Of a stretch of 64,000 bases of DNA, positions 1 through 64,000 are shown in pieces (positions within the stretch are counted from its first letter, which is position 1; every line of letters begins with the position of its first letter). The DNA comes from Caenorhabditis elegans (lineage: Eukaryota > Nematoda > Chromadorea > Rhabditida > Rhabditidae): positions 12,524,001 to 12,588,000 of the forward strand of contig NC_003282.8 in the NCBI RefSeq assembly GCF_000002985.6, read 5' to 3'. The notes under the pieces are model-generated. The model did no database searches. It had not been told where the DNA came from and saw only the letters and a list, made by a program, of their open reading frames with translations. The position numbers and the translations under genes are program-made.

Positions 1-477
1 TGGTGACATAATTTAAATCTCTCAACAAGTTTCACTCAATTTTAATCTTAAATCGGATGTTTTCATTTTGAAAACAAATCTAAATTTCCAAATCTAAGGC
101 TTATAAATTTAAAAGTTTCACATCTACTCAGGACCCATTTCTTGCCTAGGATCCTACCACGAAACCTCTTGGCCACTGTATCAAAATTATTAAAATATTG
201 TTTTTAAATTATTTTTTTCTGTCTTTTTATTCGTCCCATGATTATACATAATATGAAAACCGAAGTTCGAAAAGTATTTTTTTCTTTACAATTGCTTCCT
301 TTTCTATAATTCTTCTAACTCTTGGCTGTCTAGACATACATTGCAAAATTAAAGAATATTATGTATTACTGAAAAATGTTGATTTTGTTGTAGTTTTATT
401 GAAATTCAAAAAAGACTGAACTACAGTAACTAATGGGGAAGGATAAGAAAACGGCAGAAAAAGAATGACAATAAAAA
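1..477. other. 3' flank of the first gene, noncoding
   Basis: AT-rich sequence with no coding-like frame. On the minus strand an AATAAA polyadenylation signal (positions 400-395) lies about 80 bases past the stop codon of the neighbouring gene, so the right part is that gene's 3' UTR. Nothing else is recognisable. Confidence 0.6.
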
Positions 478-1509
478 TTACAACGGTGTTCCAGGATCTT
501 CCAGCTCGTCCTCCACAAACTCTGTAATCGAGTCAGGGTTGTGCTTCAGTGCGTCCCTGTATGTCCTTTTGAAGTGAAAGATGATCTGCTCGGCCTGCAT
601 AATCTGGAAGTCCACCTTGACTTGCGCGTCTTCAAAGTTCGGATTGAAGTGCATGCCGAGACGTTGGATTGCGATTTTCAGATCCGCAAGCAGCAAGTAG
701 GCATCTCGTGCCAGATTCTTCCGGTACTCCACGAAGCTGTCAAGGTTCCATGCCGATTCGCGGAAGAAGTGCTCGTACACTCGTCCCATTTCGTCGACGG
801 TCAAGCGGCAGTTCTAAATATAATTAAATTTTTCATGTAAAATAGAGGTTAAGGAATTTGATCATATTGATACATTCCCGGGATCTGGCTCTAGCTTCTT
901 GTCCAAGTTTGACCCAAAAAATATTAACTTGGATTAGAAGTTGGCTAAACTTGGGCAATAGTTGGGCATGACTTTGGCGCGCCAGAATGAATGATTTTGA
1001 CAGTTACGCAACCCGTCTGATTTCCCTTAATCCCTTCCGAAATACCACTCACCATAACCTTATCAGCCAGTGGATCATCTTTTGTGTAGGCCTGGAAAAT
1101 GTCTTCAAGGCCTTTGTCAAGCTCTTGAGAAGTCTCCAAAATCTTGTTGAGCGTCGCCTCATAACGATCCGCATAGATCTGAACATCCAGTTGCATTGCA
1201 CGCCTTCCGGCTGGACACTGAAATTATTGAAGGTTTTTTTCAAAATTAAATTGTGAAAGATCTCACCTCAACGAGCTCACAACGAGCATCATAGAGTCGC
1301 TGAAACTCTTTCTTATCCAAATCCTCAGTCATCAACCGCGGTGCCTGTGGGAGTAGATAATAGTCGACTTGGGATCGTGCAGCCCGACGTTCGTATCTTC
1401 CTGGGGAATACCGGATAAATGCATCATGACACTGCGACTCCGGCTGAGGAATATTCGGAAACTCCTGTGACGCCATGATTCGGCGATGAACGGCAAGGCA
1501 TTGTCCCAT
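478..1509 (-). CDS. Uncharacterised helical protein, 3 exons, 247 aa
   Basis: Spliced from three exons: 1509-1267, 1217-1053 and 813-478. All junctions are in phase 0, with GTGAG donors and TTTCAG or TTTAG acceptors. The first ATG at 1509 was chosen; an in-frame ATG at 1476 could also start the protein. The product is hydrophilic and mostly helical, without signal peptide or membrane segment. Its middle and end are rich in Leu, Glu and Lys, as in coiled-coil or helical-bundle subunits, and the C-terminus is acidic (EFVEDELEDPG). I do not recognise the family and assign no function. AATAAA on the minus strand near 400 fits a short 3' UTR. Clean frame continuity over three exons makes it very likely a real gene. 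Confidence 0.8.
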
Positions 1510-2398
1510 GATGGTGGGGAGGAAGTAAGAATGAATGGGGGAAATTGTCGAGATGGTCTGGGGCTGCTAATTGTTTTTTGTCTTTTTATATTTTTTGACC
1601 AATTTTTCTCAGAATTCATACATATTTTCGATAACAAGGAATACTGTAAATTAGGAAAAGGGGAAGCAATAAAAATTCGTAAAATTATAACAAAAGTGGA
1701 GTGAGACACAGAAATTTGGAAAGGGAAGTGGATTTAAATTGCTGTGGGAACAGTCTGAATTCTCCTTAAAATTTAATTTACCGGATTATGAAGAAATTTC
1801 CCAAATTCCAGTAGGCAAGCACGTTTCCTCCTACTGTATTCTTGCCTGCCTACAAGCTTGCCTACTGCCTAGGCATCTGAATTTTTGCAAACAATTAAAG
1901 GATCGGAAATAATTTTGCAAGTCTATAGGCACGTTTTGTAGGCAGGAATCAGGTGTAGGTCTCCTTACAAGGCAGATGTGAATTTTTACGAAGCAGATCG
2001 GGTCTCACTACAAAACGTGTCGGTTACTGTAGCTAGCAAGTTTTCTGAATCTTAAATTTGATCTGATAGTGAGCAGATAAAAAACGTTAGTGGGAAATGT
2101 GGTCTCACTTTGAAGATCAAGTTTCAAATTGAAATTTCGAATAAGATTGAAAAAATCTACCATAACCATTAGTTTTCATGGCGAGACCTCTCATGAATCA
2201 TGATTACATTTCGAAGATTTTGGTATGCTGATTTGAAATTTGTAAATTTTGAATCAAACATTTTTTATTAACAAATAAAAACTTCAAAGTGAAAAATTCA
2301 AAACGTCCACAAATTAAATTTGACATCCAGATTCATATTCTTCTTATTAATTTTCCACTTAACAATTTTTTTTTCTTCCAAATGATCCAAAGCCCACA
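1510..2398. other. Intergenic region with degenerate GCCT/TAGGC-rich repeat
   Basis: Left part is the 5' region of the minus-strand gene ending at 1509. Positions about 1810-1990 carry many short GCCTGCC/TAGGCA words in both orientations, resembling sequence also seen near 6040-6115, 13490-13670, 59810-59930 and 61900-61970. The right part has a minus-strand AATAAA near 2269-2264 that probably serves the next gene. No coding frame seen. Confidence 0.5.
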
Positions 2399-3219
2399 CT
2401 AACGGCGTGAAGCAGCAGCTCTCATATCACGCAATGCTTTCGGAGCCTTATGAAGATTGGCGACTAGAGCCAAATATGGAAGACGGGGTGGTCTTGGGGC
2501 TGGTACCCGGATCTTTCTGGCTCTGGGGACTTTTGGCCCTTGTGCTTCAGAGCCTTGATGTGGTTTTTCCTTGATGCTTCTCAAAGCTTCCAACTTTTTT
2601 TGAATCTTCAGTGCTTTTCTCTCCAGTTTCTTATCTTTTTTGGCTCGTTTCTGCTCCTCTCGACTTCGTTTTAAGGTCAGTTGAAGTTCGAGTTTCTCCA
2701 ATTTTTCCAGCTTTCTTTCCGGAGTGTTTTCCTTGGAGCGTACCCTTTTCTGGTGTTTCCCAACATTTCCCAGCTTGGATCTCAGTCGTTTCTTTCCACC
2801 CATGTTATTCTTCGGGGCTCTTTTCTTCCCAACTTTCACGTCATCTTTTTCTGAAATTTGCGAATCTCATTCGAGTATGTAATATAATCTGCCAAACGTA
2901 AACTAGACTTATCACATAGATTTATTACGATAATTTGCTCGTCAAATCTGTTGTTTATAAAGTTTTCGCGTCAAATTTGCGTATTTGCTATACCGTTCAG
3001 TGAACTAAAATTTTCCGAACACTACAATCGACGCTCAACACTAAAAGTCAAATGTAATTCCTTACTAACCTTGCGTACTCATAGCATCTCCCAAATCCTC
3101 CTCCGGCTCCACCTGTGGCTCCTCCACCTTATTTCTCTTAAGCTTTCCCACTGTAAATTTGAGCATTTTCAAATTTTTCTCGACTTTAAAAACTTACACA
3201 ACTTCTTGCCCATTGGCAT
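2399..3219 (-). CDS. Small very basic coiled-coil protein, 3 exons, 184 aa
   Basis: Exons 3219-3198, 3150-3070 and 2850-2399 join in frame (22+81+452 nt = 185 codons with the stop). Donors are GTAAGTTT and GTTAGTAAG; acceptors are TTACAG and TTTCAG. The protein starts MPMGKKLLGKLKRNK, then has a short acidic stretch (EPQVEPEEDLGD). The rest is extremely rich in Lys, Arg and Glu and predicted as a long charged helix (for example KLEKLEKLELQLTLKRS), followed by a Pro/Arg segment (RVPAPRPPRLPYL) and ending AAASRR. Such composition is typical of nucleolar or nucleic-acid-binding proteins, but I see no defined domain and name no family. The short exon 1 (7 codons plus one base) rests on the only upstream ATG with a good donor. 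Confidence 0.75.
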
Positions 3220-4562
3220 TTTCAGTTCAAAGCAATTGATTTTAGCAGTACAAGTAACCACTGAAATTGCAGGCACTGAGGAGGGTTTTTGTATCAATTT
3301 CTTATCAAAGAGTTTTTATCATCAATAATGTTTATAAGTGTGGAATTCTGAAATAGTGATGTTGACTATGAGTAAGGTAGTATTAAAATTGAAAATGTCA
3401 TGTGAAATGGGAATGTTGACAGGAAAGATTATTGGAAAGTATGGGGAAATCGTGAGACCCAGAGGGAAAAGATGGGTGACGGGATTGCGAAATCAAAGTG
3501 TTGAAATTTTTAACTACAAAATTCACTAGAAATATGCTTAACAAATATTACACCCAAAGCATTTCAGCATTTCGAAAATTTTAACTTAGGCAATGTTTTA
3601 AATTTTTTAATATTCGAAATTTTCATTAACATTTGATTTTTTCAGACTACTGCCAGGTACAGCAACCCTCGGTTTTTACTGTGTGACCAATTTTTATCGA
3701 TGACATAAAGTTATGGTATATTTATATTCAAATTTAAGTTTTTAAGTTTTCTGATTTTTAATCTTATGAATTACTATACAATTCAAGATTTAAAACATCT
3801 AACAGCTCATCGTCGTCGTTCAACATCTCCCCAACTCAAATTCAAATCTAGAAAAAGTGCTTTTGTTCCTTACAAAAACCGCCAAAAGGAATGAGTAACA
3901 GATTGTCATATCACTATCCCATCACATTGCCGCCGGAAATTGGCAAATAGAAAAGGACGACGGGTATTTGAATTCAAACTGGAAAACATTTTTGTAGTTG
4001 GAAGAGTCGAATAGTTTTGGCAAAGTTAATGCAAATCTACCTAAAAACCTAAAAGAGATGTTATAATAATTGTGTATTTGTAAAAATCATGGAAGCCGAC
4101 ACTTTACTGATCATATTTAACTTTAAAAAAATCCTTTTTCTCACATTTTGTTGCCTGAAAACTTGAAATATTTTAGGAGTGAAGAAATTTGGAAAAAATC
4201 AATTACCGGTAATTACCCCCTATGTTCCAAAAACATTTAAAATCCTCTTTCCCCCATTCCTAATCCATCTATTCATCATCATCTCATCAATTGTTTATGC
4301 ACCTGTTCAGGAAGTGCACATAACATCTAATTGTCCAAAAAGAGTACACAAACCGGTAGAAAAATCGCAGTTGAAGAGCCAGTAATCTGTCAGTAATCTG
4401 ATTGGAATTCGAGTGAACAAATAAAAACAGGTGTATTGGAAATGTTCAAGTAATTTTAAATATCACAGAAACGTAATTAGACAACATTTTCTGCTGATTG
4501 ATGGGTTGATATTTTAAACCTACACAATCAAAATTCGTATTTTTATTTTCAAACGAGTAAAT
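3220..4562. other. Intergenic region containing one copy of a dispersed repeat
   Basis: AT-rich sequence between two minus-strand genes. Positions about 3770-3985 match 8100-8330 (listed separately). The remaining part has no frame with coding-like composition or splice sites; short open frames at 3338-3529 and 4179-4385 look like chance. Confidence 0.5.
3770..3985 (+). repeat. Dispersed repeat A, copy 1
   Basis: About 215 bases closely similar, in the same orientation, to 8100-8330. The best conserved block runs from the words CTCCCCAACTCAAATT through GAATGAGTAACAGATTG to GCCGCCGGAAATTGG and GGACGACGG. No open frame is conserved between the copies, so it is more likely a non-autonomous dispersed repeat than an exon. 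Confidence 0.75.
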
Positions 4563-7140
4563 TCAAATGCTCATGCTGTGAAAGTCGTCTGAGAGCTTGC
4601 TGTAGCAAATCACAGAACATCCTTTGGCAATATCTTCATCTTTCCGTTCAGGTGGCGCCAAGTCATTCATCAAAGATTTCAGTTCGGCTTTTTGAATCGA
4701 AAACTGAAACACACGGATTGTTAAGTCTAAGGATATTCAACTAACGTTTGCTCCAGCTCTCTCAATACATCCCAAAATATCCAAACGTTGGAACAATGTG
4801 TACTGCCATGGATGCTCACGGAGCAGTTCAGTTGCAGTTGTCGCCGCCTTTTCATTCAAACGAACATCATCAAAATCGAGAAGAGCTGGAAAATGCTGTA
4901 CTATTCCTAAGGAGACGAGAAGATACGTTTGATGCTCATCTGCAGTTGCCAATAGATTTCCAATAATCCACAGACATTCCTGAAATAACCATAGATAATT
5001 TCTAAGCTCGAAAATAAATTTTGTTTCAAAAGATGTGTTCAAAGCTAACTACAGTATTGTCTCTATTGTACTTGCACCCTCATTAATTCACTTTGACGGC
5101 TCATATCTTGACTGTCTCAAGTGTTATCAAACAATTTCACTATCAAAACGTAGAAAAACATTTTGCACGTATTTCTTCAGTTGACAATTTTTTGATAAAA
5201 CGGAAGTGAATCGAGATATATGCCCTGTCAATGTAAAACAATGGTGGTGCATGTCTAATAAATAAAATACTGTTCATATAATTTTATATCAGCTTACCTT
5301 TCTCAAGCGTTTGTCTCCAGTATGAATCCCAGCCATCACCCATTCATAGAAAGCATCTGGATCATCCATTACTGAAAACATAGATCCTATTCAGTAATCA
5401 AATAAATATAAAACTAACTGTAATCCACGTGTCTTGGAGCACCGGCAACAACGTTTGATATGATCCATGCGGCTTCACTGTGATGCTCCGGAGATGACAT
5501 TGCAATATTCTGAAAAAATATTTTTAATTTTCAATTTTGATGTCAAAAACGTACCATAACAACTCTAAACTTGGGATTATCAACCAACAGATCAGTCTGA
5601 ACATCATTCCCGACTGCAATATTTCCAATAAGGCGGAGGCATGAAACATTGCATGACTTGTCCGTTTGATCAATAAATTTTTCGAGAATATGCTCAACAA
5701 CGTAGTTTTGGGAAAGAAGCATGTCGATCTGAAAGTTTTAGTAAAGAACTTTGATTAACAATAATCCGAAAACAAACCCGTGTGGTATCTAGTGAGTTGT
5801 CAACCAAATTGGCAAGAGTCCATAAAATCATTGAACCACATCCCATATTATCGACAGCGTCTGTGTCGAGTAAAATTGCAGACAAAGCACAAATAAGTGA
5901 ACGAGCTACTGGTGATGGCATCGTTGTTCGGCCACCGGAAAAAATATTATTGACACACCAAATGAGTTGGCGTCGGTCTGCATCGTCGAGTTTATACGAC
6001 GTTTGTAAGTTTCTGGCGAGTATCTGAAGTTGGAATTTATTTAGACATGGTAGACAGGCATGCTTTCAAAGGCCAGACGCTTGCCTGAAGCGCCTGCCTA
6101 AAGCGCCTAAATGCAGCCGTAACAGTTGTTTTCATTTGTGCTGTGGATGGATTCTAAAATGTCCTACAAACCCTTATAATTACCTTCAAAAGTTTAGGTG
6201 ATCTACATTTCAATTTGCACGAAGAACAATCAGCTGCAATATTTGCAATTGCCCAAACAGTTTGACTTGAGAGACGAGCGTTTTGAGACCGAACGAGTTT
6301 GATCAAGATATCTAGACAATTCTGAAAAAAAAACAATTTTCCTAAAAATCAATTTTCAGACTGACCGAGTTTACAAACAAGTGAGTAACTTCCTGGCTAA
6401 TACAACACATATTAGTGATAATCCAAACAGCGTTAACCTCACTGTCAATGTCTAACGTTTGATTACGAAGAGCATTGAGAACGCCATTCTTCTAAAAAAA
6501 AGAGTTTGAATTAATTGAAACAATTTCGTCGGAACTAACAATTCTTCCATAAAACTGCTCCTTCAGAGCGATGTTCGATAAATCTGACTGATTGGCAAAA
6601 GCTTTACGAAAAAAGTGTAGAGCTGTGGACAGTTGAATACGGCATGAGGATTCGAGCATTGAGATGATAAAGGAAATGTCAAATGTTGCTGATTGTTCAG
6701 GTTGGGAATTCTGTATAAAAATTGAAGTATAGATAGAAAGTTGCCGTCCGAGTGAGGCTAACAAGTCGGACGTTATGCTTTTTTTTGGCTTTCCTTTCTG
6801 CGTATCAGATTTTTTTGAATTTCATTATAGCGAGCCAACACTGTGTATTTTGAGATGGAAGTGCAATTGTGCTCCAATGTCAAATGAAAACGGTCCCATC
6901 CATAATAAGAAATCGAGATCACAGTTTAACATACATAACGACCACCAAATTATGGTTTTCAATTTGCGTTGGAGCGCGAGTGCAACTCAACTACAAAAAA
7001 TTCAGGTTTTGCCCCGCCAAAAAAATCATTCTTGGTAAACCATTGCAGCATAAAAAAAGAGAAACATCCGATTTGCCAGCCGTCTGATTCTGATATACTC
7101 TTACCATTTCCTGCTTCGCTTTCTTTGTAGATTTAACCAT
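4563..7140 (-). CDS. Importin-alpha-like armadillo-repeat protein, 10 exons, 476 aa
   Basis: Exons: 7140-7105, 6710-6540, 6491-6366, 6321-6184, 6023-5778, 5728-5555, 5509-5419, 5371-5298, 4979-4746, 4703-4563. All join in frame. The product consists of armadillo-type helical repeats: segments such as [53 protein letters not shown] and [12 protein letters not shown] match the W-x-x-x-N helix that recurs in importin-alpha. Length is close to importin-alpha (about 500), but the usual long basic importin-beta-binding N-terminus is replaced by 12 residues ([12 protein letters not shown]), and the repeats are divergent. It may be a nuclear-import adaptor relative or another armadillo scaffold. Intron 1 (6711-7104) is the longest. 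Intron 4 (6024-6183) holds a GCCT-rich repeat. Confidence 0.85.
6035..6115. repeat. GCCT/AGGC-rich dispersed repeat inside an intron
   Basis: Intron sequence with repeated words such as GCCTGCCTAAAGCGCCTA and CTTGCCTGAAGCGCC. The same vocabulary occurs near 1810-1990, 13490-13670, 59810-59930 and 61900-61970. No coding potential is evident. Confidence 0.5.
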
Positions 7141-7373
7141 ATTCTCCGCGAGTGTAAAACAGAAATAAAGTTATATTGATTTCATTGGAAGTTCCACGTG
7201 TTTGTTTGCACGTATGAGAAAATCCGAATGGAATATCGCGTGGAAGAATTGCAGTGATTTTGAGTGAATTTTTTAAAATTTAATTATCTAATACACTTCT
7301 TATTAAAATATATTTGAACTTTCTTATAGTTAGTGTAAGCAGAAATCCCTGCAAAGAGAATTTGTGAATTTTC

Positions 7374-9083
7374 AATTTTCCCACTTTACACAACATGTTC
7401 CAAATCTAATGCCCGTTCATAACCTAGGTCACTAGGTTTTAGCACTTAGCAGACAACAAGTGTGAATCTTCCCTATTCTTAGTTTAAATTTCTCTTCTTC
7501 TCTTCCCACGATTCTCCGGGATCAAGTGTGACTTTCCCTCGATCTACCAACAAGTATCTAGAACGATGCCAACTTAATACATAAATAACATACGCCAAAT
7601 TGTGTGTTCCTCTCGGTTCCATCTATAGATACCTATCTCCTGTGAAGCTGTCAATTAATCGAGGAAAATTTGGCAAGATAGAACGTGGAGCGATGAAACG
7701 CAGACAGTAGAATTTGTGAATTTTTAGAGGTCGAATGTGTGTTCACACAAGTTCTTGAAAAAAGATTTTATCTTGAGCAAGGGGAAATTAGAATGTCACA
7801 CATGCGAGATTTAAACATTTTTGAATTAAAATCGATCCTGTGAAACATGGGCTGCAATGAAATGGAGCCCGAATTTGAGTCCTTCCACCGAAAATGGAAA
7901 GTCTTCTTTTCGCATACATTTGTTAACGAACGACATATTTATAAGCATTAATCTGAGTCAAATATCAGTTATCCATGTGACGTCTCTTATGTAATGCCGC
8001 TCGCCAAACTTTAGCGATACAGCTGAAAAGAAGAACCATGGTTGTAGTTCTAATTTAACAGCAATTTAAGCATCTAGTCTTCTTATTTCATTACTTATTA
8101 ATTACTATATAATTCCTCATAAATCTTCATAATATTTCTAGCACACCCGTGTTCCCATCTTGTCCAACTTCTCCCCAACTCAAATTTAAATCTAGAATAA
8201 AGTGCAATTGTTCTCTACAAAAACCGCCAAAGGGAATGAGTAACAGATTGTCATATCACTATCCCATCAAATTGCCGCCGGAAATTGGAAAATAGAAATG
8301 GACGACGGATAGGGTATTTGAATTTGAATTTGAACAAAATACGGGGTTCAAAAATGTCAAACGTCAGATACAGAATCTGTTGCGTAATTCCAACAATGAA
8401 AATGATGAAAATTTTCACCTGGGAGAATGTTGCAAGCACTTATTACTGAATTCTGATTATGACTTTTAGACCGTGATTCAAAGTCAAACTTTGAAACTGG
8501 TTAAATTTTGTATTTTTTGTAAAAAACAGTTCGTGATTTATTGTGTTATTTAGTTTCAAAATTTTAAATACTAATTTTGAACCATGTTGAATTTATTCCC
8601 CCTTTTTTCTTATTTTTTTCTAACAAAAAACATGTATACAAATTTCCTTCCAATCTATAATAACCTCTTTTCACCTTTACAACATGTACACTTCCTGTCA
8701 ATGGTCTAAAATTGATCCCACGTGGTGATGGGTGTGATGTACCAACGATGGATTGACGGAAGTCTGGTGATATCGAATAAGGCAGGTGTGCACTTGAACC
8801 ACTAAATTTATTTTTTTGGTATTTCTAAATTTAATTCTCAAGATCTATAGGTTTATACAAATCTATCTATGGTTTTTACAGAGCGGAACACGCTAATATG
8901 GTTGGTACCGTTGTAGATATTTTCAGGTAGACCGAGGGAAATTCACACTTGATCCCGGAGAATTGTGGGAAGAGAAATTTGAAAAGATTCACACTTGTTG
9001 TTTGTAATGTGCTAAGACTATGGTGACCTGGTTTTGAACGGAAATTGGATTTGGGACATGTTGTGTAGGGTGGGAAAATTTGT
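7374..9083. repeat. Long inverted repeat, possible composite DNA element
   Basis: The left arm (about 7374-7617) is repeated in reverse complement at about 8876-9083. Matching words, in left-arm orientation, include CACAACATGT, CAACAAGTGTGAATCTT, ATTCTCCGGGATCAAGTGTGA and TTTCCCTCG. The arms enclose about 1.26 kb, which includes dispersed repeat A copy 2. No transposase frame is present, so it is either a non-autonomous foldback-type element or two independent insertions in opposite orientation. Confidence 0.6.
8100..8330 (+). repeat. Dispersed repeat A, copy 2
   Basis: Same orientation as copy 1 at 3770-3985 and highly similar over the words GAATGAGTAACAGATTG, CATATCACTATCCCATCA and GCCGCCGGAAATTGG. 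It sits inside the long inverted repeat at 7374-9083. Confidence 0.75.
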
Positions 9084-11337
9084 AGATTTTTTGATACGTG
9101 TGAACCCCGCAAAAATTTGATTAAAAACCCGGTGTTGCATAGTTCAAAAAAATGAAGGTTGAAAGCCAGAATATTTTATATCAGCCGTGGACCGCACCTC
9201 CGGCGCGGCCCCCGACTTCTGGGGCTGAAAACTAATTTTTCTGAAACTACCGTAACCCTACAGTATTCCTACCGTACCACTATTGTACCACTACAGTACC
9301 CCGACTATATCCCTACACTAACCCCAACTCACTATCCCCACAGAAGCCAAAACTTCACAGACTACAAAGACTACATAGACTACAAACTATGGACACACAG
9401 AATAAGCGCTTTATATATAGTAAATGATATGTTCCAGATTTGAACTATCCTGAGTTAAGGTATTTTATTTGGGTGTAATCGAAGAAACTTCTAACATTAA
9501 TAATTTTTCAAGTCAATGTTTGAAATCTGGTATGTTGGGATCATTTCTTTACTGTTCCAGCTAGAAAACTTTTTTTGCGATTTGATATTTTCAAATCACG
9601 AAATCAATTGCTTACTGCACATTTTTTTTTCCTTGACGAGATGCAATCTTTTTTTTAAGTAAAGCTTACATTAGGGTCGGTCAACAAGTCGTACTTTCCC
9701 TATATTAGAAAAAATTTGGGTCCCGTTACGAAAACTGAGTCATAGCGAATATGGTTATTTCTCTATAAACTAAACATCATCTTTTTTATTTATTCCTTTC
9801 CCCCGTATTCCATTCCATTCGAAAAAAAAACTAGGTGCGAAAGATGTCATCTGAGCAAATACCATGGGATTATCCAACATCCGTTCGCACCCTCAAGAAA
9901 CTGATCCAATCTACAGTACCCCTCATGTTTCCTTTACTTCTTTCACACTTGGCAGCTAATTCCATTACTTTTTATGATATAGACTAGAGAAGTCTTTGTT
10001 CCAAAAATGAAGGAATTTGAAATAGAAATCAAAGTTTACTTAGACTTTGGAAACTTTGAACTTTGTTAATTTTAGGTTTTTTACAGAAATTTATCCCATG
10101 AGATTCAGCTGCTGAACATTACGAAATATTGTTTTCAAGAATACTTATTCAGGACATACGAGGCCATCGAGACACAATGTACCAAGTTTCAGACCGCAGC
10201 CACGTATGGTACAGAAGGTTCCAGATTATAGTCATGTGTACCAAGTTTGGTGTCAATTGAGTTTTTCCATGATGTCATAAACCATCAATAATCCAATTTC
10301 CAAAAACAACTTTTTTTTCATCTGGAAAAAAATTCCAACTTCAATAATTGCCAAATTCCAAAATTTCTAAAATACTATGAGGTCCTGTTTCATTAAACAT
10401 TTAGTAAACTTTTTGTTTTGAAATTGTAAAACACCAATACTATTTTAAGAAGTTTCCATATTTACTTATTTTCTCTCTTTTTTAACACCTTCGCTGCCAT
10501 TTCCTTCCTGACAAACTTCCGTTTTTCTTCTCGAGGTCAACCTCACTTTTTTAAAAACAATAGCGTATTGCGTGATAACAGAGCGATAACCTTCAATGTA
10601 TGTTTTTTCCCAAACTTTTTTCAATATGATTTTTTATTTGGAGGTCAAGAGGACCTTCAACGTTTGTGTTGTATAAGTATTAACTGTCAAAATATTGGAT
10701 CAATGTTGGATCAATGTAAAAGTTTAAAAACCCAACAGCCTAAAAGACGATTCGTTTGAATTTTAAAAACCTCTGATCTTTTAGTCACCACTCAAAAGAT
10801 AACCTTCCAGTTCAAAACCGAATCTGAAACCTTTTAATTTCTGGCCCTGTCTAGCATGTCACACAGATGGCGCGAAGGAGGTTGGGTATGCCAATTTAGT
10901 CTGCATTTAGTTCCCGTCCCTCACATCGTCTTCTCATTAGAGACCGCCGTGTATGTTTCAAATCCTTTTTTCTCAATCTTAAATAGATTTTGCTTTCTGT
11001 TTCTTTTTGAAGGTACTGAATTTAAATAATTTTTTAATGTTTCAATTGGTATTGAAAATATTAATTTTAGAAAAAATAAGAGTATTTTATGTACTAACAA
11101 GTTGGCCAAAGTTTTGACATTTTTTGGGCGGCCGGGAACTTTTTGCAATCTTTCGACAACTGACAAGTTTTGTACAGTTTTACCTACCACAAAAGGTTTT
11201 TTTGTCTCACAGATAGATAGGCATTTTTATTCCAGCGTAGAAACCGTACTTCAAATATATACCTGATGTACTAAATGTCACATTTGACGAAACATACTGC
11301 AATCAGTATTCTGTTCTATAATAAATCGTAAATTCTA

Positions 11338-11450
11338 ACCCCATTCAAATTCCCATTAACCGGAAACAATTGGTTCGAGTGCCCCACAATACATTCTGAT
11401 GCAGTCTTTTTTGAGCAGATTGTCAATTGCATAATTTAGAATAGTCGGCT
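11338..11450 (+). repeat. Dispersed repeat B, copy 1
   Basis: Direct duplicate of part of 12155-12305. Shared words are CATTAACCGGAAACAA, CAATACATTCTGATGC and GAGCAGATTGTCAATTGC followed by ATAATTTAG. Copy 2 carries about 35 extra bases in the middle. Confidence 0.7.
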
Positions 11451-12154
11451 AAGTGCCACGTGGCAATGATCGCAAGTTTCCCTACATACACAAAATTTGT
11501 AAATAGTCTATCCCATGGGGTCATCCTCATCAATAATTCCGCCTTGAAAAAGAGAGTTCGGAAGTTGTAATCGCCTTCCGTTGTGGCCTATCGCCACTTC
11601 ATCAATCATTCTTGCTCTGGAGGGCCTCTAAAGTTCCGATAAGGGAAATGGAGAGTTATGTTTTTTTCATGTGTTGTGGTCTTGCCCGCACTTCTTTTTA
11701 GTAAATTTTCTTCGTAAATTTATTTTATTTGCAATCTTAATAATCTGTTCGAAAATTCTAAATCGTCTAAAATAAGTAACGCTTCAGCCAAAATGTTTTG
11801 CGGTTTACATTTTTTTATTTTTTTTTTTTGACAATATTTTACATTTTTGACCAATTTGCCGTTTGAAAATTGTTGAATTTCGGTTTTTCTTTAAATTAGG
11901 ATGTATTTTGAATTTTCAAAAAGTACCTATAATGCATGCCCAGTTAGTTATCAGAAAGTTTTTTGAAGATATTGACCAAATTTCCGAGCAAAAATTTAAC
12001 ATAATTTTTAAATGAATCAAACCTTTTTTTGTGCTTTGAAGACAGTTGCATTGTTTTTTTTTGTAAAATTACAAATTATCGTACCGGAGTTTCACTTCTA
12101 GATTTGTTGGTTTGTATAAAACGTTTTTATACAAAAAATCACTATTAATTTAAC

Positions 12155-12305
12155 CCCACTTTCCGTCTCTTACATCCCCTAGCATTCATTAACCGGAAAC
12201 AAATGGTTCAAGTGGTCCTCAATACATTCTGATGCACTCCTAGTCCTTTTTTCAATGAATCTCCAACAAAAAGTGAGCAGATTGTCAATTGCATAATTTA
12301 GTGTG
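12155..12305 (+). repeat. Dispersed repeat B, copy 2
   Basis: Second direct copy of the sequence at 11338-11450, about 800 bases downstream, with an internal insertion between TTCTGATGCA and GAGCAGATTG. No coding frame. Confidence 0.7.
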
Positions 12306-15300
12306 TAGTCTTTTGAAGTATCTTTTTGTAAAGGAGGAGTGTTTTGGTGCTCCGTAATGTTCCTTATCTCTAAAAAATCAAAGCTTTTTGCACCTAAATA
12401 TTAAAAAGCGAGCCGCCACCTTCCATCCTTGAACCTCAGTTGACAGTCAATTTAGAGAAGATTTCTATCATTTATTGCGGGGGTGAAGAGATGCGTGAAG
12501 GCGTGAATGGAAATGCAAGTTGGCAGCAGCAGTAATTACCTATTTGGAGGTAGGAGGCGGCACGTTCAAATAACCAACCAAACTGCCAATTAAGGTACTT
12601 TTGATGATGGTGCAACTGGTAAACGGTTGCCAAGGAGGCACTTTTTGAGAAAAAGACGGGAGGCTATCAAAACAGAGATTGAGTAATTCGAGGTGATGGG
12701 CATACGGTAATGAGTGTCGTAATTATTAGTAAATATAATTTTTTGGAAGATAAATTGAATTGTTTTTGGCATTGTAAGTTGAACCTTTTAGAATGCATTT
12801 TTCATTGGAAATTTCATTTTCAGCGCAGGCTATCATAAAAATTCAAGAATTTTTGCTCGAAATTGCTACATTGCTCATTTTCTAAACTAATTTTAAATCT
12901 TTTAGAATCGTTCAGAATTCAGTTTGTAGACTTCTGATAGTTTTAAGTGCCTTTAAGAAAAAATCTGAAAGTTTTCCGGTGCGTTTTAACTCTTTTGGTT
13001 AGGCAAAATTGTTTGATATATTTTGAATTGTGTGAAAAAAAAATTTTTTGCTTCCAAAAAGATTTATAGATTGTTTGCGGATTCGCAACGGATTTGCATC
13101 ACATTTCTGCAAAAAAATGACTTCGAGAGCAATTATTTCGGTTTCAATATTAGTGAAAAACGACCTGAAAAGGTTTCAGTCTGAAAATTCTAGCGGTAGG
13201 AATTGAGTTTTGCCGCTCAACATTTTGTGGCTTGAAATAGACACTCTTACAATCTATATTCAGATATTAAATTACTTTTTTTTCAAAATTTGTATATTTT
13301 AATGTTTCAATTAATTTTGTAGGTACATATGTACCATGAAACCAAAAATGATTGATACATCCTCCGATACTCCTATTTCAAAATTCGAGAGCTTTTATTT
13401 TGCTTGCCTTCTTATTTATTCAAAATTTCATGCTGTATTTTAATAGTTAGTGTGGTTATCATCAAAAAATTAGGATATTCTAGAATACCTACGTGCCTGC
13501 CTTGAAGGCTCCCTGCGGTTTTCTGTAACTGCACAACGCATCTCAACTGATCGTTCAAGGAATCAATGTAAGTCTGCCAGTCTGGCACTTGACGAAGTTC
13601 AGAAAAAGCCGGTAGGCAGGCTAGAGAGAGAGAGAACCCCTGAAGACAAACAGGACGTGCCTAGTAGGCACTGTCTACCTTCCCTAGCTTTTGTTTTTCC
13701 TTCCAATTTTTTCTTCAAACTCTCCACCACACTACTCAAATTACACACATATCCTTCCATCTGTTCACTCACCTGCTGATCGGTTTCAGTACCAAAAAAA
13801 GATGCTCCAATGGAAAGATGAAAGAATGCGCGACAGAGTTGCGCCATGAGCCGTGTCAACATGCCTATAATAAGTATAAAATACACATACACTTACCATC
13901 TTCTCTTAGACCACTCAATTAGAATGAGCGAACTTCTTGCGTCATATCTTAATACAAACACTCATCTCTTTTTACATTACTCTTTCTTTTTTTGGATTTT
14001 CCGGCAATATCCTTTTTTGCGCAATCTTGTCTTTTTTATTTGGTAGTGAGTAATTGTAATGTTGCAATTTTCTAGGGTTGGTACATAATTTCGGTGCAAA
14101 GAATTCCTTGAACTTTCGACATATTTTGAAGATTGCAATAAAAAATATTTTGCAATATTGAATTTGAATTCACCCTTTGCATTTTTCTCTTCTATTCCAT
14201 TGAAGATCATTTAATAGGCCACATCACGAAAGGTATTGGTTACTGTAAATGTAAATTTTCTTTCAAATCTGTGAAATGGTGGATCTCGAAAACTTTTTTC
14301 AATATTATCTTTAAGTAATTAGCATATTCCCTAAAATATATCCTACGTTTCTTCCCTCCAACTGAAAAAAAACTGTATCTTTGGAGCATATCTATCCACA
14401 TTAATTGCTCACCGACAATGTTTTATGCGGGTTTTCTTGTAAGAACGGAAGTCAATTATAAATCTGCGGGAATCTTAAAAGAGATTAGTGTTCTAGTCGG
14501 GGTCGATGGCTGGAAAAGGGATATATCGGTGACAGGAAGGAGACGAGTGAATGGTGGGAGAGAGAAGAGTGTGGGATATACTATAAGGATCTTGAAAGGG
14601 TTCAAGAGATCATGTCAGGCTTAGGTGGTAATTTCAGATGTAATTTCGAACCAAAAATAACTGAAATTCTGATTTCTTTTGTGCATTCCGAAAGACTTAG
14701 CTTTTTGCCAAAAATATTTTAAAATTCTGTAACTGCCTGCCGCATGCTGAATTCAGTGGTTCGAACATTTTTCAAAACTTTTTTTTCAAATCAAATTGGC
14801 AATTTCGTCTCTCAATAAATTTTTAGAGGGCTACTTTTAGAGCACCAAACCGTCGTGCCTACCTGAATGAAACAGTACATTGATTGATGGGGGTCACGAA
14901 CTCCACTCGATGTCCGATAGGGTAACCCATTCATCACCCTCAACCCAAAAAAATTAGTAATTCTCTACACAGAAATTAAAAGATTTGACTTGAATTTTGA
15001 TGGATGAGCAGTCAGGTGTCAACATCCTTATCCACCTTATTTCCATAATGTATCTGACTTATTGATTTTCTGAAATGGACTGATTTGCCATGTAGTGATT
15101 TGGCGACATATTGACACAGGTTTTCATTGTAACATAGATTCTGAAACTGGCGTGTCAAAAGATTTCTGAAAACAAGATTTTGCTCTCCACATGGCAAAGA
15201 CTATCGAGCTCAAACTCGTGCCATCATACAACTAGCAAAGTATTATAAGCAGATTTCTTTTTTCTACTTTTTTGATGAAAAATAAGACAAAAAATATTGA

Positions 15301-15959
15301 AGCACTTCTCCGTTGCCAATTTTCAAAAACCCGTCCAAACCGATCTCCAATAAAGTGCAAAAAGTTCGCAGACATTTCAAAACCCCTATATTTGAAATGA
15401 GCTATTAACAACTGTTACATAACCACCCCTAAACGGGGTTTGTAAGTACATGTGGCAATAATTCAAAAATATGGGTGCCAGTGCTGCGGCCACCCAGTCA
15501 GCAACAACACGCAACGGAAGAAGAAGGAGAGAAAGTAAATTAACTTGTCACTTTGTGGGCCCCGGTTTGACTACTATAGACTTACAAAATGTCAAAAAGT
15601 GAACAATTTCGTATAGATTTCATAATGGCTTTTTTCTCCGAAAAAAAGTTTCAATACTTTTTTTTTTTCAAAAAAAAAACTTGCTCTGAATTGAGTCAAA
15701 ACTTTTATTTCGAATTTAAATAAATTAAAATGTGGATCACCTATATGTGACGAAAAGACACATAATGTGTAGTTTGTAGTCTATTAATTGTGATTTATTT
15801 TTTTGAATCCTTCTGTAAGATAATTTTGAAAATTTAACACGTGACAAATTGAAGTTTGAGTTCAAAACTCTGTACACTGAATTACGACTTTTCTAAATTT
15901 GCAATACATAAACTTTTTATTTTGTAAGTTTTGAGGTAATTTCATTGAAACTTCAGTTG

Positions 15960-16250
15960 TAATGGAGTACGGTAGGATTGCGGTGGGACTACTGTAGAAT
16001 CAGTATTGAAGTATTGTCGGAGAACTGTGAAAATGTTGTAGGATTACTGACACAGTTCAATTGTAGTATTGTAAGAATAATGTAGCAGTACTATAAAAGT
16101 ACTGTAGGTATACAGTAGGAGTACTGTAGGATTACAATAAAATTACTGTAGGAAAAACATAAGGCTACTGTAGAACCAATATTAAAGTTTTTTGGAAATA
16201 CTGTAGGATTGATGTAGGCCTACTGTAAGAAGACTGTAGGAGCTCAGGTT
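15960..16250. repeat. CTGTAG/TACTGTAGGA-rich simple repeat tract
   Basis: About 290 bases made of degenerate repeats of the type TACTGTAGGATTACTGTAG. The unit spacing is irregular. This word is widespread in worm noncoding DNA; no function is implied. Confidence 0.7.
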
Positions 16251-18104
16251 ACATATTTCAAATTACATATTTTCAAATACATACCCATGCAAAATTGGTA
16301 TATACGAATATTTTCGCAGAAATATGCCTCCAATTTTTAATGGCAAAACCCAGACACCCATGACCGCCTGGTAGGGTAATAAATCTCGAAAAGTGGGTGA
16401 AAAAGGTGACTTTTTCGCGAGGGTGCTTGTCGCCACCATTAGATTATTATCTCCACTTTTTTTGGGTTCACATTTGTTGTCATTTGTCTCTCTTCTCATT
16501 TTCACCTCTTGAATTTTTGTTTGAAGGTCAATTTCGGTTAGCCCCCCTTCTATTCACCTCACTTTTTCCTCAATTTGCCGTTTAGGAGGAGAGTGGTGTA
16601 CTTTTATAATTTTGAAATATTCATTTTTGGGTTTACCTACACGTGGGGTATTTTACTTCCTGTCCTATTTTTTCCTATAAAATAGAGTATCTAATTAGAA
16701 AACTACCACCAACAAAAACTAATAACCGTTACAAAAACTTGGCTTCAACCTACTCTTGGGCTCCTGCCACGTCATTGTTTGCGTCCAGGTAAACTATACA
16801 AACTTGGCCTTTCCAAGAGGCCCTGAGCAAGGATTTGTTACAAGTTTTGTGCATAATATGAGCCAAGAAAAACTACTGTGTAGGTGACACGCTTTTTATC
16901 CGATTTTATTGAAATCCCAAAAGTTTCCCTGATTTGCTCTAATTAAGATACATTTTCTCCTAATTAAACAAGCCTTTCACTTTCGAAAACGTCATATATG
17001 GTGTCCAATTTCAAGACCACCTGTTCCAAAACCGCGCACGTTCTTTCTTTTAGTAGTTACCCTTTAAAAGGCAGATGGTAGTGGTGGAAACGGGCGGTGT
17101 AATAGAAAGCATACACAGATAGATATATGGTCAGTGATAAGTTTTGCACACACACATGCACATAAGTTGTAAATCCAAGGTGTGCCAGATGGTGGTGGTC
17201 AAAAGAACTTCCGGGTAAATATTATCATAAGTTATGATGGGGTACTGTAGTGTTTCTAAGTGGAAAATTTTTGAATTTACAAGATAAAAATATTTGTAAC
17301 TTGAAAATTAAAAAAAAAACCTACGAAAAAGGTTCTCAACAATTAATTAAAAATTTTCGAAAACCGTTCTGTTTAGGCATTATCACAATAATAGATGTAA
17401 ATTGACAACACAATTTGCTTTTTATTAACAATATATTATTTTCTCTCGTTTGTGGAAAGTTTAGAAATATATTATTCTGTCGTAGGTACGAGTCGCCTTG
17501 TAGGCAGTCAGGAGAAAAACGTGAGTAAAATTTGATGTCTATATTTTTTTTAGTCTCTTTTGGGACTTTGAAATAAATAGAAAATAGTAGCTGTCAATTA
17601 AAAAACTAACTACAATATATTTTGAAACATTTTGGAATATTGTATGAGTTAAAGTTCATTTTTCCGAAATTCCAAAATTTTTCGAAATTTCTAAGCGCAC
17701 AGAACTTTTAATACGTAACAGGTATGAACAAATTTTCAACTAACTAGTATTATAGTTTTTCTAATTTCTGGTCATTATTCGAAAAGTTTCAAACTTTTAA
17801 TTTTCTTCGTATCAGAGTCAATGTTTTGAAATTTGCTATATTTTGAAAGTTTATTTTTTAGACCATTATAACTTCTTTATTATTCATGTTGTGATAAATT
17901 TGTCCCTGTCAAAATGTCTTCTTTTTCAGCAGCTTTCATTGTTTTTTCCACATTTAAAAACTCTAAACCTCCTCTTAAACCTCTATTTTTTCAAGTTTTT
18001 CTTTAACCTCAAAAGTCCTGAATTTTCTTCCAGATTCCCATATTCTCACTTGCCGATTGCCTCCTTGTCTTCTCTCTCCGCTCTCCTCGCTGCCAGCCGT
18101 CTCT

Positions 18105-18150
18105 CCCTCCCCCAAAGCTCCGCCCCCCAGGATAGGGCTCCGCCTCCCGA
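18105..18150 (+). promoter_or_regulatory. Repeated GC-box (Sp1-like) sequence upstream of ham-1
   Basis: About 70-110 bases before the ham-1 ATG the sequence GCTCCGCC occurs twice, once as GCTCCGCCCCCC and once as GCTCCGCCTCCC, about 20 bases apart. This matches the GC-box bound by Sp1-type zinc-finger factors and stands out from the AT-rich surroundings. The flanking CT-rich stretch (18060-18120) may be the core promoter or 5' UTR. Confidence 0.45.
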
Positions 18151-18215
18151 GTGACCATCTGACATTGAGTAGAGGAGTCTCAGTCTATTTGGGATTCTAC
18201 AGACAATAATACAAC

Positions 18216-21200
18216 ATGACCTACTTAGCCGTTGTGCTCAACGGACCAAAAGCCAAGAATGGACGGAAGGTGTTCGACAGCTTCCTCGAACAAAATCGGC
18301 AAATGTTCTGGAATCGGTTTGTTTTTTTATTGTTATTTTTTTATTTTTTCAATTAATTTATTTTCCATCTTTAAAACGTCCTAAATCTTCCAGAGAACTC
18401 ACTTCGGCGTGCGAGTCGATCACTTACATGGGCTTCATGCGCCCGGGCACCCTATTCGTGTCGGGACCCGCCTCACAACTAACCGTGCTCAAGGATGCAT
18501 GGGCACGACGCATCTTGAAACCCGCAATGGGCTACACAATCACTTCTTTGGGTGAGTAATGCATGGGTAAAGAAGCTTTTCATTGTTAGAGGGTGGGTAG
18601 GCTACTATTGTTCTATTGATATATGACACTGATAATGGAAAAGGGCTTCTTGTTTGCCAAAAGGTTTATTACTATTGAGACCCGGGGGAGCAAAGACGAT
18701 CCCCGTTTGGTGGGCAGTTTCAAAACTCTTTCTTAAAATTTTTAGCGTTAACTGCTCTTGAAGACCCCTTTCCAGCGTGTTACACCTGTCAAATTACCGC
18801 AGGCAGGTGTGGTGTTCCTAATTAAACATGTATCTCACTACACCTATTCCATCATCATCTCGAATTACAGGTGACTTGGGCGCGATTCAACAAGTTGAGC
18901 AGATGCACTTCGTTCCGCTGGGAGATGTCATTTGTGACGCCGTCGCACAGCTCAATCGTCAGGGACTTGCCGCCACCGAGCAAGCTATTCGACAATACGT
19001 TGCAAGGCACTGCCCACACGTTGCACCGCCTGGAATTGAAATGGTTAGTTTTGAGGGTCCTAGTAGCCAGCCATGTGGCACTAGGAATTTTTTTTTGGAA
19101 AGTTTTGATTTGAACAACTCATATCTCAGCTATCTTTGGTGTTATCATAATCTCTTTAACTGAAATAAGCGCAAAATATTTTCCTATATTTCTAAAATTG
19201 AAAATTTTTAAATAACTTCAAAGACCACCGAAATAAGAGCTGTCAAAGTTTAGCAAGTCTTAAATTCAAATTTGCTTGTAGTTGCCACTTTAGACTTTAG
19301 CTTTTAAAAAGCTACAAAAACCACACCATTTCTAAAAATGTTCTCAAAAACAACTGAGTCTGCTGCTCTCCCCTACTGATGGTTTTACAATCCTCCTCCT
19401 TCAGTAATTTACGACTTCCACCAAAACCCCTCTCATTTTATTGCAGGTTCGGCAGACGATCACCTCGCTGCTATCCACTGGATTCGTCTATAAAATGGCA
19501 GATCACTACTTTGTGTCAGTTCCAACGAACTCTCCAATGCGGCCGCCCGCCAAGGCAGCCACAAAAACTACAAAAACTACAGTGGAGTGTCAAACGGGTG
19601 CTTCGATGATGTGTCCCCAACAAACGTCCACGTCATCCGATGAGCATGTGATAGAGCCTGCGAAAAAAGATCACAAAAAGTGCCAAAACTCAAATCGTCG
19701 GAGCATTTTTGCAAGGCTCTTCTCTCGTGGCATGAAGCCTCAAACTATTATGCCATCAGCGTCACCGATTCATGTTGGAGGACCTCCAACACCACCACCA
19801 GCTGCTATGTTGCCTACCAAGAATAAGTAAGTTTTATGGGTTGAATTGCCTGGGAACTCAGAAACATTATTTTCTTTTAAAATAATTTAGTTTTTAGTCT
19901 TCAGCCACATGTAAATAATTCAAATTGAAAAATTGTTATCCCAGAGAACACTATCTCATTTTTATTAAAAATTTTCAGTTCAAAAATATTGACATCTAAC
20001 GACTAGGCTATATATTTCACATGTCAAATATCCCATTGTTCTTATAGACAAAATATCTGAAACTTGCCCGAATATTCCCTTCTTTGTCTACGCGCTCACC
20101 GCCTTTTGATCATACCGTTCTATTGTTCTATGAAATAGGGAGGACTACTAACACCTTTTTGCGGGAAAAGAGTTAGCGGTGAGGCGTTGGGTTTTAGTAG
20201 AATAGTGGGAAAATGGATATTGATTTTGTGGAAAATGTAGGGTTTTTTTAAAAAGAAATTTTTAACTTTTATGAAACATTAAAAAGCGATAGAAGTCACT
20301 ACATAGTCGTAAATTTTTACTCCTCGGGCTCTCACTTGTTGGTATTTTTCTATAAGTTGCTTCATGTGCGTTCAATTAACCGTATAAAACTAAAAATTAC
20401 AATGGAATTTAAAATGTTTAGTGCAAAACGTTTAAAAAACGGAAAATCTCTCAAATCTCAAATTGCACCAAATTTTGTAAAACTTAGCTAATATTTTCAG
20501 TTTTTCTATTTTTGATGTTGCTTTTTTAAAATTATTTGAAACTCTAGAAACTTATTCTGGCAAGTAACTGATTGATTTTTTGCGATGTTGCCAGTTAGAG
20601 AGCTCTGGTTATTTTACAGATAACACAACATTTTTAAACTTCAAACTTATAGGAAAATACATTTTTAAAAACATTTTCTTAATTGACAATTTTTAATAAA
20701 TCAAAAAAACGATGGTTTTTGTATCAAATTTCTCTAGCAACTAACAAGATTTGCTCTATGACGCCATAATTAGCGCACATACAGGAAACCAGATACGGTC
20801 AGTAGTGTTGCGCGAGACGCGATGCGGCACTGCCCGTTCTCTATAATTAGAGTCATCTGCTATTTCTTCACTTCGGTACTTTCATACCTAATTACAGGTA
20901 CCCGACTTATCATCACGATCTCAACGAAGAGTGTCAACGGAAGGCTCGAAGACGTAACCACCCCCGTCGTGGCGAGACCCAAAAGCTACTCTCGTCTAGT
21001 TCGGAATGTCTCAAGTACTATCCAGTTGATATGCCAGAGACCCGACCGACTCGTCGAAGGGCCCGCATGGCTTCACCACTCCGAAGTTCCACACCGAACA
21101 ACTCGGATTCGGCCTACTCGATCTCTCCACCACATACCGATTCAAATGAGGAAGCTGGCAGTATCAGTGATTCGGAGATCAATCACACATATATCAATAT

Positions 21201-21330
21201 CAACAAGTTCCGCCGTCAGAATTTCGATTCCACGCAGTTTGAGGATCTGACAGGTGCCACAGCGACAACTTCAGAGGAGCCCGAGATTTTGGGACGACAC
21301 ATTCGAGGCGTCCTGATCTCCAATTTGTAG
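18216..21330 (+). CDS. ham-1: HAM-1, Storkhead-box winged-helix protein, 414 aa
   Basis: Exons 18216-18316, 18394-18551, 18871-19043, 19447-19826 and 20898-21330 give exactly 414 aa, the length I remember for HAM-1. Residues about 98-170 (from MHFVPLGDVICDAVAQLN to DHYFVSVP) form the winged-helix Storkhead domain shared with vertebrate STOX1/STOX2. The rest is low-complexity with basic patches (KARRRNHPRR, TRRRARMASP) that could serve DNA binding or nuclear localisation. HAM-1 is known to control asymmetric neuroblast division and daughter-cell size in C. elegans, at the cell cortex and in the nucleus. Introns 2-4 are 319, 403 and 1071 bases. An AATAAA lies at 21713, far downstream; none is obvious nearer. 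Confidence 0.96.
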
Positions 21331-24131
21331 ATTTCATACTTTTTTATTTGAAATTCTTGGTAAAACTTTTCAACCATTTATTTTTCAAATTATCAAAATG
21401 TTTAGCTATAGTTCCACAAACACATCAGAATCCAGTGAAATTTTGTTTTTTTTCTACTTCTATTTTTACCCTTACAAATAGAGTTTGTTAGCGCACTTTT
21501 AAGCCCCCACCCATCAAAACGTGTCTTCTTTGTTTTCACCCAATTTCATACTTTTTTTGTTACACTTTCTGCGTCTCTTCTACTCCATGTTGGAGTTGTG
21601 TCTATGTCTCTTCTCCCAATTCTATTTCTCTTAAATTTTCCCCATACACCCCAAGTTTTATCCTGTTTTAATGTCATTTTTCTATGAAAAACTGTTTTAT
21701 TTTTGCCCGGAAAATAAATATGGGACTAATTTACTTTTATTAAATTGCCACGTAGCTTTTGAACGGAATATCCAGAGCGTGCTACTGATACGTAGAAAAA
21801 ATAGAAAAGTTTTTAGGCTTTTTAATTGGTAATTTTTGCTTTTTCTTCTGGAATTAACTAAGAAATTCCAAAAATTCCAAGAATATTCAAACTCCTTTTT
21901 CTGTTTCCCAATTAAACTAGTCACGCGAATGTTTACGCCCGTTGGTGATTTCCTGTTCTCTCAATAGTCCAAATGTCTTCGTTTTCCGGAGCAGGTGGTT
22001 TAGGATTTTGAACAGGAGGTTGCAGCCTCATTCACCTACCTACCAAGAAAGGGAGGGATTACACAAGAGAATCATTGGGATCCCCGAGTTTTAATTAGTT
22101 TTCGTAATTATTACGCAATTTGTTTTCGCTTTTTAGCACTGTTTTCGGGAGCTTTACGGATCATAAATGGATTATGGGCAAGGAGCAATATCCCGAGTTT
22201 TTATGGTAGGATTAGGAGGTCAGGTGAGGGTGAGGTGGTGAATGTAGGGAAATGTTATGATAATTTGGATTAATGTAGTCACAAAAGTACGCAATCATCT
22301 CCCAATCATAATATCAAATTGCACAATCTTCGGTACTTTTGAGTGCTGTAGTTTCAAAAAGACACCCTACACAATAGGCCTGTGCATTTTGTCGTGAACT
22401 ATGGTGCATTGAAATATATATATATATATACTATATAGTGCGTTTTTTTCAAAGATACCGTAGTCATATCAAAAATTGCTAATACAACAAACTACTGTTC
22501 AGCTTTTTAGATAATTTCTAGCAATTTTCCCTAAAAGTACTGTAACCCCGAAATCGCTTTTTTTTTAATGGAGACTTTACTTTAAAAAATTTTGGGTACT
22601 GTAGGTACAAAAACCCAGGCTTACCAATCTTTTTAAAATTGTGCTTTTTTCTTAAACTGTAAACAGTATTGTGAAATTTATAATTTTAGGGTTAAAATTT
22701 ACCGGAATTTTTCGTTTTTTCAATTGGACCATTATTGCAATTTTTCACAATATCTAGTTTGTGAAATGTCTGTTTTCGAATATTTGTTGTGCCTGGTGAC
22801 TAATTTGTCCAAGTATATTTCCCAATGTCAGGTGTAAAAATGATTTCATATCTGTTTGGTTTTCACCATGTTTTCTCTAAACAATCTCTCTTTCTCTATT
22901 GTTCATAATTTCAACTTTGTTTCGGTCTGTACGTACACAACCAGCGACATATTGAAACATATGTGCGCTCGCGATTTCTTTTTGTATTGCAATTCTTCTA
23001 TAAGCCTCTTACTTCAAGAGAGAATATCTCGGTTGTTTTTAGTTGTATCAAAACGTTTTCAACTAACAAACTATTTTTTACTTCTTTTTCTATCGTTCTG
23101 TAATTTAATCGTAATAGATCTCTTTAAAATGAACTGAGATATTGGCAACCAAAGTGGAGCCATTTCTTGAAATTTGTTATGATTTTCAAGAAAATTGGAC
23201 GCCTACACAAATAAATTGTTGTTTGCTCTATTTCTTATCAACAGCTCAAATCACAATGAACTCAATAGACATTGCACTGAAAATTGCAAAAATTCATTGC
23301 TTTTCCTGAATTTCGTCGGAGCACTTTTCTACTGTTTCATATCTTCATCTTAATAGTTGTACAGCCTCCATTTTGCTCAGTTCCAATCGTTTACCCAAAA
23401 ATTCAAATAATACATTTTCCTAATGATAACTTCCACACCTTCTGGACACCTCTCGCATTAATTACATGTTATGCTCTATTTTTCTTCTGCTACGTGTGCT
23501 CGATATAACTAGAATTTTGGGAACATGTGTGCTCGGGTCGCTTTCACACACTCTTACCGACTGGCAGGATATCTTAGACACCCTCTTTAAAAGATACACC
23601 CAATGTAGGTGTGTATTATGGATGAATGAGGGTTATTGGATAGTCTAAATAATACAAAAGTGGGTTGATTTGTAATGGTAGTTTTTAAAATAATTTTTTT
23701 AAAGAAATTTGCCAGGAGGGCCAATGAAGATTCGAGTGGGAGCCATCTCCTAGAACTTGGGTTATGTTCTGAAATTAGATTTTTTTAAATATAACTTTCA
23801 ACTCGTTCAGGACTATTTATCGTGTCAATATATACCTTTTTATTTATGATTTATCTAATCTTTTTGTGTGAACCGGCCCACTTCGCCTGCCATGAAGAAT
23901 TGGAATCGATTTTTTAAGGCTCTAGTTGAACATAGTAGTTTTTTTTCCTTTTGGATTTTTTTTGGCAAGATTTTTTTTTGATTTGATAACTCATAACATA
24001 GTTGACATTAACGTTATAAAAAGTTGGGAATTTTCAAAAAGTTAGGTTTTTGAAATAGTTGCATTATCATAACTTCAAATAATCTTTTATCAGTCTTTAT
24101 GAATTTTTCTAAACCACATTAGTTTCCAGAT
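21331..24131. other. Intergenic region between ham-1 and the multikinase gene
   Basis: Holds the ham-1 3' UTR, a TA microsatellite (22414-22440), a CTGCGTCTC word at 21569-21577, and a CTGTTTCA motif at 23332-23339. Open frames at 22856-23137 and 23284-23508 are AT-rich, hydrophobic by composition and lack coding character. TTTCCAG just before 24132 is a likely splice or trans-splice acceptor for the next gene. Confidence 0.5.
22414..22440. repeat. TA dinucleotide microsatellite
   Basis: A run of TA repeats interrupted once (ends ACTATATAG). Intergenic. Confidence 0.85.
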
Positions 24132-27100
24132 ATGAGTGTGCTATCAAATGACGGGCTCCCAGAAAAATATCAATGGTTTTCGGATCAAATTGCTGGGCAT
24201 CATCCGTCGGTTATCAAAAATGGGAAAAGAGAAATTGGTAAGTTTTTAATTTTTTTGAAGTATTTACTTTGAAAAATTCAATTTCTAATCACTTTCTGCT
24301 CTAAGTAGTTAAAGTAAGCTCCAGATAATTCAAATTCAAAAATTCTCCGAAAAATCCAAACATTTGAAAAAGAGCCCTAGGTGTGGTGGCTCATCTACAG
24401 CTGAACAAACAAAGGGAGTGCTGGAAAAACAAAAGGATATAGACAACAAGTCGTTTTGTGGCTAAGAGAGAGATTAATCGCACATTATTATGCAAATCGG
24501 AGCAAATAGGGTTCCAATAGAGGGCGGATGTGTTTGGAGGCTTTGAACTGTGGATAGGGGTTATGTTTAGAGTTTACTTGTATTTGAACTTTGAATTTTT
24601 TTCACAAACTTCTAGGGCAGAAAAAAATGCTACAAATTTTTTTTTGAAGACTTTCAAAGATTTTTAAGCAGTGTCAAGGTAGGCAAATTCTGGAAGTTGT
24701 TAACTATTTTGTTCAAATTTTTGACCTAACTTGATCAAAAAAAAATGACCCCGCGAATTCAAAATTTTTAGCTCTCTGAATCCGGGAAAACGTGATTTAG
24801 GAGAAATCTAAATTTCATACTACATTAAAATAGAAACCCATTGAGAATTTTTGGAAAATTTCGGTAGAAATGAACAGATCAAAGATGAAAATTTTCAATT
24901 ACATATGCACATGGCAATTACCATTTTTCAGAAAAAAAAGATTTAACAAAAAAAAGTTTCAGGTCTTCTAAAAATCCCCGGGTCCCGAGAAATCCTCAAA
25001 CCAAAACAAGATGCGTCAAGAGGAGAGAAAGAGGTTGGTTTGACTGTTTCCAGTTAAATTTGATTTTTTTTGTAATCATTCTGAAATCTACTAAACTACA
25101 GTACCTATAAAGGTATCATCTAACTATATATTACATGTACATGTCTCTCTCACATCCATATGACAATACTGATGACGTCACCCAATCTCATCATCAGTTG
25201 ACACGGAAACGTGGCATGACGCAAGCTTCTGTCCAGACGTTTGGTGGGGGAAGTTGTTGCGATGGAAAAGGACACCTGTGACCATGAAAATTATGACATA
25301 TGGAGAGAAAAATAGAGGACACATAAATAACGGGCTTGGTGGGAAAATGGGAATGGGTTTCAGATAACATTGGAATTTTTCCCAAGGGTTTGGACGGGGG
25401 TGGCGCAATAATACTAATTGGTACTAATTTACACCATTTTTTGGTATTTTTTAATAAGCATAGTTTACAAGGGGTCAAATTTCTTGTACGTTAGGGAAAG
25501 GTATGAATGGGCAAGCTCAACTGTTTAGAAGTTGTAAAAATGAATTGCACTGGTACATTCAATAATCCTTAGTTGTAAGGCATTTGATTTTGGCAGTATC
25601 AAATTCGTTTTTTGAATAGTTCTAATTGCTTTATAGATCTGGTGTAACATAATTCATTGAAAATTCAAGTTATAATTTTAGTCCGGAGATCTATTGTATT
25701 AATTTTACATTGAAATGCAGGCATGCCTAACAAGAAAAGTTGGTACTCATCATAGCATCAACAGCAAAAAAGTCACCCTTCTGCCTCCCACAGTATATAG
25801 TTTCAAGTGTACCTTCTCCCATAGTAACTCCTTCCGGAAGTCGAGTAGATAATGATACTTGGGAATTTGGTAAACTACAGTAACTAAATATGTGAGAAGA
25901 GTACTCAGATGATTGATTAGTTACGTAATAGTAGCATTGGGGGAGGGGTGATGATCCGGGTGAACATGTAATGGAAGACAAGGGACTTTTGTGATTCACC
26001 CTTAGAATGTTTAACTTATCAAAGATATAGGAAAACTTCTAAATTTTTCCCTGACCCTGAGTTCTCATGTTAAAAATCACAAAAAATTCACGGATTTTAA
26101 ATTTTATTTCGGATGAAAACCAAAAACTTCAGTTTTGAAACTACTGTAAATTTCAAATTACAATTTTTGCCGCCGGAGACCGGATTTTTCCACAGATGTT
26201 AACTTACGCTAAAAGTATATCAAAAGGTCAAAAATGACTCTCAACAGTTGCAGTTTGTAGTGGGAGATTTTTAGGAAAAATGCAAAATTCTCCACCCAAA
26301 ACTCAGGAAAGATTCATATCTGACACATGTCCATTACACCGAATTACTCAACTTTTCTCCGCTCAAATCATCCGGAAACTAAACCTTGAAACCAGATAGA
26401 TAACCATCTTAACTTGCTTACGCAAGAATATCTAAATATGCTTCCAGGTTGCCTTATACGAACTCCTACGCTCGTGTACCACTTCACCGTCTACTCCACC
26501 AGAATCTACTACTTCAGATGAGTTACGTAAACGGTTAGTTGATTGACATCATGTCAAACATCGCATTGGATTTGAACCGGATATTGCAGGGTACGAATGG
26601 AAGATATCGAGATGCTCTGCAAGTTGACTGCCGACTTTTATGGAATACAGACCATTTTTGTCGATGGGCAAGGTGAGGGACTTTTTGTAGGCAAATTGGT
26701 TTATAGTTTGTAGTTTGTAGTCAAGAGTATGAAGCTTGTAGTTGCACTGGTCTTTGTTTTTTTTGGACATATTTTATTCACCCCATAAAATTTGATGATC
26801 TCCATCTCTAAAAATTATTCAAATTGCGTCCACGGCGCCATCCTGCCATATGACAGATGTTTTTTTTTTTCATCAATTCTTCAAGCGGTATAGGTTCAGA
26901 GGTGTCACACGCGTGTCCTCATCATCATTTTACCCCCTACCAATTTCCCTTTCATTCTGATAAAATGGGTAAAACGATGAGACCAATTTGAATGCGATCC
27001 ATTTGAATAAGATGCGCGTGCTGCGAACAAAAAAAAACATAGAAGGTTTGAAGATGGGGGAACAAATTTACATTTTTATGACGTGCCAAATTGCATGGGG

Positions 27101-30100
27101 AAATTGACTATTTTGAACTGAAAGCGGGCAGTTACTGGGTGGATTTAGATTTGGAAAAATTGCGGGATTTTGAAATTATTCTGCTTTTAGGGAGCTCTTA
27201 AACAGCATGAAAAGTATTCCTAAATTTGAAATTACGAGATTAAGTTACTAAAGTTACACAGTTTTGAGCACATTTACATACTTGGTATCAAAAAGTTTCA
27301 GCCTAAAAGTCACTATTTTCCAGACCGCGAGTTCCTGGCAATGGAAGATGTGACAATTGGCTATCAGAGACCGGCGATACTGGATCTAAAAATGGGACAA
27401 GTGACCTATGATCCAATTGCAAAACCAGAGAAAATTGAAAAAGAACGAATCAAGTATCCGCCACAGGCCAAGATGGGAATGCGGATTCTTGGATATAGGG
27501 TGGGTTATTTTCTGATATGTTTTGAGGTGTACTGTAAGATTTTTGCAATGACCGTTGCGTATGTTATTCCAATATTATGTATCTGTAAAGTTACTGTAAT
27601 ATTATTGTACCTCACTCTTGAAGGAAGCCTTGTAAATAGTACAGTAGAGTACTGTAGAAATACTCCAACTGCGAATCTCCTAGTGAAGGTTACTGTAAGG
27701 ATTTGAAAACTGTAGTCTTTCAGATGATACAGTACAGATCACTTCAATTTTTTCTGTATCTTCTCGTGCAAATAATGAAAGATCGTTGTGCCTGTCAGGA
27801 GGTCAGGGAATACTGTATTAATACTTTAGTATTGCCTTTATCAACAAATTTCGGTAGTATGAATATTTTTTCCGTTTTCAAATGATAGCCGCCAGCCGGT
27901 GACTACAGTACTCATGGTAATCCGTGTCTAATCATTAAAAATTCAAAATCTCTTTGTCTTCCCAAATCTACCCGGAACACACTGCTGTCATCATGCTCAA
28001 GCACTGGGGGTTAATCGTCTATTCTTGACTCCCGCATACCGCCAGTTTTTGAACGGGTCTTTTCCCTGTGTCTCTCGTTATACACGCTATTTTCCGGCGG
28101 AATCTAAGTGTTGCAATTTGCGAAAAGAATGCCGAATGCTCACAGATGGGTGCAATTATACGATCAATTGTGTCATTGACACTCTCGAAAAGGTACAAGT
28201 TCCGATGAATGTTGCCGGATGGCTGACAGCTGGGAAGGAATTGGTTTTTTGAATGAAAAATGAATTGATTTTGTAAAGCGGAAGTTTGCGGGGAGTTAAA
28301 ATTAATTTTTTGCAATAAATTTATTTAAACTATGAATTTCAGACAAATTGATTTTGAGTTTATTAGTTTAGGTTGACTGAAAGTTCAAGTTGATATATCT
28401 ATGTTGTTTTTACAGTTAATTGTAAAAATGTTTAGCTTTTTGTTTTCTATACTTTTGTAATTTACAACATTTTTTTTAGCATTCAAACTAGCCGAGATAA
28501 TAAGTTTTAAACTAGGTCCATGGTAGGCAGGCACGACTTCAACCCTATGAACATTTTTATGTGAAACGTTTTGATTTTTACACTGAAAGTCAGGCATGCC
28601 TATTAAGAAAAGTTGGTGCTCATCATAGTATAACAGCAAAAAAGTATCCCTTCTGCCTCTCACAGTATATTGTTTCAAGTGCACCTTCTCCCATATTAAC
28701 TTCCCCCGGAAGTCGAGTAGATAATGATACTTGGGAATTTGGTAAACTACAGTAACCAAATATGTGGGAAGAGTACTCAGATGATTGATTAGTTACGTAA
28801 TAGTAGCATTGGGAGAATGATCAGGTGAATGGAGGTTAGGAATTCTTGTGATCATGGCCAGAAAATTCTAAGCTGTCCTAGCCAGAATTTAAGATAAAAA
28901 ATTCCAAAACTTTGTAAAATTTTTTAAACTACAAACTACAGTGTTTTCAAGCTGAGCTAAACATATTCTGTTACAGTCAGCAGCTCGGAAATTATATTTT
29001 ATTCAGCTTTTCTGTGCATCCTAGTTATTATTCGAACACATCTCATAACTCTTGACCTTCATGCGTTGGCAAAAGAGAAAGGGATCATCATCTATTAAGT
29101 GCTTGTATAACTTGTTAATCTGGTGCACAAGTGTTCCGTGCACTCTTCCTTTGATACCGTAGTTTACAGCCACGTGGCAAGTTCTCCGATTACCTAATCA
29201 GAGAGACCGCGCGAGAAAGGAAGAGAGAGGCGGCACAATAAATGGGCCTATCGTATTACATTAGGGTCACACCTGTTCGACATGGATAGGGAAGAATGAA
29301 GAAAATGGAAGAATGTTTGAAATTCTTCTAGGATTTGAGGAATTGGAGGTGGAGGGACTTAATATGTACAGATTTTGGAGTTGGGGATTATTTTCACAAT
29401 AGTTTTGAACCGAGCCAGACGAGTGCTCAACTTTTAGATACCGCCACAAAAGCTCGGATTACGGTAGCAAGAATTTTTTGGCGCGAGACTCAACTTTTGC
29501 AAAGTTTGTTTTAACAAAAAAAAACATCTACATTCATCTTAACTTCAACAGATTTCAGTTCATGTTTAAAAAAGTTGGGTCATACCACAATACACTCAAG
29601 ATTACTGTGACTAGCTTTTGGTGGCAAGACCTAATTTTTTTTCAAATTCCAGAAGAAAATGATTATACTAAAATTCAAAACAATTTCAGATCCATCGCTC
29701 CGACAATCAAGTGGAGGTGCGAGACAAAGACTGGGGGAAGTCTTTCGACGAAACCACTGTTGAAACCGGGCTCCGCGAATTTTTCTCGGCAAGATCTGAA
29801 GCTGACCTGAATCAAGTTCTTCTGGAGGCCCTGGACAAGCTGAAAATTATCAAAAACTTTTTTGAAACCCAAAGATCACTTCAATTCTTTGCTTCCTCAC
29901 TTTTATTCGTGTTTGAGGCTGATAAGGAGTTGCCGATTAATATGAGAATCGTTATGATTGGTAGGTATCAATGCGATAGATTTCAAAAAAATAGTTTTTT
30001 TCCAGATTTTTCTCATGCATTTGCATCGAGTGGGGAGCCAGACAATGGATATTCATTAGGAATTCAAAATCTTGAAAAGTTTTTGAATAATATTATTTCT

Positions 30101-30106
30101 TCATAG
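24132..30106 (+). CDS. ipmk-1: Inositol polyphosphate multikinase, 7 exons, 297 aa
   Basis: Exons 24132-24237, 24963-25033, 26448-26533, 26590-26672, 27324-27499, 29690-29960, 30006-30106. The family signature PxxxDxKxG is present as PAILDLKMG (residues 132-140), the inositol/ATP-binding core of the IPK superfamily. Later landmarks also fit: SSLLFVFE, then DFSHA (from residue 265) with DNGYSLGIQNL, the metal-binding and substrate region. Length and the lack of a calmodulin-binding N-terminus suit a multikinase that phosphorylates inositol trisphosphate and tetrakisphosphate, rather than an IP3 3-kinase. The symbol is from memory. The start follows a TTTCCAG acceptor. Introns 2 and 5 (1.4 and 2.2 kb) contain two copies of a 250-base duplication, and intron 5 also contains a Cys-rich gene fragment. 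Confidence 0.92.
25701..25955 (+). repeat. Intronic duplication C, copy 1
   Basis: Lies in intron 2 of the multikinase gene. Nearly identical to 28571-28830 over about 250 bases, sharing for example AGTCGAGTAGATAATGATAC, TTGGGAATTTGGTAAACTAC and GATTGATTAGTTACGTAATA. Same orientation. Confidence 0.85.
27932..28252 (+). pseudogene. Cys-rich gene fragment nested in a multikinase intron
   Basis: An open frame of 106 codons without a usable ATG ends in TGA at 28250-28252 inside intron 5. The translation has clustered cysteines (THCCHHAQ, SFPCVSRY, ESKCCNLRKEC, DGCNYTINC) and worm-like codon use, resembling the last exon of a secreted nematode Cys-rich protein. AATAAA follows at about 28312. A donor-like AAG/GTACAAG lies within it, but I find no in-frame acceptor upstream, and stops precede it. 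It may be a decayed gene, a nested gene with unseen 5' exons, or an alternative exon. I do not recognise the family. Confidence 0.45.
28571..28830 (+). repeat. Intronic duplication C, copy 2
   Basis: Second copy of 25701-25955, in intron 5 of the same gene, about 2.87 kb downstream, with few substitutions and small indels. The close similarity indicates a fairly recent event. Confidence 0.85.
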
Positions 30107-30805
30107 TCATCACTGATCGAGTATTCAGCAAAAATGTGTTCGTAAATTTACACCATCTCAAGCTCATATCTCCGTTGGTTTTGGTGATTTGCAAAAATTC
30201 TCAAGTAACACAACTCTTGTTGCATATTTTTATATACTTTTGTAGTTGAATGCTCACTGATATTTCTAAAATAACCTGAATATTCGGTGCTACAGAAAAA
30301 TACTATTTATATGAGACTCTCTGATCCAAAAAAATTTTAGCTGCAATTTTTTTCGAATTTTTAATTTTTACGTGTCATCCACCCACATCGCTTCCCTCCA
30401 AAAAAATCCCGTTTTCTTGCTTTCCTGTTTTGTTTTTTTACGGCTAACTTTAAATATTTGTACTGCTTCAAAGTGCTTTTAAAGTTGACAAAATAATATC
30501 TTCCATACTGTAGAACTTGGATGTGTTCCATATTAAAGAATATTAAGAATTCGACAAAAAAAAACTTTGATCATTCAATATTCCACCGTTTCTAGATGCG
30601 TTCAAAGGTTTTAAATTTCAAGATTTCAACAAATCTAGTTCCGTCAATATGCAATATGCAAGTAACAACGAAAATTTTAGTATTTACTACAAAAAAGTAT
30701 TCAAATCGGTGTAAATTTTCAGCAGTTTGCTAAATTTGCTAAAAAATAAAGTTGCAAAATTGAACGAAACAAAGCTTCGAAGAAATTTAATATTTCAAAA
30801 TTCTA

Positions 30806-31057
30806 CTGTTTCAAATATTATTCAAAGCCTACCAATAATAATTGAAGTTTAATCACATTGAAAATTAGGAACGGTCAAAAACAATTAATTTCAAGAGATA
30901 AAAAATTTGGAGCTTTTACTGTTTCAAATTGCATTTAAAGTATACTAAATTGAACTATAAAAAGTCTGTTTCACTTCCAAAGTTATGAAAACTGTAGTAG
31001 TAGAACAAAGGAAAATGTTTAAACTCCAACAAAAAACTTTGAAATTTTACCGTTTCA
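30806..31057 (+). promoter_or_regulatory. Cluster of CTGTTTCA (Ruby-type) motifs
   Basis: CTGTTTCA occurs exactly at 30806-30813, 30919-30926 and 30966-30973, with a one-mismatch copy CCGTTTCA at 31050-31057. In the first two and the last it is embedded in similar AT-rich context (TTTTAC or TTCTAC before it, AAT or TAT after). This octamer is the core of the upstream motif of C. elegans 21U-RNA (piRNA) genes, which are concentrated on chromosome IV. Predicted RNAs would start at a T about 40 bases downstream. Function is inferred only. Confidence 0.4.
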
Positions 31058-32828
31058 ATATGTACTTAAAACCAACAAATATTGACTCAACTCATTACAG
31101 TAACACCGGTCGAAAAAAATGTTTTCTATAAATTTTTACTGTAATTTGGTTTCAATTATTCGTATTAAAACATTGTAGGTACCGGAACATGCGACACTTC
31201 TTTGGATTTCCTCGAAAGCTCATATTTTTGAAAATTTTGGCAATTCTCCAAAACTTTGATCGGAAATTATGGGAAATCTAAAATTTTTTGGAAATTTTTT
31301 GGAGTGTTTATTATGATAATCGGTCTGTTTTGGTACGTTGTCTCAAAACTTCCAACGATTTTCGTGTAATCTTTTCTTGATGAATATATTTTATTTCGAA
31401 AAAATAAATTATTAAATTAAAAGTTTCCGTTATTCCTCGTACTTTTGGCCAATTTTTTTGATATTCTGAAGATAGATCAGTAAAATTTTGATCTAAATTA
31501 CTGTAGACTTACAATTAAAAATTTCCAGTACCCCAACTCCAACCATTGAACTGAACCTTTCATCTGAAAAAAAAGTTCAATAAAATAATTTTCTTATAGT
31601 TAGCACCATACCTTTTAATTCATTGACACGGGACAACAATCTGTGAGTTTTCCCAACTCTGAAAAACTCCACAAATGTATATGATGTAAGCATATCATTT
31701 TTCTTACTTTAATTTTTCTTTTTTTTTTCGTTTTTAAAATTGTGGTAAATACCAATTTTTTTTTAAAGTTTGGAATTTTAAAATAATTTTCAAGCATTCT
31801 TACATGTCCGAAGCCTCTTCCACCTTACCTTTCAATTCTTGGTTTTTGGGCCACGCGATTTTGGACGATTTTTTCCAAATCTGAAAAGAAAAAATTATTT
31901 ATCACTTTTTTAGATGTTGTTGGGATCAAAAATCAAAGTAGAACTAAAATTTTTAAAAATTGCAACATATTTAGAAAATGTATACTTTTGAGAAGTTTGG
32001 CTCATGTTTACATTTTAGAAGCTCTGTAATTAATTTTTAATAAAAAACAACTGTAAAAACACTCAATTTAAATTGATTATTACACATTTGAAATGATTAT
32101 TTTTTGACTAGCAATTTTTTAACAACTTCCTCAAAAAAGGGTTTATCAAAGAAATCGTCAACTGGCATAATATTTTACAGTTTTTCTCTTGTTTTTATTT
32201 TCTTTAAATGCATTTTTGTAGATCAAACATCATCATTGAGTAAAAAATATCATTGATTAAAAACATGTTGAGTACTGCATTTTTATAAAAACTCGGTGCT
32301 CAAAACTTGGAAAATAACTAAATTGGACGTAATGTGGGATATTTTAACGTTATGTTAAAAATTTTCCTATAAAAATTATTCAGCAGAAAATTTGCCCTTA
32401 TATTTCGTCCCCATGACACTAATATGTTTCATTAAATTTTGGTGCCTTAATTTCATCAATACGTACCTTTTCAATCGGACATGATGAGTGGTAGGGATAG
32501 TAGCTAACCACAAAAATGTTAATTTCCGTTCGTAAATTAACAACTTTCAGCAAAAATTTAGCAATAGAAGAAATAGGTATCAGAAAAAAAAATAGGAGAA
32601 CACCCACCAGGTATTCGAAAAGTAGAATGAATGGTTCTCTCCGCTAGTTGAATGCCATTTTATTCATTTTTTATTTGAATATTCCCATAAAAATCTCTGC
32701 GTCTCCAAATTCTTTCATACTATTTCTTTAATATATTTGCGTTTTGACAAGGGAACCGAGCCACGCGGCATATTCTACAGTAACCCATCAATGATGTCCC
32801 CGCTTTGCAAATCATTTATTAGAAGTTA

Positions 32829-32993
32829 TATGGTGTCAGGCTGTCCCGTTGCTGTTTGATCTAACAAAAGAGCGGGAATTTGTTTCCCAGAAAAATGTGA
32901 CGTAAGCTCTTCTCTTCTTATCCATGCAAAATTAGTTGAAAAGTCTGCGTCTCAACCCCCGCATTTTTCAAAGATCAAACCAAAAAGGGGTAC
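32829..32993 (+). mobile_element. MITE-like element, copy 1
   Basis: Begins ATGGTGTCAGGCTGTCCC, continues with GTTTGATCTA, a GCGGGAAT block, AATGTGACGT, CTGCGTCTC and a CCCGCATTTTT block, and ends in GATCAAACC. The GATCAAACC near one end mirrors GTTTGATC at the other, so the element is imperfectly palindromic. No coding capacity. Related copies are at 33540, 34445 and 63964. Confidence 0.7.
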
Positions 32994-33132
32994 TAGCTAA
33001 TTGCGATCGCCGAAAATTCAAGCTCCTGGCTTCAAAGTCGTCTATAATTACAGTAGAAAAAACATGAACTTCAAAAAAAAAACATTTATTCGTTGCAAGT
33101 TTGCTTTTCTCTCCATTTCCACGTATCGACAG

Positions 33133-34926
33133 TTACTCCTTCTTGCTTCCACTACCTTTCTCCGATTTTTCCGATTTTTCCGATTTCTTCGATGAATCAA
33201 TCAGCGGTTCCTTCTCACCGGCTTTCTGTGGTTTTTCCGATTTCTCAGACTTTACAGATTTTTCAGAAGCTTCCGGTTTTACAGCTTTCTCCGATTTTTC
33301 AGCGGTCTTCTGCTCATGCTTCTTTTGTTTCTCCTGTTCCAGCTCTTTTTGCTTCTTTGCCTCATTGTATCTGGAAGAGAAAACCAGGTTAAAAAAATCT
33401 TCCATTGTGCATCTCATACCTTGACAAACTTCCCATGAACATGATGACCAGTAAAGAGCACAAAGCGAGTCCCATAAGTGCAATTATGGCCTTCAAAATT
33501 CGTCGGTTCCGTTTTTCTTCGCGTTCGGCTGAAATATTTTTGCGTGAATATTTTTCCAGAAAAATTGTGACGTCAGCGGGCTCTTAACCATGCAAAACCA
33601 GATGAGATGCCTGCGTCTCAGCTCCCGCATTTTTTCGAAGATCAAATCGAAATAAGACATTATGACTCCATGGAGGGGGGGGGGAGTTACCGTACCTGTT
33701 TCTGGATATTCATCCGGAATCCGACTCAGCGGAGCCATAAACTTTGGTTCGAGGATTTTGATCAGTTGGTCCATGGATTTTACAGTTTTTGGTTTTGCAG
33801 AACCCGTCTCTGATGAGTTGAAGATTATCTGAAAAATTCGGTGATTTCGGCATATTCTTAAATTGCAAATTAAATTTTCCACGAGTTTTCAGTGTAAAAG
33901 GTTCTAAAACCTTGCACTAGAGGAGAACTACACTTTTTTTGGTAGAGCTCACTTGCATTTTGTGATTTTTCAAATAAAATTTTTACCTTTGCGGTGAAAG
34001 CCAAATCTTCATCAGTTTGGGACAAAGTTGGGTACTTTTCGATCTGAAATTCGAATTTAAAAAAGTGATCCGACATCTCGGCAACTCACATTCAAAACCC
34101 CAAAACTTTGACGTCCCCACTCAGGATCACACTTCAATTTTTGGCTGGTATGTCTGAAAAAAACCCCTTTTTATCAGAATATAAAAAAAGGTCCATGAGG
34201 CCAAGACAATTCTCCGAAGAAATTTCAAGCCTACTTTTTGATAACCAGAATGAAGTCGGCTCGCATCTTTGATCTATCGACACCTCCGATGAATTCGCAA
34301 ATACTTCCGTTCTCATGAACGAATATTTGCGGAGATTTCACCTGATGCTTTGCAATGTACAAGGCAATCTGGAAAAACCAAACATTTAAAAATTCGTGAC
34401 TTGCGCGTGAAATCTGATGCATAATGTGACCATGTACTCACGTAGGGCAAGGTTGTCCCATCACGGTTTGATCTACAAAAAAATGCGGAAATTTTTCGCC
34501 CAAAAAAAATGTGACGTCAGCACGTTCTTAACCATGCAAAATCAGTTGAGAACTCTGCGTCTCTTTTCCCGCATTTTTTGTAGATCTACGCAGATCAAGC
34601 CGAAAGGAGACACTCTGGCATCACGTATGTACCGCACACTTTCCGATGCACCATGTCTGACAAGATTTCAAATATTACCCCGTCAATTGTCTTTTGCCAG
34701 GCGACATCAGTGTCCTTCCCCATCACGACCATCTTAATTGCACCTGAACCGGAAAGTGAACCACTTTGAGAATGACATGGGCTGGAAATTAAACTTTTAA
34801 GAAATAGAACTAGAACTTGACAGAAAAGTCTGGAATTTCTCACGAAGAGATCTGAAACATTGGAATTTCCACTCTTCCAACTCACCTTATAGCCAAGAAC
34901 AGTAAGAAACCAATGGATATGATCAT
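33133..34926 (-). CDS. Single-pass membrane protein with Lys/Ser/Glu-rich tail, 310 aa
   Basis: Exons 34926-34886, 34781-34625, 34368-34235, 34153-34090, 34043-33987, 33828-33696, 33528-33420, 33370-33133, all in frame. The N-terminus MIISIGFLLFLAIR is a short signal peptide. An extracellular or lumenal region of about 180 residues follows, with a few cysteines and a PQIFVHENGSICEFIGG segment that could be part of a thioredoxin-like fold. A membrane helix lies at about residues 206-229 (ILKAIIALMGLALCSLLVIM), preceded by basic residues. A highly charged tail with KSEK repeats ends in KKE. I do not recognise the family. Introns 2 and 6 carry MITE-like copies. It starts 440 bases from the IMP4 gene, divergently. 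Confidence 0.8.
33540..33660 (+). mobile_element. MITE-like element, copy 2 (partial), in an intron
   Basis: Matches the central and right part of the copies at 32829 and 34445 (TGTGACGTCAGC, TTAACCATGCAAAA, CTGCGTCTC, CCCGCATTTTTTCGAAGATC). The left terminal part is missing. It lies in intron 6 of the membrane-protein gene, antisense to that gene. Confidence 0.7.
34445..34628 (+). mobile_element. MITE-like element, copy 3, in an intron
   Basis: The fullest copy: it starts near GGTTGTCCCATCACGGTTTG, has TGTGACGTCAGCACG and CTCTGCGTCTC in the middle, and ends AAGGAGACACTCTGGCATCA. The two halves are imperfect reverse complements (GTTTGATCTAC versus GTAGATC...GATCAAGC). It fills most of intron 2 of the membrane-protein gene and abuts the splice donor at 34624. 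Confidence 0.75.
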
Positions 34927-35365
34927 TACTGAACAACGAATCGATTTGATTTCACAATGATTGATTTTTTGGATTAATTATTGCTTTCTTTAATTTCAAA
35001 TGTTGAATATTTGCCAAATGGCAAACGGTCACGTTTTGTTTTATTTTTCGGAGTTTTATTTTTCAAGTACAAAACAATATCGATTAATTAATTTTTCTAG
35101 ATTTTAATTAATTATTTTATTTATGATAAAATTCCATGAGTTTCAACGAAATACTTCTTGAACTTTTTCAGAAAAAAACTAAATTTAAAACTCGCGCGCA
35201 TTTTCTTGCAGGTACACTTTTGCGTACATTACGTATGAGGCATTTCATCTGACGCACAATAGTTTTATTTATTTTTTCTTAGGCATTTTTATGGGAAATT
35301 TCGATGTTATATTCGATTTACATCTGATTTTAATTTTAAAAATTGAATTTTTGAAAAATTTCAGA
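34927..35365. promoter_or_regulatory. Divergent promoter region, membrane-protein gene / IMP4 gene
   Basis: 439 bases of AT-rich DNA between two divergent start codons. A TTTCAG acceptor-like site sits one base before the IMP4 ATG, consistent with trans-splicing of a spliced leader. No other element is clear. Confidence 0.4.
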
Positions 35366-36577
35366 ATGATTCGCCGCGAGAATCGTCTTCGCCGCGAGTT
35401 TATCTTCCGAAAATCGTTGGAGGAGAAACAGAAAAGTTTGGAGGAAAAACGAGAGAAAATTCGCAATGCTTTGGAGAATAATACGTTAGTTTTTTTGCTT
35501 TTATATGTTGAAAAATTCGTAATATACGAATATTTTCAGAAAAATCGATTATAATCTGCGAAAAGACGCAATCGAATTGGCGAAAGGCTCCGATTGGGGA
35601 GGACAGGTAATTTTCGCGATTTTTGATGAAGTTTCAATAATTTTTGTTCAGCAATACGAAACAGACAGCGAGTATCGTTGGGCTGGAGCTCAAGATCCAA
35701 AAATTGTGATCACGACGTCCCGTGATCCATCAAGTCGGCTGAAAATGTTCGCCAAGGAGATGAAGCTCATCTTTCCAAACGCACAGAGAATCAATCGTGG
35801 TCATTATGATGTTAAGCAAGTTGTGCAAGCGTCCAAGGCTCAAGATGTTAGTGGAAAATTGAATATTTGAAATTTTATCAGCTTTTCAGTAATTTTCTAA
35901 TATGAAATTAATTTTTCAGTCAACGGATCTGATTATCTTCACGGAGACACGTGGAAATCCAGATGGAATGCTTGTTTGTCATCTTCCATTCGGTCCAACT
36001 GCATTCTTTTCAATGGCAAATGTCGTAATGCGACACGATATTCCAAATTGTGGAACAATGTCCGAACAGTATCCACATTTGATTTTCGACAATTTAAATT
36101 CGAAATTGGGACATCGTTTCACCACAATCCTCAAACACTTGTTCCCGGTGCCAAAACCGGATTCAAAGCGAATCATCACATTTTCCAATTCAGAAGATTA
36201 CATCAGTTTCAGACATCACGTCTATAAAACTGAAAATGACGGAGAAGTCGAACTGACTGAAGCTGGACCAAGATTTGAGCTCAAACGTAAGAAAATTTTG
36301 ATAAAAGAGCGGAAATTGAAACAATTATGGGCATTTTCTATTTTATCGAAGCACAATTTTGCGCTGAAATTAAACACTAAGCGAGAAATATGAAATATTC
36401 ACATTTCAAAGTATTTTGATTTTTTTTTTAATTTCCAAATTTTCAGCCTACCAAATCAAGCTGGGAACTCTCGAGACTCTGGCGGCTGCCGAAGACGAAT
36501 GGGTGCTCAGATCCTACACAAATACTGCCCGTAAACGTACATTCCTCAGCATCTCCAGAGCTGATGACGACGAATGA
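35366..36577 (+). CDS. IMP4 homologue, U3 snoRNP Brix-domain protein, 292 aa
   Basis: Exons 35366-35484, 35540-35606, 35652-35846, 35920-36286 and 36447-36577. The product has the IMP4 layout: a basic helical N-terminus (MIRRENRLRREFIFRKSLEE), then a Brix domain with landmark segments such as DPKIVITTSRDPSSRLKMF, FPNAQRINRG, GNPDGMLVCHLPFGPTA, HLIFDNLNSKLG and RTFLSIS near the C-terminus. IMP4 works with MPP10 and IMP3 in the U3 processome, bringing U3 snoRNA to pre-rRNA for 18S processing in the nucleolus. The length equals the 292 aa I recall for the C. elegans Brix protein ZK795.3. The ATG directly follows a TTTCAG site. Confidence 0.96.
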
Positions 36578-36658
36578 AAATATTTTGTTCTCTAAAAATG
36601 TTTTGTTGATTTTTATTGTTTTCTCCTTGAAATTGTTTTTGTTTCGTTCATGAAATTA

Positions 36659-36810
36659 ATTTTTATTCGAAAAAAGATTTTTAGAATTTTTGATTCAAAA
36701 ATTACAGAACATTTAAAAATTGTCGAAATAATAACAACCATTGTTTAGCTCACGGCGGCAGGACATGGGGACGGGCGGCGGGAAAATATTATGAATTCAA
36801 AGATCAAAGC
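36659..36810 (+). repeat. eak-7 3' flank duplication, copy A left part
   Basis: Matches 39789-39949, sharing for example ATTGTTTAGCTCACGGCGGC and AGGACATGGGGACGGGCGGC. The match stops at GAATTCAAAGAT and resumes at 37232, after the synaptobrevin-like gene. Confidence 0.9.
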
Positions 36811-36867
36811 CTGTCAAGACAGTTTCAAATTTAAAACAGTTCTGGAATAACGGACACTAATTACTGC

Positions 36868-37176
36868 ATGAATCATCAACCACCACCAGTGAGCCGTGTC
36901 GGTTGGGACGATCAAAAGATTATGAGAACAAGAAGAGAATTGGATTCGGTGAAGGCCATTATGAAGGAGAATGTGCAAAAAATCATGGAGAGACAGGGAA
37001 AACTTGATGATCTTGTTGAAAGAGCTCAGAGGCTCGAGGAGGCATCGGATGTGTACGTCAAATGCGCCGTCAAGATAAAACGAGAGATGAGCTGGAAGGC
37101 CAATTCTCTTCGCTACGGGATCATTGCTGTGTCAAGTGTCTCCGCATTTGCAGGACTTGCCTATTCGTTCCTATAA
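36868..37176 (+). CDS. Synaptobrevin/VAMP-like v-SNARE, intronless, 102 aa
   Basis: A single exon with AATAAA at 37225. The middle matches the R-SNARE motif: heptads from about residue 20 to 80 with the zero-layer arginine in KIMERQGKLDDL and a juxtamembrane KIKREMSWKAN before a C-terminal membrane anchor (LRYGIIAVSSVSAFAGLAYSFL). This is the architecture of vesicle SNAREs that pair with Q-SNAREs to drive membrane fusion. The N-terminus is short and Pro-rich. Unusually for this gene family in worms it has no intron, and it is bordered on both sides by sequence that is contiguous downstream of eak-7. It could be a retroposed or recently moved copy; the intact frame argues that it is functional. 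Confidence 0.85.
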   Translation: MNHQPPPVSRVGWDDQKIMRTRRELDSVKAIMKENVQKIMERQGKLDDLVERAQRLEEASDVYVKCAVKIKREMSWKANSLRYGIIAVSSVSAFAGLAYSFL

Positions 37177-37231
37177 ATCATTTCTCTATCAAAACTATTT
37201 ATTGGCATTACGCTTTGTGTGTACAATAAAT

Positions 37232-37434
37232 AATGGAATGTAGTGATCATTTAAAGGCACACAGGGGTCTTGCGGCGTTTAAATGACACAGGAGATACAA
37301 AAAACTGATGAAAGTGGAATTACAGGTGATGTAAAGGATCAAAGAAGACTGAGAAAGTGGCAATTGGGGATTAGAGGTTCCGGAGCCTATTCACCATCGG
37401 GCAGGGGAGCCGGATCACGAAAAGCTTTTGAATG
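37232..37434 (+). repeat. eak-7 3' end duplication, copy A right part
   Basis: Matches 39950-40143, which is the eak-7 3' UTR plus its last 16 or so codons. Read on the minus strand it encodes a variant of the EAK-7 C-terminus (SKAFRDPAPLPDGE then stop, against SEAYRDPAPLLDGE). No upstream eak-7 exon accompanies it. Confidence 0.9.
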
Positions 37435-37673
37435 CACCAATATTCACTCTTGTTTTTTTTAAATGAACCGGTCAACACATGTACGGCATCATGCACTGCT
37501 TTGTGAACCACTCCATTCTTATTGACTGGGGCTACTTTCAGAACAAATCCTCTCTCATTAACAGAAATGAGAGCAGCGGCTGGAATTTCGTCCGAAGCCG
37601 GGTTTCGTCTGGATCCGCGGTGTGCTTTCTGAAAATACGATGTATGACTGGGAATGACCGGCTTCAGCGATTT
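37371..37673 (-). pseudogene. Orphan 100-codon open frame with protein-like sequence
   Basis: On the minus strand, from just after a TGA at 37674-37676 to a TAA at 37373, there is an open frame without a clear start. Its first 70 codons look like genuine protein (PVIPSHTSYFQKAHRGS, EIPAAALISVNERGF, LKVAPVNKNGVVHKAVHDAV); the rest runs into the duplicated eak-7 end in another frame. TATTTTCAG at about 37631 could be an acceptor. About 60 bases of it recur at 37957-38014. I do not know the parent family. It is probably a duplicated gene fragment left by local rearrangement. Confidence 0.45.
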
Positions 37674-37956
37674 TCAAATAAAATTATATAATCAAGAATT
37701 AGAATATCGTTATGAGACTTCTCAAAAAATTTTATGGCGGTTCAAAATTTCGAAAAAAATTGATCTGATTTTTTAGTAACGAATTTCGTTATTTTGAGAC
37801 TTGGCTCAAAATATCCCCAAACCGTTAGTCGTTCTTTGAATCTACGAAAAACATTTAGTGCAACTTTCATATCAGGTTTTTGAAGTTTGAAACGAAATCC
37901 TACTATGTAGTAGGGGAGAGATGGCGGCTTGTATGTGCATTTTCTGTAGAAAAAAA

Positions 37957-38014
37957 ATGAACCGGTCAACACATGTACGGCACCATGCACTGCTTTGTGA
38001 ACCACTCCATTCTT
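37957..38014 (-). repeat. Second copy of an orphan exon fragment
   Basis: About 58 bases matching 37462-37521 with one substitution, encoding KNGVVHKAVHGAVHVLTGSF on the minus strand. Beyond it the two loci diverge. This indicates a further small duplication about 0.5 kb away. Confidence 0.85.
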
Positions 38015-38454
38015 ATATATACCGAAATTTTCAGATTTTCGATTTAAAAAATTTCATGAAATATTTCAATGTTTTGTTTTTGAAAGTTTAGAAATTGGGA
38101 AAAATGTAGAATTTACCAGATAATTTTGGATGTGCAATTTTGAAAAAATTGCAAAAATATTGAAAATTTTTTTTGAAATTTGAAAATTTACTTCCAAAAA
38201 AGTCGAAATTTCTTCAGAAAAAATCCGAAAGTCTTGTTATTTTCCCATTTTTTTTCGTGCAGTTCGGGAAAATGAGTAGAAACTTGAGAAAGAAACGAAG
38301 AAATCAGGAGAACGTGAAATACAATACTCTTCAAAGACACACTGTCTTGCACGAAAATGTTGCAATCGTGTCGAGACCTGCTGCTGTACTTTTGCGTCGG
38401 ATTTGTAATATACCCTATACAAGTGCATAAGGAATCCCAATTCATTTCAGCAAT

Positions 38455-38786
38455 CGTCGAAATTTCATTATTTCCATTATTATCCTGTTGACTGCATTGA
38501 GCTGAAACATCAATCAGCACTGCCAGCTCTTTTTCGCATAGCCCGCGACATCTCTGAAAATTTTTAATGATTTTGATGTCAGCTGTACAAAAACAAACCT
38601 CCACGACTCCCCATAAGAAACTCTGAACTGTATCATAATTCTCGAGAAGAGAATTTCGTTGAGCTCGATGAGCAAATGACTCGAATCCTGTGAGCTGTGC
38701 AAATTGATGTCTGGATGATTTTGAATTTTGAAGATATGCTTCTTGACTGTCATCGTGTCTGTAAAACGTATTTTGCTTGATCGAAT
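38455..38786 (-). pseudogene. Two-exon gene remnant of unknown family
   Basis: Exons about 38786-38599 and 38553 to about 38455 read in one frame across a good GTTTGTTT donor and TTTTCAG acceptor. Typical segments are TFYRHDDSQEAYLQ, GFESFAHRAQRNSLLE and WGVVERCRGLCEKELAVLI, with worm-like codon use. No in-frame ATG is seen: the only nearby ATG pair (about 38950) feeds exon 1 in a different frame, and the 3' side runs into a dispersed repeat carrying TCTCGACACGA. It is probably a decayed or truncated gene; an unrecognised 5' exon is the alternative. Confidence 0.4.
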
Positions 38787-39531
38787 CTGGAAATATTTTT
38801 AAAAGGAAATGTCTTGTAATTTCACTAGATTTTGAAGAGTCTCTCGTCGCGCGAAAAATCTTCCAGTAATACAGTGCATGTGTTTTACCACTTCTACGAC
38901 TACGACTAAAGGGGGCGAATTTATGCGGAATGGTCTTGCCGCGCAATTAGTCATCATTTTTAGCAGATTCTGTGTAAAATTTTCGTAGATCGCATGTAGA
39001 TCATAAAGTATTTATTTCATATTTCGTAGTTCTGATGCTTTTCACAAATTAATTGTGATCTACGCGTGATCTACACGAAGTGGAAAAACAAATTCACTTT
39101 AGAGAACTTACGATACTGTCAATGGGGAAAAAACATGGCCGAATATCATAATAAAAAACATCAAAAAATTTCAGTTTTTGTTTTAGAATTTTCAGTCAAA
39201 GTTTTGTTACATTGCAAAATTTTTCAAAAATGTGGTCTTTTTGAGAGCATATATATTATATTTTTTGTATATATATAAAATATTTTTTGAAGGAGCGACG
39301 AAGAAGGCCGGCCGGCGTGAGGCTCCGACGCCGCGCGACTCTGACATGGAATCCTCAATTAAAATACATGAATCGTAGAAAAAGACAAGAGATGTTTGGT
39401 TATCTTCCAAAATTATGGCTTTCACCCACTTTTTGACAGGAATTTAAATTTTTTGTCACCATTTTTCACTATCGGAACTTAAAATAAATGCGAATTCTGA
39501 GCTGAAAACGTACGTACGTAATATCGTGAAA

Positions 39532-39696
39532 ATGTTCGGACATTTCGATAAACTCTTGGATCGGCTGAAACGTCGGCTCACGGGTGAAATATGGAGCACT
39601 GCTGTCGCTGCTAGGGTGTTGGAAGCGGCAAATCACACGAGGAGTCGACGCGAGAAGAGACGGATCGACGGACGCAGTTTGAATGATTTTTTGTAA
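39532..39696 (+). CDS. Candidate 54-aa basic amphipathic small protein
   Basis: ATG at 39532, TAA at 39694-39696. The reading frame is markedly less AT-rich than its flanks. It starts MFGHFDKLLDRLKRRLTG and ends RIDGRSLNDFL, with a strongly basic, helical middle. No splice sites are needed. It lies between a gene remnant and the eak-7 3' end. No homologue is recalled. It could be a real short gene, the relic of an exon, or chance; the composition favours one of the first two. Confidence 0.4.
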   Translation: MFGHFDKLLDRLKRRLTGEIWSTAVAARVLEAANHTRSRREKRRIDGRSLNDFL

Positions 39697-39788
39697 TCCG
39701 CGTTAGAGAATGAGCTCATCATCTTGAATTGGAAGCCTTATAAAAATGTTATGTTTTAGTTGGTATGATGAAAAAATCGAAAATTCAT

Positions 39789-40143
39789 TTTTATTTGAAA
39801 ATTTCTAGAATTTTTGATTGAAAAATTGCAGAAACGTATGGATGTGAAAATTTACATGTAAAATTGTCGAAATATTAACAACCATTGTTTAGCTCACGGC
39901 GGCAGGACATGGGGACGGGCGGCGGAAAAGTATTATGAATTCAAAGATATAGTGATCATTTAAAGGCGCACATGGGTCTTGCAGCGTTTAAATAGCACAG
40001 GAGATACAAAAACTGATGAAAGTGGAATTACAGGTGATGTAAAGGATCAAAGAAGACTGAGAAAGTGGCAATTGGGGATTAGAGGTTCCGGAGCCTATTC
40101 ACCATCGAGCAGGGGAGCCGGATCACGATACGCTTCCGAATGC
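39789..40143 (+). repeat. eak-7 3' end and flank, copy B (in place)
   Basis: The uninterrupted counterpart of 36659-36810 plus 37232-37434. It includes the eak-7 stop codon, its last codons and its 3' UTR. In this copy GAATTCAAAGAT is directly followed by ATAGTGATCATTTAAAGG, without the synaptobrevin-like gene. Confidence 0.9.
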
Positions 40144-41981
40144 ATCGATTTTCCGGCCAACTCGAGCACCGCACGAGCCTCCGGATCCTTGTCGATTATC
40201 GATTTTTCCGGCGATCGTTCCTCGAGCAAGATTTGCTCTTCGAATGATTTCTGTGGTTTGTCGCCCGGGCGCCAAGCCTCGATTGTTTTGATCTGGAAAA
40301 TGCATGTTTTTGTTTCGTTTTTTCGGCTTTAAGGGCTTTAGTCCCGATTCACCTTGAACTCGTCCTCTTCGGCAATGTGGCAAGGCTCAAACGAACTGGA
40401 ATTCTTTTGGCACGTTCCACCGCCAAACTCCTCGTGGATAAACAACGGCCATACGGATTCGGTTCCACCAATTCCCTGAAATTTGAAAATTTCACACTTA
40501 AAAATCGTAAAACTGGTTCTCTAGATACTGAATGATCCATGGCGGGATATACTCACCAATCCATTCGGATGTTGCTGTTGCTGGTAGTTTAGGTACACGT
40601 AATTCTCAGTCCGCCCGGTCGCATCAAAAGTTGCAATTTTCGGAGCCAGCTGGAAGAGGAAACACTCGGCCGTGCCACGGTATTGGGGTCCCGCGAGAAA
40701 ACCTAAAAAATTTTCAATTTTTAGAGAAAATTGGTACTCAAATAGTATCTGCTAGAATTCCGTTGCTTTATCATAATTGAAAAAATGAAGAATTACTGCG
40801 AAACTTGTAACACAGCCATGTGTGGATTTACGCAGTTCGTGTATTCCTCGTGGAGGAAGATTTTACAGTTTTTGGATGAAATGTTCAATTTTTGAAACTG
40901 TTTGTCAATTTTTTTGATATTTAAAACTGGAATCATCAATTTATCTATAATTTATAGCATTTTTGAAAATGTATTTGCTATTGTAAAACTACAATTTCTC
41001 GGTTTCAGTCTACAAAAAGAAAGATCTGAAATCTAGAAAATCTGCAAAAAAAGTAAAATCTGTAAAATCTTCTGCAAATCATAAGGTATAAATTCTTCTC
41101 GAGGAGTACACGAGCTGCGTAAATCGACACAACATTTCTTGTGTACCTTGCGAGGCGAAAAACCCAAATCGTCGTCCTTTCATTGATCTGATCACAATCA
41201 TACAAGGACCTTCTCCATTAATACATTTAACCAATTGTGAGAAACTTTGCCCGTGTTTCATGTTTGAATATAAAAGTGTCCAATTTTTGCGTCGATCGAA
41301 TGGAAGGTGCGAGTTGAGCACTAATTGATCGATATTTCCCATTAAATGAGTCTTGTCCGAGAGAATTGGCATTTTCGAGTCTCCAGTTTTATCCAAAAGT
41401 CGTTGGAAAATGAACGAAGCACAATAGGCGAACAGTGGGCACATTGAGAAAAAGCTTTCCAGTTCGCTCACTGGTTTTGTATTTTCTGTTTCGAAATAAT
41501 CGTAGAGACGGACCTGATCCTCTCGGGTGAATTTGTTTCCTTCACAGAAGATTTTCACAACATTTCGCATTATCTGACAAAAAAAAAAGAAGTTTTTCTT
41601 TAAATTAATAAATTCGAAACCTGATCTTTTTGATCTCCAAAACAGAATCTGAGCATATCGGCGAGCTGATCGAAATGTCCCAGTCCAGTATCAATACATT
41701 TTAGGATTGTTTTAGCGAGCAAAACGCCCTGCGGCTCGTTTTTTACCAAACGAAAGTAGAATTGTGATGAATATTCACCCAGAATCGGTATGAACATTGC
41801 CTGGAATTTGAAAATTTTATATTAAAATGTATTTTCCTTCTAAAAATTAATTCACCACAAACTGGTCTCGCGTCATTTTGTCCTTTCCATCTGTGTGTTT
41901 TTTGAGTTTTTCCATAAAATGTGCATAATCCTCATCGTTAATATTTTTTAGATCTTTTCGCTTCGAATTTTGAGCTCCCAT
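40095..41981 (-). CDS. eak-7: EAK-7, TLDc-domain protein (MEAK7 family), 399 aa
   Basis: Exons 41981-41856, 41800-41621, 41573-41147, 40702-40557, 40475-40353 and 40292-40095. It starts MGAQNSKRK, so Gly2 is a candidate for N-myristoylation, as in the MEAK7 family. Residues about 173-350 form a TLDc domain, with the telltale FFASQGFLAGPQYRGTAECF, NYVYLNYQ and GIGGTESVWPLFIHEEF segments. EAK-7 is known in C. elegans as a membrane-associated factor acting in parallel to AKT to restrain DAF-16/FoxO; human MEAK7 supports mTOR signalling. Intron 3 (40703-41146) carries an inverted repeat. The last 16 codons and 3' UTR are duplicated about 2.7 kb downstream of the gene's 3' end, at 37232-37434. Confidence 0.93.
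40825..41125. repeat. Inverted repeat in eak-7 intron 3
   Basis: Arms 40825-40866 and 41086-41125 are imperfect reverse complements (GATTTACGCAGTTCGTGTA against the complement of TACACGAGCTGCGTAAATC), with about 220 bases between. It is likely a small foldback element that inserted in the intron. The right arm ends about 20 bases before the donor of exon 3. Confidence 0.7.
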
Positions 41982-42915
41982 TTCTGAAATTATATGTTTT
42001 TTATCTGAAAATCCGGATGCGAAATAGTTAGTAAAAACTGTGAGAAATCAACATTTAGTATGAGAAAAAATTCAAGGGAAGAAGAAGAAAAAGTAAGATG
42101 AATAGTTTCATATTGAAAATTTTTTTTAAAAATGCACAAAAATTTGAATTTTTGGCAAAATTTGTGTTTTCACATATAAATAAAATAATTCCGAAAATCG
42201 TAATAAAATGCAACAAAAGTTATTGAATAAGAGATTAAAAGCAGGAGGCACAACATAGTAGTCATGAATCCTCTCAACACGTGCATAATCAGTAGAAAAA
42301 GAAGAAGAAGAAGACGTGAAAAGAGTATATGTATGTAGGAGAGACGCAGAGAAGCACACAAAACGAATTGGAATTATGATGATGATGAAGAAGGAAGCGA
42401 CGATGATTCATTTGGGAAGAGTGTAGAGCTGGAAAAAATAGAAATTGAAGAGAGATTAGTTATTAATAATCTCTACAAATTGATTTTTTAGTGGAAATTT
42501 GGCATCTTTCAGACCATTTTTGAGCTCTTCGGCGAATTTTTCAGCCAAAATTAATAGGTGAAGTTCTATATTTTTATACTAATTTTTAATGATAAAGTCT
42601 TGGAATAACGGTGCAATCGGCCTGATTACCACGTGGTAAATCGATTGGAAAGGCGCTAGGAAATCTAAATATATTTCAAACTAAAGTTAAGAAGGAATAA
42701 AAGGATTGACTTCATACATGAAAATTATAAAATATTCGGCCAAAGAGCGTTTTTTACTGTATTTCTAATTGGGTCCCACGGCCCATATTATTGTTTTTTT
42801 TTGAAATTTCAAAGTCGACATCAAAAACAACACTGTTTTTCAAAAATAACGAGTGGTCAAAACATCGACCGAAATTTTTGAGAATGTTTCCCATTTTTCT
42901 CATTCCGTACCAATC
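41982..42915. other. Region between hsb-1 and eak-7
   Basis: Upstream region of eak-7 and 3' flank of hsb-1. It contains a GAAGAAGAAG purine run and GAGACGCAG at 42341-42349, a word also found between hsb-1 and let-99. At 935 bases the gap is too long for a typical worm operon spacing. No coding frame is supported. Confidence 0.5.
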
Positions 42916-43212
42916 TTATTGAGCGCTTGGCGGATGTTCAACTTGGTTCGATTGCAGCAAATCGTTGATATTCTTCTCCAAATCATCGATTCTCGTTGTC
43001 ATATCATCGATTCGCCGAATAATCTGATCCGACATGTGCTGGAATCGATCCTGTGTCTGTTGCAGAACTCCTTGTATCTGAGTTTTAGGATTTTTTAGAA
43101 AATTGACAATTTTTTTCAAGTATTTACGTACCAACGACGTCAAATCATTCATATTTCCATCGGCTGGAGCGTCGAGTTGAGCGGTTGGTGTGGTAGACTT
43201 CTCATCGGACAT
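42916..43212 (-). CDS. hsb-1: HSB-1, heat shock factor binding protein, 80 aa
   Basis: Exons 43212-43132 and 43077-42916 give 80 aa. The protein is a hydrophobic heptad coiled coil ([37 protein letters not shown]) as in vertebrate HSBP1, with a Thr/Ala-rich N-terminal extension. HSB-1 binds the trimerised heat shock factor HSF-1 and holds it inactive; loss of hsb-1 lengthens life and raises heat-shock responses. The length and sequence agree with the known protein. It is transcribed divergently from let-99. Confidence 0.96.
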
Positions 43213-43855
43213 TTTGAACTGAAAATCTGTAAAAATACGATAAAAATCACAAAGTTTAATCAGTTTTTAAAGAAAATTTGATGAAAAATCAATTAAAACT
43301 GGTGAGAATCCAGTACCAGGCAACTAGCCGTCATCTCACAAACAGTGGAACACACAAAAGTACGGGAACAACAACACGAGAGAAAGTACGTCGAAGTGAG
43401 AGACGACAGAGAAAAAGAGGGCGGCGAGAGAGTGAAAGAGACGCAGAGAAGGAGTCATTGGAGAAGGACAGATGGTGTAAACGGCGAAAAGAGCAGAATA
43501 AGATGATTTGTTTTATGTAAAATAGTGTGGATTTCGAGGAAAATATAATTATTAGAAACACTTTGAGAAAAAAAAAACATCTGAATCGAGGAATTTTTAA
43601 TTAAAAAGAGAAATTTTCAAAGCAGAATGGGTTACTGTAGCTAATAAGTTGTGTGACAAGTCGTGTTTTCGTGTGTTTGGTCCGTAAACAAAACTTCGGC
43701 GCCAAAACTTCACTCGTTTCAGCAATTTTTAGGAAGTTTCCAGAAATTTTTCCTCATTCTTGCTTTTTTTCGTGATGAAATCTCGTTTTCTTTTAAGAAG
43801 TTCTTAAATTTATCAATAAACCATCAAAATTCAAGTTTTAGGCCGTCTTGCCGTG
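43213..43855. promoter_or_regulatory. Divergent hsb-1 / let-99 promoter region
   Basis: 643 bases between the two start codons. The middle (43370-43500) is purine-rich on the plus strand (GAGAGAAAG, GAGAGAGTGAAAGAGACGC) and includes GAGACGCAG at 43438-43446, the complement of the CTGCGTCTC word. TTTTAG about 15 bases before the let-99 ATG may be a trans-splice acceptor. Confidence 0.45.
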
Positions 43856-46447
43856 ATGTCTGCCGACTACTCATCGGAGAAGTTCAAGGCGACGCATCTG
43901 GTATTAAAATGTTTCACATTTGTCTTTTGAAATTTTATTCTGATTTTCAGTTCGACGAAATTCTATGGCATTTTCGTTCAAACTTATCACTCAAAACGAA
44001 CAGAAGAGGATTGGCCACTGCGGAAAACAGTTTCAGCGGGAAAGAAGCTGTGGATTTTCTGATGATTGAAATGCCACGAATCATCCCTAACAATGTTCCG
44101 GAACGAGACAAGATGCAGAAGTTCCTGGAGTTCATGATGGACATGAACGTGATTTCAGAAGCCTTCCCGAAGAAAGTCAAGCAAAGGAGGCCATTCAGTG
44201 AATCGAGAATATATTTGTTCATGAAGACTTTGGATGAGTTGAAGCATCCCAAGCCCCGATCACGTCGATCAGCGTCTTTCAGTGGTGCTCGCAAAAGTGC
44301 AAAGTATGCCAAATAATCATTTTAAACTGTGCTATAAAATATATTTCCAGAGTTGCTCAACCTGCCTCTCCTGCCGCGACAATGCACCGGCCACCAAAGG
44401 CAAGGCTCCCACGAAGATTATCGCGATCTAATGGCAACATTGACAAAGCAGGCATCGATAATTCTTCAGGCGGCGTTGAGAATCACGGTTTCGATGATCA
44501 TAAAGACGATGAAATCCCGAAGAAACAACGAACTCCGAAGATTTTGAACAGATCACTTGAAAGTATCTGTACAGAAGAATATACTGAAAAACGAGAAGTT
44601 TCTGAGATGAAAGAGAAGGTTTATGATTGGTTACCGTTTTTCAAATCAAGACGAAATCACACGAAAGTCAATCAACCAACCCGTCGTTCAGCATCCCTTG
44701 ATCGAAATCATTGTGTTTTGGAACAAGAAAAAGCTGAAGCTGCTCTTCGTAGTCAGAAAGTAACCACTCCGCCAATTCGAGAAGCCCCGAAAGACGTCGT
44801 CTTTATGCATCCACAAGGACCGTTGCCTGCAGTTCCTAGCAGATATCAAAATCATCGGACAAGCATCGCAGGATCAAATCCAGCATTGTTATCGCGTGGA
44901 AGAATGTACGAATCCATCATGAGAAGATCGTCGGTTGTTCCAGTTGCAGACTCTGTCCAGGCAAACAACGAATGCTCATTTTGGAAAACAGAGCTGCTTG
45001 GACGATTGGAACAAATTTACGATCGCACTCTTCCCTGTGAATGGGCATCTAAAGTCGATGGATACGATATTCAGTGGAACATGATTGAAATAGATCATGC
45101 TGATGGAATCGTCAAATCGAGATGTCAGGGACTGCAGCCCGATTATCCCCAAACTGTTATTCAATTCATGGATTATCTTGTTCGATATCCCTTCGTCACG
45201 CATAAAAAAATGGACACAGGGTTGGAATACAACGTCAATCGGATTTTCATAACTCTAGTCAATCGTCTCGAAGACTTGAATGCTCCTCTTCAATTCGATG
45301 AATGCTCTCTTATTGTTAATCTCCTCTGCAAAATCGATAGCTTCGCGGCAATGCTTGACAATGGGCCTGCAAGGCGATGGTCGAAAGTGATGATTTCTTC
45401 GTCTGCGTCTAGTATTGAGGAGGCTGGATTGATGGTCGATGGATTCTCCCGTGATCTTCCAGCATGCGGAATTCGAGCTTCAAAGTATCGACGACGTGCG
45501 TTATCACCATTTGATAATAGAGTGAATTTGGAAATACAAGGTAAAGAATTTTATTTTTATTACAGTTTCACGATTTTTACTTAAAATTATAATTTCAGAC
45601 GAAAAATCCTACGAAATCCGAGAGCAATGGTTGATCGAAGCAATTCAATTGGTACTTCTTTCGCTTCCAACTTCACGACGTCGGAAACTTCACAAATTTG
45701 TTACATTCATTCAATCGATCGAAACGAATGCAGTTTTCGACCTCGCTGATCCTTCTAACGGATCTTCCAACAATCGGGAAGCGGTAAGGAGGGGATAATT
45801 TTGCAAGAAAACTACTGTAACCGGTCTCGACACGACAACTTTTTGTTAGATAAGAAAATGTGTGCGCCCTCAAGGAGTACTGTAATTTCAAACTCTCATT
45901 TCTGCCGAATTTTTATGGATTTTAATTAGTTATTTGATAAAAAAAAATATTTATCAATTTAGCACTACAAAATTAACACCTATATTTCAACAATTAAAAT
46001 TCTGCAGAAATCTTCATTCGTTTCATTCGACAAAAGAAAAATTTGTCGCCTCGAGACCGGTACCGTACTTTTGTCGCGAACTTTTGCGTCTGCGTAATAT
46101 CAATTTTAAATTTTCGATTTCAGGCAATCATCGGACTCTGGACAGGTGTTTGTAGTAAATGCCGAAAGCAACAAGGAATGCTGATAACCGCTGTCCTCCT
46201 CGCAAACTTTCAATCTCTTTTTGCAGTACCTGTTGAATTTATCGAACAGGTCAAACGATTGGAATGTGAAGAAAAGGACAGATATAGTGGTCCTCGGTAC
46301 GCAAAGATCACCAGAAGTCGAAATGATTGGCAACCACCAGTTCCGGATAAACCGCAAGCATCTCCGGCAGTTTTTAAGAAACCACTAAGAGAAGTGGCAT
46401 GTGAGAAAACGAAGAAAGGATTGTTCACAAGATTGCTGCGTAAATAA
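43856..46447 (+). CDS. let-99: LET-99, DEP-domain spindle-positioning protein, 698 aa
   Basis: Exons 43856-43900, 43951-44303, 44351-45540, 45599-45783 and 46124-46447 give 698 aa, the length I recall for LET-99. A DEP domain spans about residues 16-105 (FDEILWHFRSNLSL, then FSGKEAVDFLM). The rest shares its layout with vertebrate DEPDC1, including a divergent RhoGAP-like region in the middle and a basic C-terminus (TKKGLFTRLLRK). LET-99 acts in a cortical band to limit GPR-1/2 and G-alpha force generators, positioning the mitotic spindle and cytok­inetic furrow in the embryo. Intron 4 (45784-46123) contains an inverted-repeat element. Confidence 0.96.
45811..46076. mobile_element. Inverted-repeat element in let-99 intron 4
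   Basis: The left end TACTGTAACCGGTCTCGACA and the right end, read in reverse complement, TACGGTACCGGTCTCGAGGC match, enclosing about 265 bases. A related fragment (GTGTCGAGACCTGCTGCTGT) is at about 38368-38390. No coding frame. This looks like a MITE-class insertion. Confidence 0.65.
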
Positions 46448-46705
46448 ATCTAAAAATCTTCGCCCCATGTATATATTCAATATATTATTTATTTTGTTCC
46501 ATTCCTCCCCGCTCACCGAATTCTTGTGTCATTATCATCATTTTTCTAAATGTTATTTTACAATTCTGGTTGAATTGAAATTCTCGATGTTCGTTTTGTT
46601 CCATAAATTTTGACGATGATTTATCTATATGTATTTATTTTCTTCTATGCTTTAATAACACAGAAAAGGGGGAATTTCAAAAAATTTATTAGGATACATT
46701 GAGGA

Positions 46706-47053
46706 CTATTGTGGGATGGCGAGCTCCTCGTAGTTGCCCTCCTAAAAACGTTCGTTTTGTCTTTTAAAATATGCCAAAAATAACTCACATCTTCTTTCTT
46801 TGGAGCCACTGGTTCATCCTTCTTTGACGATGGAACGTCTTGTTTCTTCGAATCGAATGAGTCGCTTTTTCCGACTCCTCCAGCAGGTGCTGCCATAAGT
46901 TTAGCGACCGGTTTTGGAGCCACTGTTTTCTTCTTGCTCCCACAATGGACCAGCACAAATGGCAAGATATTGAGAGTTAATAGCAAAATGATCTGGAAGC
47001 GAGAGGTTTGGAAAATATCAGAATCCTGACAGAAAACTCACTTGCGAGATCAT
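46706..47053 (-). CDS. Small secreted Lys/Pro-rich protein, 3 exons, 83 aa
   Basis: Exons 47053-47042, 46992-46789 and 46741-46706. The first 21 residues (MISQIILLLTLNILPFVLVHC) are a clear signal peptide that ends at a cysteine. The mature part is a low-complexity, highly charged chain with KKK, SKKDEPVAPKKED and a final EELAIPQ. No domain is recognised. Exon 1 encodes only four residues but has a perfect GTGAG donor and a matching TTCCAG acceptor. It converges with let-99, with only 258 bases between the stop codons. A minus-strand AATAAA is near 46637. Confidence 0.75.
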
Positions 47054-48060
47054 TATTCTTTTTTCGCTTCCGAGAGGTTTTGAATCTTGTAAAGTGAGAA
47101 AATATGAATTTTGTAGATTTTCGGAGGCTTTATATATGAGAAATTGTAAGGGGAAGAAATGTTCACGGAAATTCAAAGTTCGAAGGTTGAAATTTTTCAA
47201 ATTTTCTATCACAAAACACATTTTCGGTTCGCGTTAATAGTTTTCAAATTGGTTTTTTTTTTCATTTTTAATGAGTTTAAAGTTTAGAAATTTGGTTCTA
47301 CATTAACATATACTTTGTGACAGAGATGGGCGGCAACTGCCGTTTGGCAAATTGGAAAAATTGAATTGCCGGTTTGCCGATTTGCCGGAAGTTTTGGAGG
47401 GACTTTTTATAAGATGGAAGCGTTTAAAATTGTGCCTTTTTGAAAATTTCTTCCCGTTTTCTTTAGATATTTTCATAGAACTTGTTTACTTTTCAAAATA
47501 GACGTAGGAAAAATCATAGGATGCGTACAATTTTGCCGATTAAAATTGAAATTCTGAAAGAACCGGCCTTCCAGCAATTTTCAGTATTTTTTCTGAAATA
47601 TTTGGCAGCATCTGAAAGCATTTTTCAACATCCTGTAAATTTTGGCAAATGTGGGCAATTTTTTTTGCAACACCTGGGCCGGCAATTTCTTAATCACAGC
47701 GGTAGCGACGAGAGTTTGAAATTACAGTACTCTTTAGAGACGCAAACCTTTTCGCATTAAATAAAATGAAAGACTAATTTTCAATTGGTCCGTGGGGTGC
47801 AAGACTAATAGAGACTAATAGAGGAAATACAGCATATATTTTTATTAGATGGTGCAAAGTCCTATTTTCCCAGAAGATCACATCTTATTAAATTAAGATT
47901 CTCTGGTTCGCTGCCCCCTTCTCTTCCAAAGTTTCCTCAAAAATATATCCGAAGGGAAAATAAAAAATAATATGCGCAGACGATAATAAAAAAATATAGA
48001 CAAAAACCCGATTCTCTAAGAGATCAAGCACGTCGATTACGTTATATTATTTTTCCCCTG
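47054..48060. other. Intergenic region with a GGCAAAT/GCCG repeat remnant
   Basis: Positions about 47330-47400 carry GGCAACTGCCGTTTGGCAAA and TGCCGGTTTGCCGATTTGCC, the vocabulary of the minisatellite at 55270-55575. The open frame 47482-47760 has no coding character. The rest is AT-rich. Confidence 0.5.
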
Positions 48061-48225
48061 TCAAATTTCATTGTTATGCAACATCTGCATGACGTCCATC
48101 TTCTGGACAAGACCGAGAGATGATATGGGCGGTCTGTACACGTTTTTTTTCTGTCTTTCAGATATCTCATCGTAATAAGCTTGCAGATATTTTTCTAGTA
48201 TAGTTTTATCTAACATTTCTGACAT
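48061..48225 (-). CDS. Candidate 54-aa small protein
   Basis: ATG at 48225, TGA at 48063-48061, no intron. It begins MSEMLDKTILEKYLQAYYDE and continues with SERQKKNVYRPPISSLGL and a Met-rich end (VQKMDVMQMLHNNEI). Use of GAG, CTC, GTC and ATC codons and the lack of homopolymer residues distinguish it from chance frames in the surrounding AT-rich DNA. There is no signal peptide or membrane segment; the first half should be helical. No family is recalled. Confidence 0.5.
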   Translation of the reverse strand: MSEMLDKTILEKYLQAYYDEISERQKKNVYRPPISSLGLVQKMDVMQMLHNNEI

Positions 48226-49380
48226 TTTCAAAAATTTTCAAAATTGAAGCGAAAAAGTTGGTGGCCGAGTTGTTATTTATTCCCGGCCACATCGCAAAAA
48301 AAATCATAATTTACTCTGTTTTTGGAAAATTAGGTAAAAATTACTTTCAAAAACAGTAAACAATGGTTCAAAGTTGCATGTCCAGTTTTTCACTTCGTTC
48401 TTGTATACTCCCCCTGGTAAAATGTCTACTTCTATTTGTAAACTTGCTGATTTTTGAATCCTTAATAACTCAGTACCTGTAAGAGATACAAAAATATTGT
48501 CAACTATCAAAATAATCAAAATTGTCTCAAAAATATTTTGTCAGTTGACAATATTTTTCCAACTCCTATCCCAACGGAGTTATTCGTTCCATAAGAGATC
48601 ACATTTTCCACAGACCACACCCCAATTATTTCCAATAAATCAGAAAATAATCAAAGTCCATTATCACTGCTTATCCCGTTAGCCATGTTTCATAGAAGGG
48701 CTAAATGATAATGGATTCTTCTTTTTTCAACATTCTCCTTCTCCTTCTTGCCTGTCGGTTTCCTTTTCCGATCCAGAGAAGAAGGGGAAACTTGTCGATT
48801 AGCCAGTTCACAAATCAAGAAATACCGGTGGATTCGGAAATTTCTCTTTCTCGAGATTTTTGACATGCTTTCGGTTTGACCCTTCTATGTGTCATTTAAG
48901 TTTTTTTTTGTTTATTTTCGTTGGAACATTTTGAAAACTAGTGTAAATCTGTTATTATAAGTTTATTCGTTTATTTAAGTACATTTTCGGTCAGTGGGGT
49001 CTAAATAAAAGTTACATTTTTGTGTCCCACTAACTTTTTAACTTTTTTTTGAGAAATTTTCAAAACGTTTCATTAAACGCGGTAGTTTTTGGTCATTTTG
49101 GGCATAAAAAGGCAAAGTCTTCAATTTAGGTACTAGAGTTTTTAATATCAGTCCGTCATTTTAGTTTTTGATTTGTTTCCTTTTTTATTTTTAGTTTGTT
49201 CCTAAATTCTGAAAGGCTATATCACTATTGTTCTGGATTCTACCAATTAAACTTTGATATAATTTCTTAAAAAATAGTTTGCTCCTAGAAATTGTAAAGT
49301 CAAAACCCTTCTTTCTATCCTGTCTGCAACTTTCAATTTTTCAATAAAAACTAAACACAGATATTCTAGATCAATTCCAT
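48226..49380. other. Intergenic region with two short coding candidates
   Basis: Contains the candidate at 48705-48863. On the minus strand there is an exon-like frame (48476-48304) that begins after a CTCTTACAG acceptor and reads TELLRIQKSASLQIEVDI to a TGA stop. I find no upstream exon for it, so it is not called as a gene. AATAAA on the plus strand is near 49002. Confidence 0.4.
48705..48863 (+). CDS. Candidate 52-aa secreted peptide precursor
   Basis: ATG at 48705 (a second in-frame ATG at 48711), TGA at 48861-48863. The N-terminus MIMDSSFFNILLLLLACRFP is a good signal peptide, followed by FPIQ, a tribasic RRR and a 25-residue hydrophilic tail ending SEISLSRDF. AATAAA follows about 140 bases later. 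This is the size and form of a short secreted peptide precursor, but conservation is unknown and chance cannot be excluded. It lies 0.5 kb before the large secreted-protein gene. Confidence 0.4.
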   Translation: MIMDSSFFNILLLLLACRFPFPIQRRRGNLSISQFTNQEIPVDSEISLSRDF

Positions 49381-52300
49381 ATGCGAAGGCTTTTGATACA
49401 TCTAGTTGTCCTTCTAGTACTATTACTAGAAGGACACAATGTTCTAGGGTTTGCAAGTGCGCCAGGGACCTATCCAGAAGAAGAAACACGAGCTGGTAAT
49501 GATATGGAAGTGCCCAAAAATCCATATGAAAGCACATGGACCGGATATGATTTTTATTATGAAAAGGAGCCAAAGAAGGGTACGTTAGAAAAAATATGCA
49601 ATTTTTGAAATTTATTTTCCAAATTATTATCAATTTTTCCCTGTAAATGTTGGCCGAGTTTATCTTGCACTTTATATTACGTTTCATTTCCAGATTATCA
49701 TTTCTCGGCAGTCATGTAGCAAAATCAGAATAGCCTGTCAATAACTTCCTTCTAATTTTCAGTCCCACCCTCCGCAGGCAGCGGAAAAATGCCAGCGTTC
49801 CAGTCGATCGCGTCCATCTCAACAGACCGTGAATCTCCAGAAGACCCAGGAAATAGTGGTTATTTAGCGTCCGGAGCCGAATCTGGACCCAAGAAAACCA
49901 CGTCGAAACCTGCAACAACACCCACTCCAGAACCTACCACTACTCCCGTAGAAGAAGAAAAAGTAAAAGTGTCGCCGAGCAGTAGTACTAAAGGTTGGTG
50001 GAAAGTTGAGTTTTGTGGCCACGTAGAAATATCTCACCTATGCACCAGAACACCTAAATAGTGGTTTCACACACACGTGTTTTATAAAACTTCACTCCAG
50101 ATCCATCAAAGCTGCACAAAACCACCAAAACACCTGTCACTATCACAAATATAATATCAACCACCACTGCACCACCAGCGCCATCTAGAGCACCAGAAAA
50201 TGATCCGGAATCCGGATCCGACCAATCGGAGAGCACTGATAATTTGGATTTACTTTACGGCGGGGGAAGTTCTGCCACAGCCACCGGGGAGGATAAGAAA
50301 GGTATTTGGAATAGGAAAATATAATTGAGTATCTAGAGAATATGTAAAACTAACGTTCTAAATATTTAACATCTGAAAACAATTTTCTAGTAGTGTCACA
50401 TGTCACATTGTAGATTTTGTGTACTGCCTTTTTCAACTTTTGGAGTTCAAATAAAGATAGGTCTTCTGAATACATGTAGTGGCCATTGTCATCGACATAT
50501 AAGCGCAAAATAGCGCACAAGTGGACATATAAGCGCAAAATTCAAAGTTAGCCAGATTATCAAACTGTCTTTAAAACCAGCACGGCACTCTACCACTAAT
50601 AATCCCAACTTTTGCACAGACCCTCCCAAACTGCATGATCCACCTCCACCGCATCCATCTGCACCACAAAACCTTTTAACCCAATTGATTCAAAAGAAGA
50701 AGGATGCACCAAACAAAGGATCATCTGAGAAAAGTTCCAAATGGTCAGATGATCATGCTTCCGGGTATCCGGAGGGAAGTGCTCCTAGCGCTGAGCCATC
50801 TGAAAACCAGTATGAGCAAGATGGTTCTATTCCATCGTCGAATGACTACAAAGAGCTCACAGATGTACCAGGTACAAAGCCAAGCTCTTCAGCTTCACGT
50901 GGTTCAAATATGGCAGGTAACCCCACAGCACCGCTCACCACCACTCAGCACACTTTTGCACCAAACAGCACTGAAACATCAAGATCTTCTACTAGCAGAG
51001 GAAAGGCTCCTGGGACCGAACCTAAGTCTGAAGCTCGGTATAGCTCTCAGAATCCTTACTCAGACAACTCGAGCACCCAGAAGCCAGAATACGAATCTGG
51101 ATACCCAGCGGTGTCTGGAGCAAACTCAAGAGCCCAAATTCCTAATATCACGGACTACACTAAACCATCAGCAGTGTCAATTGAATACGCATCAAGCTCG
51201 AAGGAAAGGTCTGATCCTCCATTTTCAACACCCTTAACATCTAATTCACAACATGTACTTACACAGCCAAGGCCAAGGGATTATGAAGATGGCCCGCAGG
51301 AGACAACTCGGACAAAAGCTAGTGGCACAAAATCACCTAACTCACTCCAAGCACCTCAACAAACTGCAGCACATCTCATGAAAAATGCCAGAGCACCTGG
51401 TCCGGAGCCAAGTCTTCACAGCACTACCACTCACCACGTACAAACACCAATTATCACCATAGCACCCAAGTTTTCAGAACCATCACCATATGCAGAAAAT
51501 ATTATGCTTACACCAAAGCAGGCACCTGGCACCGAACCTCGGTCTAACTCTCAGAACCCTCAAACAGATCGGTTAGCCTCCCAATCAGGATATGAATCCG
51601 GCGGGCCTGGACGTCCACAAAATGTTTCAATAAGACACCGAGAGAATCCAAAGGGATCTGATGCAATTTCAAGAACCGCTATTACTCCTTCTAAGATTGA
51701 TTACTTTGCACCATCGTCACCAACAGGGCCAATTGGATATGAACGTCAAGTCCCGAGTTTCAAGGAAGGACCAGATCATCAATATACAAAATACTCCACG
51801 CTCAATTCACCACCTGCACCATCACCACAAGAGTCAAGCACAATCACTCACCATGTCTCCACATCACCCGACTTTTTAGAGCCATCATCAGAAAGTTCTG
51901 TGCTCTTACCGAAGCAAGCACCCGGCACCAATCCGAGCACGTCTAATAGTCCACCTGGATATTCTGAACTAATTGGCCCCTCTGGTCCCGGTAATGGTCT
52001 ACCTGAAGCACCCAGTCACGCCGCACAAAACATTCCCAGAGCACACACGTTTTCAGAGTCACAAGGGTACGAACCGATGGGAAACAATGGGCCAAGTATC
52101 TTTGAGGGTCCTGGAACAGAATCTGGATATTCTGAGCCTAAAGCTCTTAGTACTGCGTCACAAAAGACTAAACCAGATGACAAGCCATACGAAATACCAC
52201 GTAGCATTGAGCCCAGCAATTCGAAACCATATCCATCTGACAGTTCCTGGTCTGACCATGACAATGCTCCTGGCAGTGAGCCAAGCTACATCCCGGACGT

Positions 52301-54748
52301 TTTAGACTACGGAGCACGAGCCAATAATCACGCGGGCAAAATGATGAATATGTCACATGCCACGTCACCAAGCACCGGTTCACCATCTAACTCGAACAAT
52401 GCGATTTCCGCACGAGACCCATATGATCACTTTGGCACTATCACTGCACCATCTGACATTCCACGTGCCAATTCAAATTTTGAAGAATACCCGGACGATG
52501 GAGGATATGACGGGACGAATGATGTGGCAATTGTGCCTTTGAGGTGATTTTTTGTGGGAAATCGAGTCCTCGATGCATCATGTTTAATCTTGCTCGAAAC
52601 GCATATATCTCGGAAACTACGAGAGCTATCAAAAAGTTGTCAACTAACAAAATGTATAAAAAAGTTTGGCGAACAATTTGTCAGTTAATAACTTTTTATA
52701 GACTTAATAGTTTTGGAGAAAAATCAAGATACAATTAGGCACACACTTTTCAGAACACAGCACGGCACAAATCCTTCCACCATCACTACCACGAACACTC
52801 AAGTGAGAGCACAAATTTCAGAAATTGATCGGATTGCTGGTAAATAATATCGATATTCCAAAAATTTTTGGAAGAAAAATATGAATCTTACATTATTTCA
52901 GAATCTTTCGAGAACTCGGCGCGGGAACCTGTGGAGTATGAACAGCGAATTACTAGTGAATCATCGAAGGGAATTACAGCTGTAACCGGAAAAGATTTTA
53001 TGGTTTTATTTTAAAATTTCAGCCGATTTTTTTGAAATATAATAAAAATTAAACATTACAGAAGAAGCTTGGAAGAAAGTCGCCAACATGTTGCTCATGT
53101 TGTGACGAGAAGCAGTCTGTGAGCAGAAATATTGAGACACAGGTTTAAAAAAAAGCAGCACTGTTTTAAACTTAATAATTTCTAGGCTGACCCATTGCAT
53201 GTTCAACACGCAGTCGACCCATCACGGCAGTTAGGTACGTAAGTTTCCTCAAGACTCCCCCGTTGGTCACAAAAATAGGTTCGAATCCTGCCGTGGTCGA
53301 AACTTTTTTTTGCAGTCGAATCCGAGCCAGTGCAGAACTTTGTCCCTCTCCAGAACACCGTTGGAGGGAACGCCTATATTCAGCCACAACCAGTCGCTCA
53401 ACAACAGTAAGTCTTTGTTTTAAATGGAAATATGTCACTTTTTTTCCAGAACCATCTACCAACAACCTTTCCAGCAATACCAACCACAGTACCCACAATC
53501 TTATCAGCAACCATCCTGCGGGTGCCAGCCACAGCCTCAAAACTGTTGTGCTCCACCTGCTCCTTGCTGTCTCCGTAAGTGACATAAATAATCCGTACAA
53601 TTCATTCTTAGAACTATCTTTGTTCAGCAACAATTCCATGTTGTCCACCAATACCTTGCTGCCCGCAACCGAAGATTTGCTGTCAGCCAGCGCCAGTCTG
53701 TCTCCCTCCACCAACTTGTTGCTCGATTAACTTTAAACTTCCGACTATTCCAATCTGTGGTAGAGCCTGCCCATCGTGTCCATGTCGACGGAGAATGCAC
53801 AAATCACGTCGTCTCAAGCGTCACTCAATTAACTCGAACTGTCATCAGTGCTCTTCTGCCGGTGAGCCATGGAGATCTGTGTTGCATCACCGAGAGAAAC
53901 GTGCAGCTCCGGGATGCACTTCCGGTTTTTCGACGATGGTATGACGTTTCAGAGTGAATGGATAGAACTAAAACTCCACTTTTCAGAGTCAAAATTCGTG
54001 TGGCACATGTGGAGCGTCAAATCTCAGATCGCCACGTGTCAAGCGTATGGGATGTCTGCCGTGTCTGGGAAGAAAGAAGCGAGATACCGATGAGAATTCT
54101 CATATTAGAGTGAAGAGAATGGTGAGTACTGCGAGCTCACAAAAAATCAATTATCAATTTTCTTACAGGGATGTCTTCCATGCCTGGGTCGTAAGAAACG
54201 CAGTACCCTATCACAATCGGGATGTTCTCAATGTAATAGTATGGGTCATTTGTTCAATCGCTACAAGAGGAGTCTATTTGGAGGATGTTCGCCGTGTGCA
54301 CCACAGGTATGAGATTCACGCCTCCCCCAACTTGACTCGAAAAATGCCTCCAATTAAATGCTAGGTGGAATTCAAATTTAGAAAGTACAATGTAAATAAG
54401 TAGCTAACAATAAGATTATAACTTTTGAATAACTTGAAAATCAGTTATGACAAAATGTATACGAAGTTCCGAGTTCCCATGTTACGCCTTGGCCAGGTGA
54501 AACTCAACATTGTAATACGAAAACCAACTCTCAAATCTTGACACTTTTCAGCAACCCTGCGGATGTGGCCGTAAGAAGCGATCGGTCACCATGAAGCTCG
54601 TCAAGAGAGCTCCGATGCAGTGTGACTCCACATGTTGCGACTTTTCAAGGTGAGCACATCTAAGTATTGACTGTAGTGTAACTAACATTTCCTATATTTC
54701 AGATGTCCATATCGCCAGAAGAAAGAAGCGCTGGTGCCGTTTATGTAG
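49381..54748 (+). CDS. Large secreted protein: mucin-like region plus dibasic-flanked Cys peptides, 1264 aa
   Basis: Fifteen exons: 49381-49579, 49763-49993, 50101-50301, 50620-52543, 52754-52839, 52902-52981, 53062-53142, 53186-53234, 53316-53406, 53450-53574, 53628-53938, 53987-54121, 54169-54306, 54552-54649, 54703-54748, all in frame. A signal peptide (MRRLLIHLVVLLVLLLEG) is followed by about 840 Ser/Pro/Thr-rich residues with recurring APGTEP-type motifs. Then come a Gln/Pro-rich part and a C-terminus rich in CC and CxxC. In the last 190 residues Cys segments alternate with KR, REKR and RKKR sites. The block RVKRMGCLPCLGRKKR occurs twice. I infer a processed matrix or peptide precursor; the family is not recognised (K08E7.5 by memory of the clone). 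A donor inside exon 11 (53862) may allow an alternative form. AATAAA at 54853. Confidence 0.85.
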
Positions 54749-55054
54749 AGCTCACAGATGATAAGATCACATCGACGGGTTGTACATACCTCATAGAATC
54801 ATCATATTGACTGCTTATTTCTCAGAGTGTTTTTGAAACATATTATTAATACAATAAATTGCAATAGTTCATTTTTGAAAATCTAACAAAAAAGTAGTAA
54901 GATTAGAAGGACAGAAAAGGAACCGGGTCACCCGAAATTGATGGGATTATGGGCCGGAATGATTGTGTGTGTGAAATTGGAATTATTCAAGGAAGACAAC
55001 TAGAGATCGCAAGTGATTGTTTAAAAAAATATAAATAAGAAAAAATCTAAAAAG
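54749..55054. other. Gap between two convergent genes
   Basis: 306 bases holding the 3' UTR of the large secreted-protein gene (AATAAA at 54853-54858, followed by TTGCAATAG) and the 3' end of the Myb/SANT-like gene. Nothing else seen. Confidence 0.6.
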
Positions 55055-57128
55055 TTATGGACTATGGCTTTTCAAAAACCCATTAATTTTCATGTTCAGA
55101 AATTCGTTTGGACTACTCGACGATGCTATTTCAGACGCTAGAGATTGATGTTGTTGTTGATCATCGTAGAGTTGGAGCTGGCGTTGATAACTGGCAATTT
55201 CCAGACGGAGAGCCTGAAATTAATATCAATTGTGATCTGAAACAGGGGTGGGCTGCAAACGATTTTTCCGGCAAATCGGCAAATTTCCGGAATTGAAAAC
55301 TTCTGGCAAATCGACAAGTTGCCGGAATTGAAAACTTTTGGCAAATCGACAAGTTGCCGGAATTGAAAACTTTTGGCAAATCGACAAGTTGCCGGAATTG
55401 CAAAACTTTTGGCAACTCGGCAAGTTGCCGGAATTGCAAAACTTTTAGCAAATCGGCAAGTTGCCGGAATTGAAAACTTTTGGCAACTCGGCATATTGCC
55501 TGCATTGAAAACTTTTGGCAAATCGGCAAGTTGCCGGAATTGAAAACTTTTGGAAAATCGACAACCCAGCAAATTACCGATTTGCCGAAACTTTCCGGCA
55601 TATTGTGGCTTTGTACATTTCTTTTGGAAATTACAGAACTTCAATTTTTTCAATTTTTTCCAAGTGCGAAATTGTACGCATTCTATGTTCCAACATCTAT
55701 TTTAAAAGTATGCAAATTCTATGAAAATATCTAGAAATATCGGGAAAAAAATTTCAAAAAGGCACAGTTTTAAGTGTTTCCGTCTTATAAAAAGTCCCTC
55801 CAAAAACTTCCGACAAATTGATGTTCGGCAAACGGAAAATCGGCAATATGCCGAAAATCAAAATTACCGGCAAATCGGCAGTTGGCCGATTTTTTTAGTA
55901 TGTTTTATTCACTATTACAATACATAGTTTTAATATTAAAATTTTCTTCAAAATTATCAGAAATTTTTGCTTCAGCTTTGAAAGCTGAGACTTAAATTGA
56001 CAACACATTTTGCTCACTTTTTTCATAATGTAATTGTGTTTTTTTTCAAACTTCAATAACTATGAAACAAGAACTTTGAAGATAAATAACTCTTATAAAT
56101 TCATGATTTACTTTTTCTTGCTCTACGGAATACTCACCTGTTGCTTCAAATGCTCCGTATGCAACTTGGCATCCGCTAACCTCAACTTCTTCTCAATAAG
56201 CAAAGTTTCCGGACTAACATCTCTTTTTTCTCGTTCCTCCTGCTCATCATTACCATTTCCTTCTTCTTTCTCTCTTTCTTGTTTCAACTCTCGCTGCTTC
56301 ATATCCAAATGCAACTGTAACTGATGCAATTGCATTTCAGTCCTTTGTAATTTCAGCCTCTTCGCTTTCGGACCATAAGTGGCTTCCATGATGTCCGACG
56401 CCGAGTCTGCATCGTCGGCTTTTGTGTCCTGTTCGCTCATCATGATTTCCGCCAGGCCGGACATCCAATCGGGTACTGGCCCACGGGAACGTCGTTTTGG
56501 CTCGGCCCAACTAAATTCAGCATAACGTTCGAGTTCTTGTCCCGCATTCATGTTGGTGATACCCAGTTTGTGGGCATGCTTTCGAGAGAATTTTCTGAAA
56601 TTAAACGAATGATATTGAGCTGCTTTGAAAAATGGAAAAAAGGAAAATAAATTTTTACTTGACCCATACCTCATATCCCTAATCCGTTGCTTAATCTGTG
56701 CAGGCGTCCGTTCTGCAAATCCCATCGACGTTATTTCAGTGGCCCATTCTCTTGCCAAGGTATCCTTAAAACTTTGAAAAAAGTTTTTTCGAGCCTAGAA
56801 TGTCTACCTACCATCGGAACTTCCTCATTCCTTTGCCCTGATGGTCGTGTTGAGTGGTATTCTTCACGTCTTCCAGAGTATAGTTCGTATAGCTTCATAT
56901 TTTCGGCTTCTGAAATTTAGTTTTTTTAATTGAAAATTTATCGCAAAAGCTATTTCTTTATTCTATCGAAGATTAAAATTGATTCCTACCATTAAACCCG
57001 ATAGTCTTCGGTTTATCTTCGGGAAGCTGATTTTGCAGCGCAAACTGTGCTCGTAGTATGTGACCGATGGATGATTGTGGAGTGATCGGAGTGTCGACTA
57101 GCGTTTTTCGAGACATTCGTGATGACAT
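55055..57128 (-). CDS. Myb/SANT-like DNA-binding and coiled-coil protein, 5 exons, 315 aa
   Basis: Exons 57128-56990, 56909-56812, 56764-56670, 56594-56138 and 55213-55055. Residues about 48-120 resemble the Myb/SANT-like domain of transposon-derived and nuclear factors: NMKLYELYSGRREEY, then REWATEITSMGFAERTPAQI and KQRIRDMRRKFSRK, where ERTPxQIKxRxRDM is the recognition-helix region. The second half is a long Gln/Glu/Arg coiled coil (LQLHLDMKQRELKQEREKEE) that continues into the last exon (ALRLEIASYQRQLQLYDD). It is probably a nuclear DNA-binding protein. The exon 2/3 intron is only 47 bases with a non-standard TTTTAAG acceptor, the weakest point of the model. The last intron holds a minisatellite. 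The start codon could lie further upstream. Confidence 0.78.
55270..55575 (+). repeat. 35-bp minisatellite, about 8 units, with decayed flank
   Basis: Tandem units close to GGCAAATCGGCAAGTTGCCG followed by GAATTGAAAACTTTT. Starts at 55270 and 55305 give a 35-base period; variants have CGACAAG or an extra A. Each unit contains an inverted CGGCAA/TTGCCG pair, so units can form small hairpins. Related words continue to about 55880 (CGGCAAATCGGCAGTTGGCC). It lies in the last intron of the Myb/SANT-like gene. Confidence 0.9.
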
Positions 57129-58770
57129 AGTGGGTTAGTTTCACCTGGAAGCATTCGTTTTGCAGTAGGAGACATGGTGTAGAGTAGGAAGTAATGAATG
57201 AAGAGTGTTGAGAACAGCGGTGTGCGGCGAATCTCAAAATTTACTCGGCAAATTTACCGTGCTTCACAAACGAAACATTTTATGTGTTTTGGAGCACGAA
57301 AACGACTGAATTACTGAATACTGAACACACAACTGGGTTCTGAACAAGTTCCTAGTCGTGTAACTTTTTAAACATCAAAATCACTCAATTTTGTGTGTTT
57401 GAAACAAAAAATCATTTTCTAGTATTCATATAATCAGTAACGGTTGTTAAATTCTTTGTTGCTCTTTTTTTGAAGGCACACCGGGCGAGAAGCGGTAGGT
57501 GATCCGCTCTTTGTACAATGTTTAACATTCAAATTTTTTCTGAACTTTAGTCTTATATGGTTAAATTTTGTTTCAAGCTTTACATTCACATAGTTGAAAA
57601 AAGATTCATCAATCTTTTCTCCGATTTTGAAAAGTTAGTGATGTGGAAAGTGTGGCTCTGGAAATGACTAGGACTAATTCGATTATGCAGAGTTTTTTTT
57701 TCTTCGTAAAGTTAAAATTGAAAAAAAAACAATTTTTGTTTTTTGTAACTTTCGATCAAACAATACTTTTCAGAAAAAAAAAGTTTTACCAAAAAATCAT
57801 ATTTTTGAATTTTTAAAATTTATTTGAAATACATAGATCTACGACGAATAAAAACAATTTGACAGTTTGTTTTAAATTTTAAGTTGTTATGCCAAAATGC
57901 CGAAAATAAACGGCTAGGCATGAAACAGGAACAAACGCCTGAACAGGAACATGCCTGAATATCATTATAACCACCTAGATTTTGTTCATTTTTTTTGCTG
58001 ACCACAGTTTTTCTCCAATGGGAAAGTTTGTAATAATAAAATTAATGCAATACAAGAAATTCGAGTCCTCTATAAAATTGAGAATTACGTGAAGGGGGAG
58101 GCAAAAGCTTGACGGGAATGAGAGGCATTTGGGGGGCACAGGAGACAAGAAGTGATGATGACTAGTATAAACATAGACACAGCCCCCAAACAGCCAGCAG
58201 ATGTCTCTCTCTCTCTCTTTCTCCCTCTCTTGTGTCCCCGGGAAGGAAATATACGGACTCTGGCGGGTGGAAAAGCATGAATGTGTGCAAGGCGAAGAGA
58301 GAATGGAATTCGACGCAGATGGCATGGGCTCCCTGCTTCTCTAAAATCTCTTTTTTCTCGGTCTGGACAACTATTTTTGGGGTTTGTGCAGCGGGATTTT
58401 GTAGAATTACGAGTACTGCCACGTGGCTGCACAATTTCGAAAATGTTCCTTTAAAGGCGCATTTTTTTCAAAATTGGATCCACCTAAAATATCAAAAGGT
58501 CTTACAACTCTGTGTGAAAACAACTTTCACGTAAGGCTGCTGGCAAAGACGCTTTGTCAAATGTTGACCTTAATTTCTCTTGATCAATAGACCAACTTAA
58601 AATTTTTCAAAATTTCTTTCTTTAGATTTTTTCCAACATTTTTGTTTACTAGGAATATAATTACACCCTCGCAAGTTAATCTATAATTTTAGTGCGTCAA
58701 TTTTCATGTCCTGATTTTATGTCACGCATTTTGATCACCTAAAAACTATTGGCGTTAGATATTTCACCAG

Positions 58771-58916
58771 GTCAAGGCGTCGTGAAATATCTGCATCTCC
58801 AGACACCGAACACCGTGAAAACAACTTGCACACTTGAGAGCCGACGCCTCGAACTGGAGAAATATTTGCTCGCAATCAATGCCAATGTTCATGAGAAGGC
58901 TTTGAAGGACCTTGAG
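58771..58916 (+). pseudogene. Orphan 48-codon exon-like sequence
   Basis: Bounded by a TTTCACCAG acceptor and a GAG/GTATTT donor, open only in one frame, with non-AT-rich codons: VKYLHLQTPNTVKTTC, then ESRRLELEKYLLAINA and EKALKDLE. It looks like a real internal exon of a helical protein. I find no matching 5' or 3' exons nearby in a consistent frame, so it may be a remnant of a duplicated gene or part of a transcript I cannot assemble. Confidence 0.35.
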
Positions 58917-58961
58917 GTATTTTGGTATTTTCACAAATCTAAAAATATGACTTAGTCCAAT

Positions 58962-59054
58962 ACGACTTAAGCTTCTGACACAAATACTGACTTAAGCTTC
59001 TGACACAAATACGACTTAAGCTTCTGACACAAATACGACTTAAGCTTCTGACAA
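58962..59054 (+). repeat. 24-bp tandem repeat, about 4 units
   Basis: Units of ACGACTTAAGCTTCTGACAC followed by AAAT, nearly identical (one has ACTGACTTAAG). Each unit holds an AAGCTT palindrome. Noncoding. Confidence 0.9.
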
Positions 59055-60370
59055 ATTATTTTTAGAATCGCTGCCAAAACATGTAATGTGTTTTAACTTT
59101 TCTACATTTTAAAAGTATGTTTCATTTATACACACTTGTTCCTTGTTCCATAGCCATAGCAGATTCTTTGGAAATTACAAGATAGAGCCGATCTAATCTA
59201 ATGACTGGAAAAATGCGTTCGTTTCATGCTCGAAAACTTGATAAAGAAAAATCGTTGAATCTCCACAAGAGGCAGGGGAGGCACGGCAGAAAGGGAATGC
59301 ACACGCAGATGCTCATGGGCTCTCTACTTCTCTAGACTCTCCAACAATTCCTATAATCTTTCATCTAGACTTGTACGGGGAGCTCACGACGTCTTCTAGG
59401 GCGCGGGCGTCCTGAGAGAGCACGGAGATGTTGGAGAGCTGGGCGAGGGAGAAATGGGAAAGTGTGTCCCTTTTTTTTCCTCTTTTCTTTTCTCAACGAC
59501 GACTACTTTTCGATATCTTATTAGCAATACTTACATGGAGTTGGCCGACAAAAAATTGAGAAGAAGAAGATGAAGTTTTGGAGGGGGATAGCAGATGTGT
59601 TGAAACTATTGCAGAAATTTTAAAGGTCAGGGACTTCAGAAAGTGAAAAATATTTAGGGATCCGATGCAGGAACGGCAGTTTTTTTGTAGACTCGCCGTC
59701 TACTTCAGGCTCAGGCTTAGGCTTAGGCAAAAGCTTTGGCTCTGTGGTTAAAACTGGTCTGCATTTTTTTCATCAACTTGATTAGTAAAACTTGGGTGTT
59801 TCCAAGAAGTTTGAGGCATGATTCAAAGCGGCCTACGCCTGCTTTGTGCCTGCATGGGCGTCACTTCGAAAAAAGCTTGTCTCAAAATGCGAAAAAAAAG
59901 GTGGCAGGCAGACACCTAGGTAGGAAGATATATACACTATTGAAGTGCATGTTTTACGTCTCCAGAGGTCTACAGTAGTAAGAAAAGTTAGAAAAGTTGT
60001 GATCAGTTGCCACGTGAAGTTCCAAACGGATTCAGAAAACTACTGTTCAAAAATCCTCGAACATTTTTATGATCAGGCTAGTCTAAACGCGTCATTTGAA
60101 GAAGCTCATCCATTTTATTTTCCAGCAAAGAAAAAAGGTACAAAACAAGAAAAATAAGCAGGAGGGAGAGGAATGGTGAATGGGTGGATGGGCTCTCTTC
60201 TCTTCGTTTTCTCATTCTCCTCTCTCTCATTCCTTTCCCGGGGCTCTATATCTGCTCGCCCGCCCCGCCGCCGTCACCCTCTATACTATTTCCATTTTTG
60301 AGCAGCCCGTGCGTGCTTCTCTTATTCTCCCTATTCGCGTCTCCGGGATCCATCAATATTCGGGAGCAAC

Positions 60371-60610
60371 ATGAGGGGCGAGAGCGCGCGAGGGAACCTC
60401 ACCGCCCGTCTCCTTGTTCTACTGCTTCTTCTTTTCTTGCTCTTGATGAGAAAAAAAGCAGAAGAGGAAGAAGAGAAGCTTGCCTTTGTAGGTCTATTCA
60501 ATGAGACACACACACACACAGACATTATGAGCACTGAAATTTGGATATTCAGGGGTGTGAATTGGATCATTACAGATTTGAAGTCATTGACGTTGAAAGC
60601 CTTTGGTTGA
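60371..60610 (+). CDS. Possible 79-aa membrane or secreted small protein
   Basis: ATG at 60371, TGA at 60608-60610. Residues 13-26 form a Leu-rich hydrophobic segment (LLVLLLLLFLLLM) after a short polar start, followed by RKKAEEEEEKLAF. The start region is GC-rich and sits about 100 bases after GC-box-like sequence. AATAAA occurs near 60683. The Leu run comes from a CTT/CTC tract and could be a compositional artefact, so support is weak. Confidence 0.25.
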   Translation: MRGESARGNLTARLLVLLLLLFLLLMRKKAEEEEEKLAFVGLFNETHTHTDIMSTEIWIFRGVNWIITDLKSLTLKAFG

Positions 60611-60977
60611 GAACAAATTTGTGAGTACGTTTATAAATGCAATAATTTTGAATGCACTGGAAGTTATTAAGTATGTATATTAATAAAATAAAACTATTCA
60701 AATATGATTTTCTTTTTTTTTTCGAAAAAGGCAAATAAAAACTTTCAAAAATAATGGAAAGCCTTCGTATAAAAATTTTGCAGGCCTCGATTTCAGAACT
60801 GAAATTTTTCGATCTGAAATTATTTCAGAACGAAGTTTCAGGTGTTGAGTTTTATGCCTTGACCTATCATGACAGACTAGTCCACCGGTAAGCTTTCATT
60901 CAGGCCTGCAGATAAATCTATAATGGGGTTATAACGCCTTTTCCTACATTAAATCCGGAAATATGCTGAATATAAAA

Positions 60978-61086
60978 ATAGATTGGCAGACGAAAAATAG
61001 ATTGACAGACGAAAAATAGATTGACAGACGAAAAATAGATTGACAGACGAAAAATAGATTGACAGACGAAAAATAGATTGGCAGAG
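60978..61086 (+). repeat. 19-bp tandem repeat, about 6 units
   Basis: Units of GATTGACAGACGAAAAATA at 19-base spacing from about 60981 to 61086. The first and last units have GGCAG in place of GACAG. A single related word (CAGACGAAAAATAGAGTGG) occurs at about 62353. Confidence 0.92.
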
Positions 61087-61222
61087 TTAATTTATAGGAT
61101 CTTAAAATTTGAAAATTTGCTTGAAAAAATTTGCTCGAATTTCTTACTAAAAAAGGTGCAGAGATAACCTGTGAGATGAGAGATTGTCATGTACAACAAA
61201 AAAATTTATTTTAGGCAAAAGT

Positions 61223-62066
61223 TCATAAAATTAGATCCAATTTTTCCGGTTTTAAAGCTTTCAACTTCTTCTTCGTTTCATCGCCCAATCCTTCATTTCC
61301 AGACAAGTTCAGCTTTATCAGCGCCGGTAAAGATGAGTAGAACAAATCCACGTCGATTTCTAAAAATTTTCAATTTTCTGTTTTATTCTGTTTCAACAAA
61401 CCTTCAAGTTGATTACCGTTGAGATCCAAGTAGATCAAATTTTTCAGCTGTAAAAATGGCTCCGGAAACTTTGAAATCTTGTTCTTCGCAGCGTTTAACC
61501 CTTTCAAACTTGTCCACGTGGCAACTTCTTCGGGAATTTCAGAGATTTCATTGTTAGCCATATTTAGGACTGAAATGTTTCAGAATTTTGCTTAAATGAT
61601 AAATTTTAAACTTACTAGTGGCAGTTGGAAATTTGATCACAAATTTTTTGGGGAATTTTTTGAAGCCGTTATCTTGAATACTAACCTGAAACTGAACATT
61701 TTTAGGAATAGGTTTTTTAGAACGTACTTTTGTGATTTCGTATCCCTTAATTAACATGTACACCGCGTCAGCCATGTACATTAACTGGCAAGATGAAAGG
61801 TCTGAAAACAATATGTTATTTGGAATTTCGGTGAGAATTGTTCAAAATATTAAATAGTTTTCGTAAAACTTTACTCTGCTTCTAAAAAACGGTCTGCTTT
61901 GTGTGCGCCTACCATGTAGGCACACAGATGCCTACAATGTGTCCTACGCCTTCATTGCGACTACAGAAAACAGTCTAAGCTCACCCAAAAACCCGGATTC
62001 TTTTGCAGCTTCACATCGTTCGACTACTTGAGTCACTCCTTTGCCGGCTGACATTACAATTGACAT
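61223..62066 (-). CDS. LRRC20-like leucine-rich-repeat protein, 176 aa
   Basis: Exons 62066-61985, 61801-61728, 61685-61616, 61569-61402 and 61359-61223. Four to five leucine-rich repeats are visible: LDLSSCQLMYMADAVYML, VSIQDNGFKKFPKKF, LNMANNEISEIPEEV, LNAAKNKISKFPEPF, LDLNGNQLEEID and LNLSGNEGLG. Length and the N-terminal layout (short helical start, then LDLSSCxL) match vertebrate LRRC20 (about 184 aa). There is no signal peptide or membrane segment, so it is cytoplasmic; the partner is unknown. A minus-strand AATAAA (61210-61205) lies 13 bases past the stop. An in-frame second Met at residue 5 could also start it. Confidence 0.9.
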
Positions 62067-62552
62067 TTTTACAGATTAATAGAACTTGGGCAGGGAATAA
62101 GTTTTAAAAATAAATGGAGTAATATAAATGACCCAAAGATTTCAAGGTTTCAAAAGACAGAAAGAATGGGAGAATGAGATACGCAGGGAGTTGAACACTT
62201 TACAAATATCGTCTTTGAGTTTCTCTCGGCAGGAAGAAGGAGGAGGATTAGCTATTGATTTAGTGGGAGAAATGAAGGATCAATGATCTCAGGAGTTACG
62301 AACTGTGAAATATGTAAGTATAAATGCTTTTTCCAAAGTCCCAAAAAGCAGACGCAGACGAAAAATAGAGTGGTTCATCGCGAAACTAAATCGATGTCGG
62401 CGGCGAATTATTTAATAATAATTTCATGTGAAAATTTAGGTAGATTTTAGTCCTGGAAATACATTAGAAAAAACGTCATGTGGATGATATTCACAATACT
62501 TTATTGCATTTATTTCTTTGAACAATTAAAAAATAAACTAAAGCCAGTAATT
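62067..62552. other. Gap between the LRR gene and cul-6
   Basis: Promoter side of the LRR gene and 3' UTR of cul-6, with minus-strand AATAAA near 62505-62500. A stray unit of the 19-bp repeat is near 62353. No coding frame. Confidence 0.5.
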
Positions 62553-63939
62553 TTATGCCAAATACTCATAGACATTGTGTTCGTTTTCTGATCGACGTAT
62601 GTACAACTGCTCAATCAGGATTTCAATGCATATCTTGATCATTTGCACATTTGGCGTAAACCGGCTTTTCAATTGACTAATTATCTGAAAAAAATTAAAG
62701 TTACCAAGCTCTTGAAACCCGTGTTTTTAAATTGTGTTTTGCCACTAATTCAGTTGCGGAAAATTTTTAATAAAAGTTCAGTGATAAAACTATACAAAAG
62801 AGCAACTATTTGGATTATTTTAAACTATTGAAAAACAAAATTACTTATATTGTTAGCCTCTTACCTCATTAATGAGCAATGTGTGGGTGAGACTTTTCCG
62901 TGTCTTCATGATTCTTACGATGCATGCCTGCAAGTTAATTGCCATGTTTTTTTTTAAACATATCCTTGCTTGCAAATAATTTCATAGTCTCGATTAAAAA
63001 AAATACCTTGATCTCATACTTCCTATCGCTTTCAACTGTATTTTGAACCGCATCTGTCTCACGATCTGCTGTTGCTTTTTTAATTGCCGTTGTCAAATCC
63101 ACTCGCACTTTTTTGTTCGCATACTTCGTATTCAAACTCACTACGGCATCAGGTGGATATCCATCTTTTTCGTTGCCTTTGTCAACTACTAGCACTGGAT
63201 CAATAACCGGATTAAGAGATCCTACGATAGCCGAAGTTGACTTTGCAGTCATTTCAATAGCTTTGGAAATTTGTTCAATTGTGAACGAGTCCTGCTCATT
63301 GAAAAGATAGAGCGTGCAGAGTTGGCTTGCTGTAACCTGGAAAATTCTAACTTTTAATAAGTTAAGATTTCAAAAAGCAGTTTGGCTTCTTCTTCTGCTT
63401 CTGCTTCAGGCTGACTTCTGATTTTAAAATTTTTAATAAAATGTTATCTGATAAAAATAATAAGTTTGAATAACTATAGATAAACTCACAATAAATACAT
63501 ATTTCTTTTCGAAAGCTTTAGAGTTAACTTCGCCCCGGCATTGTGAGTAAGCCCAGTTCAATCTTCGTCCATTATGACTCGCATTGTAGAATGTATCGAA
63601 CTCTTTGAGAATTGTCGATAATTCTCGCGGAAGAATAATCTTGATTTGATCTAAACTTGGCCATGCACCAGTTGTTTGAAGAATAACGTTAAAGTCAATC
63701 GACTTTTCCGTTTTGATATCTTTGAATTCAGTAGTCAAATCTTTACTAATTTTAGCGTCTTCGACCATTTTCACAAGATTGCGAGTATATTCGAGACCTT
63801 CTGTTGCAGTTAGATTTGTAATGAACTTTTCTTCTGCATCATCACTTGCTGAAGAATTATTGATGATTCGTTCACTGAACCAATTTTGATAATACAATTG
63901 GAAGACATCCTTTTCGCTGATATACTTGAGCACCGTTAA
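62553..63939 (-). CDS. cul-6: CUL-6 cullin, C-terminal part (runs off the window)
   Basis: Four exons are visible: 63939-63490, 63336-63007, 62927-62865 and 62684-62553 (324 codons plus stop). They cover the cullin-homology region (ILPRELSTILKEFDTFYNAS, HNGRRLNWAYSQ) and the winged-helix end. The neddylation site appears as IVRIMKTRKSL, where Lys in RIMKTRK is the NEDD8 acceptor, and the C-terminus is YEYLA. The 5' exons lie beyond 64000; a MITE-like copy begins in the next intron. CUL-6 is a CUL1-type scaffold that, with SKR adaptors, forms a ubiquitin ligase in the worm intracellular pathogen response and thermotolerance. It is named by family and remembered position, since cul-1 lies on chromosome III. 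Confidence 0.92.
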
Positions 63940-63963
63940 CTGAAAATGGGATTTTTTTACATA

Positions 63964-64000
63964 CGTGGTGTTAGGCTGTCCCATCATGTTTTGATCTATA
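63964..64000 (+). mobile_element. MITE-like element, copy 4, cut by the window edge
   Basis: The sequence CGTGGTGTTAGGCTGTCCCA followed by TCATGTTTTGATCTA matches the left end of the elements at 32829 and 34445. It lies in a cul-6 intron and continues beyond the window. Confidence 0.7.

Follow-up and report, generated by a model that had tools for sequence, protein, structure and literature searches.

A Caenorhabditis elegans gene with a C-terminal array of R-x-K-R-bounded cysteine cassettes and its sister gene: candidate convertase-processed secreted precursors

Introduction

To our knowledge, few animals have their peptides and matrix proteins as well catalogued as Caenorhabditis elegans. 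Its FLP and NLP multi-peptide neuropeptide precursors hold repeated short units between basic sites, some of them with a glycine for amidation. Its cuticle collagens carry Gly-X-Y domains and are cut at RxxR, with BLI-4, either close to the N-terminus or behind a transmembrane domain; RxxR-cut collagens and BLI-4 are also covered by a review (PMC11304992). Secretion of furrow collagens depends on RxxR, with a partial requirement for BLI-4 (PMC13225626). The cysteine-cradle proteins DPY-6 and SPIA-1 (PF23626) are secreted, their transcripts oscillate with the moults, and in DPY-6 a cysteine module at the C-terminus is attached to a mucin-type part; the excerpts of the two articles describe no cleavage-site array in these proteins (PMC11925461, PMC13225626).

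Here we describe a gene in the window, the whole 64-kb stretch of C. elegans DNA that was analysed (C4:12524001-12588000). Its predicted product is of the secreted type like the cysteine-cradle proteins and joins a mucin-like part to a C-terminal cysteine module like DPY-6, but, unlike them as described in these excerpts, it ends in an array of cleavage motifs. It shares with the cuticle collagens a furin-type motif in a putative secreted matrix protein, whereas it has neither their site positions nor their Gly-X-Y domains. From FLP and NLP precursors, this gene and a sister gene differ by full R-x-K-R motifs, Cys pairs and a large mucin-like and Cys-Cys-Pro (CCP) part.

Results

The window gene encodes a secreted-type protein with a C-terminal cassette array

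Removal of 14 GT..AG introns (43-318 bases; acceptors 13 CAG and 1 TAG) from window positions 49381-54748 joined 15 exons into a single open frame of 1264 aa, a structure drawn from the open frame and the splice sites (Table 1). The protein consists, in order, of a signal peptide at the N-terminus (judged by eye), a Cys-free Ser/Pro/Thr-rich part, a Cys-Cys-Pro-rich core and the cassette array. Residues 25-905, which reach into exon 6, are 15% Ser, 13% Pro and 9% Thr with 0 Cys, and APGx[EN]P is repeated five times in the Ser/Pro/Thr-rich part, which also has 5 N-glycosylation sequons; Pfam Mucin scored 13 bits on the protein, below the cut-off of 34.7. Residues 906-1087 contain 23 Cys, with 18% Pro and 14% Gln. 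No Pfam family scored above its cut-off in the scanned parts of the window protein (residues 1-295 and 853-1264) or in the sister protein.

Table 1. Exons of the window gene and copies of its repeated cassette, in window positions.
Feature	Position	Strand	Content	Basis or remark
Exon 1	49381..49579	+	start codon, signal peptide MRRLLIHLVVLLVLLLEGHNVLG	open frame, splice sites; signal peptide by eye
Exons 2-5	49763..52839	+	Ser/Pro/Thr-rich Cys-free part	
Exons 6-10	52902..53574	+	transition; Cys/Pro/Gln-rich core begins	
Exon 11	53628..53938	+	Cys-Cys-Pro core, PICGRACPSCPCRRR block, RLKR (53810), CHQC cassette	block common to sister gene
Exon 12	53987..54121	+	CGTC cassette, RVKR, MGCLPCLG copy 1, RKKR, spacer DTDENSHI, RVKRM	
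RVKRMGCLPCLGRKKR copy 1	54035-54082	+	residues 1143-1158	exon 12
RVKRMGCLPCLGRKKR copy 2	54107-54121 + 54169-54201	+	residues 1167-1182	exon 12/13 junction
Exon 13	54169..54306	+	remainder of copy 2, CSQC cassette, RYKR, SLFGGCSPCAPQ	
Exon 14	54552..54649	+	QPCGCG-RKKR, SVTMKLVKRAPMQCDSTCCDFS	
Exon 15, proximal acceptor	54703..54748	+	RCPYRQKKEALVPFM, stop	first-pass annotation; acceptor ATTTCAG
Exon 15, distal acceptor	54719..54761	+	RRKKR-WCRLC-RAHR, stop; one extra cassette	proposed; acceptor TCGCCAG, weaker

Upstream of the gene, Pfam identified one open reading frame with a TLDc domain and one with a DEP domain; we take these to be eak-7 and let-99 of cosmid K08E7, and the window gene to be most likely K08E7.5. 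K08E7.5 has been listed with a cassette exon whose length is not a multiple of 3, with the largest difference between L1 and L4 (PMC2265522). When window exon 4, 5, 6, 8, 9, 10 or 11 was skipped singly, the translated frame was shifted and the protein stopped with the array missing. A study that used an amyloid strain and filtered genes by STRING also names K08E7.5 as one of 16 hubs in a STRING-based network stage, the others including grl-7, qua-1 and F33D4.6, a cysteine-cradle gene; this stage gave four sub-networks, including moulting cycle and body morphogenesis and otherwise mRNA splicing and heat stress, and the excerpts of the article do not place K08E7.5 itself in the moulting sub-network (PMC6619800). 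Both published mentions are list entries, and in the excerpts of the two articles neither speaks of a neuropeptide (PMC2265522, PMC6619800).

Several other features were observed at the locus. Thirteen of the 15 Ser-Gly dipeptides of the window protein lie in the Ser/Pro-rich part (49763-52839), some beside acidic residues, which is the pattern seen in chondroitin attachment sites. By eye, a tRNA-like stretch lies at about 53220-53312, in the region of intron 8 and the donor site of exon 8, with CGGCAG...CTGCCG arms, a GGTTCGAATCC box and a T run. A tRNA around exon 8, suspected from this box, was called neither by ARAGORN (bacterial setting) nor by Rfam; the stretch would be a remnant at most and may have been the source of exon 8. 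Just 3' of the gene, positions 55270-55564 hold a tandem array of 8.4 copies of the 35-base unit GGCAAATCGGCAAGTTGCCGGAATTGAAAACTTTT, and a string similar to it by eye occurs in a chromosome I locus (L010, about 6800-6920).

R-x-K-R motifs and Cys pairs are concentrated in the C-terminal array

The first-pass annotation had described dibasic cleavage sites at the C-terminus. Basic sites are indeed there, but they match the complete furin-type motif R-x-K-R, which is stronger as a signature than a dibasic pair. The array begins at about 53810 (residue 1084) and every site in it is R-x-K-R, with 8 sites in the last 181 residues when the proximal last exon is used and 9 in the last 180 with the distal acceptor, while residues 1-1083 contain no R-x-x-R at all. 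Shuffles of the 181 residues gave a mean of 0.19 sites and never as many as 8 (0/20,000); like all array statistics here, these are shuffles of residues or bases that leave codon and lineage constraints aside. CxxC was found in 6/8 fragments (shuffle mean 1.6; 1/20,000), and exactly two Cys at CX2C or CX5C, the latter spacing chosen post hoc with the data already seen, in 4/8 (shuffle mean 0.32; 2/20,000), both identical copies of the repeated cassette being counted each time. With the distal acceptor, 5/9 fragments had exactly two Cys at these spacings (0/20,000 shuffles). Two fragments are off-scheme, namely DTDENSHI without Cys and the last one with CX3CC. The further Cys segments of the first-pass annotation are all present, with the correction that AAPGCTSGF belongs to a longer fragment, AAPGCTSGFSTM-SQNSCGTCGASNLRSP, encoded by exons 11/12. 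Against NCBIfam and PDB sequences, 196 array residues had no match up to E 1.

When the 64-kb window was translated unspliced in six frames, R-x-K-R-x(0,12)-CxxC matched five times, all five within the window gene, and one of these matches sits in the other frame of the proximal-acceptor last exon. The distal acceptor (TCGCCAG/AAG; slashes mark splice junctions), 16 bases downstream of the proximal one, is in frame with exon 14 and gives ...CDSTCCDFS-RRKKR-WCRLC-RAHR with the stop at 54761. Its terminal cassette resembles the CxxC end of the sister protein, QCYPCPGTRS. R-x-K-R followed by CxxC in any of three frames arose in 24/200,000 shuffles of 54703-54761, a test made post hoc on a string already noticed. 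The distal acceptor may give a different or alternative form of the last exon. The proximal ATTTCAG nearly matches the worm consensus and is the stronger splice signal of the two, hence both acceptors may be in use.

A 16-residue cassette is repeated and kept by selection

As the first-pass annotation had noticed, the 16 residues RVKRMGCLPCLGRKKR occur twice in the spliced product, with 16/16 residues identical and 10/16 codons silently different (13/48 bases). The two copies start 24 residues apart, and the second is interrupted by an intron (54122-54168; phase 0, after Met). When the copies were compared as had been proposed, the proportion of synonymous sites changed was 0.85, which is beyond Jukes-Cantor correction, hence no dS is given. 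Independent codon choice for this peptide would produce 9.6 differences (67% of draws gave 10 or fewer), and therefore no nucleotide kinship is left between the copies beyond what the peptide imposes. Because the codon differences match independent choice and the synonymous proportion is 0.85, the copies are synonymously saturated. Identity stops at both cleavage motifs (upstream ..SNLRSP vs ..ENSHI, downstream DTDEN.. vs STLSQ..). The unit from R-x-K-R to R-x-K-R was kept at synonymous saturation and the spacers diverged, which bears out the earlier claim of selection on the repeated peptide; copying followed by purifying selection would be the simplest account of the pair.

A degenerate codon pattern for CLPCLGRKKR had 2 matches in the 100-Mb genome, both in the window gene, and its backward control had 0. 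It is scarcely credible that the cassette represents two unrelated short motifs, alike by chance or convergence: such an origin would agree with the loss of nucleotide similarity past what the peptide forces, but the eight non-basic residues MGCLPCLG are identical twice at so short a distance, and the two copies are the only places in the genome that the pattern matches. Very improbable, too, is that MGCLPCLGRKKR acts as an internal start whose product would be myristoylated and palmitoylated at its N-terminus. MGCxxC with a basic cluster resembles dual-lipidation signals and an exon begins right after the second ATG codon; however, both copies of MGCLPCLGRKKR lie inside one long secreted frame, and MGC is absent from the other window cassettes and from the 14 fragments of the sister protein.

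A sister gene in the same genome follows the same scheme

The window array used as query found one other place in the genome, on a different chromosome, C1:839016-839123 (E 0.002, 47% over 36 aa), and the reverse search from the sister block returned the window gene (E 0.001). The sister gene spans C1:837997-841656, with 7 exons, 765 aa and a signal-like start. We take it to lie next to zfh-2 and to be perhaps ZC123.1, for which no mention was found in open-licence full texts. Sister residues 75-279 contain 39 Cys and 25% Pro and are followed by the block CLRACPSCPCRKR. The block PxCxRACPSCPCRxR is common to both genes, and within it 10/11 residues of RACPSCPCRxR are identical.

From residue 359, the R-x-[KR]-R sites of the sister protein (16/17 are R-x-K-R) bound 14 fragments, namely 7 with CX2C, 4 with CX5C, 2 with a single Cys and 1 without Cys. 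Exactly two Cys at CX2C or the post hoc spacing CX5C were thus present in 11/14 fragments (shuffle mean 0.48; 0/20,000), and CxxC alone in 7/14 (shuffle mean 1.24; 0/20,000). Phase-0 introns lie just upstream of cassette Cys in both genes (KRM/GCLPC and APQ/QPCGC in the window gene; KRAG/CLPHPQC and GTA/QCYPC in the sister). The two genes therefore agree in a signal-like start, a Cys-Cys-Pro core, the block, Cys-pair cassettes bounded by R-x-K-R and the position of these introns. The sister gene differs in that it lacks the long Ser/Pro-rich part, has a larger number of cassettes, uses CX5C as second spacing and holds a single Gly-RKKR, and it has a CxxC cassette at the very C-terminus, which the window gene has only with the distal acceptor.

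Queries with sister sequence (part of exon 4; exons 5 and 6; the CCP core) matched themselves only and did not return the window gene, so outside the shared block the arrays are alike in scheme and not in alignable sequence. In protein searches of the same genome, five queries taken from the arrays or the block revealed no third member at E <= 10, and nothing beyond the two genes came from the CCP core (E <= 1) or from a portion of the Ser/Pro-rich exon (E <= 0.1), in searches run exon by exon with few candidates scored, which could miss weak relatives. Since the block and R-x-K-R-separated Cys-pair cassettes were found in both genes, we propose a two-gene CX2C/CX5C cassette family, a comparison of two members in one genome with weak overall similarity (47% over 36 residues). 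PF23626, which the scanned Pfam library should include to judge from its date and a later-numbered match, had no match up to E 10 in window residues 1-295 and 853-1264 and none up to E 1 in the sister protein; in the parts scanned, neither protein belongs to the cysteine-cradle aECM family.

Upstream of the sister gene, at about 4500-5480 of locus L010, a long GGCTTA-rich stretch is present in two near-identical copies; GGCTTA is a telomere-like hexamer.

Convertase-like motifs prevail and amidation contexts are few

P2 is Lys in 25/26 R-x-[KR]-R sites of both proteins, and P3 is varied (V, K, Y, E, T, S, R, L, G). By this motif test, the window protein is of secreted type with R-x-[KR]-R sites, as for a furin-processed apical matrix protein; its signal peptide (by eye) with repeated units between basic sites is equally what a neuropeptide-type precursor has. 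At the sister R-x-K-R sites (L011, about 1177-3080; residues 359-750), Asn plus a large hydrophobic residue follows 4/17 (NM, NL, NF, NF) and Gln follows two of 17 (QA, QF), as if these residues formed a constrained new N-terminus.

The window tail contains 13% Arg, 8% Lys and 11% Cys. This composition, cleavage itself being a prediction, would suit R-x-K-R as uncut basic linkers in an intact Cys-rich tail that binds polyanions (chondroitin, mucin glycans) and whose CX2C pairs cross-link chains. We hold this to be unlikely, since P2 Lys at nearly every site with a variable P3 is the signature of a convertase-like cut, and charge on its own would not call for it.

Gly precedes 4/26 R-x-[KR]-R sites (9 distal-acceptor window sites and 17 sister sites), that is 3/9 in the window protein and 1/17 in the sister, each time at RKKR; the repeated copies account for two of these four. 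Amidation as a general feature, put forward in the first-pass annotation, was thus not borne out, and the units do not show the regular Gly donor before the C-terminal site of an amidated multi-peptide precursor. Amide formation may hold for MGCLPCLG, for NLIGSQYCEPCNGHYG and for the fragment with QQPCGCG at its end, and is not descriptive of the two-gene family. What stands of the multi-peptide precursor proposed there are the Cys cassettes between convertase-type motifs, the selection on the repeated cassette and the sister gene of the same scheme.

It appears doubtful that the array gives rise to free bioactive peptides, be they neuropeptide-like, hormonal or antimicrobial, of which some would have a CxxC disulfide ring and end in an amide, MGCLPCL-amide being an example. 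Cassette identity that ends at the cleavage motifs and is kept at synonymous saturation speaks for such peptides, as do the three window sites with Gly before RKKR and the phase-0 introns before cassette Cys, which peptide-unit shuffling would give. On the other hand, Gly is rare over all 26 sites and above all in the sister, the sister and window cassettes have by eye no common core besides the Cys pair, most of the protein is taken up by the mucin-like part and the CCP core and does not resemble a short neuropeptide precursor, and no neuropeptide paper naming the window gene was found in open-licence full texts. Free peptides and a matrix protein would share the first step, a predicted cleavage after R-x-K-R.

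Discussion

We propose, at roughly even confidence, that the window gene product is a convertase-processed secreted precursor of the worm apical extracellular matrix. We read it as a secreted protein that would be processed by a furin-type protease and form disulfides, and that more probably belongs to the apical matrix of the moulting cycle than to the classical neuropeptide precursors. The matrix reading is favoured by the large mucin-like and CCP parts, by the complete furin motifs, by the moulting link, weak as it is, and by what is known of furrow collagens.

From these features we infer array cleavage, the protease, a matrix location and cross-linking as follows. A furin-like convertase in the secretory pathway would cut after R-x-K-R of the C-terminal array, with BLI-4 as the first candidate in C. 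elegans and KPC-1 as the second; inactivation of kpc-1 alone, reported to give no furrow collagen phenotype in the excerpts of that article (PMC13225626), counts against KPC-1. Cutting would separate the mucin-like N-terminal part and the Cys-Cys-Pro core from 7 or 8 short pieces, most with CxxC, and the expected cassette peptides include MGCLPCLG, MGCLPCL-amide, STLSQSGCSQCNSMGHLFN and NFLGEDCNICTQDTGLK. The Cys of these pieces would form disulfides and could help to cross-link or order new cuticle or pre-cuticle.

In the main text of open-licence full texts, we found no description of the window/sister pair or of a cassette array of such regularity in two genes, and among the papers on multi-site furin matrix proteins or CxxC peptide precursors in worms none deals with this family, to judge from title and opening of the abstract. 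Tentatively, it is possible that the two genes encode polyproteins from which a convertase frees about 8 to 14 short peptides, most with one CX2C/CX5C pair, to serve as signals or as thiol-disulfide exchangers of the cuticle; if so, they would represent a new class of nematode secreted peptides. Overall, the sequence features suggest a small cysteine peptide or matrix building block of a kind that we have not found described. If the cassettes are released, they would form a new peptide class, and if they stay in the matrix, they would suggest how a cross-linking reagent can be made, with a single precursor cut up into many pieces that hold a Cys pair.
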